A DNA stretch of 64,000 nt from Ancylobacter sonchi (GTDB taxonomy: Bacteria; Pseudomonadota; Alphaproteobacteria; Rhizobiales; Xanthobacteraceae), in the NCBI RefSeq assembly GCF_018390695.1, contig NZ_JAHBGF010000036.1:1-64000 (forward strand), given 5' to 3'. Every line of letters starts with the position of its first letter. The first letter of the stretch is position 1. A program made the translations under genes and the position numbers. Under the pieces are notes generated by a model that ran no database searches, was not told where the DNA came from, and saw only the letters and a program-made list of their open reading frames with translations. Of the stretch, positions 1-64,000 are shown piece by piece.

Positions 1-512
1 ATAAACCACCGGCTCCAGCGGCCATCCTGTCCCTGAAGCCCTGCCAATCAAGCCAGGCCGAAAGGCCCACTATGCATTAGAGTCCAACCGGACCACTCAA
101 TAGGGGCAGGCCATTGGTTCCTGCCAATCGGTGGAGGCGAGATCTCGCGATTTACCCGCAGTCTGTCACCGCTCCCTCACGGCTTCAGCCTTGCCTCGAC
201 CTTGACCGTGTAGCCGGCCTTGGAAATCGTGTGCGTGGCCATCTCGATGACGAACTCGACGCCGACATTGTCGTTGTGCAAGGACGCTCGCCCCCAAGCT
301 GGAAAGCGCCGCTTCCGCGGGCCGACGAAATAAAATTTCTCAACTATTGCAAGAATGCCATTTTCCATATAAGTTATCCATATCGATATTGTATGCTGAA
401 CTTTGTTTTAGCGCTCTCGCGCCGTGACGAACTTCCTCTCAAATCGATGGCGTTGTGACGTTCACCGATTGGTGAGCGGACAATTTTCTATGTCGTACAG
501 AGGGAATTCGTA
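1..512. other. Non-coding leader region ahead of the cold-shock gene
   Basis: I find no convincing gene here. Open frames exist, but they lack ribosome-binding sites and protein-like composition. From about 330 to 415 the DNA becomes distinctly AT-rich, unlike the flanks, and probably holds the promoter of the cold-shock gene. A TTGCAA at 347-352 and TATAAG at 368-373 are visible, but only 15 bases apart. If transcription starts near 380, the messenger has an untranslated leader of about 130 bases, as is usual for cspA-type genes whose leaders act as thermosensors. That last point is inference. Confidence 0.4.
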
Positions 513-722
513 ATGACGACAGGCGTTGTGAAATGGTTCAACAGTCAGAAGGGCTATGGTTTCATCCAGCCTGACGACGGTGGTAAGGACGTGTTCGTCC
601 ACATTTCGGCCGTCGAGCGTGCCGGAATGAATGACCTGCGCGATGGGCAGAAGGTTTCTTTTGAAATCGAGTCCGATCGCCGGACTGGCAAGCAGACTGC
701 TGGAAGCCTGCAGGCCACGTGA
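513..722 (+). CDS. CspA-family cold-shock protein
   Basis: This 69-residue protein is a single cold-shock (OB-fold) domain that binds single-stranded RNA and DNA and melts secondary structure in mRNA. Both RNA-binding motifs are intact: RNP1 KGYGFI at residues 13-18 and RNP2 VFVHI at 27-31, and the start TGVVKWFN is canonical. Length matches the family. The start follows an AGAGGGAA ribosome-binding site. It is a monocistronic-looking gene closed by a strong hairpin terminator at 777-801. Alphaproteobacteria carry several paralogues, so a specific csp letter cannot be assigned. Confidence 0.97.
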
Positions 723-776
723 CGCGCCTAACGATACCTGACCGCGGATGTACCGGCAGGTCGTTTGGTGCAGTGG

Positions 777-801
777 AAGGCCGGGATGCTCCCGGCCTTT
801 T
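777..801 (+). terminator. Rho-independent terminator after the cold-shock gene
   Basis: A perfect 10-bp stem (AAGGCCGGGA / TCCCGGCCTT) with a 3-base loop TGC is followed by TTTT. It lies between the cold-shock gene and the next small gene and should separate their transcripts, although part of the transcription may read through. Confidence 0.85.
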
Positions 802-821
802 GCATTTGACAGGAGCCCGCG

Positions 822-1040
822 ATGGCCAACCCGACTCGAGACACCCTCTTCAAGCCCAACCTCACCAAGACTGAAAGCAAGGCGGAATCGGTCTCACGCA
901 TCGCCAAATCGATGATCGAGCAGGATATGGCCAAGCGGGATGCCAAGACGGCGCGTCTCCGGGCCGCTCGCTTGGCGCAGGAAGCCGCGGAGCCCCCGGT
1001 GGTGCTCAAGTCGCGAAGCGCAAAGAAGAAGAGCTCCTAG
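822..1040 (+). CDS. Small conserved hypothetical protein (72 aa)
   Basis: A 72-residue, highly charged protein with no signal peptide or membrane segment. The N-terminus (MANPTRDTLFKPNLTK) is followed by a lysine/arginine/alanine-rich helix (about residues 22-52) and a basic Ser/Lys tail. Its composition suggests a soluble, possibly nucleic-acid-associated protein. A CAGGAG ribosome-binding site sits 6 bases before the ATG, directly after the terminator of the cold-shock gene. Similar small proteins are often found beside cold-shock genes in Hyphomicrobiales. No function is known to me. Confidence 0.6.
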   Translation: MANPTRDTLFKPNLTKTESKAESVSRIAKSMIEQDMAKRDAKTARLRAARLAQEAAEPPVVLKSRSAKKKSS

Positions 1041-1308
1041 GGCAGGCGCCCCCTCCGTAGCAGCGTCAGCGCGGCTGCACGGCGCACATCGCCGCCGGAA
1101 TCCGGAAGGCGCACGCGGTGACCTTCCCCGCATCGTGATCGGTGGCCGCAAGAGCAATGCCGAAACGAACCGCGGCAGCAGCGTAAGACCGCTCGACCGA
1201 CAGCAGGCGCAATCCCCGGAAGCCCCTGCCAAGGCCAAATTTCGGGTGGAAGTCGCTCAAGGAATGGCTGTGAAGCTTCCGCCGGCCGATCTGCCTGCGG
1301 GACGTTAG

Positions 1309-1521
1309 GCGCTCCGGTTAGATGGCGTCACGGCTGGCTATGGTGCCGCCACCCCGGTCGTCAAAGTCGTGTCCTTCGCAATGGTCGGCCCTGAACGGGT
1401 CGCGGTGACGGGGCCGAACGGTTTGGGCAAGACGACACTGCTCAAATTGCTTGCCGACGAGCTGGCTCCTTTGGCGGGCTATGTTTTTGTCTTCGTGGGC
1501 CACGCCATTCTCGACCCGTAA
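1309..1521 (+). pseudogene. Fragment of an ABC-F type ATPase (second ATP-binding domain)
   Basis: Reading from 1309 gives an uninterrupted peptide that begins LDGVTAGYG, continues through GPERVAVTGPNGLGKTTLLK and stops at 1519-1521. GPNGLGKTT is a Walker A motif (the family normally has GPNGSGKTT), and the residues around it resemble the second nucleotide-binding domain of ABC-F translation/resistance factors. No start codon, Q-loop, signature motif, Walker B or first ATPase domain is present, so this is about 70 codons of a protein normally over 500 residues long. It is a relic of a lost gene immediately downstream of a transcription-regulator gene on the other strand. Confidence 0.75.
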
Positions 1522-1527
1522 CTTTTC

Positions 1528-2493
1528 TTATAATTTGGTTCTTGCCCGATAGATCGTCGGTGTCATTTGGGAAAATCGCTTAAAGCTCTTCCTGAAACTG
1601 CTATCGTCCTCGAAACCTGTGGCGAGAGCGATCTGCTTGATGCTCATCGAGCCCGCATCGAGCATGGTCCGCGCCATCTCGAAACGAATCCTGTCGATGA
1701 ATCGTTTCGGTGCCTCGCCGGTGAGAGCCTGTAGGCGCCTATGCAACGTACGTTCGGAGAGCGCCAGCCGTTCCGCTAGTTCGCTCGTCGTTATCCTCCG
1801 GCCACGGACATGCCGGACGGTACGCTCGGCCTCCAGCAGAAACGGGTTGGATTCGGCGAGATGCCCGGCCGGGATGTAGACCGCCTGGCTCGATGGGGTC
1901 GTGTCCACCACGGCGAAGTCGGCGGCGAGACGCGCGGCCTCGGATCCGCACAGGATTCTCACGACGTGCAGGGATATGTCCGTCCATGACAGGGCACCGC
2001 CGGCGGTGATGACGCCGCCATCGTCGGTGAGCGCACCGCCCCAAGCGGCGTCGGCCCGAGGATAACGGCGCCTCAACTCGTCGTGCAGCCACCACGTCGT
2101 GGTGCAGCGACGGTCGTTCAACAGACCCGCCTCGCCGAGCAAATACACCCCGCCGCATGAACCGCAGGCAAGAGAACCACGCGCATGCTGGTAGCGGATC
2201 CATTCGGCAACCGGCTTGAACCCCGACATGTCCGGCAGCTTGAGCCTCTGCGGGACATGTCCTGGCACGAGAACGGCAGAAGCGGATGGGATGTCGTCGA
2301 GGCGGGCATCGACCTCCAGCCGCCGGCCATGACCGTCCATCACGGGACCACCATCCACGCTCGCCGTCAGAATGTCGAAGGGCACCTTGTCCGTATGGCT
2401 GGCTATGACGTCCCGCGCGAGAGAAAGCACATCGACGAAGCCGAGAAACCCGGAAGCAAGGCATCCATCGATGCCGATGACGACAATGTTCAT
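1528..2493 (-). CDS. GlxA-family AraC-type transcriptional regulator
   Basis: A 321-residue protein with two domains. Residues about 1-190 form a DJ-1/PfpI (type 1 glutamine amidotransferase-like) fold with the nucleophile-elbow region LACGSCGG, and residues about 215-317 form an AraC double helix-turn-helix (TTSELAERLALSERTLHRRLQ and IKQIALATGFEDDSSFRKSFKRF). GlxA-type regulators usually activate nearby genes in response to small nitrogenous or aldehyde metabolites; the PfpI part is a sensor rather than a protease. It is divergent from the monooxygenase-fold gene at 2793, which is the obvious candidate target. Length and start are typical of the family. Confidence 0.93.
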   Translation of the reverse strand: MNIVVIGIDGCLASGFLGFVDVLSLARDVIASHTDKVPFDILTASVDGGPVMDGHGRRLEVDARLDDIPSASAVLVPGHVPQRLKLPDMSGFKPVAEWIRYQHARGSLACGSCGGVYLLGEAGLLNDRRCTTTWWLHDELRRRYPRADAAWGGALTDDGGVITAGGALSWTDISLHVVRILCGSEAARLAADFAVVDTTPSSQAVYIPAGHLAESNPFLLEAERTVRHVRGRRITTSELAERLALSERTLHRRLQALTGEAPKRFIDRIRFEMARTMLDAGSMSIKQIALATGFEDDSSFRKSFKRFSQMTPTIYRARTKL

Positions 2494-2792
2494 GGCATGG
2501 CGACCGTGGCGGCTTTTGCCCCTTCATAGTCTAATCCGCCACCCTCCGACAGGGCGTAGGCCGCGCTACGGTTGATCGAGCTTCATCCGATCAACGCGGA
2601 GAAACCCATGCCGTCAAAGACGATCTCTCCAGTCATCATGCCGCTGGAACTGACCGGCCGATGCGGCTGCGCGAACGCGACAGTGATCCGGGCCTGAAAC
2701 CGGCGCGGCGTTACCTCCGTGGGCCTCACGGCGAACCTCCATTGGCGAGGCCCAACGGCCACGCGGTCCAAGCGACAGAGAGGAAGGCAACC

Positions 2793-3101
2793 ATGACAAG
2801 AATAGCGGGTGTCGTCGTGTTCAAGGCCAAGCCGGACCTGGGCGAAGAGGTAGCGAAGCGGATTGCGGCCGCACTGCCGGCCGTGGAGGCAGAGGCGGGC
2901 ACGAGGCTCTGGCTTGTGCTGCGATCGAATACGGACACCGACAATATCTTCCTCGTCGACCTGTTCGACAGCGAGGCGAGCCTCGACGCCCACATGTCCG
3001 GCAGAGCGGCGAACCAGATCTTCGCCACCGTGCCCGAATTGTTGGTGGCCGAGCCGGAACTGCACCCGAGTGCGATCGTCGCCTCGAAGCCCGCCGCTTG
3101 A
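2793..3101 (+). CDS. Antibiotic biosynthesis monooxygenase (ABM)-fold protein
   Basis: A 102-residue dimeric alpha-beta barrel protein of the ABM family: TRIAGVVVFKAKPDLGEEV, then the helix and the strand GTRLWLVLRSNTDTDNIFLVDLFDSEASLDAHMSG, a clear family pattern (the DLFDSEASLDAHM segment corresponds to the usual E-x-Y-x-D-xx-A-x-xx-H). The start chosen has a GAGGAAGG ribosome-binding site 5-6 bases upstream; a longer frame open from 2661 lacks one. Family members include small cofactor-free monooxygenases and proteins of unknown activity, so the substrate is open. The neighbouring GlxA-type regulator may control it. The 299 bases between the two start codons hold no other gene I can support. 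Confidence 0.8.
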   Translation: MTRIAGVVVFKAKPDLGEEVAKRIAAALPAVEAEAGTRLWLVLRSNTDTDNIFLVDLFDSEASLDAHMSGRAANQIFATVPELLVAEPELHPSAIVASKPAA

Positions 3102-3153
3102 GCAAGGCGGAATCGGCAGCCCGAGCGGCCGCCCAAATTTTCTCCGGAGCAGA

Positions 3154-3179
3154 GTGACCTCCGAGAGCCTCGCGACGAA
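3154..3179 (+). promoter_or_regulatory. Candidate ECF (SigF-type) promoter of the bufferin operon
   Basis: GTGACC at 3154-3159 and CGAA at 3176-3179 are separated by 16 bases. This closely resembles the GTAACC-N16-CGAA pattern I recall for the Caulobacter SigF regulon, which includes bufferin genes. It lies about 80 bases ahead of the first operon gene, and the operon encodes an ECF sigma factor and an NrsF-like anti-sigma, so autoregulation is expected. The match is by eye only. Confidence 0.5.
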
Positions 3180-3257
3180 CCACCTTACAGGCGCGCCGAA
3201 CCGCCGCCATTCGCCAGCAGCAAGCGGCTTGCTGGCCTAATTTTCAGGAGAACCAAC

Positions 3258-3590
3258 ATGTCCGATCGTCTGATGTCCACTCTGGTTGCTGGCGCCTTCG
3301 CCGCGGCCTTCGGTACCCTCGCCGTCGTTCCGGCGAATGCGCAGGAATTCACGGCGCAGCAGAAGAAGATCCAGGCCGACAACACCGTGAAGGTGAAGTC
3401 CGGCGCCGTTCAGCCGTGTTTCGGCGTCGCGCTCAAGGGTCAGAACGACTGCTACGCCGGTGCCGGCAGCACCTGCGCGGGCACCAGCACCGCCGACTAC
3501 CAGGGCAACGCCTTCAAGCTGGTTCCGACCGGCACCTGCACGGCGATCTCCACGCCGAACGGGATGGGCAGCCTCAAGCCCAAGGCCTGA
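3258..3590 (+). CDS. bufA1: BufA1-family (DUF2282) bufferin metallophore precursor
   Basis: A 110-residue exported precursor. A signal peptide (about residues 1-28, ending PANA) is followed by a mature part with four cysteines at 54, 65, 73 and 94 in the pattern [20 protein letters not shown]. In bufferins, some of these cysteines are converted to thiooxazole groups by an MNIO enzyme, and the exported peptide then binds copper in the periplasm. AGGAG lies 8 bases before the ATG. It heads an operon with the modifying enzyme and partner protein, which strongly supports the assignment. The mature peptide is Lys/Gly-rich and hydrophilic. Modified residues cannot be deduced from sequence alone. 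Confidence 0.9.
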
Positions 3591-3656
3591 TCGACCGCTC
3601 GGCCGGGTCCGCAAGGGTCCGGCCATTTCCCTCCAGCGTCGGCCGAGGTGAACATC

Positions 3657-4556
3657 ATGCCGGAAGCGATTTCAGAGCCGCATCTGACCACGATGCCGAA
3701 GCGAGCCGGCGTCGGTCTGAAGGCCGAGCACTACAGGACGATCCTGGAGACGTCGCCCGACATCGGTTTCTTCGAGGTCCACGCCGAGAACTACATGGGT
3801 ACCGGCGGGCCGCCGCATCGCTACCTTTCCGCCATCCGCGAACGCTATCCGCTGTCGCTGCACGGCGTCGGGCTGTCGATCGGCGCGGACCGGCCTCTGG
3901 ACAGGGATCATCTGGGTCGCCTGAGACAGTTGATCGATCGCTACTCGCCGGCACTGTTCTCGGAGCATCTTGCCTGGTCCAGCCACGAGGCCGGCTTCCT
4001 GAACGACCTGCTTCCTCTGCCCTACACGGATGAGACCCTCGCGCGCGTCGTCGAGCATGTCGATCAGGTGCAGGAGGCACTCGGGCGCCGGATGCTGCTG
4101 GAGAACCCGTCCACCTATCTGGCGTTCGCCGAGAGCACATGGAGCGAGACCGACTTCATCGCCGAGATCGTGCGCCGGAGCGGGTGCGGCCTCTTGCTCG
4201 ACGTCAACAATGTTCACGTCGCCTGCACCAATCAGGACTGGGATCCGATCGCCTATCTCGATGCCTACCCGCTCTCCCACGTGCAGGAGATCCATCTGGC
4301 GGGCTTCGCGCCCGATGCCGATGAAGCAGGCCGCCCCCTGCTGATCGATGCCCATGACCGCCCGGTCGATGAAACCGTCTGGGGGCTGTTCGCCCACGCC
4401 ATCGAGCGGATCGGCCCGGTCCCGACCCTGATCGAGTGGGACGCCAACGTGCCTGACTGGCCGGTGCTGAAGACCGAAGCGGAGCGCGCGGAACTCCTCA
4501 TGGCCGACATTGACGGCGTGCGGCGACGCGCACCGGCCTTGAACCACGCCCACTGA
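3657..4556 (+). CDS. bufB1: BufB1, multinuclear non-heme iron oxidative enzyme (MNIO, DUF692)
   Basis: A 299-residue TIM-barrel enzyme of the DUF692 family. Using mixed-valent iron and oxygen, it converts cysteines of the precursor into thiooxazoles. Candidate metal ligands are visible along the barrel: LHGVG (His about 69), SEHLAW (Glu 103, His 104), LLENPS (Glu about 149), LLLDVNNVH (Asp 182, Asn 185, His 187), EIHLAG (His about 213), IDAHDRPV, and IEWD (Glu about 260). I prefer the ATG at 3657 because GAGG lies 8 bases upstream; a GTG three codons earlier at 3648 overlaps that site. Length is typical of the family. It lies directly between the precursor and an unrecognised gene. Confidence 0.93.
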
Positions 4557-4573
4557 ACCCGGAGGAGGATCGC

Positions 4574-5563
4574 ATGCCGGCGCGCAGAATTGCCGTCTAC
4601 TATGCCTGGAGCCGGCCGGAAGAGACCGGAGTTCCGCTCGATGTCATCGAGAACCGCTTTCCAGCGCTCTTCGAGAGCCGCCGCATGCTGTATCCGCGCT
4701 TCGAGGAACTGAGCGATCCGTCGCGCTTCGACCAGGGTATCGCCGGTTTTCTCGATCACATCATGAGGCAGAATTTCGCCGCGTTCGTGAAGCTCGGAGA
4801 GGCGATCACCGGGCATCCGGTCGTGGAGATCGAGCGTGTCGGCGGCGATGGCCGGCTCGTGCCGCTGGTGCGGGCCACCCTCGAAGACATCGATACCCTC
4901 ATCGTCATCAGCTTCGATTCCCTGCGAACCCGGCAGCAGGCAAGTCCGGCCGAGGTCGATTTCGTCCGCTCGTTCCTTTCCGTGCCGGATCACCTGCTGT
5001 TCGTCGGCCCGCACCACGACATCGGCGAGGAAGAGCCGGGTTCGCATGAGGAACTCGTCGCCCGGCAGGTCGCGGATTTCCTGCATCATGGCGACAAGAC
5101 CATCCCGCCGCGACAGGGGTTCGGCGGGTTCGGACGGTCGTTGCTCACCGACCTCGGCGTTCCCGTGGAGAACCGGTTCGGTCTGCGTCCTGCCGCCGAG
5201 CCGGACGGCACCCCGTCGCCGATTGACGTGGACGCATCTCTCGATCGTCTCCACCTGCTTTCGGGCGTTCCCACCTTCAATCTTCATGCGCATCTTCCGC
5301 ATTTCGAGCGCATGGCCGGGGCCGTCGCGACGCTCGACGTGCTGGCGCGCCAGAAGATCGATCTCGCGGCTCCGCCCCATCCCTTCACGGCCGGCGGCCG
5401 CGCGACGTTCGATGCCCTATTGCAATCGAAGCCGACTACGTTCGCTGGCACATTGCTGGTCGGCGACGCGACCCTGTGGAGTTCGACGGCTGGCGGCGTC
5501 GACAGCCTCCGAAGCTTCTGGACCAACGTGGTCGGGCGTCCCAGTCGAGAGGGCCACCGATGA
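4574..5563 (+). CDS. Unrecognised cytoplasmic protein inside the bufferin operon
   Basis: A 329-residue soluble protein with no signal peptide or membrane segment, led by a strong GGAGGAGG ribosome-binding site and overlapping the next gene by 4 bases. I do not recognise a family. The middle section (residues about 105-200) contains a strand IDTLIVISFDS, then a helix and LLFVGPHHDIG, then a helix and a loop rich in glycine (RQGFGGFGRSLL) before GVPVENRFGL. This alternation is reminiscent of glutamine-amidotransferase-like (ThuA or DUF4350-like) folds, but no catalytic Cys is evident. Many histidines occur (PHHD, FLHHGD, NLHAHLPHFE). It is probably an accessory of peptide maturation or metal handling; that is inference from position. 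Confidence 0.7.
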   Translation: MPARRIAVYYAWSRPEETGVPLDVIENRFPALFESRRMLYPRFEELSDPSRFDQGIAGFLDHIMRQNFAAFVKLGEAITGHPVVEIERVGGDGRLVPLVRATLEDIDTLIVISFDSLRTRQQASPAEVDFVRSFLSVPDHLLFVGPHHDIGEEEPGSHEELVARQVADFLHHGDKTIPPRQGFGGFGRSLLTDLGVPVENRFGLRPAAEPDGTPSPIDVDASLDRLHLLSGVPTFNLHAHLPHFERMAGAVATLDVLARQKIDLAAPPHPFTAGGRATFDALLQSKPTTFAGTLLVGDATLWSSTAGGVDSLRSFWTNVVGRPSREGHR

Positions 5564-6414
5564 TCGGATCGACCGGCATCACGGCGTCGACTCTTGGAGG
5601 GCCGAGGCAGGCGGACGGCACGTGCGGGCTCGCCACCCGACAGGCCGACTTCGCTCGTGCGATCCTCGATCCGGTCAAGCCGCCGCCGGCCGGCCTGATC
5701 GGTCCCGATGGGCACCCCAGCGAGAAGCGCTTCGCCGTCTATCGAAACAATGTCGTCGTCGGGCTGATCGAGACGCTGAAGGCGGCCTATCCGGTGGTCC
5801 GGCGCCTGGTCGGTGAGGAGTTCTTCTCCGCCATGGCGCGCCTCTACGTGGTTGCGGAGCCTCCGGCATCCCCGATCATGCTCGACTATGGGGCCGGCTT
5901 TCCCGCCTTCATCACCCGCTTCGAGCCTGCCGCCGTGCTTGCCTATCTCCCCGATGTCGGGCGTCTTGAGCGGGCATGGGTGGAAGCCTACCACGCGGCC
6001 GAAGCCTCGCCGCTGTCACCAGCCGCTCTTGGCCACGTGCCGCCGGGCGATGTCCCGACGATGCGACTGACGCTCCACCCATCCGTTCGCATCGTCCGGT
6101 CGGCCTTTCCGATTGTGAGCATCTGGCAGGCAAATGTGGGGGGCAACGATGCCGGGACCGTCGATATCGATGCGGGGGGAGAAGACGCGCTCGTCGCCCG
6201 TCCCGAGGCAGAGGTCGAGATCCGGTGTCTGCCGGCGGGCGCTGCCGCCTTCATGGAAGCATTGCGAGCGGGGTCGCCGATCGTCGATGCGATGAAGAAA
6301 GGATTGTTTGCCAGCCCGCGCTTCGATCTCGCGACCGCGCTGCGGGGCATGATCGAGGCAAACGTGATCGTGGGCTATGACCTGCCGCCGGTACGCTCGA
6401 TGGGGGCGGCATGA
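5560..6414 (+). CDS. bufC1: BufC1, DUF2063 partner of the MNIO enzyme
   Basis: A 284-residue protein of the DUF2063 family. The N-terminal helical domain (about residues 25-120) carries the family signatures QADFARAILDP, FAVYRNNVVVGLIETLKAAYPVVRRLVGEEFF and MARLYV, plus a central PxxPIMLDYGAGFPAFI. The C-terminal half (TLHPSVRIVRSAFPIVSIWQAN) is the less conserved RRE-like part. DUF2063 proteins bind the precursor leader and deliver it to the MNIO enzyme. Its ATG overlaps the preceding stop (ATGA) and its stop overlaps the next start in the same way, so it is translationally coupled on both sides. A frame open further upstream overlaps the previous gene and lacks support. Confidence 0.9.
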   Translation: MIGSTGITASTLGGPRQADGTCGLATRQADFARAILDPVKPPPAGLIGPDGHPSEKRFAVYRNNVVVGLIETLKAAYPVVRRLVGEEFFSAMARLYVVAEPPASPIMLDYGAGFPAFITRFEPAAVLAYLPDVGRLERAWVEAYHAAEASPLSPAALGHVPPGDVPTMRLTLHPSVRIVRSAFPIVSIWQANVGGNDAGTVDIDAGGEDALVARPEAEVEIRCLPAGAAAFMEALRAGSPIVDAMKKGLFASPRFDLATALRGMIEANVIVGYDLPPVRSMGAA

Positions 6415-6923
6415 GCACGTCGCCGACCGTGTGGAGCCGAACGTTTTCAGCGATCCGTCGCGTGCATCTCGGGATGGAAGCTTTTGCGTGGCACCTCGCA
6501 CCTCCGGTGTTGCGGGTTGCCCTGGCGCTTCCCTTCCTCCGTTCCGGCCTGACGCGATGGGACGGTTTCCTGTCCCTCTCGGCGGGAACGCAATTCCTGT
6601 TCGAGGAGCAGTTCAGGTTGCATGTCTTCGGCGGGGAGTATGCGTTTCCCGCGCCCGATCAGCTGGCGCTGGCGACGGCGATCGCCGAGATCGCGCTGCC
6701 CATCCTGCTGATCGTCGGCCTCGGAACGCGCCTTGCCGCGCTCGGCCTATTGGCCATGACCGGCGTGATCCAGCTGGTGTTCCCCGATGGCTGGGTCAAT
6801 TTCCACCTGTATTGGGCCGCTATGGCCATAAGCATCATCGCGATTGGTCCCGGCGTCATCTCCCTCGACCACTGGATCGCCAAGGGTGACATCCAATTGG
6901 ACCCGCCGGAGGCGCGGCAATGA
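6411..6923 (+). CDS. DoxX-family membrane protein of the bufferin operon
   Basis: A 170-residue DoxX-like inner-membrane protein with about four transmembrane helices. Signatures are RVALALPFLRSGLTRWDGF at the first helix, then LATAIAEIALPILLIVGLGTRLAALGLLAMTGVIQLVF. DoxX proteins commonly accompany bufferin gene sets and may link the system to the quinone pool or redox balance; their exact job is not established. The start overlaps the stop of the preceding gene (ATGA). Confidence 0.9.
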   Translation: MSTSPTVWSRTFSAIRRVHLGMEAFAWHLAPPVLRVALALPFLRSGLTRWDGFLSLSAGTQFLFEEQFRLHVFGGEYAFPAPDQLALATAIAEIALPILLIVGLGTRLAALGLLAMTGVIQLVFPDGWVNFHLYWAAMAISIIAIGPGVISLDHWIAKGDIQLDPPEARQ

Positions 6924-6995
6924 TGCGCCATGGCCTTCATATCGAGCCCCGGAGCGATGGCTCACGTGCATATGCCATCTCGCGGAGGCGTCGAG

Positions 6996-7646
6996 ATGCC
7001 AGATGAGCGGCGGCGGCGTCTGACGCTGGTGGCCACGGATGGCGAAGCGACCGCAGAGGACGCCAAGAGCGCGTCGCGGTCACCGGAGGCCTCGGCTTCC
7101 CGCGATCTCGATTGGTCGATTCTCATGGCGCATGCGCAGGACGGCGATAATGTCGCCTATCTTCGCCTTCTCCAGGAGATCGCCCCCTATCTCAGGTCGC
7201 TGGTTAGGCGCTGGCACAAGGACGCTTGGGATATCGAAGATACCGTGCAGGACATCTTGCTGACCCTTCATACGATCCGGCACACCTACGATCCCGCACG
7301 TCCGTTCGGTCCCTGGCTGGTCGGCATCGCCAATCGCCGTGCCATCGACCGCCTGCGTCGGCGAGGCCGGCAGGTGCTGCGCGAGGCACCGCTCACCGTC
7401 GAACATGAGGCAACCGCTGCTGCGCCCGACAGCCACGACGACGAACTCGACAAGCATCGACTGACCGAGGCTCTCGGCGGCCTGCCCCCGATCCAGCGAA
7501 CCGCCGTCGATCTGCTCAAGCTCAAGGAAATGTCCCTGAAGGAAGCCTCCGAGGCGACCGGGCTGTCGATCGCGTCGCTGAAGATGGCGACCCATCGGGC
7601 GTTGCGGAACTTGCGGTCCCTGCTCTCGGACCGGAGGGATTGGTGA
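6996..7646 (+). CDS. sigF: ECF-type RNA polymerase sigma factor (SigF-like)
   Basis: A sigma-70 family factor of about 216 residues with region 2 (DIEDTVQDILLTLHTIRHTYDPARPFGPWLVGIANRRAIDRLRR) and region 4 (LGGLPPIQRTAVDLLKLKEMSLKEASEATGLSIASLKMATHRALRNLR). Gene order with an NrsF-like anti-sigma and bufferin genes matches the SigF-NrsF systems of alphaproteobacteria, which respond to excess copper, cadmium or chromate. I chose the ATG at 6996 because GGAGG sits 7 bases before it; an in-frame ATG at 6930 would add 22 residues but has no well-placed ribosome-binding site. The first 40 residues before region 2 are a poorly conserved Ala/Ser/Glu-rich linker. Confidence 0.9.
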   Translation: MPDERRRRLTLVATDGEATAEDAKSASRSPEASASRDLDWSILMAHAQDGDNVAYLRLLQEIAPYLRSLVRRWHKDAWDIEDTVQDILLTLHTIRHTYDPARPFGPWLVGIANRRAIDRLRRRGRQVLREAPLTVEHEATAAAPDSHDDELDKHRLTEALGGLPPIQRTAVDLLKLKEMSLKEASEATGLSIASLKMATHRALRNLRSLLSDRRDW

Positions 7647-8314
7647 TGGACACGTCCGATCTGATCCGCTCGCTCGCCACCAATGCTCCGGCGGTGAAAC
7701 GCCTTCGCCCGCCGCTGGTTCGTGCTCTTGGCTGGCTCCTTCTCGCGGCTGTGATCATGGGACTCATGACGGTCAGCCATGGCGTGCGGCCGCAATTTGC
7801 CGAGCGCATGCAGGACACCGTGTTCGCCATCAACATGATCGCGTCGCTCCTGACCGGCGTCCTTGCGACGATCGCCACCTTCTTCGCGAGCCTGCCCGAT
7901 CGGTCGCGCGGGTGGCTTCTTCTGCCGGTTCCACCGCTCGTCGTCTGGCTGTCGACCATCGGCTACCAGTGCTTCGCCGGCTGGGTGCCGGTGCCGCCGG
8001 GCGCTATCACGGTCGAAGCCGCGTCCGGTTGCCTCGCTACGCTCATCCTGACCAGCCTGCCACTTTCGTTGCTGATGTTGGCGATGCTGCGTTACGCGGC
8101 AGCGCTACGTCCCACATCGATCATCCTGATGGGGAGTCTCGCGGTCTCGGCCATCACCTCGACGGCCCTGTCGATGTTCCACCCGCTCGATGCGACCGCG
8201 ATGATTCTGGGATGGAACCTGGGAACGGCCGTGCTGTTCCTTGCTGGCGCGGCCCTCCTCAGTCGGAACATGTCGAAGGCGGGAGCTGGGAAGGAAGATA
8301 GAACGTCTCGATAG
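7646..8314 (+). CDS. nrsF: NrsF-like (DUF1109) membrane anti-sigma factor
   Basis: A 222-residue inner-membrane protein with six predicted helices, of the NegSensor/DUF1109 type. Two cysteines are conserved in position, Cys109 (YQCFAGW) and Cys129 (ASGCLATL). In Caulobacter NrsF a pair of periplasmic cysteines is needed to sense metals and release SigF. The cytoplasmic N-terminus (MDTSDLIRSLA) would bind the sigma factor. The ATG overlaps the sigma-factor stop by one base (TGATG) and has GGAGG 8 bases upstream; in-frame TTG and GTG codons just before it are less well placed. It is the last gene of the operon. Confidence 0.9.
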   Translation: MDTSDLIRSLATNAPAVKRLRPPLVRALGWLLLAAVIMGLMTVSHGVRPQFAERMQDTVFAINMIASLLTGVLATIATFFASLPDRSRGWLLLPVPPLVVWLSTIGYQCFAGWVPVPPGAITVEAASGCLATLILTSLPLSLLMLAMLRYAAALRPTSIILMGSLAVSAITSTALSMFHPLDATAMILGWNLGTAVLFLAGAALLSRNMSKAGAGKEDRTSR

Positions 8315-8373
8315 CGCCAAGAGCCGGCTTTCACTAGCCGCGGGAAACGGGCGTTGACGCGGCGATGATCCCC

Positions 8374-9713
8374 TTACCAACGCACCCTGAGTGTCCCGCT
8401 GCCGCCGAGGACGCTGTAGCCGGAGCCAAGCTGGCCGTCGAAGCCCAGGGAAAAGGTCGTGTTCGAACCCGCACAGATGTGCACGCCCGCATGGATGTCC
8501 GCCGCATCGGAGACGGTGGGAAGGGCGCTGTCCGAGAATGAGATGTCGGGCAACTCCGCGAAGCTGCACGGCACGTCCTGATCCGGACTGAAGTCGCGCA
8601 TCCAGGCGAGCTTCAGAAACGGCGTCAAAACCGCACCGCCCTGCAATTTCCAGAAGCTCTCGAGTTGCACCCCGAGGAAGACGGGCAGCGCCGTGATCGG
8701 CACCTCATCATGGGACAGGCCGGCGCCATATCCCGGGAAACACTCGTCGGCTCCGCCTTGCCAGAGATGCATGGACTGGAACGCGGCGAACGGGGTGATC
8801 TTTGCCGCCATGCCCGGCAGATCGAAGCTGTAGCCGGCCTCGATCCGGCCCGCGAGGACAGTGCTGTCGAAGCCCGTTGAGGTGCTGAGGCCGAGGCCCA
8901 GATCGAAGAAATCCCGGTCGAAGTCGGCATGGCTGTAGCCGAACGATCCCGACACGGCGACATAGGCCGGCCCGAAGCGCTCCATGGCATAGAGGGCAAC
9001 GCCGCCATAGGCGTTGGTGACGCTGGCGCCATATTGCGAGGCCGTGAGGTCGGTCCGCGAGAGGTTGACGGCGAGACCCATCAGGGGCGGGCTGTCGGCC
9101 AGCTCCCTGTCCCAGCCGGCGGTGCCGCCATAGATCTGGCCGGAAAGACCGCCCTCGTGGCTACCGTGCCTATCGGCGCGCCCCAGACGTGGCGGCCGCC
9201 AGTCTGAGTATCGTCGGAGGTCGACAACACGCCGGAGGTGGCGAATGGCCTGCCGACAGGATGCCGGTAGACAGGTTGTGCAGGAGATTGTCTTGCCCGG
9301 CGGCAAGGCTGAGATCGCCCCGGATGGCACCGCCATTCGTCACGACGGCGAAGCCGGTTGTGGTGGCAATGGCGCGGTCCGTCGCGCCGGCGGCGGTGAA
9401 CAGCGAACAGTAATTGGTAATGGAGTTCTCGGGTCCGTCGCGGGTGATCGCCGTGCCACCCGGCCCGCCGACGATGCCGACGCCGGCCGCGACGTCGATG
9501 ATGGGGTCACCACTGCCCTGGGCATACACGGTGGTCGCGCCGATGCCTGAAGCGCTGATGCTGGCATTGGCATTTACCGTCACCTTGCCACCGTCGCCGC
9601 TGCCGACTCCGCCGAGCACCATCGTCCCGGTTGGAGACGTCATGCCGCCGCCGATGGACCGGGCCGCCATACCGACGGCGCTCGCCGCCGCACCCGGCAT
9701 CGTCGGACACGCC
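8374..9713 (-). pseudogene. Truncated and frameshifted autotransporter
   Basis: On the minus strand, 9713 to about 9250 encodes a passenger-like stretch rich in Gly, Asn, Thr and Ala, ending in a beta-helix unit GGAIRGDLSLAAGQDNLLHN. From about 9190 to 8374, in a different frame, comes a C-terminal beta-barrel (LSGQIYGGTAGWD, VSGSFGYSHADFD, AGRIEAGYSFDL, ending TLRVRW with the usual terminal aromatic residue). The two parts join only if at least one frameshift near 9170-9250 is allowed. No signal peptide or start exists upstream: the frame runs into the stop of an unrelated hydrolase gene. This is a dead outer-membrane autotransporter missing its 5' end. Confidence 0.8.
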
Positions 9714-9717
9714 CGTG

Positions 9718-10506
9718 CTAGACCGACAGGAAATCCTCGACCCGTCGGGCGAACGCCTCGGCACGCGTGCGCGGGTAGAAATGCCCGCCGTCAAGCGCGA
9801 CGAGCTCGGCGCCCGGAATGGCGCCGGCGATACGCTCCGACTGTCCGAACAGGATCATCTCGTCGTCCCGCGCGCCCACCACCAGCGTCGGCGCCGTGAT
9901 GCGGCCGAGATCGGCGGCGCGATCATAGGCGAGCAGCATGCGAATGCGGGCCGCCGTCACCGCCAGCGGCGCCAGCGCCTCCGCCGCCCGGCCGATGGCA
10001 GCGTCGAGCTCCGCCTCATGGGCGGCGATCCAGTCGGCGTCATAGCCGAGCACATGGGTGAAGGCCTGGTAGATCTCCGGCCGCCCCGCCTCCAGCAAGG
10101 CCAGCCGCGCCTCGAAGAGGGTGCGGAACCGCGCATCCGGCCCCGGCCAGCTGCCGGAGATCACGATCCGCCCGGTCCGCTCTGCCGCATCGAGGGCGAG
10201 CGTCTGCACCACCGTGCCGCCGGTGGAATGGCCGAGGAGATGCGCCCGCGCGCACCCCTCCCCGTCCATGATCTCCAGGACGTCGCGGCCAATGCGCTCG
10301 ATCGTGTAGGGGCCGTCCGGCCTGTCGCTGCGCCCGGCGCCGCGATGGTCGACGAGGATGAGTCGGAAACGCGCTTCCAGCTGCGCCGCCACCGGCTCCC
10401 AGAAGCGCCCGTCGCCGCCGAGGCCGGGGATCAGCACCACGGTGGGGCCGCTGCCGCGCACATCGTAGTGCACGCGGCAGCCATCGGAGGTGGTGATCAA
10501 CGGCAT
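9718..10506 (-). CDS. Alpha/beta-fold hydrolase
   Basis: A 262-residue alpha/beta hydrolase with the oxyanion segment LIPGLGGDGRFW (residues about 25-36), the nucleophile elbow GHSTGG (Ser about 95), the acid in VVGARDDEM and the catalytic His in LDGGHFY. It resembles the pimeloyl-ester/3-oxoadipate enol-lactonase group, but the substrate cannot be fixed. It is the last gene of a ten-gene minus-strand catabolic operon, separated by 21 bases from a proline-racemase-family gene. Its stop codon lies at the junction with the broken autotransporter. Confidence 0.85.
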   Translation of the reverse strand: MPLITTSDGCRVHYDVRGSGPTVVLIPGLGGDGRFWEPVAAQLEARFRLILVDHRGAGRSDRPDGPYTIERIGRDVLEIMDGEGCARAHLLGHSTGGTVVQTLALDAAERTGRIVISGSWPGPDARFRTLFEARLALLEAGRPEIYQAFTHVLGYDADWIAAHEAELDAAIGRAAEALAPLAVTAARIRMLLAYDRAADLGRITAPTLVVGARDDEMILFGQSERIAGAIPGAELVALDGGHFYPRTRAEAFARRVEDFLSV

Positions 10507-10527
10507 GGCAAGACCTCCCCGGATCGC

Positions 10528-11577
10528 TCAGATCGGCTGTTCGCCGGTGTAGCCCGGCCAGGTGTCGCCCAGCCGGTAGCCGTCCGGGAACGGATCGGTC
10601 GGGTCGAGCACATATTGATGGAAGGCGGTGATCCAGGCCGGCCCGGTGATGGTCGGCAGCACGGCCGGCACGCCGGCGAGTTCGGTGGCGCCGCGCAGCT
10701 GGCCGATGAACTCGGTGCCGATCAGCGAGCGATGCACGAAGCGCTCACCGACCGCGAGCTGGCCGCGCGCGTGCAGCACCGCCATGCGGGCGCAGGTGCC
10801 GGTGCCGCAGGGCGAGCGATCGTGCCGGCCCGGCGAGACGATGACGGTGTTCTTCGAGGTCAGCCCATCGGCGGTGCGTTCCAGAGGGCCGGCGAACAGC
10901 GTCTGGTTGATGGTGTGGATCTCCGGATTCTCCGGGTGAACCGCCGGCACCTGCTCGGCCGCCGCCTTCTTGATCCGCTCGCCGACCTCGACCAGCTCGC
11001 CGGCCTCCTTCAGGTCAAGCGAATAGCCGAGGCTCGCCGCGTCGACGATGGCGTAGATCATGCCGCCATAAGCGACGTCGACGTTGATCGTGCCGAGGCC
11101 GGGCACGTCCACCTTGGCATCGAGCGCGAAGACGAAGCCGGGTACGTTGTCGAAGGTGACGTTGACGCATTTGCCGTCGCGGCATTCGGCCGAGACCTTC
11201 ACCAGCCCGGCCGGCGCCTCCATGATCAGCTCGGTGACCGGCTCCTGCATCGGGATCATGCCGGTCTCGAGCAGCACGGTGACGGTGCAGATCGTGTTGG
11301 TGCCCGACATCGGCACATAATAGTTCGACTCGATGATGACGAAGCCGGCATCGGCTTCCGGCCGGGTCGGCGGCAGCACGAGGTTCACGCATTGCGAGAC
11401 GCGGCCGCGCGGCTCGTTCAGCAGGAACTTGCGCAGCTCGTCGCGATGCGCCTGCACATATTGCATCTTCTCGAACATGGTCTTGCCGGGGACGTCGCGG
11501 ACGCCCCCGGTGATGACCTCGTTGAGCTCGCCGGCCGCATGGGCGCCGACCACGGTGATCATGCGGCTGAAGCGCAT
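10528..11577 (-). CDS. Proline racemase family protein with a Ser/Cys active site
   Basis: A 349-residue member of the proline racemase/4-hydroxyproline epimerase/3-hydroxyproline dehydratase superfamily. The first catalytic position, normally the Cys of MCGHG, is Ser91 (PMSGTNTI), while the second is retained as Cys257 (SPCGTGT). The Ser-Cys pair marks a subgroup that includes hydroxyproline 2-epimerases with broadened specificity, distinct from racemases (Cys-Cys) and dehydratases (Cys-Thr). I start at the ATG at 11577 because GGAG lies 6 bases upstream and the distance to the previous gene becomes 10 bases; 13 extra codons upstream would overlap that gene. A second paralogue with Cys-Cys lies 3 kb upstream in the same operon. 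Confidence 0.87.
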   Translation of the reverse strand: MRFSRMITVVGAHAAGELNEVITGGVRDVPGKTMFEKMQYVQAHRDELRKFLLNEPRGRVSQCVNLVLPPTRPEADAGFVIIESNYYVPMSGTNTICTVTVLLETGMIPMQEPVTELIMEAPAGLVKVSAECRDGKCVNVTFDNVPGFVFALDAKVDVPGLGTINVDVAYGGMIYAIVDAASLGYSLDLKEAGELVEVGERIKKAAAEQVPAVHPENPEIHTINQTLFAGPLERTADGLTSKNTVIVSPGRHDRSPCGTGTCARMAVLHARGQLAVGERFVHRSLIGTEFIGQLRGATELAGVPAVLPTITGPAWITAFHQYVLDPTDPFPDGYRLGDTWPGYTGEQPI

Positions 11578-11587
11578 CGCTCTCTCC

Positions 11588-12496
11588 TCAGGCCGCGCTG
11601 CGCTGCGAGGCGGCAAGCGCCTTCACGGTCGCCTCGATCACGCCGAGCACCCGCTCGCGCTCGGCACCGACCAGCGGCAGGCGCGGCGCGCGCACCCATT
11701 CCGGCGCGCCATAGACCACCTGCTCGGCGATCTTGATGTACTGCACCAGCTTCACATCCGTATCGAGGTGGAAGGCGGGGGTGAGGATGCGGTAGAGAGC
11801 GCGCGCCTCGTCGAACTTGCCGGCCTTGCACAGGTTGAACAGCCGGACGCATTCCACCGGCCAGGCATTGGTCATGCCCGATACCCAGCCGGTGACGCCG
11901 AGCGCCGCGCTTTCCAGGAGCAGGTCGTCGACGCCGCAGAACACCGAGAAGCGGTCGCCGCACTCATTATAGAGGTCGGTGACGCGGCGGATGTCGCCGG
12001 TCTCTTCCTTGATGCAGACGATGTTCTTCACGTCGACGAGGTCGTTGAGGATCGCCGGGGTGACATCGACGCCATAGGCGATCGGGTTGTTGTAGATCAT
12101 GATCGGCAGGCCGCAGCCGGTGCCGAGCGTGCGGTACCACGCCGCCGTTTCGCGCGGGTCGCTCTTGTAGGCGATGGAGGGGAACGCCATCAGCCCCTCG
12201 GCGCCGAGCTTCTCATAGTGCCGGGCCGAGGCGAGCGCGTCGGCCATGCCGACATGGGCGAGGCCGGAGAGCAGCGGCACGCGGCCGGCGACGACTTCCT
12301 TGGCGGCGAGGATGACGGATTCGCGCTCGGCGGCGGTGAGCGAGGCGTTCTCGCCCAGCATCGGCAGCACGATGACGCCCGAGACGCCGCTCTTGATCAG
12401 CCGGTCGATGCTGGACTGGGTGGCGGCGAGGTCGACGCTCTCGTCCTGCTTCAGCTTGGTGGTGACGGCGGGAAAGACTCCGGTCCAGCGGGTCAT
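11588..12496 (-). CDS. Dihydrodipicolinate synthase (DapA) family lyase
   Basis: A 302-residue class I aldolase-fold protein. The Schiff-base lysine is Lys163 in VCIKEETGD and the partner tyrosine Tyr135 in IMIYNNP. DapA-family members in hydroxyproline operons act as 1-pyrroline-4-hydroxy-2-carboxylate deaminases, giving 2-oxoglutarate semialdehyde; that role is likely here because two proline-racemase-family genes and an FAD amine oxidoreductase share the operon. Family members with other sugar-acid or amino-acid substrates cannot be excluded. The gene is 8 bases from the mutase-like gene upstream. Confidence 0.87.
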   Translation of the reverse strand: MTRWTGVFPAVTTKLKQDESVDLAATQSSIDRLIKSGVSGVIVLPMLGENASLTAAERESVILAAKEVVAGRVPLLSGLAHVGMADALASARHYEKLGAEGLMAFPSIAYKSDPRETAAWYRTLGTGCGLPIMIYNNPIAYGVDVTPAILNDLVDVKNIVCIKEETGDIRRVTDLYNECGDRFSVFCGVDDLLLESAALGVTGWVSGMTNAWPVECVRLFNLCKAGKFDEARALYRILTPAFHLDTDVKLVQYIKIAEQVVYGAPEWVRAPRLPLVGAERERVLGVIEATVKALAASQRSAA

Positions 12497-12504
12497 GGCG
12501 TTTC

Positions 12505-14280
12505 CTATGGCGTTGGGAAGGTGTTGGCGAGTTCGGCGAGAAGGCCGGTGAGGTCGTCCGGCGTGTCGCAGGGCACGACGCCGATGCGGCGGATATCGTC
12601 ACGGACATCGACCGGAAGGCCGGAATTGCTGTCGTCCGGCACCTGGTTGAGCCGGCCGCCGATGCACACCGGCAGGTCGGCGCCGGCACGGGCGAGCGCC
12701 TCCTTGACCTCGCGCGCATAGCGCAGCGCGACGCCGTTATAGGTGCTGATCGCGATCAGGTCGGCCTTCGCCGCCAGCGCGGAGGCGACGAGATCGTCGG
12801 CATCGACGGAGGTGCCGCCGTCGACCACCGCGACGCCGAGTTGATCCAGCGTGCGGGCGATGAGGTTCTTGCCGTGCTCATGCACGTCGCTCGACGCCAC
12901 GCAGGCCACCGGGCGCCAGCCGGCAATGCGGGCGACGGCTTCAGGCGGCACGCGCGCGGCCCAGCCGCGGGCATCGTGCTCCAGCTCCTCCACCCATTCG
13001 GCGAGCGCCACCGAGCGGCGGCCGCTCCAGGCGGCGGCATCCGGCTCGCCGGCGCCAAAGGCCGCCTCCAGCCGCTTCGGTCCGATGGCGCGCAGGGCGA
13101 ACATCAGTTCGGCCGGGTCGGCGGTATCGATGCCGGCCTCGGCCAGTCCGGCCAGCGTGCGGGATGCGAAGAGCCGTCCGCCCTCCACCAGCCGGTCGGC
13201 GAGCGTGTCGACGGGGGCGAGGTCGATCAGCCCGGCGGAAGCACCGGCATGCTGGGCAAGGCGATGGGCGAACAGCTGCGCGTCGATGATCTCGTCGATG
13301 TCGGGGATGCGCTCGTTCTCGGTCACCGGCACCGGATTGATCGCGTGGCCCGAATGGGCGCGTGTGAGCGCCCAGATATCGGCCTGCAGATAGCTCGCAA
13401 GGCTCGCATAATTGCCGGCGGCGGTGGATTTGTAGCTCACCGTGTTGCCGAAGATCATGGTGCCCGGCGTATCGGTCACCTTCGCCAGTGCGGCATGGAA
13501 GGCCAGGCGCACCAGCGGTGCGGTGAAATGGTGGCCGAAGCAGTGCGAGAGCCGCGCGCCGATCAGCGTCTCGACGATGTGCTTCTCGACCAGCACCATG
13601 CCGAGCGCCGAGCTCATGTCGGAGAACAGCCCGGCAAAGCCGTCGTCGAGATTGGAATGCACCAGCACCTCCACCGGCTGCGCGGCGATAAGGCCGAGCG
13701 CGGTGACGGTGGCATGGGTGGTGGCGACGTCGTCGTCCCAGTCCGGCAGGCGGAAGGTGAAATACTGGCCGAGATTGCCGATGGCGGTGGCGCCGGCCGC
13801 CAGCGCACCTTTGGTGTTGTCGAGCGCGCCGGGCAGGCCGAGCATGAAGTCGCCGAAATGCGCAGCGGCGGGCGCGGCATTGGTGATGCGGGCGAAGCTT
13901 TCCGCCCCCTCCAGCACGATGCCGGTGCCGCGCCGGCTGCCCTGCCTCAGTTCGGGCGGATAGCCCATCGACATGTCGAGGGTGATGCCGAAACGGTCGA
14001 CCCGCGCGCCATGACGGGCAGCGGCCGCATGCACCTCGGCGATGGCCGTCACGGTGCGCTCGACGCTGCGAAAGCCGATATGGGCGTGCTGCATGATGCG
14101 CCCGGCCGCCGCCTCGCGACGCTTGTACTCCGCTTCGCTGGCGACGCCGTGCGCGTCGAGGAAGGCATTGCGGCCTACCGTCCATTCCCGCGCCAGCGCC
14201 CGCCCCTCGGCGACGAGATCGCGTCCCGGCCGTAGAGTCGGCGGGATCAACTGGTCGCGGGAGGGGAGCGGCGCGGTCAC
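12505..14280 (-). CDS. Cobalamin-dependent carbon-skeleton mutase-like protein
   Basis: A 591-residue, single-chain protein. Residues about 60-430 look like the TIM-barrel catalytic part of adenosylcobalamin mutases (DRFGITLDMSMG, RGTGIVLEGAESFARITNAA, HSNLDDGFAGLFSD, GHHFTAPL). Residues 455-590 form a B12-binding domain with the base-off motif DVHEHG (Asp465-x-His467-xx-Gly470), then ISTYNG (Ser512) and GGRLN (Gly541-Gly542). The layout resembles methylmalonyl-CoA, glutamate or ornithine mutases, but I do not recognise the barrel sequence as any of them. It sits between the DapA-family and NIPSNAP genes with gaps of 8 and 12 bases, so it belongs to the pathway. Substrate unknown. Confidence 0.8.
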   Translation of the reverse strand: MTAPLPSRDQLIPPTLRPGRDLVAEGRALAREWTVGRNAFLDAHGVASEAEYKRREAAAGRIMQHAHIGFRSVERTVTAIAEVHAAAARHGARVDRFGITLDMSMGYPPELRQGSRRGTGIVLEGAESFARITNAAPAAAHFGDFMLGLPGALDNTKGALAAGATAIGNLGQYFTFRLPDWDDDVATTHATVTALGLIAAQPVEVLVHSNLDDGFAGLFSDMSSALGMVLVEKHIVETLIGARLSHCFGHHFTAPLVRLAFHAALAKVTDTPGTMIFGNTVSYKSTAAGNYASLASYLQADIWALTRAHSGHAINPVPVTENERIPDIDEIIDAQLFAHRLAQHAGASAGLIDLAPVDTLADRLVEGGRLFASRTLAGLAEAGIDTADPAELMFALRAIGPKRLEAAFGAGEPDAAAWSGRRSVALAEWVEELEHDARGWAARVPPEAVARIAGWRPVACVASSDVHEHGKNLIARTLDQLGVAVVDGGTSVDADDLVASALAAKADLIAISTYNGVALRYAREVKEALARAGADLPVCIGGRLNQVPDDSNSGLPVDVRDDIRRIGVVPCDTPDDLTGLLAELANTFPTP

Positions 14281-14292
14281 GGGTGGTCTCCG

Positions 14293-14607
14293 TCAGCGCA
14301 TCGGCGAGAGCGGCGTCGGCGCCAATATGCGCGTCTGCTGGCTCTGGATCATGCCCTTGATCGCGGCGAGGTAGTCCTGCCACGGCTCATGCACGAGCAT
14401 CTTCGCCCGGCGTGCCTCGCGGTCGGCCATGCTGTCATAGCGCCAGAGCGCGACGACATGGTTCAGCTCGCCGATCTCGGTGACGAAATGGCCAACGAAC
14501 GTGCCGAGAAACTGCTTCTGGATATCAAGACCGAGCGTCTCGTAGGTCTTGATGAAGTCGCCCATGCGGCCGGGTACGATGTGGTAGTCGCGTTCCTCGA
14601 GGATCAT
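14293..14607 (-). CDS. NIPSNAP family protein
   Basis: A 104-residue ferredoxin-like dimeric alpha-beta barrel protein: ILEERDYHIVPGRMGDFIKTYETLGLDIQKQFLGTFVGHFVTEIGELNHVVALWRYDSMADREARRAKM. The pattern of a Y-x-hydrophobic-PG start, G-F-T-x-IG centre and VW-Y-S-x-R-R is typical of NIPSNAP proteins. Bacterial members often lie in catabolic operons and may bind or modify a small intermediate; no reaction is established. It is 18 bases from the epimerase gene upstream. Confidence 0.9.
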   Translation of the reverse strand: MILEERDYHIVPGRMGDFIKTYETLGLDIQKQFLGTFVGHFVTEIGELNHVVALWRYDSMADREARRAKMLVHEPWQDYLAAIKGMIQSQQTRILAPTPLSPMR

Positions 14608-14625
14608 GGCTCGCCCCTCCCTGCC

Positions 14626-15627
14626 TCACGCCAGCTGGAAGCCGAAGGCGAGCGGGTCGCGCTCGTCGACGGTAATGGTGTTGTGGCCATAGACCCGCGC
14701 CCAGCCGCCGATGCTGGGGCGGATGGCCGGGCGCCCGGCGACTTCCGCCGCGGTTTCCACCCGGCCGTGGAACAGCGTGCCGATGATGCTCTCATGCACG
14801 AACTCGTCGCCGACCTTCAAAAGCCCCTTGGCGACGCGCTGCGCCATGCGCGAGGAAGTGCCGGTGCCGCAGGGCGAGCGGTCGATGCCCTTGTCGCCGT
14901 AGAACACAGCGTTGCGGGCATGCGCCTCAGGGTGCTTCGGCCCGTCCGCCCACATCACATGGCTGACGCCGTTGATGCGTGGATCCTCGGGGTGCACAGG
15001 GGCCACCGCCTTCTGCACCGCCGCCCGCACGATCGGGCTCCATTTCAGGATGTCCTCGGCGCTCATGCCGTCGAGGCCAGCCCAGTTCTTCTGCGGCTCG
15101 ACGATGGCGTAATAGTTGCCGCCATAGGAGACGTCGACGACCAGTTCGCCGAAGCCGGGAATGTCGACGGTGACACCCTCGGCATGCAGGTAGCTCGGGA
15201 TGTTGAACAGCCGCACCTGGTCGACGAAGCGGCCATTGCGGGTATACTCGACCTCGACCCTGCCGGCCGGCACTTCCAGCGCCAGCTTGCCTTCGATGCG
15301 CGGCACCACGAAGCCCTGCTCCAGCGCCACGGTCACGGTGCCGATGGTGCCATGGCCGCACATGGGCAGGCAGCCGGACACCTCGATGAACAGCACGCCC
15401 AGCTCGCAATCCTCCCGCAAGGGCGGATAGAGAATCGAGCCGGACATCACGTCATGGCCGCGCGGCTCGAACATCAGCGCCTTGCGTACCCAGTCATGGT
15501 CGCGCAGGAAGATCTGCCGCTTCTCGGCCATCGGCACGTTGGGCAGCAGCGGCGCGCCGCCGGCGACCACACGCACCGGGTTGCCGCAGGTATGGGCGTC
15601 GACGCAGAGGAAAGTGTGCGGGTTCAT
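14626..15627 (-). CDS. 4-hydroxyproline 2-epimerase (proline racemase family)
   Basis: A 333-residue proline racemase family enzyme with the classical pair of catalytic cysteines: Cys90 in MCGHGT and Cys253 in SPCGTGTSS. The N-terminal DAHTCGNPVRVV is characteristic of hydroxyproline epimerases, which convert trans-4-hydroxy-L-proline to cis-4-hydroxy-D-proline as the first catabolic step. The adjacent FAD oxidoreductase would act next on the D-amino acid. A proline racemase activity cannot be excluded by sequence alone. The paralogue at 10528 differs in its first catalytic residue. Confidence 0.88.
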   Translation of the reverse strand: MNPHTFLCVDAHTCGNPVRVVAGGAPLLPNVPMAEKRQIFLRDHDWVRKALMFEPRGHDVMSGSILYPPLREDCELGVLFIEVSGCLPMCGHGTIGTVTVALEQGFVVPRIEGKLALEVPAGRVEVEYTRNGRFVDQVRLFNIPSYLHAEGVTVDIPGFGELVVDVSYGGNYYAIVEPQKNWAGLDGMSAEDILKWSPIVRAAVQKAVAPVHPEDPRINGVSHVMWADGPKHPEAHARNAVFYGDKGIDRSPCGTGTSSRMAQRVAKGLLKVGDEFVHESIIGTLFHGRVETAAEVAGRPAIRPSIGGWARVYGHNTITVDERDPLAFGFQLA

Positions 15628-15644
15628 GACGGACTCGGCGCTCT

Positions 15645-16871
15645 CTAGTTGAAGCGTTGGATGGCGAACGGCGCGACGTCGACCGAAGTGGGCCGGCCGG
15701 CGACCAGTTCGGCGATCAGGCGGCCGGTGGTGGGGCCGAAGGTGAGGCCGGTATGGCCGTGCCCGAAGGCGTAGAAGACATCGTCGCGCTTCGGCGAGCG
15801 GCCGATCACGGGCAGCGAATCCGCCGTGGTCGGGCGGTGGCCCATCCAGCGCGTGCCGCCTTGCGTGTTGAGCCCCGGCAGGAAGCGCCGGCCAAGTTCG
15901 GCCAGCGCGTCGGAGCGCGCATAGTTCGGGGCCGCGTCCAGCCCGGCGAACTCCGCCGCGCCGCCGATGCGCAGCCCCGACGCGATGGGAGTGGCGACGA
16001 AGGAACGCTCGGCGAAGATCACCTCGCGCGACAGCGAGAGGCCGGGAGACGGCAGCGTGGTGTTGTAGCCGCGCTCGCTCTCGATCAGCGCGCGGTCGCC
16101 GATCGTCCGGGCGAGCCGACCGGACCAGGCGCCGCCCGCAACCACCAGCCGGTCGAAGCCGATACGGCGGCCATCCTTCGTCAGCACCTCGCGACCGGCG
16201 ATGCCGGCAGCCTCACCCGTGACGATCGTCACGCCACGCGCCTCAAGATGAACGCGCAGCCGGTCGACGATGCGCTTCGGGTCGGAAACGTTCGACCATT
16301 GCGGGGTCATGATCGCATGACGGATGCTGCTCGCGAGCGCCGGCTCCATCCGCCGCGCTTCCTCGCCGCTCATTTCCTCGCAGACGAGCCCATGCCGGCG
16401 GCGCAGCCTGTGGAAGCGCATATCCGCCTCGAAGCCCTCGCGTGTCTCATAGACCCAGAGCGCGCCGACACGGTGCAGGTCGCCCGTCAGGTCGAGCTCG
16501 GCGAGCAGCGGCAGCAGGTCGTCATAGGTGCGGGCCGACAGCGTGGCGAGCGAGGCGGCGATCGCCTCTACCCGGTCCCAGCGCCCTTCCTTCAGGAAGC
16601 GCCGCAGCCAGGGCACCAGCTTCGGGAAATGGCGGAAGCGCAGCGACAGCGGCCCGAGCGGGTCGAACAGCCAGCCTGGCACCTTCCAGGCGAGGCCGGG
16701 CACCGAGGCCGGGATGATCTCGGTGACGCCTATGCCGGCGGCGTTGCCAAAGGAGCACTTGTCTCCTGGCGGGTCGCGGTCGAGCACCGAGACCTCATGG
16801 CCTTCCACGCGCAGCGCATGCGCACAGGAGAGACCGACGATACCGGCGCCGATGACAAGAATGCGCGACAT
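15645..16871 (-). CDS. FAD-dependent D-amino acid (D-hydroxyproline) dehydrogenase
   Basis: A 408-residue DadA-like oxidoreductase with the N-terminal dinucleotide-binding motif VIGAGIVGLS (GxGxxG at about residues 7-12) and a C-terminal FAD contact GHGHTGLTFGPTTGRLIAELV. It most likely oxidises a cis-4-hydroxy-D-proline-type substrate to the pyrroline carboxylate, passing electrons to the respiratory chain, because it lies 17 bases upstream of the epimerase gene. A general D-amino-acid dehydrogenase is the alternative. Length is usual for the family. Confidence 0.88.
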   Translation of the reverse strand: MSRILVIGAGIVGLSCAHALRVEGHEVSVLDRDPPGDKCSFGNAAGIGVTEIIPASVPGLAWKVPGWLFDPLGPLSLRFRHFPKLVPWLRRFLKEGRWDRVEAIAASLATLSARTYDDLLPLLAELDLTGDLHRVGALWVYETREGFEADMRFHRLRRRHGLVCEEMSGEEARRMEPALASSIRHAIMTPQWSNVSDPKRIVDRLRVHLEARGVTIVTGEAAGIAGREVLTKDGRRIGFDRLVVAGGAWSGRLARTIGDRALIESERGYNTTLPSPGLSLSREVIFAERSFVATPIASGLRIGGAAEFAGLDAAPNYARSDALAELGRRFLPGLNTQGGTRWMGHRPTTADSLPVIGRSPKRDDVFYAFGHGHTGLTFGPTTGRLIAELVAGRPTSVDVAPFAIQRFN

Positions 16872-16886
16872 GCCCGGCTGCGTCCT

Positions 16887-17705
16887 TCAAATGACCAGTG
16901 GATCGAAATGGCGCCGCACCGCCGCGGCGAGGCTGAGCGCGGTGAGGGCGGACGTCTTGGGATTGTCCGGCGACGGCCGGTTGGTAAAGCGCATCGCGGC
17001 ACTGCCGGCCGGGCTCTCCACCGCGATCTCGTGCGTGTTGCTTGTCACCGACGGATCGGCGACGACGCTCACGCCCGAAAGCGCCGGGCCGACGGCGAGT
17101 GCCACGGTGAGCCCGGCATTGAGATTGCGCGGGTAGCGCGCCGCCGCCTCGGCGGCGCTGCCCTCGAACAGCACCACTTCCGAGGCGAGCGCCGCCGGAT
17201 CGTGGCCGAGCGCGCTCAGTTCCTTGCTCCAGGCCGCCGGCGGCTTGCGCGAGACGTAGCGCACCCGCGCATCCGCGACGCCGGCGATGGCGGCGAGGTA
17301 ATCAAGCCCGCCAATGGCGCCGGCCGGCACGACGAGGCGCGCGCCGCTCGCCGCGGCGGCAAGCGTCAGCCGGCGCAGCAGCCCGTCATCGGCCAGCGCG
17401 CCGGTGGAGGCGACGACGAGGCTGATGCCGGCCTCGAGCAGCGTCGGTCCGTATTGCGCGACGGCGCCCTGCCCCGCCGCCTCGACCACCAGTGCCGGAC
17501 GGGTGGCGATCAGCGCCCCCAGCGTATCCACCGCACCGACGCCCGCCGGCAGCACTCCGTCCCCACGTCGCAGCACCGTGAGGCGATAGGCCGGGTCGGC
17601 GCCGAGCGTCGCCACCAGCGCACGGCCGATGGCGCCGAAGCCGATCAGGCCGACATGGTGCAGGCCGACATGGCGCGGGCAAGCCGGATCGCGCGGCGCA
17701 CTCAT
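16887..17705 (-). CDS. Aspartate dehydrogenase-like NAD(P) oxidoreductase
   Basis: A 272-residue protein of the aspartate dehydrogenase (NadX/DUF108) family: an N-terminal Rossmann motif GLIGFGAIGRAL, ARPALVVEAAGQ-type second strand, LVVPAGAIGGLDYLAA, and a C-terminal domain with NLNAGLTVALAVG and DPSVTSNTHEI, where the His is the catalytic residue of the family. The preferred ATG (17705) lies four bases after the stop of the preceding SDR; an upstream ATG would overlap that gene by 41 bases. Family members in catabolic operons can act in the deaminating or aminating direction, or on related amino acids. The substrate is probably an intermediate of this operon. Confidence 0.82.
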   Translation of the reverse strand: MSAPRDPACPRHVGLHHVGLIGFGAIGRALVATLGADPAYRLTVLRRGDGVLPAGVGAVDTLGALIATRPALVVEAAGQGAVAQYGPTLLEAGISLVVASTGALADDGLLRRLTLAAAASGARLVVPAGAIGGLDYLAAIAGVADARVRYVSRKPPAAWSKELSALGHDPAALASEVVLFEGSAAEAAARYPRNLNAGLTVALAVGPALSGVSVVADPSVTSNTHEIAVESPAGSAAMRFTNRPSPDNPKTSALTALSLAAAVRRHFDPLVI

Positions 17706-17709
17706 GGCC

Positions 17710-18462
17710 TCACCAGGCCGACATGCCGCCATCGACGGTGAACATCGCACCGGTGGCGAAGGAGGCTTCGTCGGAGGCGAGCCAGAGGATGGCGCTGGCG
17801 ATCTCGACCGGCTGGGCCCAGCGGTTGATCGGCGAGCGCGCCTTCAGCTTGGCCTTGAAGGTCTCGGGATCGGGATGGTTGGCGACCATCTTCTCGAAAT
17901 AGCTCGACCAGGTGACGCCCGGCGCGACACAGTTCACCCGGATGTTCTGTTCGGCATGGTCGAGCGCCATCGCCTTGGTCAGCGCCGCGACGCCGCCCTT
18001 GGAGGCGACATAGGCGGCGCGGTCGAAGATGCCGACGGTGGCGACGTTGGAGGCGGTATTGACGATGGTACCGCCGCCCTGCGCCGCCATCGCCGGGATG
18101 GCATGCTTGCAGCAGAGGAAGACGCCCTTGAGGTTGACCGCCATCAGCGCGTCCCAGTCGGCTTCCTCGGTATTTACAACCGTGCCCGGAATACCGTAGC
18201 CCGCATTGTTGGCGAGGATGTCGAGGCGACCGAAACGCTCCACGGCGGTATCGATCATCCGCTTCACATCGTCGTTGCGGCTGACGTCGACCGCCATGGC
18301 GATGGCGTTCGGCCCCAGACGCTCGGCGACCCGGGCGGCACCCTCGCCGTTGCGGTCGGCCAGCAGGACGCGGGCACCTTCCCGCACGAACAGTTCGGCT
18401 GCCGCCTCACCGATCCCGGCGGCGGAGCCGGTGATGATGGCGGCTTTGTCTTTGAGACGCAT
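17710..18462 (-). CDS. Short-chain dehydrogenase/reductase (SDR)
   Basis: A 250-residue classical SDR with the cofactor motif TGSAAGIGEA, the structural NNAG, the catalytic Ser in NTASNVATVG and Y-x3-K in YVASKGG, and the end motif DGGMSAW. An acidic residue after the second strand (LLADR) points to NAD(H) preference. It is the second gene of the minus-strand catabolic operon, between the cupin and the aspartate-dehydrogenase-like gene. Substrate not deducible. Confidence 0.92.
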   Translation of the reverse strand: MRLKDKAAIITGSAAGIGEAAAELFVREGARVLLADRNGEGAARVAERLGPNAIAMAVDVSRNDDVKRMIDTAVERFGRLDILANNAGYGIPGTVVNTEEADWDALMAVNLKGVFLCCKHAIPAMAAQGGGTIVNTASNVATVGIFDRAAYVASKGGVAALTKAMALDHAEQNIRVNCVAPGVTWSSYFEKMVANHPDPETFKAKLKARSPINRWAQPVEIASAILWLASDEASFATGAMFTVDGGMSAW

Positions 18463-18517
18463 GGAATCCTCGACAGTCAGGAAGGGGTCGCCTCCGGCCG
18501 GCAGGCGGCCGAAGGGC

Positions 18518-19060
18518 TCACGGCCGGCGCTGGTCGGTCGGCGGGGCGGCGAAGACGGTGTCGCGCTCGATCTGCAGCACGTTCTCCGGACGCGGGAACG
18601 GCTCGGGCGCCGGCTCGCCGGGCTGGCGGTCCCGGCCGATCAGGCGGAAGAAGTCCTCCAGCCCGTTCGGTACGATGAGCCAGGTCCAGAGGATATCGCC
18701 CTCGCCCTCGTTGATGAACATGTGCCGGCGGTTGCGCCCGATGAAGAAGGCCGAGCCCGGCAGCATCGGGTGGTCGACGCCGTCGATCACGGCACGCCCC
18801 TTGCCACTGACGACGAAGATGACCTCCTCGTTCCGATCATGGGCATGTTCGCGCACATAGCCGCCCGGCGGCACCGTCTGCGTCCCGAAGCCGATGGGAA
18901 ACTCCATCGGCACGACATGCGGGGCGAAAATCACGTCGATATGGCCGTTGGCCGGCACCGGCTGCCAGTAGCTGGTCGCCTCGCCCGGCTGCTTGATCAG
19001 CACGTCGCCGATATAGCTCGTCGTGCCCGCCTGGGAGGTTGCGTCCGCTTGTTCAGACAT
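18518..19060 (-). CDS. Cupin-domain protein
   Basis: A 180-residue single-domain cupin. Motif 1 is GGYVREHAHDRNEEVIFVVSGKG (metal ligands His-x-His and Glu) and motif 2 includes PGSAFFIGRNRRHMFINEG. Proteins like this resemble gentisate dioxygenase-type or metal-binding storage cupins; here a small metal-dependent oxygenase or isomerase is possible. It is the first gene of the minus-strand operon and is divergent from the GntR regulator gene, with two matching operator palindromes in between. Confidence 0.88.
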   Translation of the reverse strand: MSEQADATSQAGTTSYIGDVLIKQPGEATSYWQPVPANGHIDVIFAPHVVPMEFPIGFGTQTVPPGGYVREHAHDRNEEVIFVVSGKGRAVIDGVDHPMLPGSAFFIGRNRRHMFINEGEGDILWTWLIVPNGLEDFFRLIGRDRQPGEPAPEPFPRPENVLQIERDTVFAAPPTDQRRP

Positions 19061-19090
19061 GAATCTGCTCCACTCTCTCCGCGGAGAGGA

Positions 19091-19107
19091 TTGAATACAA
19101 TATTCAG
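19091..19107. promoter_or_regulatory. Operator palindrome, copy 1 (near the cupin operon)
   Basis: TTGAATA-CAA-TATTCAG is an inverted repeat with 7-base arms, one mismatch, and a 3-base spacer. It lies 31 bases upstream of the cupin start codon on the minus strand, where it could overlap the promoter. The same palindrome occurs 108 bases away beside the divergent regulator gene. Confidence 0.75.
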
Positions 19108-19198
19108 GCTAGACCCCGAAAAATTGGAATGAAAGACCAAAAAATAAGCACTTACGAGATAAATATGCCTTTAAAATAGGCTTGTTGATCTTCATCAA

Positions 19199-19215
19199 TT
19201 GAATATCGTATTCAA
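19199..19215. promoter_or_regulatory. Operator palindrome, copy 2 (near the GntR gene)
   Basis: TTGAATA-TCG-TATTCAA is a perfect inverted repeat with 7-base arms and a 3-base spacer, ending 15 bases before the GntR start codon. It shares its arms with copy 1, in an otherwise gene-free divergent region, so the adjacent FCD-type GntR protein is the natural ligand and probably represses both directions. Confidence 0.8.
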
Positions 19216-19230
19216 TATGGAGCGAATGGA

Positions 19231-19917
19231 ATGATCGCGAAAGTCGGCCGCCAGTCGTTGACGGACCAGATCGTCACCGAACTGCGGCATCAGATCATCA
19301 CGGGCCAGCTGGCCGAGGGCGCCCCCCTGCGCCAGGAAAAGCTGGCCACCGAGCTGGGGGTTTCCCGCGTCCCGTTGCGCGAGGCGATCCGCCAGCTGGA
19401 GGCCGAGGGCCTCGTGGTGTCGGAACTGCACAAGGGGACGGTGGTGACCTCCCTGTCGCTGGAGGAGATCGAGGAGCTGTTCGAGATCCGCGTGCGCATG
19501 GAGACCTGGCTGTTCGAGGCCGCCATCCCGCACATGACGGAAGAGGATTTCGTCCTGGCCGAAACCGTCACCGACGAGGCCATGGCGAGCGGCAGCGTGG
19601 AGAATTGGGGCGAGCTCAACTGGCGCTTCCACGAGGCGCTGTATCGCCCGAGCGGTCACCTGATCGCGCTGCGGCTGCTGCGGACCGTGCATGACAACGC
19701 CAACCGCTACGTGAACCTGCAGATCGCGGTGGCCGAAGACGTGGAGCGCGAGCTTCAGGACCACCGCGCGCTGATCGCCTTCGCCCGGCTCGGCGACATC
19801 CGCCGGGGTGGCGACACGCTGCGGGCGCACATCCAGCGCGTCTCGCGCAACCTCATTGCATCGCTCGCCGAAGGGCGGCGGGGCAAGTCGCGCAACGTCG
19901 CGCGCAACATCGCTTGA
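19231..19917 (+). CDS. GntR-family regulator, FCD (FadR) type
   Basis: A 228-residue regulator with an N-terminal winged helix (LTDQIVTELRHQIITGQLAEGAPLRQEKLATELGVSRVPLREAIRQLEAEGLV, about residues 9-62) and an all-helical FCD ligand domain (about residues 75-215) with likely metal-binding His residues (NWRFHEAL, LLRTVHDN, ALIAFARLGDI). FCD domains bind organic acids or amino-acid-derived intermediates. The gene lies between the divergent catabolic operon and a Liv importer and is flanked by the two matching palindromes, so it probably controls both. The ATG follows ATGGAGCGA. Confidence 0.93.
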   Translation: MIAKVGRQSLTDQIVTELRHQIITGQLAEGAPLRQEKLATELGVSRVPLREAIRQLEAEGLVVSELHKGTVVTSLSLEEIEELFEIRVRMETWLFEAAIPHMTEEDFVLAETVTDEAMASGSVENWGELNWRFHEALYRPSGHLIALRLLRTVHDNANRYVNLQIAVAEDVERELQDHRALIAFARLGDIRRGGDTLRAHIQRVSRNLIASLAEGRRGKSRNVARNIA

Positions 19918-19993
19918 CGACCAGGTTGCCGGCGCGTGTTGGCACCCTGCGCACAAACGGTCCGAAACGGACCCCGGAGAGAAGGGAACTGAC

Positions 19994-21100
19994 ATGCGTT
20001 TGAAGAACATGCTCTGCGCTGCCGTTGCCATGGCCGCGCTGACCGGAGCGGCCCAGGCCGATATCCTGATCGGCACGGCGGGGCCGACCACCAATGCCGA
20101 GGCGCTGTTCGGCACCACCTGGCAGAACGGCATGGACCTCGCAATCCGCGAGGCGAATGCGGCCGGCGGCGTCCAGGGGCAGAAGCTCGTCCTCGTGCGC
20201 GACGATGACGGCGGCGACCCGAAGCAGGGCACGCTGATCGCCCAGAAGCACTGCGACACGGCCGGCATGCTCGGCGTGGTCGCCAACTTCAACTCGGGCG
20301 TGACCATTCCCTCGTCGGACATCTACAACCGCTGCGGCATGCCGCAGGTGACCAACGCCTCCAACCCGAAGGTCACCAAGGCCGGCTACAAGAACCTGTT
20401 CCGTCCGATCGCCAACGACCTGTCGCAGGGCTCGGCGCCGGCCGAATACGCGCTGACCAAGCTCGGCGCCAAGAAGGCCGCCATCGTCCACGATAAGCAG
20501 GCCTTCGGCCAGGGCGTCGCCGAGGTGTTCCGCACCAACTTCACCAAGGGCGGCGGCACCGTCACCTCCTTCTCCGGCATCGCCCAGACCGACGTCGACT
20601 TCTCCGCGCTGCTCTCCTCCATCCGCGCCGAGAACCCGGACGTGGTCTATTTCGGCGGCGTCATGCCGGCGGTCGGCCTGTTCGTGAAGCAGGCGCGCGA
20701 GCTCGGCATCAAGGCGACCTTCTTCGCCGCCGACAGCGCCTTCTCCCCGGACTTCATCGCCGGCGCCGGCCCCGCCTCGGAAGGCGCGGTGGTGTCCTTC
20801 CAGGCCCCGCCCTATGATTCCTCGCCGGCGCTGAAGAAGTTCGCCGCCGACTACAAGGCCGCCTTCGGCGAAGAGCCCGGCCCCTACTCGGCCTATGGCT
20901 ATGTGGAAGCCACCATCATCATCGAGGCGATGAAGAAGGCCCCTGCCCCGCTGACCCGCGCCGGCATCGTCTCCGAGATCGCCAAGAGCGACTTCGACGG
21001 CATCGTCGGCCACGTCGCCTTCACGCCGGAAGGCGAGCTGCAGAAGCCGTTCCTGTTCCTCTACGGGGTTAAGGACGGCAAGTTCGAGCTCGTCAAGTAA
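19994..21100 (+). CDS. Liv-type ABC importer, periplasmic substrate-binding protein
   Basis: A 368-residue LivK/LivJ-like binding protein. A signal peptide (residues about 1-22, ending AAQA) precedes the mature start DILIGTAGPTTNAEA. The fold features of type I periplasmic binding proteins are evident: GMDLAIREANAAGGVQGQKLVLVRDDDGGDPKQG and a long C-terminal lobe (GPYSAYGYVEATIIIEAMKKA). The start at 19994 is chosen because the preceding frame is not protein-like and the ATG begins a clear signal peptide. It is separated from the permease genes by a hairpin, so it is probably made in excess. The ligand is likely the substrate degraded by the divergent operon rather than leucine. Confidence 0.93.
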   Translation: MRLKNMLCAAVAMAALTGAAQADILIGTAGPTTNAEALFGTTWQNGMDLAIREANAAGGVQGQKLVLVRDDDGGDPKQGTLIAQKHCDTAGMLGVVANFNSGVTIPSSDIYNRCGMPQVTNASNPKVTKAGYKNLFRPIANDLSQGSAPAEYALTKLGAKKAAIVHDKQAFGQGVAEVFRTNFTKGGGTVTSFSGIAQTDVDFSALLSSIRAENPDVVYFGGVMPAVGLFVKQARELGIKATFFAADSAFSPDFIAGAGPASEGAVVSFQAPPYDSSPALKKFAADYKAAFGEEPGPYSAYGYVEATIIIEAMKKAPAPLTRAGIVSEIAKSDFDGIVGHVAFTPEGELQKPFLFLYGVKDGKFELVK

Positions 21101-21162
21101 GGCCGGTTCCCGGTTCTGCCGCTCCTGCTTCACGATCCGGCCCCCTCCGCCGTGAAGCTACT

Positions 21163-21208
21163 GGGTCCGGCGCGATGCGCCCCCGCACATCCGCGCCGGA
21201 CCCCTTTT
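21163..21208 (+). terminator. Attenuator-like hairpin between binding-protein and permease genes
   Basis: Perfect 12-bp arms GGGTCCGGCGCG (21163-21174) and CGCGCCGGACCC (21192-21203) enclose a 17-base loop and are followed by CTTTT. A second pair, GCTTCACG (21127-21134) and CGTGAAGC (21151-21158), precedes it. Such hairpins after a binding-protein gene usually give partial termination and protect the upstream mRNA. Confidence 0.7.
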
Positions 21209-21239
21209 CGCCCACCACCGGAAGCAACGGAAGGCTGCC

Positions 21240-22181
21240 ATGGGCGCCCTCATTCTCCAGCAGACGATCAACGCCCTCACCGTCGGGTCGATCTACGCGC
21301 TCATCGCGCTCGGCTACACGATGGTCTACGGCGTGCTGCGTCTCATCAACTTCGCCCATAGCGAGCTGTTCACCGCCGGCGCCTTCATCGGCCTCGCGCT
21401 TGCCGGCGCGCTCGGCGTGGCCGGCCATCCGACGGGCGGGCTGCTCGTCGGCTTCATCACCTTCGTGCTGATCGGCCTCGCCGGCGTCAGCGTCGAGATC
21501 GTCGCCTACCGGCCGCTGCGCGGCACCTCCCGCCTCGCGCCGATGCTCTCGGCGCTCGGCATGGCGGTGGTGATCCAGAACGCGGTGATGCTGATCGGTG
21601 GCCGCCGACCGCTGATCTACCCGTCCTTCCTGCCCAGCGGCGTGATCGACGTGTTCGGCGCCATCATCACCTACAAGCAGATCACCATCTTCCTCGTCGC
21701 CGTGATCCTCATGGTCGGGCTGGAGCTGTTCGTGAACCGCACCAATCTCGGCGTGCGCATCCGCGCCGTGGCGGAGAATGCCGAGACCGCCTCGCTGGTC
21801 GGCATCAACCCGAACATGGCGATCTCGCTGATCTTCTTCATCGGCCCCGGCCTCGGCGCCGTCGCCGGCATCCTCTATTCGTCCTTCTACGGCGTGGCGA
21901 CCTTCACCATGGGGTTCGTCATCGGCATGAAGGCCTTCACCGCGGCGATCCTCGGCGGCATCGGCTCGATCCCCGGCGCGGTGCTCGGCGGCTTCCTGCT
22001 GGGCTTCATCGAGACCTTCGCCACCGCGTGGATGCCGGTGCTCTCCGGCGGCCTGATCGGCACCGAGTATCGCGACATCTTCGCCTTCTCCGTGCTGGTC
22101 CTGATCCTGCTGTTCCGTCCCGCCGGCCTGCTCGGCGAGCACGTCAGCGAAGAAACCATGGTGTACAAGAGTGACTTCTGA
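21240..22181 (+). CDS. Liv-type ABC importer permease (LivH-like)
   Basis: A 313-residue inner-membrane permease with about eight helices. Its N-terminus (LILQQTINALTVGSIYALIALGYTMVYGVLRLINFAH) is the hallmark of LivH proteins, as are EIVAYRPLRG, RAVAENAETASLVGIN and the late FTAAILGGIGSIPGAVLGGFLLG, which contacts the ATPase. The protein ends at the fusion point with the next gene (stop 22179-22181). It forms a heterodimer channel with the LivM-like permease. Confidence 0.95.
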   Translation: MGALILQQTINALTVGSIYALIALGYTMVYGVLRLINFAHSELFTAGAFIGLALAGALGVAGHPTGGLLVGFITFVLIGLAGVSVEIVAYRPLRGTSRLAPMLSALGMAVVIQNAVMLIGGRRPLIYPSFLPSGVIDVFGAIITYKQITIFLVAVILMVGLELFVNRTNLGVRIRAVAENAETASLVGINPNMAISLIFFIGPGLGAVAGILYSSFYGVATFTMGFVIGMKAFTAAILGGIGSIPGAVLGGFLLGFIETFATAWMPVLSGGLIGTEYRDIFAFSVLVLILLFRPAGLLGEHVSEETMVYKSDF

Positions 22182-22191
22182 GGCATCGCAC

Positions 22192-23208
22192 ATGGAAAGC
22201 CGCGCCCGCGCGGCGGCGCCCGCCTCGGGAGCCGCCGCCCCCCGCAAGCTCTGGCCCGGCGCGCTGGCGATGCTGGCCGTGCCGGTCCTGCTCCTCATCG
22301 TCGGACCGCATCTCCCGTCCTACCCGCTGCGCATCCTCGACATGATCCTGCTCTATGCCGTGCTCGGCCTGGGGCTGAACATCATCGTCGGCTATGCCGG
22401 CCTGCTCGACCTCGGCTATGTCGCCTTCTACGCCATCGGCGCCTATTCCTGGGCGCTGCTGGCCTCCGGCCAGTTCGACATCCACCTGCCCTTCGCGCTG
22501 GTACTGCTGATCGGGGCCAGCCTCGCAGGCCTCGCGGGCATCCTGCTCGGCATCCCCGTGCTGCGCCTGCGCGGCGACTATCTCGCCATCGTCACGCTGG
22601 GCTTCGGCGAGATCATCCGCGTGCTGATGAACAATCTCGACGTCGTCACCAACGGTCCGCAGGGCATTGCCCGCATCGACGAGGCGCATCTGTTCGGCTG
22701 GACGCTGAGCACGCCCGACGACTTCCTCTATCTCCTCGTAGCCATGCTGGTGGTGGTGTTCCTGTTCGTCTGGCGTATCCAGGAGAGCGCGCTCGGCACC
22801 GCGCTGTCCGCCGTGCGAGAGGACCAGGACGCCGCGCGCGGCTGCGGCATCAACACCACCCGCGTGAAGCTGGTCGCCTTCGCCTTCAGCGCCTTCATCG
22901 GCGGTGCCTGCGGCGTGGTCTTCGCCGCCATGCAGCGCTTCGTCTCGCCGGAGAGCTTCACCTTCTGGGAATCGCTGGTGATCGTGCTGGTGATCGTGGT
23001 GGGTGGCCTCGGCAATCCGTTCGGCGCGCTGCTCGGCGCGACGCTGCTGATCCTTCTGCCCGAATTGCTGCGCGCCTATGCCGACTACCGGCTGCTGTTC
23101 TACGGCATGGCGCTGGTGGTGATCATCCTCGCCCGTCCGCGCGGCCTGATCAGCCGGCAATACGGGCCGAGCTGGCTGATGCGCCGGCTGGGAGGCGGCA
23201 AATGCTGA
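22192..23208 (+). CDS. Liv-type ABC importer permease (LivM-like)
   Basis: A permease of about 338 residues with the LivM signatures DMILLYAVLGLGLNIIVGYAGLLDLGYVAFYAIGAYSWALL, LRLRGDYLAIVTLGFGEIIRVLMNN, and VREDQDAARGCGINTTRVKLVAFAFSAFIGGACGV. I prefer the ATG at 22192, which has GAGG 8 bases upstream; a GTG at 22171 in frame would overlap the preceding gene by 11 bases. The first 30 residues are a non-conserved Ala-rich extension. The C-terminus overlaps the next gene. Confidence 0.94.
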   Translation: MESRARAAAPASGAAAPRKLWPGALAMLAVPVLLLIVGPHLPSYPLRILDMILLYAVLGLGLNIIVGYAGLLDLGYVAFYAIGAYSWALLASGQFDIHLPFALVLLIGASLAGLAGILLGIPVLRLRGDYLAIVTLGFGEIIRVLMNNLDVVTNGPQGIARIDEAHLFGWTLSTPDDFLYLLVAMLVVVFLFVWRIQESALGTALSAVREDQDAARGCGINTTRVKLVAFAFSAFIGGACGVVFAAMQRFVSPESFTFWESLVIVLVIVVGGLGNPFGALLGATLLILLPELLRAYADYRLLFYGMALVVIILARPRGLISRQYGPSWLMRRLGGGKC

Positions 23209-24041
23209 CATTCGACCACGTCACCAAGCGGTTCGGCGAACTGGCGGCCATCGACGACGTGTCCTTCGAGGTGAAGCCGGGCGTCATCACCGCGGTGATC
23301 GGCCCGAACGGCGCCGGCAAGTCGACGCTGGTCAACATGGCGGCCGGCTCCTACGGCGTCACCTCGGGGCGCATCCTCGTCGACGGCGTCGAGCTGCAGA
23401 AGCTGCCGAAACACCGCATCGCCCATGCCGGGCTGTCGCGCACCTACCAGAACATCCGCCTGTTCGACGGCATGAGCGTGGTGAAGAACCTCGAAGTGGC
23501 GCTGGTGCCGCCGCGCGTCGGCAGCCTCATCGCCAACACCTTCGGGCTGAGCGGCCGCGCCGCAGCCGAGGAGCGCCGCGCGCGCTGCCACGCGGTGCTG
23601 GATCGCCTGGGGCTCGCCGCCCATGCCGAGCGGCAGGCCGGCAGCCTTGCCTATGGCCAGCAGAAACTGGTCGAGCTCGCCCGCGCCATCGTCGCCGAAC
23701 CGCGCGTGCTGCTGCTCGACGAGCCGGCCGCCGGCCTCAACCACGGCGAGACCGAGCAGCTCAAGCAGCACATCCTCGCGCTGCGCTCCCCGGACCTCGC
23801 CATGGTCCTCATCGAACACGACATGAAACTGATCATGTCGATCTCGGACACCATCGTCGTGATGAATCGCGGCCAGCTGCTGGCGCAAGGCACCGCTGGC
23901 GAGATCCGGTCCAACACCGAAGTGCAGGAGGCGTATCTTGGCCAGCCAGGAGCCATCAAGGACATCGAAGCCGCTGCTCGCGGTCGACGCAATCGAGTCC
24001 GGCTACGGGAGGGTGAAGGTCTTACATGGCATCAGCCTTGA
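23202..24041 (+). CDS. Liv-type ABC importer ATPase (LivG-like)
   Basis: A 279-residue ATPase: Walker A GPNGAGKST (residues about 36-44), Q-loop SRTYQNIRLFDGMSVVKNLEVAL, signature AYGQQKLVELARAIVAEPRVLLLDEPAAGLNHGE with Walker B, and the H-loop in LIEHDMKLIM. The usual LivG C-terminus VQEAYLG is followed by about 35 extra residues that overlap the start of the next gene in another frame; the tail looks translated only because the frame stays open. GGAGG lies 8 bases before the ATG. Confidence 0.95.
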   Translation: MLTFDHVTKRFGELAAIDDVSFEVKPGVITAVIGPNGAGKSTLVNMAAGSYGVTSGRILVDGVELQKLPKHRIAHAGLSRTYQNIRLFDGMSVVKNLEVALVPPRVGSLIANTFGLSGRAAAEERRARCHAVLDRLGLAAHAERQAGSLAYGQQKLVELARAIVAEPRVLLLDEPAAGLNHGETEQLKQHILALRSPDLAMVLIEHDMKLIMSISDTIVVMNRGQLLAQGTAGEIRSNTEVQEAYLGQPGAIKDIEAAARGRRNRVRLREGEGLTWHQP

Positions 24042-24693
24042 GGTACTTCCCGGAGAGGTCGTCTGCATCATCGGCCCGAACGGCGCCGGCAAGACCACGC
24101 TGCTGCGTACCATCAGCGGGCTGAACAAGCCGACGCGCGGCTCCATCCGCTTCAAGGGCGAGGAGGTCGCCGGCCTCAAGCCCTACCAGATGGTGCGGCG
24201 CGGCCTCGGCCACTGCCCGGAGGGTCGACGCGTCTTCCAGCTCTCCATCGAGGAGAACCTGATCACCGGCTACATCCCCGGCCGTGGCAAGAGCTTCGCC
24301 GAGCTGCGCGATCAGGTTTACACGCTGTTCCCCATCCTCGGCGAGCGACGCCACCAGTCGGCCGGCCGTCTCTCCGGCGGCCAGCAGCAGATGGTGGCGA
24401 TCGGCCGCGCGCTGATGGGCAGCCCGGAGCTCCTGCTGCTCGACGAGCCCTCGCTCGGGCTGGCGCCGATCATCATCCACCAGATCTTCGAGATCGTGCT
24501 GAAGCTCGCCGAAAGCGGCGTGTCGATCATCCTCGTCGAGCAGAACATCGACCTGTCCTTCGAGGTCGCCGACTTCGTCTACGCGCTGGAGCACGGCTCG
24601 CTGCAATGCTCGGGCCCGGCCGCGAAGATGGCCGCCGATCCGCGCATCAAGGACATCTATCTGCCGGGCCTCGACGGCCAGGACTCCCACTAG
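23938..24693 (+). CDS. Liv-type ABC importer ATPase (LivF-like)
   Basis: A 251-residue ATPase with Walker A GPNGAGKTT, signature LSGGQQQMVAIGRALMGSPELLLLDEPSLGL and the late H-loop region ILVEQNIDLSFEVADFVYALEHG. No ATG precedes the first conserved residues. The start is a TTG with an ideal AGGAGG ribosome-binding site 6 bases upstream, so the gene overlaps its neighbour by 104 bases. The protein forms a heterodimer with the LivG-like ATPase. It completes the importer; the SDR gene follows after 37 bases. Confidence 0.93.
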   Translation: MASQEPSRTSKPLLAVDAIESGYGRVKVLHGISLEVLPGEVVCIIGPNGAGKTTLLRTISGLNKPTRGSIRFKGEEVAGLKPYQMVRRGLGHCPEGRRVFQLSIEENLITGYIPGRGKSFAELRDQVYTLFPILGERRHQSAGRLSGGQQQMVAIGRALMGSPELLLLDEPSLGLAPIIIHQIFEIVLKLAESGVSIILVEQNIDLSFEVADFVYALEHGSLQCSGPAAKMAADPRIKDIYLPGLDGQDSH

Positions 24694-24730
24694 CCCGCCC
24701 GGGGCGGCGCGCATTGAGACGGAGAGCGTG

Positions 24731-25501
24731 ATGTATCATCTCGACGGGCGGGTCGCCCTCGTCACCGGCGGGGCGGTCGGCATCGGGCGCGGCATCGCCA
24801 CCCGCCTCGCCGAGGAAGGCTGCGACGTCGCGGTGCTCGACCTCGACCTTGCCGGCGCGGAGGAAACCGCTGGATTGGTGCGCGCGCTCGGGCGCCGGGC
24901 GCTGGCGCTGTCGGTCGACGTCGCCGACCACGCGGCGGTGGATGCCGCCGTCGCGCAGGTCCGCGCGACGTTCGGACCCGTCGATATCGCGGTGAACAAT
25001 GCGGCGATCACCGCGGTCGGCAAGGTCGTCGACATCGACGCCGCCGCCTGGAAGCGGGTGTTCGCCATCAACACCGACAGCGTGTTCCATGTCGCCAAGG
25101 CCGTGCTGCCGGACATGATCGAGCGGCGTGCCGGGCGCATCGTCAACATCGCCTCGTGGTTCGGCAAGATCGGCAAGCCGAGCTACGGCGCCTATTCCGC
25201 CTCCAAGGCGGCGGTGATCGCCTTCACCCAGTCGCTGGCGGCCGAGGTGGCGCCGCTCGGCGTCAATGTGAATGCGGTCTGCCCCGGCTCCATCGTCGGC
25301 ACGCGGATGCGCGACGACGCCGACCGGATGTCGCGCGAGCAGGGCCTGCCGACCGCCAAGGAACGCGAGCACATGATCCCGATCGGCCGCGTCGGCGTGC
25401 CCGACGACATCGCCCGGGTAGTCGCCTTCCTCGCCTCCGACGAATCCGCCTACATGACCGGCCAGGCGATCAACGTCACCGGCGGCTTGTGGATGAACTG
25501 A
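24731..25501 (+). CDS. Short-chain dehydrogenase/reductase (SDR)
   Basis: A 256-residue classical SDR: TGGAVGIGRG, the acidic LDLDLA after strand two (NAD-preferring), NNAAIT, catalytic Ser in NIASWFGKIG, Y-x3-K in YGAYSASKAA, and a C-terminal VTGGLWMN. It probably oxidises an intermediate of the pathway served by the importer, since it ends the plus-strand transcription unit. I take the ATG at 24731 (GGAG 6 bases upstream) over an adjacent GTG. Confidence 0.92.
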   Translation: MYHLDGRVALVTGGAVGIGRGIATRLAEEGCDVAVLDLDLAGAEETAGLVRALGRRALALSVDVADHAAVDAAVAQVRATFGPVDIAVNNAAITAVGKVVDIDAAAWKRVFAINTDSVFHVAKAVLPDMIERRAGRIVNIASWFGKIGKPSYGAYSASKAAVIAFTQSLAAEVAPLGVNVNAVCPGSIVGTRMRDDADRMSREQGLPTAKEREHMIPIGRVGVPDDIARVVAFLASDESAYMTGQAINVTGGLWMN

Positions 25502-25516
25502 GCCTCACTTCGCCTT

Positions 25517-26206
25517 CTATCGCGCGACGAAGTCGAGAAAGCCCGACAGGTCGCGATGGCGCGGCACGTCGGCGGGGAAGAAGTCCGGCGCGCCTTCCGC
25601 GACGATGGCGAGGAACGGAATGCCGAGTTCCATCGCCGCGTCGAACTCGGTGCGCGCATCGCCCACCGCCAGCACCTCGCCCGGCGCGAGGTTCTCATCG
25701 GCCAGAATACGGCGGAACTCCGGCAGCTTGAGCCGGGGCGTGCCGGCGACCGACGCGAAGAACCCGTCCAGCCCGCGCCGCGCCAGCAACACCCGCAGCT
25801 CGGTCTCGGGCATGCCGGAGACGAGATGCAGCGGCAGGCATCCGTGAAGCGCTGCAAGCACCTGCACCGCGCCGGGGATGAACGGCGCCTCCATCATCGC
25901 CGTGTCGATGAGCTCGGCGAAACGCCGGCACAGCGCATCGAGCGCGGCCGGATCGCCCGGCCGGCCAAACAGCTCGCGCTCGTAATGGGCGAATTTCTCC
26001 CGCCGACCTACGCCGCCATGCCGATCCTGATAGGCCACGACCTCGGCAATCGTCTCCTCCGCCTCGCCCGCGTAGCAATCGGCGAAGGCCTGCGTTTTCA
26101 GCCGCGCGGAATCGAGGATGACGCCATCGAAATCGAAGATGATCGCCTGCGGGCGAATATCAGCACTTCGATGTAAACCGTCTCGATGCAAGCCCTCTGG
26201 ATGCAA
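25517..26206 (-). CDS. HAD-family hydrolase (phosphatase)
   Basis: A phosphoglycolate-phosphatase-like HAD protein of about 229 residues: the nucleophile motif IIFDFDGVILDS, a helical cap (LKTQAFADCYAGEAEETIAEVV through EAPFIPGAVQVL), motif II LVSGMPETE, motif III Lys in TPRLKLPEF, and motif IV VGDARTEFDAA. The start is uncertain: no ATG fits. I take TTG at 26206, which has AGGGAG 8 bases upstream; a GTG at 26227 is the alternative. The first 15 residues are encoded by three 15-bp tandem repeats. It is convergent with the SDR gene, 15 bases apart. Confidence 0.85.
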   Translation of the reverse strand: MHPEGLHRDGLHRSADIRPQAIIFDFDGVILDSARLKTQAFADCYAGEAEETIAEVVAYQDRHGGVGRREKFAHYERELFGRPGDPAALDALCRRFAELIDTAMMEAPFIPGAVQVLAALHGCLPLHLVSGMPETELRVLLARRGLDGFFASVAGTPRLKLPEFRRILADENLAPGEVLAVGDARTEFDAAMELGIPFLAIVAEGAPDFFPADVPRHRDLSGFLDFVAR

Positions 26207-26210
26207 GCCG
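26166..26210. repeat. Three tandem 15-bp repeats at the 5' end of the HAD gene
   Basis: Units at 26166-26180, 26181-26195 and 26196-26210 share the core GATG(C/T)AA(G/A)CC. On the minus strand they encode consecutive GLHPE, GLHRD and GLHRS pentapeptides at the N-terminus of the hydrolase. The array spans candidate start codons (TTG), so copy-number change would alter the N-terminus without shifting frame. Confidence 0.8.
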
Positions 26211-26396
26211 TCGTCTCCCTTTGACACGTGGCGCCGCCCGTTCTCGATGACGCCACGGCGGCCGGGGGCGCGCGTCGGCGGGCCACCACGCGCCTTATGA
26301 CATCGATGCCGTCCACTACCAATTCCGATCGCCGACAGGATGGTGGGACGAGCGGTTTCTCGGTAGGTTGGGTGAACGGACTTACGAGGAATGGGC

Positions 26397-26822
26397 ATGG
26401 ACGTAGCAGGCGGACCAGGGCGCATGGCGAGTTTTCCCTCGCCACTTGCCGGGACGCGCCATTTCCGCGCCTCCCCCGCACGGCCCGCCCCGCGCCGCGC
26501 TGGCGGCGGATGGCGCCAGCTCTGGCCGGCGGTCGCGCTACTCGTGGTCAGCACTTCGGTCGTCAGCCTGACGATGCTGGCCGCGAAGGCCTCCACCGAG
26601 CATGTCGCGGTCGTGGTGCCGCCCTGGTACGACGCCCGGCAAGCGATGGAACTCGTTGGCCGTGCCGGCGGGCGAGTCATCGAAATGGGCAGGTTCGACA
26701 GCATGGTGGTCGCGACCCATGGCGAGGGCGACACGCAGCAGCGGTTTCTCGACGCCTTGCGAAGCGAGGGTGCCTGGCTCACGCTGGACGCTGGCGCGCT
26801 GCGCGGGTGCGCCACTCAGTAG
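26397..26822 (+). CDS. Hypothetical single-pass membrane protein
   Basis: A 141-residue protein with a Pro/Arg/Ala-rich cytoplasmic N-terminus, one transmembrane helix (WPAVALLVVSTSVVSLTMLAA, about residues 44-64) and a periplasmic domain of about 75 residues (VVVPPWYDARQAMELVGRAGGRVIEMGRFDSMVVATHG). I do not recognise a family. The ATG at 26397 has GAGGA 6 bases upstream; an ATG two codons earlier is possible. It is followed after 105 bases by a large sensor kinase, so a role as accessory sensor is conceivable but unproven. Confidence 0.6.
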   Translation: MDVAGGPGRMASFPSPLAGTRHFRASPARPAPRRAGGGWRQLWPAVALLVVSTSVVSLTMLAAKASTEHVAVVVPPWYDARQAMELVGRAGGRVIEMGRFDSMVVATHGEGDTQQRFLDALRSEGAWLTLDAGALRGCATQ

Positions 26823-26927
26823 TTTTTGGTAGCAACTTCTGCGCTTTTTAGTAGTGAATTTTCTGCACCGTACGGCAGGACACGGCAGAACCCATCCTGG
26901 ACCGTGAGTTCCTTGTGAGATCGCCCT

Positions 26928-29813
26928 ATGATCGAGATTGACCGCCTGCGGGTTCGCTTCGGCTATCTGCTGCTCGCGCTGCTCTGGCTGCATGTGCCTG
27001 TCGCCATGGCCATCGCCTATGCCGTCGGAGCGGCGATTACCACGCCGGCGCTGATCGCCGCCGGGCTGGCCGGCGCCTACACGGTCTCTTGGCTGCTCTA
27101 TGGGGTGGAGCCCGTCACCCGCTACATATCGGCGGTCGCGCTCATGGGCATGCCCTCGCTGTTCGTGTTCCTGCTCACAGGGCACGGCTGGCAGATGGAC
27201 CTGCACATGTATTTCTTCGCCTCGCTGGCGCTGATGATCGGCTGGTGCGACTGGCGCGCCATCCTCATGGCGGCGGCCGCGGTGGCCGTGCATCACCTCA
27301 CGCTCAACTTCCTGTTTCCAGCCGCCGTGTTCCCCGCCGGACAGGACCTCTCGCGCGTCTGGCTGCATGCCGGCATCGTCGCCTTCCAGACCGCGATCCT
27401 GGTCGGGATCTGCGAGATGCTGGTCGGCGGCTTCACCCGCATCCAGGCGATGAGCGACGAGATCATGCTCAGCAACGAGACGCTCGAGCAGCGGGTGGAG
27501 GAACGCACCCGCGAGGCGCAGGCGGCCAATGCCGCCAAGGGCCTGTTCCTGGCCAATATGAGCCACGAGATCCGCACGCCGATGAACGCCATTCTCGGCT
27601 TCACCCATCTGGCGCTGCGCGGCGAGGTGCCGCCCAAGCAGCACGAGTACCTCACCAAGATCAAGCAGGCGAGCACCGCGCTGCTCGGCCTGATCAACGA
27701 CATCCTCGACTTCTCGAAGATCGAGGCCGGCAAGCTGGTGCTGGAGAAGTCCTGCTTCGACATCCGCGAGGAGGTCGAAGCCACCGTCGACATCGCCGGG
27801 CTGAAGGCGGCCGAGAAGCGCGTAGCAGTGAATGTCGCCTTCGAGCCCAACGTACCGGACATGGTGGTCGGCGATGCCTTGCGCCTCAACCAGGTCATTC
27901 TCAATCTGGTCGGCAACGCGGTGAAGTTCACCGATCGCGGCGAGGTGCAGGTTGCCGTCCGCCGGTTGCCCGACACCACCCCGTCCGACGTGGTGCTGGA
28001 AATCGCGGTGCGCGATACCGGCATCGGCATGGACGCCGAGCAGCAGGCCAACCTGTTCCGCTCCTTCGCCCAGGCCGACAGCTCGACGACCCGCAAGTTC
28101 GGCGGCACCGGACTCGGCCTCGCCATCACCAAGCAGCTGGTGGAGCTGATGGGCGGCACGATCGGTGTCGTAAGCACACAAGGCAAGGGCAGCGTGTTCA
28201 CCGTCACGGTCCGCTTGGAGGAAGGGTTCGCCCAGCCTGCCAAGGTGGAGGAGTTCCCGCCCGAGCTGCTAAGCCTGCGGGTGCTGATCGTCGACGACAA
28301 TCCCGGTGCGCGGGAGATCCTCCACGCCATCTTCACCGGCTGGTCGCTGCAGACCGACCTCGCCGCCTCCGCGCCGGAGGCGCTGGCCGCTCTGGAGGCT
28401 GCCGCGGCGCAGGGCACGCCCTACGACCTCCTGCTGGTCGACTGGAAGATGCCGACGATGAGCGGCGTCGATCTGGTGCGCGAACTGGAGCGCACGCCCA
28501 CCCTCACCCGGCTGCCGGTGGCGCTGATGGTCAGCGCCTATGCGCGCGAGGATGCCATGGCGGCGGCGCGCAATGCCGGCGTCGCTGCCTTCCTGGTCAA
28601 GCCGATCGATCCGCGCATGCTGCTCGACACCATCGTCGACCTGTTCCGGCCGAAGAGCGAGGCGGAGCAGAACACCCCTTCCGGCCTCGACACCGCCGGC
28701 GGCATTCCAATGGTGTCGGCCAGCGTGCGCGGCGCGCGTGTGCTGCTGGTCGAGGACAACGAGATCAACAGCGAGGTCGCCTTCGAGATCCTGACCGATG
28801 GCGGATTGCTGGTGGAGCTGGCCGGCAACGGACGCATCGCCTGCGAGATGGTGCTGGACGCCGACCGACACTACGACGCAGTGCTGATGGACGTGCAGAT
28901 GCCGGAGATGGACGGCTTCGAAGCCACTCGGCGCATCCGCCGGACCATCCCGTCGAGCCAGCTGCCGATCATCGCCATGACCGCCCACGCCTATGAGCGT
29001 GAGCGCCAGGCCTGCCTGACGGCCGGCATGGACGATCACATCGCCAAGCCGGTCGACCCGCAACTGCTCATTGGCACCCTCGACCGCTGGATCCTCCGGC
29101 ATCGCGACGGCGTGCGGCGCACGACGGTGGACGCGCCGGCGGCACCGCAAGCCCCCGCTGTCGCAGCGGTGGAAACGCTCCGGGCGCCGGCCGGGCTGCC
29201 GGACATGCTGCCGCCCTTCGACATCGCCACCGCCCTCAACCGCGTGAACGGCAAGCGCCCGCTGCTCATGCGGCTGATTATCGGCTTCGGCGAGAAGAAC
29301 GCCGCGACCGTCGCCACCCTGCGCCAGCAGATCGCCAAGGGCGAGTTCGACGAGGCCCGGCGGCTGGCGCACACGCTGAAGGGCGTGGCCGGCTCGCTGG
29401 AGCTGCGCCATGTCAGCGAGGCGGCGCGTCAGGCCGAGGACGCGCTGGCGCATCGCGAGACCGACCGGCTGGGTCCGCTGATGGACCGCCTCGACGAGGC
29501 CATGCAGCCCGCGCTGGCCGCGGCCCGCTCGCTCAGCCCCGCCGAGGAGGCGCCGGCCATGGCGACGGCCCTCCCGCCGCAGGTACGTTTCGACGACAAC
29601 GCCCGCGAACTGCTCGCCGCGCTGACCACCCAGCTCGAGCGGCGCAGCATGGGCGCGCGCAAGACCTTCGAGCGGCTGGACCAGGCGGTCGGCCCCGGCA
29701 CGGCATTGCTGGAGCCGCTGAGAGCCGCCGTGACCAGCCTTGACTTCAATGCCGCGCTCGCTTTTTCACAGCAGATTGCCGAGCGGATGGCGAATGAGGA
29801 GAGCCAATCTTGA
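26928..29813 (+). CDS. Membrane-bound hybrid histidine kinase with two receivers and HPt
   Basis: A 961-residue hybrid kinase. Residues about 10-170 hold six membrane helices, including [21 protein letters not shown], a module seen in some chemoreceptors. After a short coiled coil come HisKA (phospho-acceptor His213 in [10 protein letters not shown]), HATPase (N-box [17 protein letters not shown]-boxes DTGIGM and GGTGLGLAI), REC1 (Asp505 in VDWKMP), REC2 (Asp655 in MDVQMP) and an HPt domain (His815 in AHTLKG). The last 100 residues are a partial second HPt-like helical region without an obvious histidine. The gene overlaps the following diguanylate cyclase by 4 bases, which is likely its output. 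Confidence 0.95.
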
Positions 29814-30727
29814 ACGAGCGCCAATCGGTGCTGATCGTTGACGATGAGGTCTCGAACATCGAGATCCTGTCGGCCGCGCTGGAAGACGACTATGAAATCT
29901 ACTTCTCGACGTCCGGCGCCGAGGCGATCGATGTCGCGCGCACCAACCTCCCCGATCTCATCCTGCTCGACGTGCTGATGCCGGGGCTCGACGGCTACGA
30001 GGTGTGCAGCCTCCTCAAGGCCGACCCGATCATCGGCGACGTGCCGATCATCTTCACCACGGCGCTCGGCGACCGGGACGCGGAAGTGCGCGGCCTGATG
30101 CTCGGCGCCATCGACTACATCACCAAGCCGATCAGCCCGGTCGCGGTGCGGGCGCGCGTGCGCAATCATCTCGACATGAAGCGCATGCGCGACCAGCTGG
30201 CCGAGATGGCGGTCACCGACGCGCTCACCGGCCTCGGCAACCGGCGCCGGCTGGAACGGGCGCTCGACCAGGATACGCTGCGGCTCGCCGCCAGCGGCGC
30301 GCTGCTGTCGCTGGTCTTCGTCGATATCGACTTCTTCAAGCGCTACAACGATTCCTACGGCCATACCGCCGGCGACCGCTGTCTCTCTATGGTGGCGGCC
30401 GCGCTCAAGCGGACGATGAACCGCGCGGCGGATGTCGCCGTCCGCTATGGCGGCGAGGAATTCGCCTGCGTGCTGCCGGAATGCTCGCATGAGGAGGCGA
30501 TGGAGGTCGCGCACCAGATCCATCGGCGCGTCCAGTTGCTCGACATCCCGCACAAGACCTCGGACACCGCTTCCTTCGTCACGGTGAGCGTCGGCGTGGC
30601 CACCGCCGCCTGCGCGCTCGGCGCTTCCCCCGAGGCCTGGGTGCGGGCCGCCGACGAGCAGCTCTATCTCGCGAAATCCGCCGGCCGGAACCAGGTGCTC
30701 GGAACGCAGTTCGTCCTGGCGGTGTAG
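29810..30727 (+). CDS. Response regulator with diguanylate cyclase output
   Basis: A 305-residue PleD-like protein: receiver with Asp54 (LLDVLMPG) and Lys106 (YITKP), then a GGDEF domain whose active site reads GGEEF (residues 214-218). The product-inhibition site RxxD is present at 205-208 (RAAD), five residues before it. It should make cyclic di-GMP when phosphorylated by the upstream hybrid kinase. The start is a TTG that overlaps the kinase stop codon and has GGAGAG upstream, so its translation is coupled to the kinase. Confidence 0.94.
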
Positions 30728-30737
30728 CCCCGGTCCC

Positions 30738-30759
30738 GCGCCGGCTCACCGACCGGCGC
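30738..30759 (+). terminator. Hairpin after the kinase-cyclase unit
   Basis: GCGCCGG and CCGGCGC arms (7 bp) enclose an 8-base loop just after the cyclase stop codon. There is no uridine tract, so termination would be weak or factor-dependent. The remaining bases up to the GntR gene contain no gene I can support. Confidence 0.4.
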
Positions 30760-30946
30760 GCCGCGCCTTCCATTCGGGCGATGATCCGACGATCCCTTCG
30801 CGCCTCCCCTCGCGGTGAGGCGGCGAAAGCGCCGCGCCGGGCGTCCGGCACCCATGCCCTTCCGCCTGAGCCTCCCGCCCCTCGACCGCTCCGACATGGC
30901 GGGGCGCGGGACGACGCGGCCTGCAAATGAGTCCGCCTCAAGTAAA

Positions 30947-30957
30947 TCGTCCTACAA
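30947..30957. promoter_or_regulatory. Candidate GntR operator ahead of the MmgE/Tct cluster
   Basis: TCGTCCTACAA fits the TNGTNNNACNA consensus for FCD-type GntR proteins and lies in a slightly wider imperfect palindrome (ATCGT-CCT-ACAAT). It precedes a TTGACA (30965-30970) that may be the -35 box of the regulator promoter, a position suited to repression. Based on consensus matching by eye. Confidence 0.5.
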
Positions 30958-31015
30958 TCTTCAATTGACATGAGGGCAATTCCGTCGCTAGATCGGACCA
31001 AGAGTGAGGGAACGC

Positions 31016-31684
31016 ATGCCGACGCCCGAGATCGAACTGCTGAAGTCGCGCTCGCTGCCGATGCTGATCGAGGAGGAGATCCAGCGGGTCATCCTCAGCG
31101 GCCAATACGCGCCGGGCGACCGCATCAACGAGAAGGAGCTGACGCTGCGCTTCGGCACCAGCCGGGGCCCGATCCGCGAGGCGCTGCGCTCGCTCGAATC
31201 GAGCGGACTGATCGAGCAGATCCCCAACCGGGGCGTGTTCGTCCGCCGCCTCACCCCCGAGCAGGCGGCGCAGATCTATGACGTGCGGGCCTTCCTGTTC
31301 GCCCTCGCCGGTCGGCTGCTGGCCCTGCGCGCCAGCGAGGCGGAGATCGCGACGCTGCGCGGCTTCGTCGCCACCATGGACGAGGCGATCGCCGCCGACG
31401 ATACCGAGCGCTATCTGCGCGAGAACTTCGCGCTGCACGAGTTCATCGTCGCGCACGCCGCCAATCCGGTGCTGGCCAGCCAGTATTTGTCGCTGATCAA
31501 GCAGCTCCAGCTCTACCGCGCCCGCAATCTGATGCTGGTCGATTCCATGCAGGTGTCGAACCGCGAGCACCACGAGATGGTCGAGGCGATCGCCGCCCGC
31601 GACCCCGACCGCGCCCAGGCCGCCCACATGGCGCACGTCATGTCGGCCAAGCATCGGCTGATGGCGAACGCCGGCCTTTCCTAA
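31016..31684 (+). CDS. GntR-family regulator, FCD type
   Basis: A 222-residue regulator: winged helix at about residues 15-72 (SLPMLIEEEIQRVILSGQYAPGDRINEKELTLRFGTSRGPIREALRSLESSGLIEQIPNRG) and FCD domain with metal/ligand positions (ALHEFIVAHAANP and EHHEMVEAI). The ATG chosen has GAGGG 5 bases upstream; a GTG four codons earlier is less likely. It begins the co-directional cluster of two MmgE/PrpD genes, a Tct importer and an SDR, which it presumably represses until the substrate acid binds. Confidence 0.92.
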   Translation: MPTPEIELLKSRSLPMLIEEEIQRVILSGQYAPGDRINEKELTLRFGTSRGPIREALRSLESSGLIEQIPNRGVFVRRLTPEQAAQIYDVRAFLFALAGRLLALRASEAEIATLRGFVATMDEAIAADDTERYLRENFALHEFIVAHAANPVLASQYLSLIKQLQLYRARNLMLVDSMQVSNREHHEMVEAIAARDPDRAQAAHMAHVMSAKHRLMANAGLS

Positions 31685-31707
31685 CGTTTCATCGCAGGAG
31701 TGAATTC

Positions 31708-33138
31708 ATGAGCGCTGCCGACATCACGAGCCAGGCGCTGCGGTTTGTCGAGACGACGACCTATGCGGATCTTCCCGAAGAGGCGTTGCGCATCGGACGG
31801 CGCTGCATCGTCGACGCCGTCGGCCTTTACCTCGCCGGCAGCCAGGAACCGTCCGTGCGCATTCTGGTCGCCGATGCGCTCGACCAGGGCGGCCGCGCCG
31901 ATGCGCCGCTGCCGGCGGCGGGGGCGCGCCGCGTTCCCGCGCCGCTCGCCGGGCGCGTCTGGGGCACGGCCGGCCACGCCCATGACTGGGACGACACCCA
32001 GGTCTCGCACGATCCGGCGCATGTCTACGGCCTGCTCACCCACCCGACCATCCCGCCGCTCACCGCTGCGCTCATCGTCGCCGACATGATCGGCCAGCGC
32101 GACGGCCACGAGGTGATGCTCGCCTTCCAGCTCGGTTTCGAGGTGGAGTGCAAGATCTCCGAATGGATGCTGCCCCGCCACTACCGGCGCGGCCATCATT
32201 CCAGCGGCACGGTCGGCACCTACGGTGCCTGCGTCGCCGCCGCCAAGCTGCTCGGCCTCACCGGCCCGCGCCTCGCCCATGCCTTCGGCATCGCTGCCAG
32301 CCTCGCCGCCGGCATCAGGGTGAATTTCGGCACCATGACCAAGCCGCTGCATGTCGGGCGCGCCTGCGAGAACGGCATCACCGCCGCCCTGCTCGCCGCG
32401 CGCGGCTTCGACGCCGACCCCACCGCGCTCGACGGCCCCTGGGGCTTCTTCTCGGTGATGGGCGAGGGCTTCGACGCCGGCAAGGCCGCGCAGGGCTTCG
32501 GCAACCCGTTGACCATCGTCAGCCCCGGCGTGTCGATCAAGCCCTACCCGTCCGGCATCCTCACCCATCAGTCGATGGACGCGATGCTCAAGCTGGTGCT
32601 CGACCACGACCTGAAGCCGGAACAGGTGGAGCGCATCCGCTTCTTCGCCGGCAAGAACATCATCGAGCCGATCCGCTACCCCATCGCCCGCAACCATCTG
32701 CAGGCCAAGTTCTCCATGCCGGCGCTGCTGGCGATGATCGTGCTGCGCCGGCGCGCCAGCCATCACGAATTCGAGGACGCCTTCGTCGCCGGCCCGGCGA
32801 TGCAGGATTTGCAGGCGCGCACCGACGTCATCAACGATCCCGAGATCGACGCGCGCGGCTACGACCTGATCCGCTCGCGCATCGAGGTGGAGACCAGGGA
32901 CGGCCGCACGCTGGTGGAATGGGCGGACGAGCGCTACCGCGGCGGCCCGCTCAACCCGATTGGCGACGCCGATCTCGACGCCAAGTTCCGCATGTGCGCC
33001 GAGGGCGTGCTGGAGGCCTCGGCGCAGGAGGACGTGCTGGCACTGGCGCGCGGCCTCGATACCGGCGCGGACCTCGCGCGGCTGATGGCCCTGCTGTCCG
33101 CCACCGATGCCGGCGAGATAAGGGCGGTCGCCGAATAG
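31708..33138 (+). CDS. MmgE/PrpD family protein (first copy)
   Basis: A 476-residue MmgE/PrpD-fold protein: GTAGHAHDWDDTQVSHDPAHVYGLLTHPTIPP is the conserved active-site stretch, followed by AHAFGIAASLAAGIRVNFGTMTKPLHVGRA and VSIKPYPSGILTHQSMDAML. Known members are 2-methylcitrate dehydratase, cis-aconitate decarboxylase and iminodisuccinate epimerase, all acting on tri- or dicarboxylates. The reaction here is not determinable, but the adjoining Tct importer supports a polycarboxylate substrate. AGGAG lies 9 bases before the ATG. Confidence 0.9.
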   Translation: MSAADITSQALRFVETTTYADLPEEALRIGRRCIVDAVGLYLAGSQEPSVRILVADALDQGGRADAPLPAAGARRVPAPLAGRVWGTAGHAHDWDDTQVSHDPAHVYGLLTHPTIPPLTAALIVADMIGQRDGHEVMLAFQLGFEVECKISEWMLPRHYRRGHHSSGTVGTYGACVAAAKLLGLTGPRLAHAFGIAASLAAGIRVNFGTMTKPLHVGRACENGITAALLAARGFDADPTALDGPWGFFSVMGEGFDAGKAAQGFGNPLTIVSPGVSIKPYPSGILTHQSMDAMLKLVLDHDLKPEQVERIRFFAGKNIIEPIRYPIARNHLQAKFSMPALLAMIVLRRRASHHEFEDAFVAGPAMQDLQARTDVINDPEIDARGYDLIRSRIEVETRDGRTLVEWADERYRGGPLNPIGDADLDAKFRMCAEGVLEASAQEDVLALARGLDTGADLARLMALLSATDAGEIRAVAE

Positions 33139-33201
33139 CGATACGCGGGACGACCGGCGAGCAACCCGAAGAGGTGCCGCCTTTCACTGGGAGGAACGAA
33201 C

Positions 33202-34188
33202 ATGAACTTCAAGGTCGAACTGACCCGCCGAACGGGTCTGGCCCTGCTGCTGGCCGGCGGGCTGGCGGGCGGGAGCCTCTTCGCCGGCAAGGCCGCGGCC
33301 GATCCGGCGCCCTATCCGGTCAAGGTGGTGACCCTGGTCACCCATTCCAGCCCCGGCGGCGGCTCCGACGTCTTCCTGCGCGAGCTGTCGAAATATCTCG
33401 GCAAGTACATCGACGCCACCTTCGTCGTCGAGAACGTGCAGGGCGGCAGCGGCGCCAAGGCGGTGGCCCGCGTCGCCGGCTCGCCGGCCGATGGCAGCGT
33501 GTTCTACGCCACCACGCCGACCTACATCTACACCTCGCTGCTCTCGAAGCCGCCCAAGACCTACAAGGATCTCGAGCCGCTGGTGAACATCTTCGCCGAC
33601 AGCGAAGTGGTGTTCACCCGCGCCGACGGCCCCTTCAAGACGCTGCAGGACGCAGTCGACAAGGCGAAAAAGGAACGCGGCAAGTGGGGCGCGGCCAACC
33701 CGGCCTCGCTGGAGCGCCAGGCGGCCGAGCAGCTCAAGCGCGCCGCCGGCGTCAACGCCGCCATCGTCACCCATGAGGGCGGCGGCGACATGATGCTGAA
33801 CGTGCTCAACGGCACGCTCGACATCGGCGTCGGCGAGTTCCAGGAGCTGCGCTCGCAGATCGAGGCCGGCAAGATCCGCGTGCTCGCCACCTTCAACCCG
33901 GAGCGCCTGCCGGAGAAGCCGGATGTGCCGACGGTGAAGGAAGCCGGCTTCGACGTCCAGCTGGTGAAGTTCCGCGGCCTCGCCGGCCCCAAGGGCCTGC
34001 CGGATGCCGTCACCAAGGCGTGGGACGCCGCGATCCAGAAGGTGCTTCAGGATCCCGAATACAAGAAGGAATACACCGAGGAAGTGCTGGTGGCGAAGTT
34101 CATCGACCACAAGGACTACCCGGACTTCGTGAACGGCTTCGCCACCACCACCGAAACCTTCCTGAAGGAGACCGGCGCGATCAAGTAG
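33202..34188 (+). CDS. Tripartite tricarboxylate transporter, Bug-type binding protein (TctC)
   Basis: A 328-residue periplasmic binding protein. The signal peptide (residues about 1-33, with the basic start TRRTG and a cleavage region KAAA|D) is followed by PYPVKVVTLVTHSSPGGGSDVFLRELSKYLGKYI and VVENVQGGSGAKA, standard for Bug proteins. A Gly-rich strand and VPTVKEAGFDVQLVKFRGLAGPKGLPDAV complete the family pattern. It would deliver the pathway's organic acid to the TctAB channel. GGGAGGAA lies upstream of the ATG. Confidence 0.94.
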   Translation: MNFKVELTRRTGLALLLAGGLAGGSLFAGKAAADPAPYPVKVVTLVTHSSPGGGSDVFLRELSKYLGKYIDATFVVENVQGGSGAKAVARVAGSPADGSVFYATTPTYIYTSLLSKPPKTYKDLEPLVNIFADSEVVFTRADGPFKTLQDAVDKAKKERGKWGAANPASLERQAAEQLKRAAGVNAAIVTHEGGGDMMLNVLNGTLDIGVGEFQELRSQIEAGKIRVLATFNPERLPEKPDVPTVKEAGFDVQLVKFRGLAGPKGLPDAVTKAWDAAIQKVLQDPEYKKEYTEEVLVAKFIDHKDYPDFVNGFATTTETFLKETGAIK

Positions 34189-34204
34189 CGCCGGCCTTCC
34201 GCGA

Positions 34205-34229
34205 CGCCCGGCGCGATCGGCGCCGGGCG
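34205..34229 (+). terminator. Hairpin between the TctC and TctB genes
   Basis: Perfect 10-bp arms CGCCCGGCGC (34205-34214) and GCGCCGGGCG (34220-34229) with a 5-base loop. It has no uridine tract. As in the Liv operon, it sits between the binding-protein gene and the membrane genes and probably lowers downstream expression or stabilises upstream mRNA. Confidence 0.6.
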
Positions 34230-34292
34230 GATCACCCTGCGCGACGCCGGACCGCGAAGCGGCCCCGTCGCGGCTTCGGGAAAGGGCCCGTC

Positions 34293-34769
34293 ATGAACAA
34301 AGACGCCTGGAGCGGCCTGGTGCTGCTCGCGCTTGCCGGTACCTACTTCTGGGCCACCGGAGCGATCCCCGACAGCACGCTGGAGGACGAGGTCGGCGCC
34401 GTCGGCCTGCCGCACGCGCTCACCGCCGCGCTGGTCTTGCTGGGGCTCATCCTTCTCGTGCGGGGCGTGCTCGCGGCCCGCACCGAGGCGGCCGCCGGCC
34501 CGGAGGACGAGGAGCGCGACGCCACGCTGCCGCGCGCCCTCGGCTTCCTCGCCCTCGGCGCCGCCTATGTGCTGCTGCTGCCCTATGTCGGCTACCTCGT
34601 CGCGGTGGCGCTGCTGATCGGCGGCGTCGCGCTCTATGAGGGCGCGCCGCGCCGCTGGACGGTGCCGGTCGCGGCGCTGGGCGGCGCGGCGTTCTACTGG
34701 GCGGTCTTCGTCAAGCTTCTCGGGGTCAGCCAGCCCGTCGGCACTCTGTTTCAGGGACTGTTCTCATGA
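34293..34769 (+). CDS. Tripartite tricarboxylate transporter small subunit (TctB)
   Basis: A 158-residue membrane protein with four predicted helices, typical of TctB: an N-terminal helix NKDAWSGLVLLALAGTYFWATGAIPDSTLEDEVGAVGLPHALTAALVLLGLILLV, then LPRALGFLALGAAYVLLLPYVGYLVAVALLIGGVALYEG. The start chosen is the first ATG giving this pattern; the open frame upstream is not protein-like. Its stop overlaps the TctA start (ATGA). Confidence 0.92.
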   Translation: MNKDAWSGLVLLALAGTYFWATGAIPDSTLEDEVGAVGLPHALTAALVLLGLILLVRGVLAARTEAAAGPEDEERDATLPRALGFLALGAAYVLLLPYVGYLVAVALLIGGVALYEGAPRRWTVPVAALGGAAFYWAVFVKLLGVSQPVGTLFQGLFS

Positions 34770-36292
34770 CGACGTTCTGGGACATCGTCCACCTGCTCAC
34801 CGGCACGCCGCTGATCCTGGTGGCGATCATGGGCCTCACCTGGGGCATTCTCGGCGGCGCGCTGCCGGGCATCTCCGCCTCGATCACCATGGCGCTGGTG
34901 CTGCCCTTCACCTACACGATGGACCCGGCGATGGCGATCGCGCTGCTCGCCTGCGTCTATATCGGCGCCGAATATGGCGGCTCGATCCCGGCCATCCTCA
35001 TCCGCACGCCTGGCACCAATTCCTCCGCCGCCACCGTGATCGACGGCTATGAGCTCAACCGGCAGGGCCGCGCCGGCGAGGCGCTCGGCATCTCGCTGAT
35101 GTCCGGCGTGGTCGGCAGCCTGTTCGGCCTCGCCATGCTGGTGCTGCTCACCGAGCCCTTGTCCTGGCTGGCGCTCGCCTTCACCCCACCCTCCTATTTC
35201 GGGCTGGGCATTCTCGGCCTCAGCGTCATCGCCTCGATGACCGGCGGCTCGCTGGTGAAGGGCCTCGCGGCGGCGGTGATCGGGCTGATGATCTCCACGG
35301 TCGGCACCGACCCGATCTCCGGCGTCAGCCGCTTCACCTTCGACGTGCCGGACCTCCTGAACGGCGTCGAGCCGGTGCTGGTGATGGTCGGCCTGTTCGC
35401 GCTGACCGAGCTGATGAGCCAGTCCGGCTCCACCTCGCTGACCCAGCTGAAGGAATCGGTGCGCATCCGCTTGCCCAGCCTGGCCATGATGAACAGGCTG
35501 AAGCGTTCGCAGACCATCGGCTGCATCCTCGGCCTGTTCGAGGGTCTCACCCCCGGCGGCGGCGGCTCGATCGCGGCCTTCATGTCCTATAACGAGGCGC
35601 GGCGCTGGTCGAAGACGCCGGAACTGTTCGGCAAGGGCTCCGAGGAAGGCGTCGCGGCGCCGGAGACGGCCAATAACACCGTAGCGAGCACCGCGCTCAT
35701 CCCGCTGCTCAGCTTCGGCATACCGAGCTCCAACTCGACCGCCGTGCTGCTCGGCGGCCTCCTGATGCACGGCCTGCTGCCCGGCCCGCGCCTGTTCGAG
35801 CAGAACCCGCAGGTGATCGACAGCCTCTATGTCGGCTCCTTCGTCGCCATCATCGCGCAGATCGGCGTCGGCATGCTGCTGCTGCCGGCGGCGGTGTGGC
35901 TGGTGAACCGCCCGCGCCCCTACCGCGCCGGCTTCATCTTCGCGCTCATCCTCTCGGGCATCTACACGCTCAACACCTCGACCTTCGACCTCGGCCTCGC
36001 GCTGGCGCTCGGCGTCGTCGGCTATCTCATGCGGCGCACCGGCTTCCCCTTCCTGCCGATGATCCTCGGCGTGGTGCTCGGCCACATGGTGGAATCGAGC
36101 TACCGGCGCTCGCTGGTGCTGTCGGGCGGCGACATGATGGTGTTCCTGCAGGATCCGATCTGCGTCGGGCTGCTGCTCGCCGCCACCGGCTTCGTCGTCT
36201 ACTCGCTCACCCGCGAGCTGCGCGACGCGCGCCGGGCCAAGGCCGAGCAAGCCGACACCCACAAGGCCCACGGGCAGGAAGCGCACGGATGA
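34766..36292 (+). CDS. Tripartite tricarboxylate transporter large subunit (TctA)
   Basis: A 508-residue permease with about twelve helices. Conserved segments are GLTWGILGGALPGISASITMALVLPFTYTMDPAMAIALLACVYIGAEYGGSIPAILIRTPGTNSSAATVIDGYELNRQGRAGEALGIS and GCILGLFEGLTPGGGGSIAAFMSYNEARR, the two membrane-reentrant sequences of the family. The first of these contains the GxxPGxG-like substrate site. It is coupled to TctB on one side and to the second MmgE/PrpD gene on the other, each by a 4-base overlap. Confidence 0.96.
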   Translation: MTTFWDIVHLLTGTPLILVAIMGLTWGILGGALPGISASITMALVLPFTYTMDPAMAIALLACVYIGAEYGGSIPAILIRTPGTNSSAATVIDGYELNRQGRAGEALGISLMSGVVGSLFGLAMLVLLTEPLSWLALAFTPPSYFGLGILGLSVIASMTGGSLVKGLAAAVIGLMISTVGTDPISGVSRFTFDVPDLLNGVEPVLVMVGLFALTELMSQSGSTSLTQLKESVRIRLPSLAMMNRLKRSQTIGCILGLFEGLTPGGGGSIAAFMSYNEARRWSKTPELFGKGSEEGVAAPETANNTVASTALIPLLSFGIPSSNSTAVLLGGLLMHGLLPGPRLFEQNPQVIDSLYVGSFVAIIAQIGVGMLLLPAAVWLVNRPRPYRAGFIFALILSGIYTLNTSTFDLGLALALGVVGYLMRRTGFPFLPMILGVVLGHMVESSYRRSLVLSGGDMMVFLQDPICVGLLLAATGFVVYSLTRELRDARRAKAEQADTHKAHGQEAHG

Positions 36293-37671
36293 ACCAGCAC
36301 AGCCCCCTCCCCGCCGCCCCGCTCGCGGCCACGATCGGCGCCTTCGCCGCCTCGGCCGCGCCCTCCCCCGCCGCGAGCGCGGTATGCCGCGCCCTGCTTT
36401 TCGACATCGCCGGGCTGATCGTCGCCGCGCGCGACACCGACTATGTGCGGGCCGTGCTCGCCAGCGTCGTCGACGACGGCCGTTGCACCGCGCTCGGCCA
36501 TGCCCGGCGGCTCGGCATGTACGATGCGGCGCTGGTCAATGGCACCGCCGCGCATGGCGAGGATTTCGACGACACCTTCGAGGGCGGCCCGGTGCATCCC
36601 GGCGCCGTGGTGGTGCCGGCGGCGCTGGCGGCGGCCGAGCAGCACGGCATCGGCGGCGAGGCGGTGATGCGCGGCATCGCCATCGGGGCGGAGCTGATGT
36701 GCCGCCTCAGCCTCGTCGCCCCGCAGGCGACTCACAAGGCCGGCTTCCACCCCACCGCGATCTTCGGCGCCCCGGCGGCCACCGCCACCGTTGCCGCCGT
36801 GCTCGGGCTGGATGCCGAGACCACCGCCCGCGCGCTGGGCATCGCCGGCAGCCTCGCCTCGGGCATCATCGAATATCTCGCCGACGGCTCCTCCACCAAG
36901 CGGCTGCATGCCGGCGCGGCGGCGCAGGCCGGGCTGCGCGCCGTGCATCTGGCCCGCGCCGGCTTTGCCGGCCCGCCGACGGTGTTCGAGGGCACGCACG
37001 GCATGTTCAAGGCGTTCGCGCCGTCGAAGATACCGGACTTCGCCCGGCTGACCGAAGGACTCGGCACGCGCTGGGTCATCGAGGGCCTCGCCTTCAAGCC
37101 CTATGCCTGCGGAACCATGACCCAGCCCTTCGTCGACTGCGCGCTGAAGCTGGCGGCGAGCGGCGTGAGCGCCGACGACATCGTCGCGATCCGCTGCAAG
37201 GTCGGCGAAGGCACGGTGCACCGGCTGTGGGAGCCGCTCGCCGGCAAGCATCGCCCGCCGAACGGCTATGCCGGCAAGTTCTCCACCCCCTATTGCATGG
37301 CGGTGGCCTTCATCGACGGCGCGGCAGGCCTTGGCCAGTTCACCGATGCCCGCTCGCAGGATCACGCCGTGCAGGCGCTCGCGGCGAAGATCGCCTACGA
37401 GATCGACCCGGCCGACGAGTATCCGCGCAATTTCTCCGGCCAGCTCGACGCCACGCTCCGGGACGGCAGGGTGGTGAGCTTCCGCCAGCCGCATATGCGC
37501 GGCGGCGCGCACGAGCCGCTGGATGCGGCCGAGCTGGCAGCGAAGTTCGAGGCCAATCTGGCCTTTGGCGGCATGGACGGCGTCGGCATCACCGCCCTGC
37601 GGGCCGCGCTGGCCGCCCTCGCCTCGGGCGGCGGCGTCGACCTCGCGCCCGCACGGTACGGCGCACGATGA
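36289..37671 (+). CDS. MmgE/PrpD family protein (second copy)
   Basis: A 460-residue MmgE/PrpD protein: ALVNGTAAHGEDFDDTFEGGPVHPGAVVVPAALAA is the conserved active-site strand, then LGIAGSLASGIIEYLADGSSTKRLHAGAAAQAGLRA and EGLAFKPYACGTMTQPFVDCAL. Its first 40 residues (Ala/Pro-rich) are less conserved. It is only distantly similar to the first copy, so the two may act on different intermediates or form a two-step sequence. The start overlaps the TctA stop (ATGA). Confidence 0.9.
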   Translation: MNQHSPLPAAPLAATIGAFAASAAPSPAASAVCRALLFDIAGLIVAARDTDYVRAVLASVVDDGRCTALGHARRLGMYDAALVNGTAAHGEDFDDTFEGGPVHPGAVVVPAALAAAEQHGIGGEAVMRGIAIGAELMCRLSLVAPQATHKAGFHPTAIFGAPAATATVAAVLGLDAETTARALGIAGSLASGIIEYLADGSSTKRLHAGAAAQAGLRAVHLARAGFAGPPTVFEGTHGMFKAFAPSKIPDFARLTEGLGTRWVIEGLAFKPYACGTMTQPFVDCALKLAASGVSADDIVAIRCKVGEGTVHRLWEPLAGKHRPPNGYAGKFSTPYCMAVAFIDGAAGLGQFTDARSQDHAVQALAAKIAYEIDPADEYPRNFSGQLDATLRDGRVVSFRQPHMRGGAHEPLDAAELAAKFEANLAFGGMDGVGITALRAALAALASGGGVDLAPARYGAR

Positions 37672-38441
37672 CCCTGGTTCCCGACGCCTTCGCCTTCTCC
37701 GGCCGGGAGCTGGCCGGGCGGGTCGCGCTCGTCACCGGCGCGTCGCGCAATATCGGCCGCGCCATTGCCCTCGCTCTTGCCGAAGGCGGGGCTGCGGTGG
37801 TGATCGCCGGGCGGCGCGACCGGACCTCGGTCGACGCCGTCGTCGACACCATCGCGGCGGCCGGCGGCCGGGCGGTCGGCGTGCTCGGCGACGTCACCCG
37901 TCCCGACGATGTCGCCGCCATGGTCGAGGCGGCGACCGAGGCGTTCGGCCGGCTGGATATCCTCGTCAACAACGCCGCCGTGCGCGACGAGGCGCCTCTC
38001 GCCGAGCTCACCTACGAGCAATGGCGCAGCGTGATGGCGCTGTCGCTCGACGCACCGTTCCTGATGGCGAAGGCGGCGCTGGAGCCTCTGTCGCGTTCCG
38101 GCGCCGCGGCCATCGTCAATATTGGCGGCCTCACCGCCTATATCGGCGCGCGCAACCGCGCCCATGTCGTCGCCGCCAAGGCCGGCCTGGACGGCCTGAC
38201 CCGGGCGCTCGCCCATGAGCTGGCCGGGAATGGAATCACGGTGAACCTCGTCTCGCCCGGCCTGATCGACACGGTGCGCGACGGCGGGCCCCGCCCGCAT
38301 CACCACGGCTCGACCGCCAATCTCGTCGGGCGGCGCGGCACCCCGGACGAGGTGGCGGCGCTGGTGCGCTTCCTGTGCGGCCCGGCGGCGCGCTACGTCA
38401 CCGGCCAGACCCTGCACGTCAACGGCGGCGCCTATATGTGA
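37668..38441 (+). CDS. SDR-family protein lacking canonical catalytic residues
   Basis: A 257-residue SDR-fold protein with an intact cofactor motif (TGASRNIGRA), NNAAV and the terminal VNGGAYM. The catalytic Ser/Tyr positions differ: the strand reads NIGGLTAYIG where Ser is expected and AHVVAAKAG where Y-x3-K is expected; Lys is kept but Tyr is Val and Ser is Gly. The sequence is otherwise that of an oxidoreductase. It may be a divergent enzyme using other residues, or a non-catalytic partner. It ends the Tct cluster and overlaps the MmgE/PrpD stop by 4 bases. Confidence 0.88.
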   Translation: MTLVPDAFAFSGRELAGRVALVTGASRNIGRAIALALAEGGAAVVIAGRRDRTSVDAVVDTIAAAGGRAVGVLGDVTRPDDVAAMVEAATEAFGRLDILVNNAAVRDEAPLAELTYEQWRSVMALSLDAPFLMAKAALEPLSRSGAAAIVNIGGLTAYIGARNRAHVVAAKAGLDGLTRALAHELAGNGITVNLVSPGLIDTVRDGGPRPHHHGSTANLVGRRGTPDEVAALVRFLCGPAARYVTGQTLHVNGGAYM

Positions 38442-38530
38442 CCCGCCAGCCGTGCGGACGTGCGCGGACAGGCGTCACGGCCATCCCCCGCCGCTTCAAT
38501 CGCGGCGGGAGCCCTTCACGTCTCCCCGCC

Positions 38531-39397
38531 TCACTTTTCCCCCACTGACACGGTAGCGGTGAGGCCGGCGACAAGCTGCACATTGGCCGGGGTCTCGTCG
38601 AGCGCGATGCGCACCGGCACGCGTTGGGCGAGACGCACCCAGCTGAAGGTCGGGTTGATGTTGGCCAAGAGCCCGGTGCCCACCGTGCGCTCGCGGTCCT
38701 CGATGCCGGTGGCGATGCTCTCGACATGGCCGCGCAGCGGCGCCGCCTGCCCCATCAGCCGGATCGTCACCGGCGCGCCGACCTGGATGCGGGCGAGCTT
38801 GGTCTCCTCGAAATAGCCCTCGATCCGCAGTGAATCGGTATCGACCAGCGCCACCTTGGCGGTACCGGCGGTGACATAGTCGCCCGGCCGCAGGCTGAGA
38901 TTGGAGATGGTGCCGTTGACCGGCGCCTTCACCTCGGTGCGATCGAGATTGAGCTTGGCGAGGTCGCGATCCGCCTGTGCCTGGCGGAGGGACGCGCCGG
39001 CCTCGGCCTCGGACATCCGCATCTGCTCGGTCTTCTGCTCGGAGACGACGTCCTTCAGCTCCTCATAGCGCTCGCGGTCACGCACCGCCTGGTCGAGCGT
39101 CGCCTTGCGGCCGTCGACCACCGCCTCGGCCTGCGCCAGCGCGATGGCAAAGCGGGCGCGGTCGATGCGGAACAGCACGTCGCCCTTCTTCACGGCCTGG
39201 TTGTCTTCCACCAGCACCTCGCTGACGAAGCCGGACACGTCCGGCGCGACGCCGACCACGTCCGCGCGCACCTTGGCGTCGCGGGTCCACGGGTCGTCCA
39301 TGTAATGGGTCCAGAGCTCGCGCCCGGCGCCGATCGCGGCGAAGACCAGGGCAAGAGTGACGATGACGCGGATGGCGCCGCGAAACGAGAACTTCAT
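38531..39397 (-). CDS. HlyD-family efflux adaptor (AaeA/EmrA-like)
   Basis: A 288-residue membrane-fusion protein with one N-terminal helix (RVIVTLALVFAAIGAGRELW), a biotinyl-lipoyl-like half (VRADVVGVAPDVSGFVSEVLVEDNQAVKKGDVLFRID), a coiled-coil region rich in Ala, Arg and Glu, and a C-terminal beta domain with VKAPVNGTISNLSLRPGDYV. It should link the FUSC inner-membrane pump to an outer-membrane channel, as AaeA does for aromatic acids. The start at 39397 overlaps the stop of the DUF1656 gene (ATGA). It is the last gene of the operon. Confidence 0.92.
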   Translation of the reverse strand: MKFSFRGAIRVIVTLALVFAAIGAGRELWTHYMDDPWTRDAKVRADVVGVAPDVSGFVSEVLVEDNQAVKKGDVLFRIDRARFAIALAQAEAVVDGRKATLDQAVRDRERYEELKDVVSEQKTEQMRMSEAEAGASLRQAQADRDLAKLNLDRTEVKAPVNGTISNLSLRPGDYVTAGTAKVALVDTDSLRIEGYFEETKLARIQVGAPVTIRLMGQAAPLRGHVESIATGIEDRERTVGTGLLANINPTFSWVRLAQRVPVRIALDETPANVQLVAGLTATVSVGEK

Positions 39398-39603
39398 GAC
39401 AGCCACCATTGGGACAGCAGGGACATGCCCTGTAACAGGATGACATAGAGGGCGACGTCGAACAGCCCGCGGTGCCAGACGAGGGCGTAGACGCCGAGAA
39501 AGGCCAGCACCCGCCGCACGACGAGGCTGACCAGCAGCGTCGCCACCATCAGCGCCAGCAGGTTTGGGATGTAGACCCCGTAAATATCGACTTCACCGGC
39601 CAT
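39394..39603 (-). CDS. DUF1656 small membrane protein
   Basis: A 69-residue protein with two hydrophobic helices (IPNLLALMVATLLVSLVVRRVLAFLGVY and LFDVALYVILLQGMSLL). The start MAGEVDIYGVYIPN is typical of DUF1656 (AaeX-like), which regularly lies between FUSC and HlyD genes in aromatic-acid efflux operons. It is coupled to the adaptor gene by a 4-base overlap and is 4 bases from the FUSC gene. Confidence 0.93.
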   Translation of the reverse strand: MAGEVDIYGVYIPNLLALMVATLLVSLVVRRVLAFLGVYALVWHRGLFDVALYVILLQGMSLLSQWWLS

Positions 39604-39607
39604 GGAC

Positions 39608-41671
39608 CTACTCCGCCGCCAGCAGCGTCGGCTGGTCGGGATGCTTGGGGGCGAAGCCGCCCGTGGGACCCGGCACGTCGGGGAATAGCGCCCGGCGCAG
39701 GCCGACCAGCGCGTCGAGCGTCCGCCGCGCCACCCCGCCCTCCTCGGGCACGATCAGGCGCAGCGCGTCGTCGAGCGCCGCGCACAGCTGTTCGGACGGG
39801 GCGATGAACCGGCGCCGGGCGGCGCGCGCGCGATACAGCCCCGTGAGGCTGGCGAGCACGCCGTCGACGGCGGTGCGCGCCTCATCCTTCAGTTCGCGCC
39901 GCGTCTTCTGCAGCTCGACGATGTTGAAGCCGACGCGCACCTCGGCAAAGCCGTCCACCTTCGCCAGCTCGACGTCGTCGACCATGGCGAGCCGCGGCAC
40001 CAATTGGCCCAGCCGGTCGAGCATGCGGCCGGCCAGCCGCTCATGGTCGTCGCGGTGGCGGCCGGAGGCGGTCTCGGCGAGATCCGCCCAGCCGGCCTGC
40101 ACCAGCCGCCGGGCGGCGATCTCCGCCCCGAAGGGCCGGGTCGCGATGGTCCAGACGAAGGCGAAGGAGATGCCGACGATGGCCGCGAGACCTTCATTGG
40201 CGAAGCTCGCGAAATCGACGCTGTAGCGGTTCTGCATCGCCACGAAGGAGGCGGTGTTCACCGCCATCAGCACGCCCAGCATGTTGAACTGCGGTTTGGG
40301 AATGATCAGCCCGAGCAGCAGGAAGGGCGGCGCGAACACCAGCACCAGCATCTCGAAATCGTGCACCATCGGCAGGATGGCGAACTGGTACACCGCCGCG
40401 ATGACCACGCTGACGGCGGTCAGCACCGCCATGGTGCGGATGAACGGCGCCGGACGGTCCATGGCGGCGAAGAACGAGCAGGCGACCGCCGCCATCATCA
40501 CCGCGCCCGAGCCGCTCGACCAGCCGCTGATGATCCAGAAGGCGGTGAGAACCAGGATCGCCGCCACGCAGGAGCCGGCGGAGAACAGCATGAGCCCGAA
40601 ATCGTAATGCCGGGCCCGGCCGACCACCCGGCGATGGCGGAAGCGCGGACGCCACGGCCCGGCATGCTGGCCGCGCTCGATGTCGGCGCGCAGGCTGAGG
40701 CAGTCGCTCCACAGCGCGACGATCTCGGCAAGCCGGTCGAGCGCGCTCGCCCGTATCAGCTCGGACCATTCGGCCGAGCCCTCCGGGCGCATCGCCGTCA
40801 TCGCGGCGATCAGTTCGTCGGCGATCGCGGGATCGGCGGCGCGGCCCTTTGACAGCCAGTCGGCGACACGTTGCAGCAGCGCGGCGAATTCCGGCGGCAG
40901 GCCGCCGTCCTGCGCCTTCAGCGCGTGCAGCCGGTCGGCCAGCGAGGACAGCAGCGGCAGCAGCATGAGCAGCCGGCCGCGCAGCTCGCGCGCATGGGGC
41001 AGCACGTCGCGTGTGGCGGCGTCGTAGGACAGCTGGCTGATGATCAGGTCGAGGCCGGTAATGTCGGCGGCGAGCTTCTGCCGGCGCAGCGGCGTCTTCG
41101 GCAGGGCGCCTTCGCCGCGCAGGATTTCGCCGGTCCACGAGGCCGCGTCGTCGAGCCAGCCGGAGATGCGCGCCGACAGCGCGGTGCCGACGCTGGTGGG
41201 AAACACCACGGCACCGACGATGCTGGCGCAGGTGATGCCGATGATGATCTCCTCGCTGCGCGCCAGCGCGACGTCGAAGATCTGGTCGGGCGTGCTGATG
41301 ACCGGCAGCGCGATCAGCGGCAGGCTGTAGCCGGCGAGCATGAACACATAGCTGCGCGGCGTGCGGTCGAGCATGGAGATGTAGAGCAGCGTGCCGGTCC
41401 ACAGCGCCACGACGAGGCTGAGCAGCTCCGGGGCGTTGACGAAGATCGGCACGAAGAACACCGCCGCCGACGCGCCGATCAGCGTGCCGAGCGCGCGGTA
41501 CAGTCCCTTGGAGCTGGTGGCGCCGGCAAGCGGATTGGCGACGATGTACACCGCCGCCATCGCCCAGTAGGGGCGTTGCAGATCGAAGGCCAGCGCGATG
41601 TAGAGCGCCAGCATGGATGCGAGAAAGGCCTTTCCCGAGAACAGCCAGTCCCGCCAGGACGGCAGGGTCAC
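39608..41671 (-). CDS. FUSC-family inner-membrane efflux protein (AaeB-like)
   Basis: A 687-residue transporter with two blocks of membrane helices, residues about 10-165 and 370-510, each followed by a cytoplasmic domain. The N-terminal WRDWLFSGKAFLASMLALYIALAFDLQRPYWAMAAVYIVANPLAGATSSK and the second block HYDFGLMLFSAGSCVAAILVLTAFWIISGWSSGSGAVMMAAVACSFFAAMDRP are typical of YccS/AaeB proteins, which export aromatic carboxylic acids. Regulation by the adjacent MarR protein fits such a substrate class. Confidence 0.93.
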   Translation of the reverse strand: MTLPSWRDWLFSGKAFLASMLALYIALAFDLQRPYWAMAAVYIVANPLAGATSSKGLYRALGTLIGASAAVFFVPIFVNAPELLSLVVALWTGTLLYISMLDRTPRSYVFMLAGYSLPLIALPVISTPDQIFDVALARSEEIIIGITCASIVGAVVFPTSVGTALSARISGWLDDAASWTGEILRGEGALPKTPLRRQKLAADITGLDLIISQLSYDAATRDVLPHARELRGRLLMLLPLLSSLADRLHALKAQDGGLPPEFAALLQRVADWLSKGRAADPAIADELIAAMTAMRPEGSAEWSELIRASALDRLAEIVALWSDCLSLRADIERGQHAGPWRPRFRHRRVVGRARHYDFGLMLFSAGSCVAAILVLTAFWIISGWSSGSGAVMMAAVACSFFAAMDRPAPFIRTMAVLTAVSVVIAAVYQFAILPMVHDFEMLVLVFAPPFLLLGLIIPKPQFNMLGVLMAVNTASFVAMQNRYSVDFASFANEGLAAIVGISFAFVWTIATRPFGAEIAARRLVQAGWADLAETASGRHRDDHERLAGRMLDRLGQLVPRLAMVDDVELAKVDGFAEVRVGFNIVELQKTRRELKDEARTAVDGVLASLTGLYRARAARRRFIAPSEQLCAALDDALRLIVPEEGGVARRTLDALVGLRRALFPDVPGPTGGFAPKHPDQPTLLAAE

Positions 41672-42126
41672 GACGAAACCTCCTCCACCGAACGGGTGGA
41701 CACGTCGTCAAAGGCCTTGAGCACGCGCAGCGCCGCTTCGAGGTCGGCCGGGTCGATGCCGGTCAGCACCTGCCCGCGCACATCCACCAGCACGTCCTCG
41801 ATGCGGGAGGCGAGCTTTTCGCCGGCCGGCGTCAGCCAGATGGTCTTGGCCCGCCGGTCCGTCGGGTCGTCGCGCCGCTCGATGAGATCGGACGCCGCCA
41901 GTTGGTCGAGCAGGCGCACCAGCGAGGGTCCTTCGATGCCGACATAGGCGGCGAGCGTCACCTGGCGCACGCCGCCTCCCAGCCGGCCCGCCCACAGCAG
42001 CGGCGCCGCGCAAGCCTCGGAAATGCCGAGCGCTTCCAGCTCTCGCTCGGCAATGCGGCGCCACTGGCGGCCGGCCTGGAGAAGCTGGGCGGTAAGCGTC
42101 CGCCGAAGGGTGCTGATCTCGTCCAT
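41668..42126 (-). CDS. MarR-family regulator of the FUSC efflux operon
   Basis: A 152-residue MarR protein with a winged helix at about residues 50-115 (GGGVRQVTLAAYVGIEGPSLVRLLDQLAASDLIERRDDPTDRRAKTIWLTPAGEKL). It overlaps the efflux gene by 4 bases and starts right beside a palindrome, so autorepression relieved by phenolic or aromatic-acid ligands is likely. Length is typical. It is the promoter-proximal gene. Confidence 0.93.
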   Translation of the reverse strand: MDEISTLRRTLTAQLLQAGRQWRRIAERELEALGISEACAAPLLWAGRLGGGVRQVTLAAYVGIEGPSLVRLLDQLAASDLIERRDDPTDRRAKTIWLTPAGEKLASRIEDVLVDVRGQVLTGIDPADLEAALRVLKAFDDVSTRSVEEVSS

Positions 42127-42131
42127 GGCTA

Positions 42132-42148
42132 ATTAATAGGATACTAAT
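42132..42148. promoter_or_regulatory. MarR operator-like palindrome at the operon start
   Basis: ATTAATA-GGA-TACTAAT has 7-base arms matching at 6 positions. It lies six bases upstream of the MarR start codon, in AT-rich DNA that stands out from its surroundings. MarR proteins bind palindromes of this size. The position overlaps the ribosome-binding region and probably the promoter. Confidence 0.6.
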
Positions 42149-42647
42149 TATATTTTTGCAAACAAAATTCGCGACGCCGCACCGCCTCGTGAACGCCGGT
42201 CCGACCGTGTCACGCGGCGCGCGGCCCCCTGCCCCGGCGCGGCGTGGCGTCTAGCCATCTGATGGACAATACGAGCGAATGCCGGTCGACGGACCTACGA
42301 TGCACGGCCGATCATTGGCGACCGGCCGATCCGCTCGGGCTCAAGCGGCCGGCCTATTCCCGGGGCCATCTGCGGGATCCGGCTGCCACCGGGGCATGGG
42401 GCGATGAGGTCGCTCACCGGCCGGAGCGACAGCCGGCAACCCTCTACCCGGATCGACTGCCTCGGCGACTACGGCAAAGATGCCGCCGGCGCCCGACCCC
42501 AGAATCGCGGCGCCACCTTGCATACCGCCCGCCGGGCCGCCTTCGTCGCGAGCCGCCGTCCAAAGACATTCCCGCGCGCCAGACGGCCCACCAGCCCGGC
42601 CTCAGGACAGCGCGCGGACGCCTGCCTCCGGCGCCGCGCCGACAGCG
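42149..42647. other. Gene-free intergenic segment
   Basis: About 500 bases between the MarR gene and an SDR gene on the same strand. The first 25 bases are AT-rich promoter DNA of the MarR operon. The rest is GC-rich with open frames in several phases but no ribosome-binding sites, no recognisable protein sequence and many rare-residue runs (Arg, Pro, Gly). I see no RNA gene or repeat in it. Confidence 0.5.
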
Positions 42648-43490
42648 TCAGTCGCCGCCCTTCATATAGGCCGCGAAGGCCTCGGCGTAGTCGGGGTGCC
42701 AGCGCGACAATGCCGGCCGGTTCTCGACGATGTCGCCCATGCCCCAGCGCATGCGCTTGAGGTCGGTCTCGCGCGTCACCTCATTGTCGGGGCAGAGCAG
42801 GTAGAAGTCGGCCTTGCCTAGGCCGTCCAGCATGAAGTCGGCCACCTGCTCGGAGGTCCAGGCGCCGGCCGGCTTCTCGCTCACGCCCTTGGCGCGGGTG
42901 AAGCCGGTATAGGTGAAGCCGGGGATCAGCAGATGCGCGCTCACCCGCCCGGCGGTCTGCTTGACGAGGTCGTGCGCGAGAGATTCCGCCAGCGCCCGCA
43001 GCGCCGCCTTCGAGACATTGTAGGCGGTGTCGCCGGGCGGCAGGGTGATGCCCTGCTTGGAGCCCGTCACCACCACCGCGCCGGGCAGCGCGGCGCCCAC
43101 CATGTCCGGCAGGAACAGTTGCAGCCCATGGAACACGCCCCAGAAATTGACGTCCAGCGTGCGGCGCCACACCGCCTCGTCGGCGGCGATGCCGCCACCG
43201 CCCTCGCGGCCGGCATTGCACATCAGCACCGTCACCGGCCCCATGCGGTCGGCCTGCGCCTTGGCGGCGGCCATCTGCGCGCGGTCGCTCACATCGGCCG
43301 GCGCCGCCACCGCCGCGATGCCCTCGGCCTTGAGTGCGTCCACCGCCTCGGTAAGCGTGGCGCCCGGCAGGTCGACGACGAGCACCGCCATGCCCGCCGC
43401 GCCGAAACGTCGGGCGGCGGCAAGCCCGATGCCGCTGGCGCCGCCGGTGACGACCGCGACGCGGTCGGGTGCGATGGCCGGATGTGTCAT
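42648..43490 (-). CDS. Short-chain dehydrogenase/reductase (SDR)
   Basis: A 280-residue SDR with TGGASGIGLA, NAGREGGGG, and the active site strand VVVTGSKQGITLPPGDTAYNVSKAALRA (catalytic Ser in TGSKQ, Tyr and Lys in YNVSK). An acidic residue follows strand two (VVDLP), suggesting NAD. The C-terminal 70 residues form an extended substrate lid with many aromatic residues (GFTYTGFTRAKGVSEKPAGAW). It is divergent from the TRAP cluster at 43956, with a 465-base control region between. Confidence 0.9.
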   Translation of the reverse strand: MTHPAIAPDRVAVVTGGASGIGLAAARRFGAAGMAVLVVDLPGATLTEAVDALKAEGIAAVAAPADVSDRAQMAAAKAQADRMGPVTVLMCNAGREGGGGIAADEAVWRRTLDVNFWGVFHGLQLFLPDMVGAALPGAVVVTGSKQGITLPPGDTAYNVSKAALRALAESLAHDLVKQTAGRVSAHLLIPGFTYTGFTRAKGVSEKPAGAWTSEQVADFMLDGLGKADFYLLCPDNEVTRETDLKRMRWGMGDIVENRPALSRWHPDYAEAFAAYMKGGD

Positions 43491-43955
43491 GGTGCTTCCC
43501 TCGGTTTCGCCTGCCCTGCCCGCCGGAACGGCCCGGCCAATTCCCGGAACGGCATGCCCTTCCTATAACGCCGCCGCCCGCCACCCCGAACCCGGCTTTT
43601 CTCATCGCGGCGTTGAACCGAACTCAACGATCAGTCGGCGCGCAGCGGGAAAACATCCCTGCGCATCGGAAAATACGATCATCAGCATTGAACATGTTTA
43701 TTCCGATGCCGTAAAGTTATCCGCCCCTCACCGCACCACTGCATGATGAAATGCGCATTAGTTGAATAGATATTTCCTATCTTAGAAATAGAACTACATA
43801 ATTTTATCTGATTAAATAAACGCCTTCACCCTGCATCGCTGCTTCCCCCATGGGCATACGTAGAGTTACGGGCACGGATTCCGTAACGTTTCTGCTGCTG
43901 GCACGCCCGATGCAAACAGATCCGCGGTCTTTCTCTAGGGCAAGGAACGCGCATC
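43491..43955. other. Divergent control region of the SDR gene and the TRAP operon
   Basis: This region separates divergent genes. The first 180 bases are ordinary GC-rich DNA; from about 43675 to 43825 it turns AT-rich, which is where the TRAP operon promoter is expected. No open frame in it looks like a protein. An inverted repeat lies at 43771-43790. No regulator gene adjoins, so the control protein must be encoded elsewhere. Confidence 0.5.
43771..43790. promoter_or_regulatory. Inverted repeat upstream of the TRAP operon
   Basis: TATTTC (43771-43776) and GAAATA (43785-43790) form perfect 6-base arms around an 8-base spacer in AT-rich DNA, about 165 bases upstream of the TRAP binding-protein start. 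It may be an operator; its distance from the gene leaves this open. Confidence 0.35.
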
Positions 43956-44954
43956 ATGTTCACTCTCTCGTCCCTGAAGCGGCTCGCGACCGTCGGCGTC
44001 GTCGCTTCTGTGCTCGGCGCTGCCGGGCTGGCCTCCCCGGCGTTCTCCCAGACGAAGCTGCGCCTGGCGGTGGAAACCAATGCCGGCGACCCGCTCAACA
44101 TCATGCTGGCCAATTTCCGCGACGCGCTCGCCAAGTCGGCCGGCTCGGGCGTCGCCATCGAGTTCTTCGAGGGTGGCGCGCTCGGCGACGAGACCGCGCT
44201 GATGGAGCTTATCCGCGCCGGCGAAGTGCAGGTGGTGCCGCTCGGCTCCGATGTCGTCACCCTCGACAAGGGCTTCTCGGTGCTCGACACGCCGTTCCTG
44301 TTCGCCGACAAGGCGTCCGCCCGCGCCGCCTTCGACGGCAAGTTCGGCGAACTGCTCGGCGCCTCGCTGCGCGAGAAGGCCGGCCTCGAGGTCCTCGCCT
44401 TCGGCGAGCTCGGCTTCCGCACCATCTCCACCACCAACAAGCAGATCAACGTCCCGGCCGACCTCAAGGGCCTGAAGATCCGCACCCCGGGCAGCCCGAC
44501 CCGCATCCTCGCCTTCAAGACGCTGGGCGCCGCGCCCACCCCGATGCCGCTCGGCGAGGTCTACATGGCGCTGAAGCAGGGTGCGCTGGACGGCCAGGAG
44601 AACCCCCTCTCGGTGATCAAGGACTTCTCCTTCTTCGAGGTGCAGAAGTTCATCGCGCTGACCAACCACGTCTACACGCCGATCACCCTCGCCATGAACG
44701 GCGCCGCCTATGACGCGCTCACGGCGGAGATGAAGGCCAAGCTGAAGGAGGCCGCCAAGGCCGGCGCCGCCGCCACCCGCAAGGTCTCCGACGACAGCGA
44801 CGCCCGCCTGGTCGACGAGTTCAAGTCCAAGGGCGTGACGGTGACGACGCCGGACCTCGCCGCCTTCCGCGCCGCCGCCGAGCCGGTGAAGGGCGAGATC
44901 GCCAAGGTGGTCGGCCCCGACCTCATGGCCAAGCTCGAAGCCAGCCTGAAGTAA
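43956..44954 (+). CDS. TRAP transporter periplasmic binding protein (DctP-like)
   Basis: A 332-residue DctP-type binding protein. The signal peptide (residues about 1-31, ending PAFS) is followed by TKLRLAVETNAGDPLNIMLANFRDALAKSAGSGVAIEFFEGGALGDETALMELIRAGEVQVV, then the ligand-binding core FGELGFRTISTTNKQINVPADLKGLKIRTPGSPTRILAFKTLGAAPTPMPLGEVYMALKQGALDGQENPL, including the conserved Arg (KIRTP) that pairs with a carboxylate. The ligand is a carboxylic acid, likely the substrate of the next gene's enzyme. Confidence 0.95.
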   Translation: MFTLSSLKRLATVGVVASVLGAAGLASPAFSQTKLRLAVETNAGDPLNIMLANFRDALAKSAGSGVAIEFFEGGALGDETALMELIRAGEVQVVPLGSDVVTLDKGFSVLDTPFLFADKASARAAFDGKFGELLGASLREKAGLEVLAFGELGFRTISTTNKQINVPADLKGLKIRTPGSPTRILAFKTLGAAPTPMPLGEVYMALKQGALDGQENPLSVIKDFSFFEVQKFIALTNHVYTPITLAMNGAAYDALTAEMKAKLKEAAKAGAAATRKVSDDSDARLVDEFKSKGVTVTTPDLAAFRAAAEPVKGEIAKVVGPDLMAKLEASLK

Positions 44955-44974
44955 ATGCGAGCGAGCTTTGCAAA

Positions 44975-45772
44975 ATGACTTCGATCACTGGCGAGGAAGC
45001 CCGCGAGGGCTTCCGCTACGACGGCTACGCCACCCTCGGCCGCCTCGGCCTCATCTACATCGCCTCCAGCATCGTCATGGATGCCGAGTGGGCGGCCATG
45101 GCCGCGCCGGGCCTGTCGATCCACACCACCCGCGTGCGCCTGCCCAAGGTCACGCTGGAAGGCATCGACCAGATGATGAACGCGCCGGAGCTGGAGCAGT
45201 CCGCCCGGCTGGTCGGCTCGGCGCCGATCGACGTGCTGTGCTTCGGCGGCACCAGCGCCTCCTTCGTCTACGGCACCGCCTATGACAAGGCGCTGATCGG
45301 CCGCATGGAGGGCTGGGCGCCGGGGGTGAAGGCCACCACCGCCTCCACCGCCTCGCTCGCGGCACTGGCCGAGGTGAAGGCCGGCCCGGTGGCGCTCGCC
45401 ACGCCCTATGTCGACGCCATCCACCAGCGGGCGATCAACTTCCTCGAATCCAACGGCCACAAGGTGCTGAACAGCGGCAATCTCGGCATCGACGAGGATT
45501 GGGCGCTGGCCGAGGTGCCGCTGGAGAAGGTCTTCGACCACGTGGTCGCCTGCGACCACCCGGACGCCACGGCGATCTTCATCTCCTGCACCAATTTCCG
45601 CTCCGCCGGCGTCATCGAGGCGCTGGAGACCGCGCTCGGCAAGCCGGTGATCTCCGCCGTGCAGGCCTCGTTCTGGCACTGCCTGGAAGTCGCCGGCATC
45701 GACGGCGCCCGGCCCGGCTATGGCCAGCTCTTCGCCCGCCGCCTCGCCACGGAAGGAGGAACCCCGTCATGA
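44975..45772 (+). CDS. Arylmalonate decarboxylase-like enzyme (Asp/Glu racemase superfamily)
   Basis: A 265-residue protein of the Asp/Glu/hydantoin racemase and maleate isomerase superfamily. The first catalytic loop, a cysteine in maleate isomerases, reads FGGTSASF here (Gly92, Thr93, Ser94), and the second keeps Cys205 (ISCTNF); Tyr145 lies in TPY. A Gly-Thr-Ser loop with one Cys is the arrangement of arylmalonate decarboxylase, where Thr and Ser form an oxyanion hole. A decarboxylase or single-cysteine isomerase for a dicarboxylate is thus likely. It is 20 bases after the binding-protein gene and overlaps the small permease gene by 4 bases, so it belongs to the importer operon. Confidence 0.82.
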   Translation: MTSITGEEAREGFRYDGYATLGRLGLIYIASSIVMDAEWAAMAAPGLSIHTTRVRLPKVTLEGIDQMMNAPELEQSARLVGSAPIDVLCFGGTSASFVYGTAYDKALIGRMEGWAPGVKATTASTASLAALAEVKAGPVALATPYVDAIHQRAINFLESNGHKVLNSGNLGIDEDWALAEVPLEKVFDHVVACDHPDATAIFISCTNFRSAGVIEALETALGKPVISAVQASFWHCLEVAGIDGARPGYGQLFARRLATEGGTPS

Positions 45773-46341
45773 CGTTCAAGCTTCTGGAGGCGCGGCGCAC
45801 GCCCTCCGATCTTGTCGGCCGCGCCAGCCTCATCGGTGCGGCCTCCTGGCTCTTGGAGACCGCCGGCGTGGTGCTGATGACGGCGCTGAGCCTGCTGGTG
45901 CTCGCCAACGCCACCGGTCGCTATTTCCTCAACAACCCGCTGCCCTGGACCGAGGAAGCCGTCTCGATCCTGCTGGTGTGGATCGCCGCCGTCGGCGTGG
46001 TGCTGGCGGCGGGGCGCGGCGCGCTGGTCGGCTGCGAGATCGTCACCAGCCGGCTGAACGAGCGCAATGCCCGCACGCTCGGACGGGTGATCAGCCTCAC
46101 CAGCGCGCTCCTGATGCTCGGCGTCGCCTGGTTCTCCTGGCGCTACATGCGGGTGTTCGGCCGCGACGTCACGCCGATGCTCGACATCCCGAAATCCTGG
46201 ATCTCCGGCGGCCTTCTCGCCGCCGCGCTCGGCATGGCCATCGCCTTCCTCTACCGCACCGCGGTGCCGCACACCCCGGTGCATATCGAGGACCTCGCGC
46301 AGGAGATCGCCGACCACCCCGCCCATGAGGTGAAACTATGA
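45769..46341 (+). CDS. TRAP transporter small permease (DctQ-like)
   Basis: A 190-residue membrane protein with four helices: WLLETAGVVLMTALSLLVLANATGRYFLNNPLPWTEEAVSILLVWIAAVGVVLAAGRGALVGCEIV carries the usual DctQ motif (N-P-LPWTEE). The start overlaps the previous stop (ATGA), and GGAGGA lies 8-9 bases upstream of it. The C-terminal 30 residues are cytoplasmic and not conserved. Confidence 0.93.
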   Translation: MTFKLLEARRTPSDLVGRASLIGAASWLLETAGVVLMTALSLLVLANATGRYFLNNPLPWTEEAVSILLVWIAAVGVVLAAGRGALVGCEIVTSRLNERNARTLGRVISLTSALLMLGVAWFSWRYMRVFGRDVTPMLDIPKSWISGGLLAAALGMAIAFLYRTAVPHTPVHIEDLAQEIADHPAHEVKL

Positions 46342-47624
46342 TGCTCGCCCTCGCCGGCGGCTCGCTCGTCGCCCTCTGCATATTGGTCGTGACCGGCTTT
46401 CCGATCATCGTGGCGCTGGTCGCCTCGGTGTTCATCTTCCTGTCGATCAGCGGCGGCTGGTCGCTCGCTTTGCCGCAGCAGACGCTGACCGGCGTCGCCG
46501 ACTACATCCTCGTCACCCTGCCGCTGTTCATCCTTGCCGGCGGCATCATGAACAATGGCGGCATCGCCAAGCGGCTGTTCGACTTCGCGGTGGCGCTGGT
46601 CGGCTGGATGCGCGGCGGCCTCGCCCATGTCGACGTGGTCACCTCGGTGCTGTTCGGCGGCATGATCGGCACCTCGGTGGCCGATCTCGCCGGCACCGGC
46701 TCGGTCACCATCCCGCACCTGAAGAAGCACGGCTATCCCGGCCCCTTCGCCGCGGCGGTCACCGCCACCTCCTCGGGAATCGGCGTGCTGATCCCGCCCT
46801 CCTCGCCGATGATCCTCTATTCGGCGGTGACGGGAACCTCGCTCGGCGCGCTGTTCCTCGCCGGCGTGGTGCCGGGCCTGCTGATGGGCGGCATGATGAT
46901 GGGGGTGATCTCCTTCCTCGCGCCGCGCCGGGGCTGGGGCACCGCCGGGCCGTTCATGCCGGCCGAGGTGTGGCGCACCGGCAAGCGGGCGATCCTGCCG
47001 CTCGGCCTGCCAGCCTTCATCCTGATCAGCCTGATCTCCGGCGTCTGCACGCCGAGCGAGGCCGGCGCCTTCGCCCTCGCCTATGCGTTCGTCCTGTCGA
47101 AATTCGTCTACCGCTCCATCACCTGGTCGGAACTGCGCCAGGTGACGGTGGACGGGGTGATCATGACCGGCGAGGTGCTGATCGTGGTGGGCTTCTCCAC
47201 CGCCCTCGGCTGGGCGCTGTCGCAGGCCAAGGTGCCGATCGCGCTGGCCGATGGCCTGCAGCTGCTGTTCCCCTTCGAGGGACAGACGCTGAAGCTGCTG
47301 GTCCTGCTGCTGCTGGCGCTGATCGCCGGCATGGTGCTCGATCCGCTGATCCCGATGATCATGCCGGTGCTGCTGCCCTCGCTGATCGCCATGCAGGTCG
47401 ATCTCGTGCATTTCGGCGTGCTGATCGTGGTGACGGTGGTGATCGGCCAGATCACCCCGCCGGTCGCCATCGCGATATTGGTGTCCGCCAAGATCGCCCG
47501 TGAGGACGTCGTGCACGTGTTCCGCGCCAACATGCCGTTCTTCTGGGGCATGATCGCGTTCCTCATCCTGCTTACCGCCGTGCCGTGGCTCTCCACTGGC
47601 CTGCCGTCGCTGATGGCGGAATGA
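46338..47624 (+). CDS. TRAP transporter large permease (DctM-like)
   Basis: A 428-residue protein with about twelve helices. Conserved segments include the scaffold LFGGMIGTSVADLAGTGSVTIPHLKKHGYPGPFAAAVTATSSGIGVLIPPSSPMILYSAVTGTSLGALFLAGVVPGLLMG and ITPPVAIAILVSAKIA, which hold the two hairpin substrate-binding loops. It carries proton- or sodium-driven uptake with the small subunit. Its start overlaps the small-permease stop (ATGA). An 11-bp hairpin follows the stop codon. Confidence 0.96.
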   Translation: MMLALAGGSLVALCILVVTGFPIIVALVASVFIFLSISGGWSLALPQQTLTGVADYILVTLPLFILAGGIMNNGGIAKRLFDFAVALVGWMRGGLAHVDVVTSVLFGGMIGTSVADLAGTGSVTIPHLKKHGYPGPFAAAVTATSSGIGVLIPPSSPMILYSAVTGTSLGALFLAGVVPGLLMGGMMMGVISFLAPRRGWGTAGPFMPAEVWRTGKRAILPLGLPAFILISLISGVCTPSEAGAFALAYAFVLSKFVYRSITWSELRQVTVDGVIMTGEVLIVVGFSTALGWALSQAKVPIALADGLQLLFPFEGQTLKLLVLLLLALIAGMVLDPLIPMIMPVLLPSLIAMQVDLVHFGVLIVVTVVIGQITPPVAIAILVSAKIAREDVVHVFRANMPFFWGMIAFLILLTAVPWLSTGLPSLMAE

Positions 47625-47630
47625 ACGCGC

Positions 47631-47656
47631 CGGCGGCGGCCCCACGGCCGCCGCCG
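47631..47656 (+). terminator. Hairpin after the TRAP operon
   Basis: CGGCGGCGGCC and GGCCGCCGCCG arms (11 bp, perfect) with loop CCAC, six bases after the DctM stop. There is no uridine tract. It separates the TRAP operon from the RND efflux operon on the same strand. Confidence 0.6.
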
Positions 47657-47692
47657 CTGCAAATGTAACAATTCTTGGCACATCGACGCCGC

Positions 47693-47708
47693 GCGACAGC
47701 CGGCGACA
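47693..47708 (+). promoter_or_regulatory. Direct repeat (OmpR-type site) upstream of the RND operon
   Basis: GCGACA at 47693-47698 and 47703-47708 are direct repeats with a period of 10 bases (4-base spacer), as expected for head-to-tail binding by OmpR-family regulators. A further GCGACA lies at 47736-47741. The gene start is at 47784. The same GCGACA-N4-GCGACA arrangement precedes the response-regulator gene at 53327, linking the two units. Confidence 0.65.
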
Positions 47709-47783
47709 AAATCGATGCTGCATCGCGGAAGCTCCGCGACAATTGCCCGCTAGCGTCCCTCCCGGTTCAAACAAGGGACAGCT

Positions 47784-49019
47784 ATGCGCAAACCCGTCAC
47801 TCTTGCCGTGACACTCGCCGCCGGCCTGTCGGTCGCCGCCGCGCTCGCCGCCTTTCATCTCGTCTTCGAGATCCCGGCCGGCTTGCCCTCCGAGGCGCAG
47901 GCGCAGACGTCCCAGCCGTCCCGGTCCCAGACGCCTCCGCCTCCCACGGTGACGGTCGCGCGCCCGGTGCGGCGCGAAATCGTCGAGTGGCGCGAATTCG
48001 CCGGCCGCTTCGAACCCAGCGCCGCGGTGGAGATCCGCGGCCGCGTCGCCGGCCACCTCGCCTCCATCGATGTCGAGGACGGCGCGCTGGTCGAGGCGGG
48101 CCAGCTGCTCTTTACCATCGATCCCCGCCCCTACCGCGCCGCGCTCGACGAGGCGCGTGCCCAGCTCGCCAGCGCCACGGCGCAGGTCGAGCTCGCCGAT
48201 CTCGAACTCAACCGCGCCGAGCAGCTGGTCAGCTCCAACGCCGTCTCGCAGTCGACGCTCGACCAGCGACGCCAGCAGAAGAAGGCCGCCGACGCCGCCC
48301 GGGCGCTGGCGGAAGCCACGCTCTCCCGCGCCGGTATCGATCTCGGCTTCACGCAGGTGCGCGCGCCCTTCGCCGGCCGGATCTCCAATCGCCGGCTGGA
48401 CATCGGCGCGCTGGTGTCGGACGGCGCCATCCTCACCACGCTGGTGGCGCTCGACCCGCTGTATTTCGTGTTCGACATCAGCGAGCAGGACCTCCTGGCC
48501 TACCGGCAGGCCGCCGAGAGCGGCACGCTGCCGCTGCTCTACGGCCGGCGCATCGCGGTCGAGGCGCGCGGGCAGGCCGACCGCGACTGGCCGCACAAGG
48601 GCACCATCGACTTCGTCGACAACCGGCTGGAAGCCGGCGCCGGCACGCTGCGGGCGCGGGCGGTGATCGCCAATGCCGGCGACGCCGTCATCCCCGGCCA
48701 GTTCGGCCGGGTGCGCCTGCCGTTCTCCGGCGCCTATCCCGCCATGCTGGTGCCGGAGACCGCGCTGATCACCGACCAGGCCGACCGCGCGGTGTTCACC
48801 GTGGCGGAAGACGGCACCGTCGCCTCCACCCGGATACAGCTCGGCCCGCGCCAGTCCGACGGGCTGCGCATCGTGCGCGGCGGCCTCGATCCCGAGGACC
48901 GCGTCGTGGTCGGCGGGCTGATGCGGGTGCGCCCCGGCCAGAAGGTGACGGCGCAGGTGGCGGATGCGGCGCCGCGCGCCGCCGCGCTCGCCCCCACCGC
49001 CGCCTCTCCCGCCAATTGA
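47784..49019 (+). CDS. RND efflux periplasmic adaptor (AcrA/MexA-like)
   Basis: A 411-residue membrane-fusion protein. An N-terminal signal or anchor (residues about 1-40, ending EAQAQ) is followed by VTVARPVRREIVEWREFAGRFEPSAAVEIRGRVAGHLASIDVEDGALVEAGQLLFTIDPRPYRAALDEARAQLASATAQV (lipoyl and hairpin regions), then the beta-barrel and membrane-proximal domains including DLGFTQVRAPFAGRISNRRLDIGALV. It pairs with the RND pump that follows after 11 bases; no outer-membrane channel gene is present, so a TolC-like partner from elsewhere must serve. Confidence 0.94.
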   Translation: MRKPVTLAVTLAAGLSVAAALAAFHLVFEIPAGLPSEAQAQTSQPSRSQTPPPPTVTVARPVRREIVEWREFAGRFEPSAAVEIRGRVAGHLASIDVEDGALVEAGQLLFTIDPRPYRAALDEARAQLASATAQVELADLELNRAEQLVSSNAVSQSTLDQRRQQKKAADAARALAEATLSRAGIDLGFTQVRAPFAGRISNRRLDIGALVSDGAILTTLVALDPLYFVFDISEQDLLAYRQAAESGTLPLLYGRRIAVEARGQADRDWPHKGTIDFVDNRLEAGAGTLRARAVIANAGDAVIPGQFGRVRLPFSGAYPAMLVPETALITDQADRAVFTVAEDGTVASTRIQLGPRQSDGLRIVRGGLDPEDRVVVGGLMRVRPGQKVTAQVADAAPRAAALAPTAASPAN

Positions 49020-49030
49020 GGAAACGGCCG

Positions 49031-52000
49031 ATGCGCCTCGCCCATTTCTGCATCGACCGGCCGATCTTCGCCACCGTGCTGTCGATCCTCGTCGTGCTGG
49101 TCGGCCTCGCCGGCTACGTCACCCTGCCGCTGGCGCAGTACCCGGAGATCGCCCCGCCCACTGTGGTGGTGAACGCGCAATATCCCGGCGCGTCCGCCGA
49201 GGTGGTCAGCAACACGGTGGCCACCCCGATCGAGCAGGAGGTCAACGGCGTCGAGAACATGCTCTACATGTCCTCGCAGGCGACCGGCGACGGCCAGCTC
49301 TCCATCACCGTCACCTTCGCGCTCGGCACCGATGTCGACGAGGCGCAGGTGCTGGTGCAGAACCGTGTCGCCGTCGCCGAGCCGCGCCTGCCGGAGGAGG
49401 TCCGCCGCCTCGGCGTCACCGTGCGCAAATCCTCGCCGGACATCCTGCAAGTGGTGCAGCTCTATTCGCCGGACAATTCGCGCGATCCGCTCTATCTCGC
49501 CAATTACGCCACCCTCCAGCTGCGCGACGTGCTGCTGCGGGTACCGGGCGTCGGCGACGTGCGCCTGCCCGCCTCGCGCGACTATTCCATGGTGGTCTGG
49601 CTCGATCCCGACCGCGTCGCGGCGCGGGGCCTCACCGCCGGCGAGGTGGTGGCGGCGCTGGCGGCGCAGAACGTCCAGGTCGCCGCCGGCGTCCTCAACC
49701 AGCCGCCGGTGCCGACCGACGGCGCCTTTCAGCTCAATGTCGAGACGCTCGGCCGGCTCTCCGATCCCGCGCAGTTCGAGGACATCATCGTGCGCACCGA
49801 CGCCGATGGCCGCGTCACCCGCGTGCGCGACATCGCCCGCGTCGAGCTGACCGCGCAGAGCTACCGCGCCGGGGCCAATTTCGACGGCCGCCCCTCGCAG
49901 CCGATCCAGATCTTCCAGCAGCCGGGCTCCAACGCGCTGGAGACCTCCGAGCGGGTCGCGGCGGAGATGCGGCGGCTCGGCGAGCGGCTGCCGGCCGGCG
50001 TCGCCTACGACATCCCGTTCAACCCGACGCTGTTCATCGCGGAGTCGGTGAACGAGGTCTACAAGACCCTCGGCGAGGCGATCATCCTCGTCGTCGCGGT
50101 GGTCATCCTGTTCCTGCAGAGCTGGCGCGCCGCGATCATCCCCATCCTCGCCATCCCGATCTCGCTGATCGGCACCTTCGCGGTGATGGCGGCGCTCGGC
50201 TACTCGCTCAACAATCTGTCGCTGCTCGGGCTGGTGCTGGCCATCGGCATCGTGGTCGACGACGCCATCGTGGTGGTGGAGAATATCGAGCGGCATCTGC
50301 GCGCCGGCCTGTCGCCGCGCGACGCCGCGCATCGCTCGATGGACGAGATTTCCGGCGCGCTGGTCGCCATCGCGCTGGTGCTGTCGGCGGTGTTCATTCC
50401 CGCCGCGCTGATCCCCGGCATTTCCGGCCAGTTCTTCCGCCAGTTCGCCGTGACCATCGCCGCCTCGACGATCATCTCCGCCTTCGTCTCGCTCACGCTG
50501 AGCCCCGCCCTCGGCGCGCTGCTGCTGAAGCCGCACCACACGCATGCGCCCCGCCGGGGGCCGCTCGGCTGGCTGGCGCGCGCCTTCTCGGCCTTCAATG
50601 CCGGCTTCGACCGGCTTTCTTCCGGCTATGGCGGGCTGACTCGGCGGGTGCTGCGGCTCGGCGCGCTCGCGCTCATCCCCTATGCCGGGCTCATCGCCCT
50701 CACCGGCTGGCAGCTCGAACGGGCGCCGCGCGGCTTCATCCCGGAGATGGACCAGGGCTATTTCATCACCTCGGTGCAGCTACCACCTGGTTCGGCGCTG
50801 CCGCGCACCGAGACCGCCATGCGGCAGCTCGCCGAGAGGCTGATGGAGATGGACGGCGTCGCCCATGTCGTCGCCATCGCCGGCATCGACGGCGCCACCT
50901 TCACCAGCAATTCCGCCGGCGGCGTCGCCTTCGTCATCCTCGATACCTTCGCCGAGCGGGCGGCGCGCGACCTCGACGTCGACACCGTGATGGCGGCGAT
51001 GCCGCGCCGGACCGCCGATCTCGACGCCGCCCGGCTCATTCCGATCAAGCCGCCCTCGGTCCGCGGCATGGGCAATGCCGGCGGCTTCAAGATGATGGTG
51101 CAGGACCGTACCGGCGGCACGCCGGCCGATCTCGAAGCCGCGCTGCGCGCCGTGGTGACGGAAGCCGCCCGCCATCCCGGGCTGGTGCGTGTCTTCACCC
51201 CGTTCAACACCGCCACCCCGAAGCTCTATGCCGATATCGACCGGGTGAAGGCGGAAATGCTCGGCGTGCCCTCGAGCCGGGTGTTCGAGGCGCTGGAGGT
51301 CTATCTCGGCTCCGCCTATGTCAACGACTTCAATTTCCTCGGCCGCACCTTCCAGGTGCGCGCGCAGGCCGACGGCGCCTTCCGGCAGGATCCCGCCACC
51401 ATGGCCAATTTCAAGACCCGCAGCGAGAGCGGCGCCATGGTGCCACTGAGTTCGGTGGCGAATTTCGAAGAGCGCACCGGCCCCTACCGCATGCCGCGCT
51501 ACAACCTCGCCATGGCCGGTGAGGTGCAGGGGGCGGCCGCGCCGGGCACCTCGACCGGCGCCGCGCTCGACCGCATGGAAGAGATCGCCCGGCAGGTCCT
51601 CCCCGAGGGCTACAGCTTCGAATGGACCGAGCTCGCCCTGCAGGAGCGGCTCGCCGGCAGCTCCGGGCTGATCGTCTTCGCCGCCTCCATCGTCTTCGTG
51701 TTCCTGCTGCTGGCGGCGCAGTACGAGAGCTGGATGCTGCCACTTTCTGTCATGCTCATCGTGCCATTATGCCTGCTCGCGGCGGTGAGCGGGCTGCTGA
51801 TCGCCGCCATGGACATCAACATCCTCGCGCAGATCGGCTTCGTGGTGCTGATCGGCCTCGCCGCCAAGAACGCCATCCTGGTGGTGGAGTTCGCGCGCCA
51901 GCGCGAGGAGGAGGGCCGGAGCCCGGCCGAGGCGGCGGTGGACGCGGCGCGGGTGCGGCTGCGGCCGATCCTGATGACCTCGCTCGCCTTCATCCTCGGC

Positions 52001-52186
52001 GTGGTGCCGCTGGTGCTGGCCGAGGGCGCCGGCGCCGAGCTGCGCCAGTCGCTCGGGGTGACCGTCTTCGCCGGCATGCTCGGGGTGACGCTGTTCGGCC
52101 TGCTCTTCACCCCGGCGTTCTACGCCATCTGCCGCGCCCTGCCCCGGCGATCCGGCGTCCTGATGCCGGCGAACGAACACGTCTGA
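49031..52186 (+). CDS. RND multidrug efflux permease (AcrB-like)
   Basis: A 1051-residue hydrophobe/amphiphile efflux pump. The start MRLAHFCIDRPIFATVLSILVVLVGLAGYVTLPLAQYPEIAPP is classical. The proton-relay residues are present: VVDDAIVVVENIERHL in helix 4 (two Asp) and GLAAKNAILVVEFAR in helix 10 (Lys). The porter domain is complete, with TSNSAGGVAFVILD and the Arg/Phe-rich docking segment. Length matches AcrB. It should export lipophilic or aromatic compounds. The ATG gives this N-terminus; the open frame before it overlaps the adaptor gene in another phase. Confidence 0.96.
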   Translation: MRLAHFCIDRPIFATVLSILVVLVGLAGYVTLPLAQYPEIAPPTVVVNAQYPGASAEVVSNTVATPIEQEVNGVENMLYMSSQATGDGQLSITVTFALGTDVDEAQVLVQNRVAVAEPRLPEEVRRLGVTVRKSSPDILQVVQLYSPDNSRDPLYLANYATLQLRDVLLRVPGVGDVRLPASRDYSMVVWLDPDRVAARGLTAGEVVAALAAQNVQVAAGVLNQPPVPTDGAFQLNVETLGRLSDPAQFEDIIVRTDADGRVTRVRDIARVELTAQSYRAGANFDGRPSQPIQIFQQPGSNALETSERVAAEMRRLGERLPAGVAYDIPFNPTLFIAESVNEVYKTLGEAIILVVAVVILFLQSWRAAIIPILAIPISLIGTFAVMAALGYSLNNLSLLGLVLAIGIVVDDAIVVVENIERHLRAGLSPRDAAHRSMDEISGALVAIALVLSAVFIPAALIPGISGQFFRQFAVTIAASTIISAFVSLTLSPALGALLLKPHHTHAPRRGPLGWLARAFSAFNAGFDRLSSGYGGLTRRVLRLGALALIPYAGLIALTGWQLERAPRGFIPEMDQGYFITSVQLPPGSALPRTETAMRQLAERLMEMDGVAHVVAIAGIDGATFTSNSAGGVAFVILDTFAERAARDLDVDTVMAAMPRRTADLDAARLIPIKPPSVRGMGNAGGFKMMVQDRTGGTPADLEAALRAVVTEAARHPGLVRVFTPFNTATPKLYADIDRVKAEMLGVPSSRVFEALEVYLGSAYVNDFNFLGRTFQVRAQADGAFRQDPATMANFKTRSESGAMVPLSSVANFEERTGPYRMPRYNLAMAGEVQGAAAPGTSTGAALDRMEEIARQVLPEGYSFEWTELALQERLAGSSGLIVFAASIVFVFLLLAAQYESWMLPLSVMLIVPLCLLAAVSGLLIAAMDINILAQIGFVVLIGLAAKNAILVVEFARQREEEGRSPAEAAVDAARVRLRPILMTSLAFILGVVPLVLAEGAGAELRQSLGVTVFAGMLGVTLFGLLFTPAFYAICRALPRRSGVLMPANEHV

Positions 52187-52236
52187 GGCCGCCGCGCGCG
52201 GCCCCGCACGACTATTCCCATGGAACGGAGGTTCAC

Positions 52237-52581
52237 ATGATCGACCATCCCGAACGCCCCTCCCCGCGCTGGCGCGACATCGGCGCCGGCTTCCTGCTCA
52301 CCGCCGCCGTCCTGCTCGGCATGGTCGTATTCGGCGATGCCGGGACCGACATCGACCCGCTCGCCCTGCGTGCCGCCGACCCGCCGATCGTCAGCCGGCA
52401 GGCCGCCGACGACTGGCAGGAGGACGAAGCGTGGGGGCTGTATGACGACTGGCGGCCCGACGAGCCGCCGACCTATCAGGTGACGACGCCGGAGGCCTCC
52501 TCGCGCGCCCGGCTGTACTGCCGCGGCGAACTGCCCGCCGCCTTCCTCGACGTGCTGCTGGAGGAATACGCGCACTCCTAG
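52237..52581 (+). CDS. Hypothetical membrane-anchored protein downstream of the RND pump
   Basis: A 114-residue protein with one helix (WRDIGAGFLLTAAVLLGMVVFGDAG, about residues 11-35) and a C-terminal acidic, Trp/Tyr-rich segment (DDWQEDEAWGLYDDWRPDEPPTYQVTTPEASSRARLYCRGELPAAFLDVLLEEYAHS). I do not recognise a family. A perfect GGAGG lies 6-7 bases before the ATG. It is 50 bases after the pump stop and just before a strong hairpin, so it is the last gene of the efflux operon. A pump-associated accessory is possible but not shown. Confidence 0.6.
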   Translation: MIDHPERPSPRWRDIGAGFLLTAAVLLGMVVFGDAGTDIDPLALRAADPPIVSRQAADDWQEDEAWGLYDDWRPDEPPTYQVTTPEASSRARLYCRGELPAAFLDVLLEEYAHS

Positions 52582-52620
52582 CCCGCCATCCGCCCCCACC
52601 CCAGCGACGAGCGACGCACG

Positions 52621-52654
52621 AAACGCGCCGGCGGCCCCCACCGCCGGCGCGTTT
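52621..52654 (+). terminator. Strong hairpin ending the RND operon
   Basis: A perfect 14-bp stem AAACGCGCCGGCGG / CCGCCGGCGCGTTT with a 6-base loop CCCCCA. The stem is AT-flanked at its base, giving an A-rich 5' and T-rich 3' side (AAAC...GTTT), as in bidirectional terminators. No longer uridine tract follows. Confidence 0.7.
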
Positions 52655-52890
52655 CGTCATGTCGAACGGCCTGCGGAATTCCGCACATATCGACCAGCAA
52701 CGGCAAATGTATCCGGAGCCCACAAGCCTACACTTTCGGCGCTCACCGATACATCGCCGGCACATGTTGCCAAATCCGTGCGACAGGGCGCATTCATCTT
52801 GGCCATCAGACGATCACGATACGGTTCGTCGCCGAACAATTGTTTCCCTGAAGCCGGTTGCTTCATCCAAGCAACCCGAAGGAATGGCAC
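52655..52890. other. Gene-free segment between the RND operon and a small secreted protein
   Basis: No gene is apparent. A perfect 14-base palindrome TGCGGAATTCCGCA lies at 52672-52685, within the promoter region of the following small gene; it could be an operator. AT content rises from about 52675 onward (ACATAT, TATCC), consistent with a promoter. Confidence 0.4.
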
Positions 52891-53148
52891 ATGCGACTTT
52901 ATACTTCCCGCACCCTCCTGGCTCTTCTGCTCACCGCCGCCGCGCTCGCGCCGGCAAGCGCCGAGCCGAGCCACCCCAGCGACGCCGAGGCGCCGCGCAG
53001 CGCCCCCCAGGCCCGGCGCGGCGAACAGGCCCCTCCCGCCCATCCGGCCGGCGCCCAGCCTTACCGCTACAGCAAGATCCCCTCCACCGTCGGCGTCGAG
53101 CCCTACATCGCCCGCACCATCGAGCGGAACGCCCGCGGCGACCGCTGA
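52891..53148 (+). CDS. Small secreted Pro/Ala/Arg-rich protein
   Basis: An 85-residue protein with a signal peptide (MRLYTSRTLLALLLTAAALAPASA, cleavage after about residue 24). The mature part is hydrophilic and rich in Pro, Ala, Arg and His (EPSHPSDAEAPRSAPQARRGEQAPPAHPAGAQPYRYSKIPSTVGVEPYIARTIERNARGDR). I do not recognise a family. AAGGAATGGCAC precedes the ATG. It lies between the RND operon and the two-component genes, so it may be a target of that regulator. Confidence 0.6.
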   Translation: MRLYTSRTLLALLLTAAALAPASAEPSHPSDAEAPRSAPQARRGEQAPPAHPAGAQPYRYSKIPSTVGVEPYIARTIERNARGDR

Positions 53149-53253
53149 CCGAGGCGCCGCGGACCCGCCTTCCGGGTGGCGTTCGCGGCGCCGGCGGCCG
53201 GGAGCGCCGCCCGCTGGAGGGAATTGTCGCAAGCCATCACGTGCTCGGCATCG

Positions 53254-53269
53254 GCGACATTCTGCGACA
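53254..53269 (+). promoter_or_regulatory. Direct repeat (OmpR-type site) upstream of the response-regulator gene
   Basis: GCGACA at 53254-53259 and 53264-53269 repeat with a 10-base period. TATATT at 53299-53304 is a plausible -10 box, placing the repeat next to the -35 region as in class II activation. An inverted copy of the extended half-site (AATTGTCGCA) lies at 53222-53231. The pattern equals that at 47693-47708 upstream of the RND operon. Confidence 0.65.
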
Positions 53270-53326
53270 ATTTTTTCGGCCGGCCCGTGGATTCTCCCTA
53301 TATTGGGAACGGCAAAGGGCCAGCTT

Positions 53327-54046
53327 ATGGAAGCGACACCGCACATTGCCGTCGTCGACGACAATCGCGATATCCGCGATCTGGTCGGCAAATATCTGCA
53401 GAAGCACGACTACCGCGTGAGCCTCGCCGAGAACGCGGTGGCGCTGCGGCGTCTCGTCGAGCGCAACGCCATCGACCTCGTGGTGCTCGACATCATGATG
53501 CCCGGCGAGGACGGCCTGTCGCTCTGCCGCTTCCTGCGCGAGACCACCCAGCTGCCGGTGATCATGCTGACCGCGATGGCGGAGGAGACCGACCGCATCG
53601 TCGGACTGGAGCTCGGCGCCGACGACTATCTCACCAAGCCGTTCAACCCACGCGAATTGCTGGCCCGCATCAAGGCGGTGCTGCGCCGGGTGCAGAGCCT
53701 GCCGCCGCAGCGGGCGCAGATCCAGGCCCGGGAAGTGCGCTTCGACCGCTGGCTGCTCAATGTCGGGCGCCGCGAGCTCGTCGACCAGGACGGCCTCAGC
53801 GTGCCGCTCTCCACCGCCGAGTTCCGGTTGCTCAGCGTCTTCCTCGACCATGCCGGCCTGGTGCTCAGCCGCGACCAGCTGCTCGACCTCGTGGTCGGGC
53901 GCAATGCCGAGCCGTTCGACCGGGCCATCGACAACCGCGTCAGCCGGCTGCGCAAGAAGATCGAGAGCGATCCGAAATCGCCGGCGCTGATCAAGACCCA
54001 TTGGGGCGGCGGCTACAGCTTTTCCGCCGAGGTGGTGGCGCGATGA
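53327..54046 (+). CDS. OmpR-family response regulator
   Basis: A 239-residue regulator: receiver with acidic pocket VVDD, phosphorylation site Asp55 (LVVLDIMMPGEDG), switch Thr in MLTAMAEETDR and Lys in YLTKPFNPRELLARI, followed by a winged-helix trans_reg_C domain (STAEFRLLSVFLDHAGLVLSRDQLLDLVVGRNAEPFDRAIDNRVSRLRKKIESD, about residues 160-215). The start at 53327 has AAAGGG upstream. It overlaps the kinase by 4 bases. By its position and the shared direct repeat, it probably controls the RND pump and its own gene. Confidence 0.93.
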   Translation: MEATPHIAVVDDNRDIRDLVGKYLQKHDYRVSLAENAVALRRLVERNAIDLVVLDIMMPGEDGLSLCRFLRETTQLPVIMLTAMAEETDRIVGLELGADDYLTKPFNPRELLARIKAVLRRVQSLPPQRAQIQAREVRFDRWLLNVGRRELVDQDGLSVPLSTAEFRLLSVFLDHAGLVLSRDQLLDLVVGRNAEPFDRAIDNRVSRLRKKIESDPKSPALIKTHWGGGYSFSAEVVAR

Positions 54047-55593
54047 TCGGCATATGGAGCCGCAGCCTCACCGCGCGCTTCGTCGCCATCATGCTGCTGG
54101 CGCTCGCCTTCTCGCAGGGCGTGAGCTTCTTGCTGTCCATGGACGAGCGCGGCCAGGCGCTCGGCAAGGCCGCCAAGGCCGAGTTCCTCAGCCGCTCCGC
54201 CTCGGTCGCCCAGCTGCTGGAATCGACACCGCCGGAGCTCCGGGCGGATATTTTGCGCGCCAGCGGCACCGGCTATTCGCGCTTCTGGGTGACGCCCGGC
54301 TTTCCGGCCGATGCTGCCGCCTGGCGGGAGGACGCGCGGCACCGGCTGGCCGAGCCGCTGCCGACGGTGGCCACCCTCGCCGCCCCCGGCCATGCGCGGG
54401 CGGCGGCGGATGACGAAATATCGGTCGCGGGCATCTCCACCCAGGCGGGCGCCGCCGAGGCGCAGGCGCTCGACAGCCCGGCCTGGGTGGACATGCCCGC
54501 CTATGCCTGGCCTCTGTCGCGGCCGGCCAAGTTCCTCGCTCTCGACGACGCCAACGGCATGGGCCTGACCGTGCGGCTGCAGGACGGTTCCTGGCTGTGC
54601 AGCGCCTTCGGCAAGAAGATCGTCAACAGCATCTGGACCTCGCAATCGCTGCTGTCGCTGGGCGTCACCGCGCTGGTGCTGTCGATCAGCGCCGCCTTCA
54701 TCGCCCGCTGGATGACGCGCCCGATGCGCCGGCTGGCGGTGGCGGCGGAAGCGCTGGGACGCGGCGAGAGCGTCGAGCCGCTGCCGGAGAACGGCCCGGA
54801 CGACATCCGTCAGGCGGCGATCGCCTTCAACCTGATGCAGGCGCGCCTCCAGCGCTTCGTCGAGGACCGCACCCGCATGCTGGCGGCGATCGGCCACGAT
54901 CTGCGCACGCCGATCACCTCGCTGCGGCTGCGCACCGAGTTCGTCGCCGACGACGAGACCCGCGAGCGGATGCTGGCGACGCTGGACGAACTGCGCGCCA
55001 TGACCGAGGCGACGCTCGCCTTCTCGCGCGAGCAGGCGGCCGAAGAGCCGACCCGCAATGTCGATCTCACCGCGCTGGTGGAAAGCCTGTGCGACGATCT
55101 CGTCGAGATCGGCCATGAGGTGAATTTCGCCGAGGCGCCGCGCATCGGCTATCGCTGCCGGGCCGACGCGCTGCGCCGCGCCGTCCGCAATCTCGTCGAG
55201 AACGCAGTGCGCTACGGCGAGCCGGCGCGCGTCGCCGTGCATGCGCGGCCGGCGGGCATCGAGATCGTGGTGGAGGATGACGGCCCCGGTATTCCCGCCG
55301 ATACGATGGAGCGGGTGTTCGCCCCGTTCTTCCGGCTGGAAAATTCGCGCAACCGCGAAACCGGCGGCATCGGCCTCGGCCTGTCCATCGCCCGCAACAT
55401 CGTGCGCCACCACGGCGGCGACGTGACGCTGGCCAATACCGGCACCGGCCTGCGGGCGGTGATCGCCCTGCCGCACGCGGCCCCCGGCGAGGGGCGCGAT
55501 GCCGACAGCGGCGAGGGTCGGACCCGCGGCGAAGCCCGCGCCCGCCTCGCCGCCTGGCACGGCCCGCGGCGACCGAAGCCCGCCGCCGTCTGA
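54043..55593 (+). CDS. Sensor histidine kinase, HAMP type
   Basis: A 516-residue kinase with a first helix (FVAIMLLALAFSQGVSFLLSM, about residues 12-32), a periplasmic domain of about 170 residues, a second helix (LGVTALVLSISAAFIARWMTR), a HAMP segment, HisKA (phosphoacceptor His in AAIGHDLRTPITSLR, about residue 286) and HATPase (ENAVRYGEPARV, DDGPGIP, GGIGLGLSIARNIVRHHGG). The periplasmic domain has no family I recognise. The last 40 residues are a Gly/Arg/Ala-rich tail (GEGRDADSGEGRTRGEARA). The start overlaps the regulator stop (ATGA). Confidence 0.93.
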   Translation: MIGIWSRSLTARFVAIMLLALAFSQGVSFLLSMDERGQALGKAAKAEFLSRSASVAQLLESTPPELRADILRASGTGYSRFWVTPGFPADAAAWREDARHRLAEPLPTVATLAAPGHARAAADDEISVAGISTQAGAAEAQALDSPAWVDMPAYAWPLSRPAKFLALDDANGMGLTVRLQDGSWLCSAFGKKIVNSIWTSQSLLSLGVTALVLSISAAFIARWMTRPMRRLAVAAEALGRGESVEPLPENGPDDIRQAAIAFNLMQARLQRFVEDRTRMLAAIGHDLRTPITSLRLRTEFVADDETRERMLATLDELRAMTEATLAFSREQAAEEPTRNVDLTALVESLCDDLVEIGHEVNFAEAPRIGYRCRADALRRAVRNLVENAVRYGEPARVAVHARPAGIEIVVEDDGPGIPADTMERVFAPFFRLENSRNRETGGIGLGLSIARNIVRHHGGDVTLANTGTGLRAVIALPHAAPGEGRDADSGEGRTRGEARARLAAWHGPRRPKPAAV

Positions 55594-56499
55594 GCCGCCT
55601 TCCCCGCGCGCTCCACTCCTGGGCTCCCCTTTCCTCGACATGGCGGCGAGGCCCCGCCGCGTGCGAACACGCGCCCCGCCCCCTCACCCGAAAGCCTGAC
55701 ATGCGCGCGCGGCGGCGCCGGCACGAGCGGTCGCCGATCCGCGACATTTCGTCGGCAGCGGCACCGCGCTGACCCGCCCGGACGATCCTTCGGCAGGTTG
55801 CGGCTCGAAAAATGTCGCGTCGACGACAACTGGCCGCGCCAATCACATACCCCAGCACCACAGGACCTTCACCTGCGTGCCGTCCGCCGTTAATTTATCA
55901 ACCGATAACAACAACTCACAAGACAACACCAAGCATAAAAATCGATCTGATAGGTCAACTCACCTGACATGAACGCGAAAAGAGTCAGACTCTTCCGATG
56001 GATGCCGAAAATTTTCCTCTCAAATGCCAACTCGCAATGAGCATTTTCGACAAATCCGAAACTCCTACGGATACAAAAAGTTTCAAGCGAAGATAAAGCG
56101 AAAGTTCGATATGAGCGCCTGGCATATTTTATAACGTTAGTTCAGTGCCTTGACTCGAATTGTCCAGACACGCCCAAGCTCACTTGCGAATGGGGCGATT
56201 GACTCCCCTTACGGAATCCGCAAGAGTTTCGGTTCCAGAGTCTATCTTCGTATAAATTTCGAAAGCTAAGATCCGCACCAGCCAACACCTCCTAATCTCG
56301 GAGGAATGCACCCACTTGCCCAATTTTCATTGAATTATTGTGTATTATAATACTGTTGTCCGCCTTATTTTTTTGTGCATCATTAGTAAAAGATAATATG
56401 GCCAAGTATTTATGGCGCATTACTTGATGCGCAATGGATATTTCTGCGCCATTTATTATCAAAACAACCACTTCCGCACATCATTATGGGGGCTACGCA
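55594..56499. other. Gene-poor AT-rich region between the kinase gene and the Hint-domain gene
   Basis: About 900 bases with no gene I can support. The first 280 bases are GC-rich and contain GCGACA-type half-sites on each strand (GCGACA at 55741 and TGTCGC at 55813). From about 55870 to 56490 the DNA is strikingly AT-rich for this genome, with many stop codons in all frames. It may be old foreign DNA, a regulatory region or an untranslated RNA. An inverted repeat GCGCAT-N6-ATGCGC lies at 56415-56432, just before the Hint gene. Confidence 0.5.
56324..56351 (+). promoter_or_regulatory. Candidate sigma-70 promoter of the Hint-domain gene
   Basis: A consensus -10 box TATAAT at 56346-56351 lies 16 bases after TTTTCA (56324-56329, four of six bases matching TTGACA). 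It is about 150 bases upstream of the preferred start of the Hint-domain gene, in very AT-rich DNA. Transcription would then run through the inverted repeat at 56415-56432. Confidence 0.5.
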
Positions 56500-57807
56500 A
56501 TGGCGGTTATCAACGTCGATCTCGGAAGTTCGGACGAAACGATTGATTCCAGCAACTTTAATACAGGTGATACGATCAGCATCGTCGCTCTCGGCAATCA
56601 CACGCTGACGATCGATGGCGTCTCTACTACGGTCAATTACGGACTGATCGGCGCACAGGCCGCTGCGAACGTGACCATCGATGCCGTCAACGGTGCCGTT
56701 GTTACGATCAACAACCCGACTATCGGCGTGAACGCTCTGTCGACCTTCACCTATGGCGTGAGCGGCGACTCCGCCATGACCCTGGCGTCCGGCACGGTGG
56801 CGCTTTCGCTGGGTGGGAACCCCAGCCTCGTCTTCTCCGACGGTGGCGGCTCGTTCATCTACAACGACAACACGCTGCTCGGCAGCTCGATAACCTTCAA
56901 CGTCAGCGGCTTCAGCACCGGCGACGTGGTCGGCGCGACCGAGCAGCCCCTGACCGGCTTCGCCTACAGCTCCGGCACCCTCTCCCTCGTCTTCTCTGAC
57001 GCCGACTTCGGGGATGCCGATCTCGTCCGCTACAACATCGCGATGAGCCAGTCGGACTACGACTACATCCTGGCGAATGGCGGCGTGACCGCCTTCATCA
57101 ACGGCTCCGGCGACTTCGTCATGCCGGTCTGCTTCACCCGCGGCACGCTGATCGACACGCCGGAAGGCCCGGTGGCGGTCGAGACGCTGAAGGCGGGCGA
57201 CAAGGTGATCGGCCGTTCCGGCCTGCGCGAGGTGAAGTGGGTCGGCTGGCGCGACTACAGCCCCGCCTGGCTGCGCACCCCCGACCAGAAGCTGCGCATC
57301 TGCCCGGTCCGCATTCGTGCGGGAGCGCTCGCCGACAACGTGCCGTCCAGCGACCTCGTGGTGTCCCCCTGGCACCATCTGTTCGTCGGCGGCAAGCTGG
57401 TGCGCGCCAATGACCTCGTCAACGGCAGCACCATCGTGCAGGAACTGAACACCCGTTCGGTCTCCTACTGGCACGTCGAACTCGACCAGTTCGACGTGGT
57501 GCGCGCCCATGGCGTGTATTCGGAATCCTGGGCCGACGGTGGCAATCGCGACTTCTTCCAGAATGTCGACGTAACCACGCTGCGTCCCGAGGACTGCCAG
57601 CGCCGCAAGGCGGATCGCCCCGGCTTCGAGGCGCTGCGCGACGAGAAGCGTATTCGCCCGATCCGCGAGAAGATCGCCGCCCGCGCCAGCAAGCTGGCGG
57701 CCCAGGAGGCCAGGGCTCGCGAGATCAAGGCTCACGAAGCCAAGGCCGAGGAAGCCGCGGCCCGCGAAGCCGTGGCTCCTGCCGAGCAGGCCGCCGCCGC
57801 GGCCTGA
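56500..57807 (+). CDS. Hint-domain protein with beta-rich N-terminal region
   Basis: A 435-residue protein. Residues about 1-205 are a Gly/Asn/Thr-rich beta-structure (INVDLGSSDETIDSSNFNTGDTISIVALGNHTLTIDGV), typical of exported repeat proteins. The Hint (hedgehog/intein) module begins with Cys211 (VCFTRGTLIDTPEGPVAVETLKAGDKVIGRSGLREVKWVGWRDY) and has the closing block SYWHVELDQFDVVRAHGVYSESW. The Cys is the nucleophile for an N-S acyl shift, so self-cleavage before Cys211 is plausible. The last 50 residues are an Ala/Glu/Lys-rich coiled coil. I prefer ATG 56500 over one at 56434, which lacks a ribosome-binding site. No type I secretion genes adjoin. Confidence 0.82.
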   Translation: MAVINVDLGSSDETIDSSNFNTGDTISIVALGNHTLTIDGVSTTVNYGLIGAQAAANVTIDAVNGAVVTINNPTIGVNALSTFTYGVSGDSAMTLASGTVALSLGGNPSLVFSDGGGSFIYNDNTLLGSSITFNVSGFSTGDVVGATEQPLTGFAYSSGTLSLVFSDADFGDADLVRYNIAMSQSDYDYILANGGVTAFINGSGDFVMPVCFTRGTLIDTPEGPVAVETLKAGDKVIGRSGLREVKWVGWRDYSPAWLRTPDQKLRICPVRIRAGALADNVPSSDLVVSPWHHLFVGGKLVRANDLVNGSTIVQELNTRSVSYWHVELDQFDVVRAHGVYSESWADGGNRDFFQNVDVTTLRPEDCQRRKADRPGFEALRDEKRIRPIREKIAARASKLAAQEARAREIKAHEAKAEEAAAREAVAPAEQAAAAA

Positions 57808-57828
57808 TCCTCCGCTCCCCCACGAATG

Positions 57829-57861
57829 GGACCCGCTCCGGCCACCGGAGCGGGTCCTCTC
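57829..57861 (+). terminator. Terminator after the Hint-domain gene
   Basis: Perfect 12-bp arms GGACCCGCTCCG (57829-57840) and CGGAGCGGGTCC (57846-57857) with loop GCCAC, followed by TCTC. It isolates the Hint gene transcript from the glycosyltransferase gene. Confidence 0.75.
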
Positions 57862-57905
57862 GTATCTGGAGCCCCGCTCACCTCCCCTTCGAAAACCCCG
57901 ATCTC

Positions 57906-57942
57906 CGCAAGCTGCACCCTCGCAAGCTGCACCCTCGCAAGC
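57906..57942. repeat. Tandem 15-bp repeat upstream of the glycosyltransferase gene
   Basis: CGCAAGCTGCACCCT occurs twice in tandem at 57906-57920 and 57921-57935, followed by a partial third copy CGCAAGC. It lies in an intergenic stretch with no gene I can support. The repeats encode RGCSL pentapeptides on the minus strand, but no gene start or homology supports translation. Confidence 0.7.
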
Positions 57943-58063
57943 CTTGCCGCTTGCACGCCATCGGCTTCTGCGTAAGGATTCCGGACGGACCGGCGCCCTG
58001 CCCTTTCGCACGACGCTGCGTCAGCGTCGGAGATCTACCGCCAAACGGACAGATAATTCGCGC

Positions 58064-59143
58064 ATGACTCACGTCACGGTCACAGGATCGAGCCAGGCCA
58101 ATCCTTACATGGACCTGCTTCTCTCCCGCTGTCCGGCGCATGTCTCCATGTCGCGGATCAGCAACAAGAAGATTTCTTCCATCAACGAAGATCCCACCCC
58201 CGGGATCGTCTTCGTCAATTGGGAAGAGCAGCTGTTCAACGGCGCGACCTCCGCCTTCTCGGTGCGCGCGCAGGCCACGCGCTATCTGCGCGATCTGCGC
58301 AAATACAAGGAGGCCGGCGGCCGCATCGCCTGGCTGATCCACAACGCCCATCCCCACAGCGACCTGTTCACCCATCATCTCACCCTGATGCGGCAGAAGC
58401 TGGCGGGGCTCGCCGACGTCATCCTGCACCAGAACGTCGAGTCGCTGCGCTATCTGGAGCACGCCTGCCCCGGCCTCGATCCGGCCAAGAACTACTACCT
58501 GCCGCACCCCTCTTATCTCTCGGCCTACGCGCTGCGGCCGGCGCTGGAAGCGGAGCGCAAGTCCATCCTCATCTTCGGGCGCCTGCTGCCGTACAAGAAC
58601 CTCGAATGGTTCATCCGCTTTCACGAGCTGCACGCGCCGAAGATACCGATGACCATCGCCGGCCAGTCGGACGATGCCGACTACATCGCCTATCTGCGCA
58701 AGGCCGCGGCGGCGGACAAGAAGCTGTCCATCCTGTCCGACCGCATTCCCGACGAGGCGCTGGCCGAGCTGTTCGACAAGGCGCGCTGCATCGTGCTGAC
58801 CGATGACGACACGCTGAATTCCGGCATCGCGCATCTGGCGCTTCAGGGCGGGGCGATCATCGTCGCGCCGGACACCGCCTATTACCGAGAGGTGCTGCCG
58901 CCATCGGGGCACCGGTACTTCTATCAGTCGAACCATATGAGCCTGAAGACGGCGATCCGGCTCAGCTTCAAGCTGGACGCCGAAGGCTATCGCCAGCTGA
59001 TCGGCTCCTACATGCGCCGGGCGCAGTACGTGAACAGCGACCGCATCAGCGACGCGCTGTTCGGGATCTTCGAGGCGATGCTGGAGAAGGGCCCGGCGGG
59101 GGTGGACGCCGAGGCGGCGCCGGCCGAGCTGGAGGATTCGTGA
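58064..59143 (+). CDS. Glycosyltransferase-like protein (GT-B fold)
   Basis: A 359-residue protein with two Rossmann-like halves, resembling family 4 glycosyltransferases: IVFVNWEEQLF, LIHNAHPH and LPHPSYLSAY in the first half, then KSILIFGRLLPYKNLEWFIRFHELH, MTIAGQSDDADYIAYLRKAAAADKKLSILSDRIPDEALAELFDKARCIVLTDDDTLNSGIAHLALQGGAIIVAPDTAYYREVLPPSG in the second, with the acidic donor-site region DDDTLNSG. The usual E-x7-E is not obvious. No signal peptide or membrane helices. It may act on cell-surface polysaccharide or glycoprotein. The start is chosen as the first ATG giving coherent sequence. Confidence 0.78.
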   Translation: MTHVTVTGSSQANPYMDLLLSRCPAHVSMSRISNKKISSINEDPTPGIVFVNWEEQLFNGATSAFSVRAQATRYLRDLRKYKEAGGRIAWLIHNAHPHSDLFTHHLTLMRQKLAGLADVILHQNVESLRYLEHACPGLDPAKNYYLPHPSYLSAYALRPALEAERKSILIFGRLLPYKNLEWFIRFHELHAPKIPMTIAGQSDDADYIAYLRKAAAADKKLSILSDRIPDEALAELFDKARCIVLTDDDTLNSGIAHLALQGGAIIVAPDTAYYREVLPPSGHRYFYQSNHMSLKTAIRLSFKLDAEGYRQLIGSYMRRAQYVNSDRISDALFGIFEAMLEKGPAGVDAEAAPAELEDS

Positions 59144-59277
59144 GCGCCGACGCCGGGGCGCCCGCCTCCCCGGCCGTCGCGTAAAGCCGGCCGCCCGTCG
59201 CGGTTCGCCCCGCAGCCGGCCTCAATGCCGGCCGCCCGGGCTGATCGCCCCGGAAACCGCCGCCAGTCAGAGGCGAT

Positions 59278-59814
59278 TCAGAGGCGATAGAGGATCTGGT
59301 CGGTCCAGAAGCGCTCCAGCCGCTGCAGCGCCTTGTTGATCACCTGGAAGTCCTGCGATCCGATGCCGCCGATCTGCTCGATGGTGGCGATGTGCTTGGC
59401 GTAGAGCGAGGCCACGATGTCGCGCACCTCCTCGCCCTTGCGGGTCAGGCTGATGCGCACCGCCCGGCGATCGACGCGGGAGCGCTGGTGGTCGAGATAG
59501 CCGGTCTCGACGAGCTTCTTCAGATTGTAGGAGACGTTGGCGCCGAGATAATAGCCGCGCGTGCGCAACTCGCCGGCGGTCAGCTCGGAATCGCCGATGT
59601 TGAACAAGAGCAGCGCCTGCACCGGGTTGACGTCGTCGCGACCGCGCCGGTCGAACTCGTCCTTCACCACGTCGAGCAGACGGCGATGCAGCCGCTCAAC
59701 CAGCGTCATCGCCTCATGATAGAGCGGCGTGATCGGGTCCTGCGGCACTTCGTCGGGTACGGGCGTCAGGGCCCGCGCAGCGCTTCTCATCTCGACACCC
59801 CGGCTCGACGTCAT
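59278..59814 (-). CDS. ldtR: LdtR-like MarR-family regulator
   Basis: A MarR-family protein of about 178 residues with a winged helix (LTAGELRTRGYYLGANVSYNLKKLVETGYLDHQRSRVDRRAVRISLTRKGEEVRDIVASL, about residues 75-135). The RGYYLGANVSYNLKKLVETGYL helix pair is typical of LdtR, a regulator of cell-wall L,D-transpeptidase genes and osmotic tolerance in Hyphomicrobiales. The neighbouring DUF6163 gene fits that assignment. I choose ATG 59814, with AAGGGGA 8-9 bases upstream; upstream codons add 14 residues without a ribosome-binding site. Confidence 0.82.
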   Translation of the reverse strand: MTSSRGVEMRSAARALTPVPDEVPQDPITPLYHEAMTLVERLHRRLLDVVKDEFDRRGRDDVNPVQALLLFNIGDSELTAGELRTRGYYLGANVSYNLKKLVETGYLDHQRSRVDRRAVRISLTRKGEEVRDIVASLYAKHIATIEQIGGIGSQDFQVINKALQRLERFWTDQILYRL

Positions 59815-59937
59815 GGGGATTCTTCCCCTTGGGGACTTCTCCCTCTGTCGTTCCATATTCCGGGGTGCGTCTGAAAGCCCGTTTAAGCGGAAGGCTGAAT
59901 CGAATCCAAACGTCTATGGCTTACAAAGGGTTAAGCC

Positions 59938-60369
59938 TCAGCGTTCCGCCTCGCGGCCGGCCTTGTAGGTGAGCCAGGCATAGACCGCCACCAGCACGGT
60001 CTCGACGGCGGCGACGATGACCAGCCGGCCGACGCCCTCCGGTGCCGAGACGTTGATCAGGATCTGCACCATGGCGGTGACCAGCCACAGCACCACGCCC
60101 CAGGCGGCGCCCAGCCACAGCCCCACCGCCGCCACCGGATTCATGATCGCCGCCCAGATCACCGCCGATTGGGCGGCCAGCGACAGCATCTCGAAGCGGC
60201 TGGTCTCGCCGTCCCAGACCCCGCAGATCAGCGTCCAGCTGTACACGGTCTTGATCAGCAGGAGCCCGGCCAGCCCGCGCAGATAGAGCAGCACCCGCCG
60301 CTGCCAGGGCGGCATGGCGGCGCCGGCGGGGCCGAGGGTGGCGTCGATCGGGTCGTAGAGTGTGCTCAT
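59938..60369 (-). CDS. DUF6163 family membrane protein
   Basis: A 143-residue inner-membrane protein with four predicted helices (VLLYLRGLAGLLLIKTVYSWTLICGV, FEMLSLAAQSAVIWAAIMNPVAAVGLWLGAAWGVVLWLVTAMVQILI and RLVIVAAVETVLVAVYAWLTY). It regularly lies next to LdtR-type regulators in this order and is often controlled by them. A GAGG-type site precedes the ATG by 4-5 bases. Function unknown. Confidence 0.85.
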   Translation of the reverse strand: MSTLYDPIDATLGPAGAAMPPWQRRVLLYLRGLAGLLLIKTVYSWTLICGVWDGETSRFEMLSLAAQSAVIWAAIMNPVAAVGLWLGAAWGVVLWLVTAMVQILINVSAPEGVGRLVIVAAVETVLVAVYAWLTYKAGREAER

Positions 60370-60394
60370 TCTGCCTCAATAGCGGAAATTCGCG

Positions 60395-61459
60395 TCACGT
60401 CAGCAGCAAATCGTCGGGGAGAGGCTCGTCGAACATCGCCGCGACGGCGGCGGGGTCGACCTCGTCGAGGGTCGCGGGCTGCCAGCGCGGTGCCTGGTCC
60501 TTGTCCACCAGCACCGCCCGCACCCCTTCATAAAAGTCGTGCTGGGAGAGCAGCCGCGTCACCATGCGGAACTCCAGCGTCAGGCAGCCGGCGAGATCGT
60601 GGGCGAGGCCGCGCTGCATCTGCGCGAAGGCGATGTGCACGCTGGTCGGCGAGGCCCGGCGGATCGTCTCCGCCTGCTTGGCGGCGAATTCGCCCTCCAC
60701 GCCCTCCAGCGTAGCGGCATGGTCGAGCGCCGCCATCACCGCCGCCACGCTGCCGCCGGCGAACACACGGTCGATGGTGGGAAACAGCGGGCCGAGCGGC
60801 GGCGGTGGCGGCACCACGGAAAACCGCGCCAGCAGCGGCTCCACCGCATCGCCGGCGGCGAGCGCGGCGACGAGGTCCGGCCAGCGCTCCGCCGGCACGT
60901 GATGGGTGTAGAGGCCGAGCGCCATGGCGTCGGCCATGCCGATGCGCGCGCCGGTCATGGCGAGCCAGGTGCCGCTCCAGCCCGGCAGGCGCGGCAGCAC
61001 ATAGGTGCCGCCGACATCGGGAAACAGCCCGATCGCCACTTCCGGCATGGCGAAGCCCAGACCTTCCCCGGCGACGCGGTAGCGGGCATGGCCGGAAATG
61101 CCGAAGCCGCCACCGAAGCACAGCCCGCCGACCAGCGCGACGAACGGTTTGGGATAGCGCGAGATCAGATGGTTGAGCGGGTATTCGTCGCGCCAGAACC
61201 GGCGCGCCTCCTCTACCCGCCCCGCGCGCCCGAGATCGTACATCGCCCGCACGTCGCCGCCGACGCAGAAGGCCCGCTCATGCGCCGAGCGCAGCACCAC
61301 CACCGACACCGCCGAATCATCGGCCCAGGTGTCGAGCGTCGCCCGCATCGCGCACACCATCTTGTGATCGAGGGCGTTCAGCGCCTTCGGACGGTCCAGC
61401 GTGATGATTCCGGCGGTACCCGCGACCTCGAAGCGGATACCGATGGGCTCATTGATCAT
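60395..61459 (-). CDS. 3-hydroxyisobutyryl-CoA hydrolase (HIBCH, crotonase family)
   Basis: A 354-residue crotonase-fold hydrolase acting in valine degradation. The first oxyanion-hole strand (AFCVGGDVRAMYDLGRAG), the second (ALVGGLCFGGGFGISGHARYRVAGEGLGFAMPEVAIGLFPDVGGTYVLPRLPG) with the catalytic Glu (AMPEVAIG) and Asp (LFPDVGG), and FWRDEYPLN are all characteristic. It ends 25 bases before the DUF6163 start, so the genes may be cotranscribed. An enoyl-CoA hydratase assignment is less likely because of FWRDEYPLN and GLFPDVGGTY. Confidence 0.92.
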   Translation of the reverse strand: MINEPIGIRFEVAGTAGIITLDRPKALNALDHKMVCAMRATLDTWADDSAVSVVVLRSAHERAFCVGGDVRAMYDLGRAGRVEEARRFWRDEYPLNHLISRYPKPFVALVGGLCFGGGFGISGHARYRVAGEGLGFAMPEVAIGLFPDVGGTYVLPRLPGWSGTWLAMTGARIGMADAMALGLYTHHVPAERWPDLVAALAAGDAVEPLLARFSVVPPPPPLGPLFPTIDRVFAGGSVAAVMAALDHAATLEGVEGEFAAKQAETIRRASPTSVHIAFAQMQRGLAHDLAGCLTLEFRMVTRLLSQHDFYEGVRAVLVDKDQAPRWQPATLDEVDPAAVAAMFDEPLPDDLLLT

Positions 61460-61578
61460 GCCTGCTCTCCCAGCCGCGCGCCGCCGGGGGGCGCGTCAAC
61501 GTGACCTGCGACATATTTCGCGCGATTACGCAATCGTCCGGGTGAATATGTCGCCTCAAAGCTTTTATGACGTTATAA

Positions 61579-62670
<1,092 letters not shown>

Positions 62671-62720
62671 TCCACGCCGGACCGGCGCCGGACCAGCGCC
62701 TTGGTTGAAATCGCCGGTCC

Positions 62721-64000
62721 ATGCGCCTCATCGTCCACCTCACCGTCCTCTGCCTCGGCCTGCTGCTGGCGGGCTGCGGCTCGGTGATCGACGCCGATCA
62801 GGCACGCATCTGCCGCGATATCGTCCCCGCCCTGTATGACGATGACGTGGTCATCGACGAGGTGTCGCTCGCCCCGGTTCCCGGCGCGGACGCGCTCAGA
62901 TTGACCTATAGGGCGCGCCTCGGCTCGCGCGCGGTGCCGCACTGGGTCATCTGTTCCTTCGCCGGGCAGACCGGTGCCGCCCGCGCGACGCTGACCGCGC
63001 TCGACACGGATCGCGGCCCGCTAAGTGACGTGAAACTCTACATAATCAAGCGCTGGTGGCTGACCGCAGCGCCGTCCCGCGCACCACCGGCCGCCTGGCT
63101 GAGCCTATCGAAGCGGCAGGCCTACTGGCTGCAGCAGGCGATAAACGGCACCACCCTGGCCGGCATTTACGGCCTGGTCGCCACCGGTTTCGCCCTGGTG
63201 CACGGGCTGCTGGGCCGCATCAATCTCGCCTTCGGGGAAATCGCCGTCGCCGGCGGCGTCTATCTGCTCATCGCGGTTGGTCTCGAAAGCCTGGCCGGAC
63301 GGCTCGGCCCCGGCACGCTGGGGCTTGCGGTGGCCATCGGGATTCTGTTTGCAATGTCAATCAGTTGGCTGGTAGGTCGCCAGGTCGTCGTGCCGCTCGC
63401 CACCTCGACGACCTCGCCACAAACGGTGCTGATCGGCACCGTCGCCGTCGCCATCGTGCTGGCTGAGGCGGCGCGCATCACCGCGCCGGACCGGCTGAAC
63501 TGGCTGCCGCCGCTGCTCAACATTCCCGTCCCGCTCGCCGGCGAAACCGGCTTCGTCGCAACGGTGACGGCCGCGCAGATGCTCGCCGCCGGCATGAGCC
63601 TGACCGGCGCCTCCACTGTGCTGGGCCTGATGGAATTCACCCGTTTCGGCCGCGCCTGGCGCGCCCATGCCGACGATCCGCTGATGGCGGCGCTTCTCGG
63701 TGTTCGGGTTCCCGCCCTGCGCGACGGCACCTTCCTCATTGCCGGGGCCGCCGCAGGGCTTGCCGGCGCGGTCAGCGTGATCGCCTATGGTACGGTTCAA
63801 CCGGGTGAAGGCTTGGCCATCACGCTCAAAGCCTTGATTTCGGCCATTATCGGGGGCATTGGCTCTGTGCCGGGCGCCTTTCTCGGCGCCGTCATCGTCG
63901 CCGGCGTCGAAATCGTGTGGTCGGCGAGCTTCGATATCGTGTATCGCGATCTCGTCATCTATGCCCTTCTGGTCGCCTTTCTTGTCTTGAGGCCGGGCGG
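62721..64000 (+). CDS. Liv-type ABC permease fused to an N-terminal lipoprotein-like segment (partial)
   Basis: An open frame of at least 426 codons without a stop to the window edge. Residues 1-19 form a lipoprotein-type signal (LLLAGC, Cys19), followed by a soluble domain of about 90 residues (DADQARICRDIVPAL, ALRLTYRARLGSR, HWVICSFAGQTG). From about residue 135 it is a LivH-like permease: QQAINGTTLAGIYGLVATGFALVHGLLGRINLAFGEIAVAGGVYLLIAVG and SAIIGGIGSVPGAFLGAVIVAGVEIVWSASFDIVYRDLVIYALLV. The preceding gene is hemB, 50 bases upstream. The frame is verified as continuous through the junction, so this is a fusion and not a frameshift in this sequence. The ATPase and other partners would lie to the right. 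Confidence 0.8.
   Translation, partial: MRLIVHLTVLCLGLLLAGCGSVIDADQARICRDIVPALYDDDVVIDEVSLAPVPGADALRLTYRARLGSRAVPHWVICSFAGQTGAARATLTALDTDRGPLSDVKLYIIKRWWLTAAPSRAPPAAWLSLSKRQAYWLQQAINGTTLAGIYGLVATGFALVHGLLGRINLAFGEIAVAGGVYLLIAVGLESLAGRLGPGTLGLAVAIGILFAMSISWLVGRQVVVPLATSTTSPQTVLIGTVAVAIVLAEAARITAPDRLNWLPPLLNIPVPLAGETGFVATVTAAQMLAAGMSLTGASTVLGLMEFTRFGRAWRAHADDPLMAALLGVRVPALRDGTFLIAGAAAGLAGAVSVIAYGTVQPGEGLAITLKALISAIIGGIGSVPGAFLGAVIVAGVEIVWSASFDIVYRDLVIYALLVAFLVLRPG

Follow-up and report, generated by a model that had tools for sequence, protein, structure and literature searches.

Which reaction, and on which substrate, a single-chain B12-dependent mutase-like protein carries out in a hydroxyproline-type gene setting is the question raised by a locus of Ancylobacter sonchi (the window: the whole 64,000-nucleotide stretch analyzed, positions 1 to 64,000 of contig NZ_JAHBGF010000036.1).

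Gene and operon organization

The gene (12505..14280, minus strand) starts with GTG and encodes a protein of 591 amino acids, recognized from its open reading frame (ORF), Pfam matches, and predicted fold. It is one of ten consecutive minus-strand genes (9718-19060) and is separated by 8 bp from a gene encoding a DHDPS/NAL-family protein (11588..12496) and by 12 bp from a gene encoding a NIPSNAP-family protein of 104 amino acids (14293..14607). Beyond the latter lie genes for a proline-racemase-family protein of the 4-hydroxyproline epimerase type (14626..15627), an FAD-dependent amino-acid oxidase/dehydrogenase (DAO; 15645..16871), an aspartate-dehydrogenase-like (AspDH-like) protein (16887..17750), a short-chain dehydrogenase (SDR; 17710..18462), and a cupin (18518..19060). 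On the opposite side are a second proline-racemase-family protein (10528..11616), for which the nearest model, trans-3-hydroxyproline dehydratase, scored below the cut-off, and an alpha/beta hydrolase (9718..10506). The DHDPS/NAL, NIPSNAP, cupin, and hydrolase assignments were made with Pfam, and the others with Pfam and NCBIfam. The NCBIfam 4-hydroxyproline epimerase model gave the epimerase-type gene 580 bits against a cut-off of 376. Aldehyde dehydrogenase, the last enzyme of the hydroxyproline pathway, is absent from the ten operon genes according to Pfam. A GntR-type regulator gene, named by sequence reading (19231..19917, plus strand), diverges from the operon, and branched-chain-amino-acid-type ABC transporter genes (20030..24693, plus strand, outer limits approximate) fall into the same clusters as genes of a Shinella plasmid that bear this annotation. 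Rfam at gathering score returned no match in the window, and thus no known B12 riboswitch. Sequence reading of the second proline-racemase-family protein places Ser (MSGTN) at the position of the first catalytic Cys, with the second Cys kept; a Ser-Cys dyad is mentioned in a passage of PMC4113996.

B12-binding domain and predicted fold

The Pfam B12-binding family (PF02310) matches residues 458-544 (E = 2e-13), and fold alignment together with Pfam delimits a B12-binding Rossmann domain at residues about 458-587 (12520..12909, minus strand). The domain contains DVHEHG (residues 465-470), Ser512, and GG541-542, in agreement with the first-pass annotation, which had claimed a complete B12-binding domain. 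The proposed cobalt-ligand motif is D465-V-H467-E468 (12877..12888, minus strand). Conservation was assessed in 100 sequences, comprising 98 of 99 fetched homologues (>520 residues, no internal stop), the query, and a Phyllobacterium protein. D465 and H467 are kept in all of them, as are Ser/Thr at position 512 and GG541-542, so the motif is invariant among the homologues, the point on which the same annotation had proposed to be checked. NCBIfam matched the B12 region only (methionine synthase, corrinoid proteins, and mutases), in every case below the cut-off.

The AlphaFold2 model built from a 22-row alignment (mean pLDDT 92.2, pTM 0.92) starts with a helical N terminus, continues into a barrel, and ends in a Rossmann-type domain, with the TIM-barrel region placed at residues about 48-349 (13234..14139, minus strand) by predicted secondary structure and fold-alignment ranges. 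The model and its strong matches to B12 mutases bear out the earlier description of a single chain that combines a TIM-barrel region with a B12 domain, the latter being C-terminal in the model. When the top 1000 Foldseek entries were ranked by VIA-align, the E chain of glutamate mutase came first (1cb7_B, Z 28.6, rmsd 3.3, 364 aligned residues) and the alpha subunit of lysine 5,6-aminomutase second (Z 26.5), with lower scores for ornithine aminomutase (3kp0_A, Z 22.1, rmsd 3.6) and methylmalonyl-CoA mutase (MCM; 2xiq_A, Z 19.1, rmsd 4.9; 6oxc_B, Z 20.3 at rmsd 16). The first non-mutase chain was IspG/GcpE (Z 17.0). The B12 domain aligned with the S chain of glutamate mutase at Z 15.6 and rmsd 2.4. 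The Foldseek E-values were 3.5e-13 for methylmalonyl-CoA mutases, 5.4e-10 for ornithine aminomutase, 2.9e-8 for methionine synthase, and 6.7e-8 for glutamate mutase. The methylmalonyl-CoA mutase family thus has the best Foldseek E-values and also carries its B12 domain C-terminal to the barrel in one chain, but its Z scores are lower (about 19-20), its models miss the barrel, and no CoA ligase was recognized among the ten operon genes.

Barrel sequence and conserved residues

Over 22 aligned members, Pfam families other than B12-binding matched at most 2 of 22 each, never at an E-value under 0.0046, and PDB sequence searches, whether started from the single protein or from the 22-row profile, gave a convincing match at the B12 domain only. 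A PDB row for SRP68 (E 0.18, single-protein search) and rows for adrenodoxin and others outside the B12 region (E 0.013 and above, 22-row profile) were taken as chance. Neither PF06368 (glutamate mutase E chain) nor PF09043 (PLP-dependent aminomutases) matched any of the 22 sequences, with E-values allowed up to 10, NCBIfam gave no TIGR01503 match to the protein encoded at 12505..14280, the MM_CoA_mutase barrel models matched none of the 22, and the MCM-type matches of NCBIfam were limited to the B12 region. The A1 profile aligned with three glutamate mutase sequences over the B12 part alone. A barrel-only hhalign comparison with glutamate mutase ran from end to end at a nonsignificant probability of 0.9-3.4%, so homology to glutamate mutase rests on the predicted fold. 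The first-pass annotation had found the barrel not recognizable. This holds for the sequence libraries used (Pfam, NCBIfam, and PDB), none of which matches convincingly, but is too strong as a general statement because the predicted structure brings the barrel close to those of glutamate mutase and the aminomutases.

E321 and P326 are invariant at fixed spacing in the 100 sequences. The segment E321-N-E-R-I-P326 (13303..13320, minus strand) is the proposed site of a Glu that would contact the deoxyadenosyl ribose and promote Co-C cleavage, with counterparts in GlmE, ornithine aminomutase (OAM), and KamD. In glutamate mutase (6h9e_B), E330 lies within H-E-A-I-G-I-P, and we take Glu330 to be the residue near the deoxyadenosyl ribose. 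A KamD relative has P-T-E-G-V-F-T-P. The OAM residue E338 lies within P-D-E-G-R-N-V-P, as deduced from the mutagenic primers in PMC4413051; passages of the same article describe compromised substrate-induced Co-C homolysis in E338 variants and, where a similar glutamate was changed, a loss of turnover that was 12-fold for MCM and 5000-fold for glutamate mutase. The Glu-to-Pro spacing of the window protein is the same as in 6h9e_B, OAM, and KamD, and both barrel alignments (0.9-3.4% probability) put E321 at this position.

Among the other conserved residues, R96 is present in 100 of 100 sequences, and H65, H141, H208, H312, R71, R112, R177, and R258 are each present in 98 or 99. Two divergent members with 33-35% identity (L022 and L026) are altered at H65, H141, H208, H312, and R71; they therefore probably act on a different substrate from the main family. 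Residues R66, R100, R149, and E171 of glutamate mutase, which we take to hold glutamate, were each time placed by hhalign, run twice (0.9-3.4% probability), opposite His/Gln67, Met/Trp103, His141, and Gly168; manual placement offers Gly106 for R100 and Asn169 for E171, and none of these is Arg or Glu. Because the alignments reach such low probabilities, replacement of the glutamate-binding arginines in this family is suggestive only. The earlier proposal of a new enzyme had been made dependent on the barrel not aligning with a known mutase class with conserved substrate residues. The fold is indeed that of the glutamate mutase class, yet the glutamate-binding residues are apparently not kept in this low-confidence alignment.

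Distribution and gene neighborhoods

The protein was found in 5 of 198 genomes of the organism's own family, all in its own genus, and in 17 of 385 genomes of the class Alphaproteobacteria. A genome-contig scan yielded 233 relatives, the best 80 of which are all Alphaproteobacteria, as judged by their names, and include Ancylobacter, Bosea, Brucella/Ochrobactrum, Rhizobium, Mesorhizobium, Shinella, Rhodobacteraceae, and Acetobacter. A wider search of 299 Pseudomonadota genomes gave 12 matches, 3 of them spanning the whole protein; the other nine are partial, end at the B12 domain, and belong to open frames 1172-1313 residues long, probably methionine synthases. No relative was found in viral contigs, and the PLSDB plasmid collection contains it in nine records, eight of them spanning 80% or more of the query. 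Of the annotated full-length copies, the three examined are named "cobalamin-dependent protein" (two) or "hypothetical protein" (one). No description of this protein family was recognized in the open-licence literature, as judged by titles and the beginnings of abstracts.

Of 95 loci, the 75 flanked on each side by 5 kb or more entered the neighborhood counts, and the 20 with <5 kb on a side were left out. Genes like pyrroline-5-carboxylate (P5C) reductase and AspDH were called by tblastn within 10 kb (E up to 1e-20, one reference each). The counts are not independent because the loci are phylogenetically clumped and may include duplicates. A P5C-reductase-like gene lies near the mutase gene at 48 of 75 loci and an AspDH-like gene at 40, with both at 25, one or both at 63, and neither at 12. 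Proline-racemase-family and DAO genes occur together at 15 loci, at none of which (0/75) is a P5C-reductase-like gene also present; 11 loci have none of the P5C-reductase-like, racemase-family, and DAO genes, and 1 has a DAO-like gene only. The apparent exclusion between P5C-reductase-like and racemase-plus-oxidase genes is weakened by shared ancestry and by a Phyllobacterium plasmid, outside the 75-locus count, that has both sets. In this plasmid, the P5C reductase and mutase genes stand in divergent orientation to genes for a racemase, an aldehyde dehydrogenase, and an FAD oxidoreductase and to dapA-type and ABC genes. The A. sonchi genome itself has two P5C-reductase-like matches elsewhere (34-35% identity).

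The term "hydroxyproline-type operon," used in the first-pass annotation, is fair for Ancylobacter because the operon contains epimerase-type, amino-acid-oxidase-family, and DHDPS-family genes. This setting is found in more than one part of the tree (considered without support values), yet it is a minority one and not general, since racemase and oxidase genes are near just 15 of the 75 loci. In operons of the Rhizobium/Mesorhizobium type, the mutase gene is accompanied by cupin, AspDH, alpha/beta hydrolase, and NIPSNAP genes and also by pyruvate/acetoin-dehydrogenase-type E1/E2, FAD Delta1-dehydrogenase-like, and carnitine-dehydrogenase-like genes, and at several loci of the Rhodobacteraceae type the mutase and P5C-reductase-like genes form a near-isolated pair. 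A PhyH-type dioxygenase-like gene occurs at eight loci in all, with NCBIfam matches below the cut-off, and a RidA-like gene was noted at L088.

Several other arrangements were observed. An 11.9-kb contig (L041 1-11918, genome G504) carries five mutase-family ORFs in tandem, one of which is interrupted by an in-frame stop, together with two P5C-reductase-like ORFs. A 289-amino-acid protein encoded in rhizobial-type and some other mutase operons (L073 15526-16395 and 26 further loci, cluster k9) has no Pfam or NCBIfam match in its L073 copy, and its predicted fold (pLDDT 90) resembles the Pictet-Spenglerase McbB over nearly the full length (Foldseek E 1.5e-12, TM 0.76/0.71, 15% identity), which is unexpected in an operon of catabolic appearance. 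In a Mesorhizobium metagenome-assembled genome (MAG; L095 3460-21150 and L158), a hydroxyproline-type set, the mutase gene, and a glutamate mutase set lie within about 22 kb. The order is DHDPS, DAO, aldehyde dehydrogenase, racemase-family, SDR, and GntR genes, then the mutase gene, and 6 kb past it GlmS, GlmL, GlmE, methylaspartate ammonia-lyase, and fumarase-type genes.

GlmL/MutL, the reactivase of glutamate mutase, exceeded the cut-off in 2 of 21 genomes that have the mutase gene and in 0 of 21 that lack it, and both copies adjoin a divergent homologue of the window protein (33-35% identity), an arrangement confirmed for the copy of genome G458. Matches below the cut-off occurred in two further positive genomes and one negative genome, and none in the A. 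sonchi genome. With no more than these 2 of 21 positive genomes over the cut-off, and both copies beside a divergent homologue, GlmL was rejected as a general partner of the family. The control genomes of Haloferax volcanii and Methanosarcina acetivorans gave sub-cut-off matches to MutL (PF13941), and that of H. volcanii also gave one to PF06368.

Proposed function and alternatives

The best explanation of the window protein, held with good confidence, is an adenosylcobalamin radical mutase, because a B12 motif, a mutase-like fold, the Glu motif associated with homolysis, and the GlmL link occur together. The sequence, its conservation, the predicted fold, and the gene neighbors are results of the analysis; the cofactor form, the radical chemistry, and the substrate class are inferred. 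More specifically, the protein is rather likely to be a single-chain carbon-skeleton mutase with a predicted fold of the glutamate mutase class, and its substrate is probably a catabolite derived from an amino or imino acid. For this substrate class taken by itself the chances appear about even; it is suggested by the recurring C-N oxidoreductases, the amino-acid-type transporters, the RidA-like gene, and the racemase and oxidase genes. Given the strongly differing neighbors, one common substrate across lineages is not assured.

The nearest known system is glutamate mutase (GlmE/GlmS), which has the closest predicted fold and shares the DxH B12 domain, the Glu five residues before Pro, and the presence of GlmL beside divergent members. 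The window protein might accordingly be thought a divergent glutamate (methylaspartate) mutase that forms 3-methylaspartate from glutamate for oxidation by the AspDH-like neighbor, a pairing available at 40 of the 75 loci, and the Mesorhizobium gene 6 kb from the GlmS-GlmL-GlmE-methylaspartate ammonia-lyase set would fit such a role. However, glutamate mutase has two chains instead of one, its barrel is undetectable by sequence in this family, and the glutamate-binding Arg and Glu residues are apparently replaced in the two weak alignments. The canonical enzyme is already encoded at the Mesorhizobium locus (705.7 versus 390.1 bits), and PF06368 was found in 2 of the 22 mutase-positive genomes searched (G886 and G225), being absent from the other 20 and without a match in the A. 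sonchi genome. Because the family models fail to match and the canonical enzyme coexists at one locus, the protein is not filed as a glutamate mutase, which we regard as unlikely. Single ORFs with a GlmS-like B12 domain before a GlmE-like barrel were also observed (L129 1474-3405 and L130 1477-3504, genomes G591 and G225).

Orthology to the anaerobic 2-methyleneglutarate mutase, or action on a 2-methylene diacid, is quite unlikely. We take 2-methyleneglutarate mutase to consist of one chain that is comparable in length and carries its B12 domain at the C terminus, which would suit the window protein, but it belongs to the anaerobic nicotinate pathway, most hosts of the present family are aerobic, and no nicotinate-fermentation genes were recognized in the neighborhoods read by eye. 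A corrinoid methyltransferase or B12-sensing protein is very unlikely. The B12 domain by itself is as close in sequence to MetH and to methyltransferase corrinoid proteins as to mutases, but the barrel scores much higher against mutases than against unrelated barrels and carries the Glu motif of mutases, GlmL adjoins divergent relatives, and Pfam found no DNA-binding domain. A PLP-dependent aminomutase of the ornithine 4,5- or lysine 5,6-aminomutase kind is highly improbable, since, although KamDE/OraSE share the barrel fold (Z 26.5, the second-best match, and 22.1), the Glu motif, and, in OraE, the joining of barrel and B12 domain, their PLP lysine 11 residues past the cobalt His (K629/H618 and K144/H133 in a passage of PMC3958899, and likewise in KamE of L153) is a Lys in 0 of the 100 aligned sequences. 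At L153 (132-3821, alphaproteobacterial), sequence reading places a P5C-reductase-like ORF before the KamD and KamE genes. Relative to the mutases compared here, the family is most likely an undescribed one, with 2-methyleneglutarate mutase as the main alternative.

As a carbon-skeleton mutase, the window protein would bind B12 in the base-off form with H467 on cobalt. On arrival of the substrate, the B12 domain would close over the barrel and E321 would assist breakage of the Co-C bond. The deoxyadenosyl radical would then abstract a substrate hydrogen, a neighboring group would move by one carbon, and the hydrogen would be returned. An NAD(P)-linked C-N oxidoreductase, either P5C-reductase-like or AspDH-like, may link the substrate to the pathway. 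A more specific and doubtful idea is that the enzyme rearranges a cyclic imino acid or imine, for example by ring expansion or contraction between compounds of the pyrroline and piperideine carboxylate type, with the imine made or consumed by the P5C-reductase-like partner or the racemase-plus-oxidase pair. If true, this would be the first B12 radical mutase acting on a cyclic imino acid or imine.

To our knowledge, the B12-dependent carbon-skeleton mutases described so far catalyze no more than a handful of reactions. A further conserved family in rhizobia, Rhodobacteraceae, and soil bacteria would point to a rearrangement in amino- or imino-acid breakdown that is missing from present pathway maps, and the small module of a mutase and a P5C-reductase-like enzyme would make its substrate directly searchable by assay.
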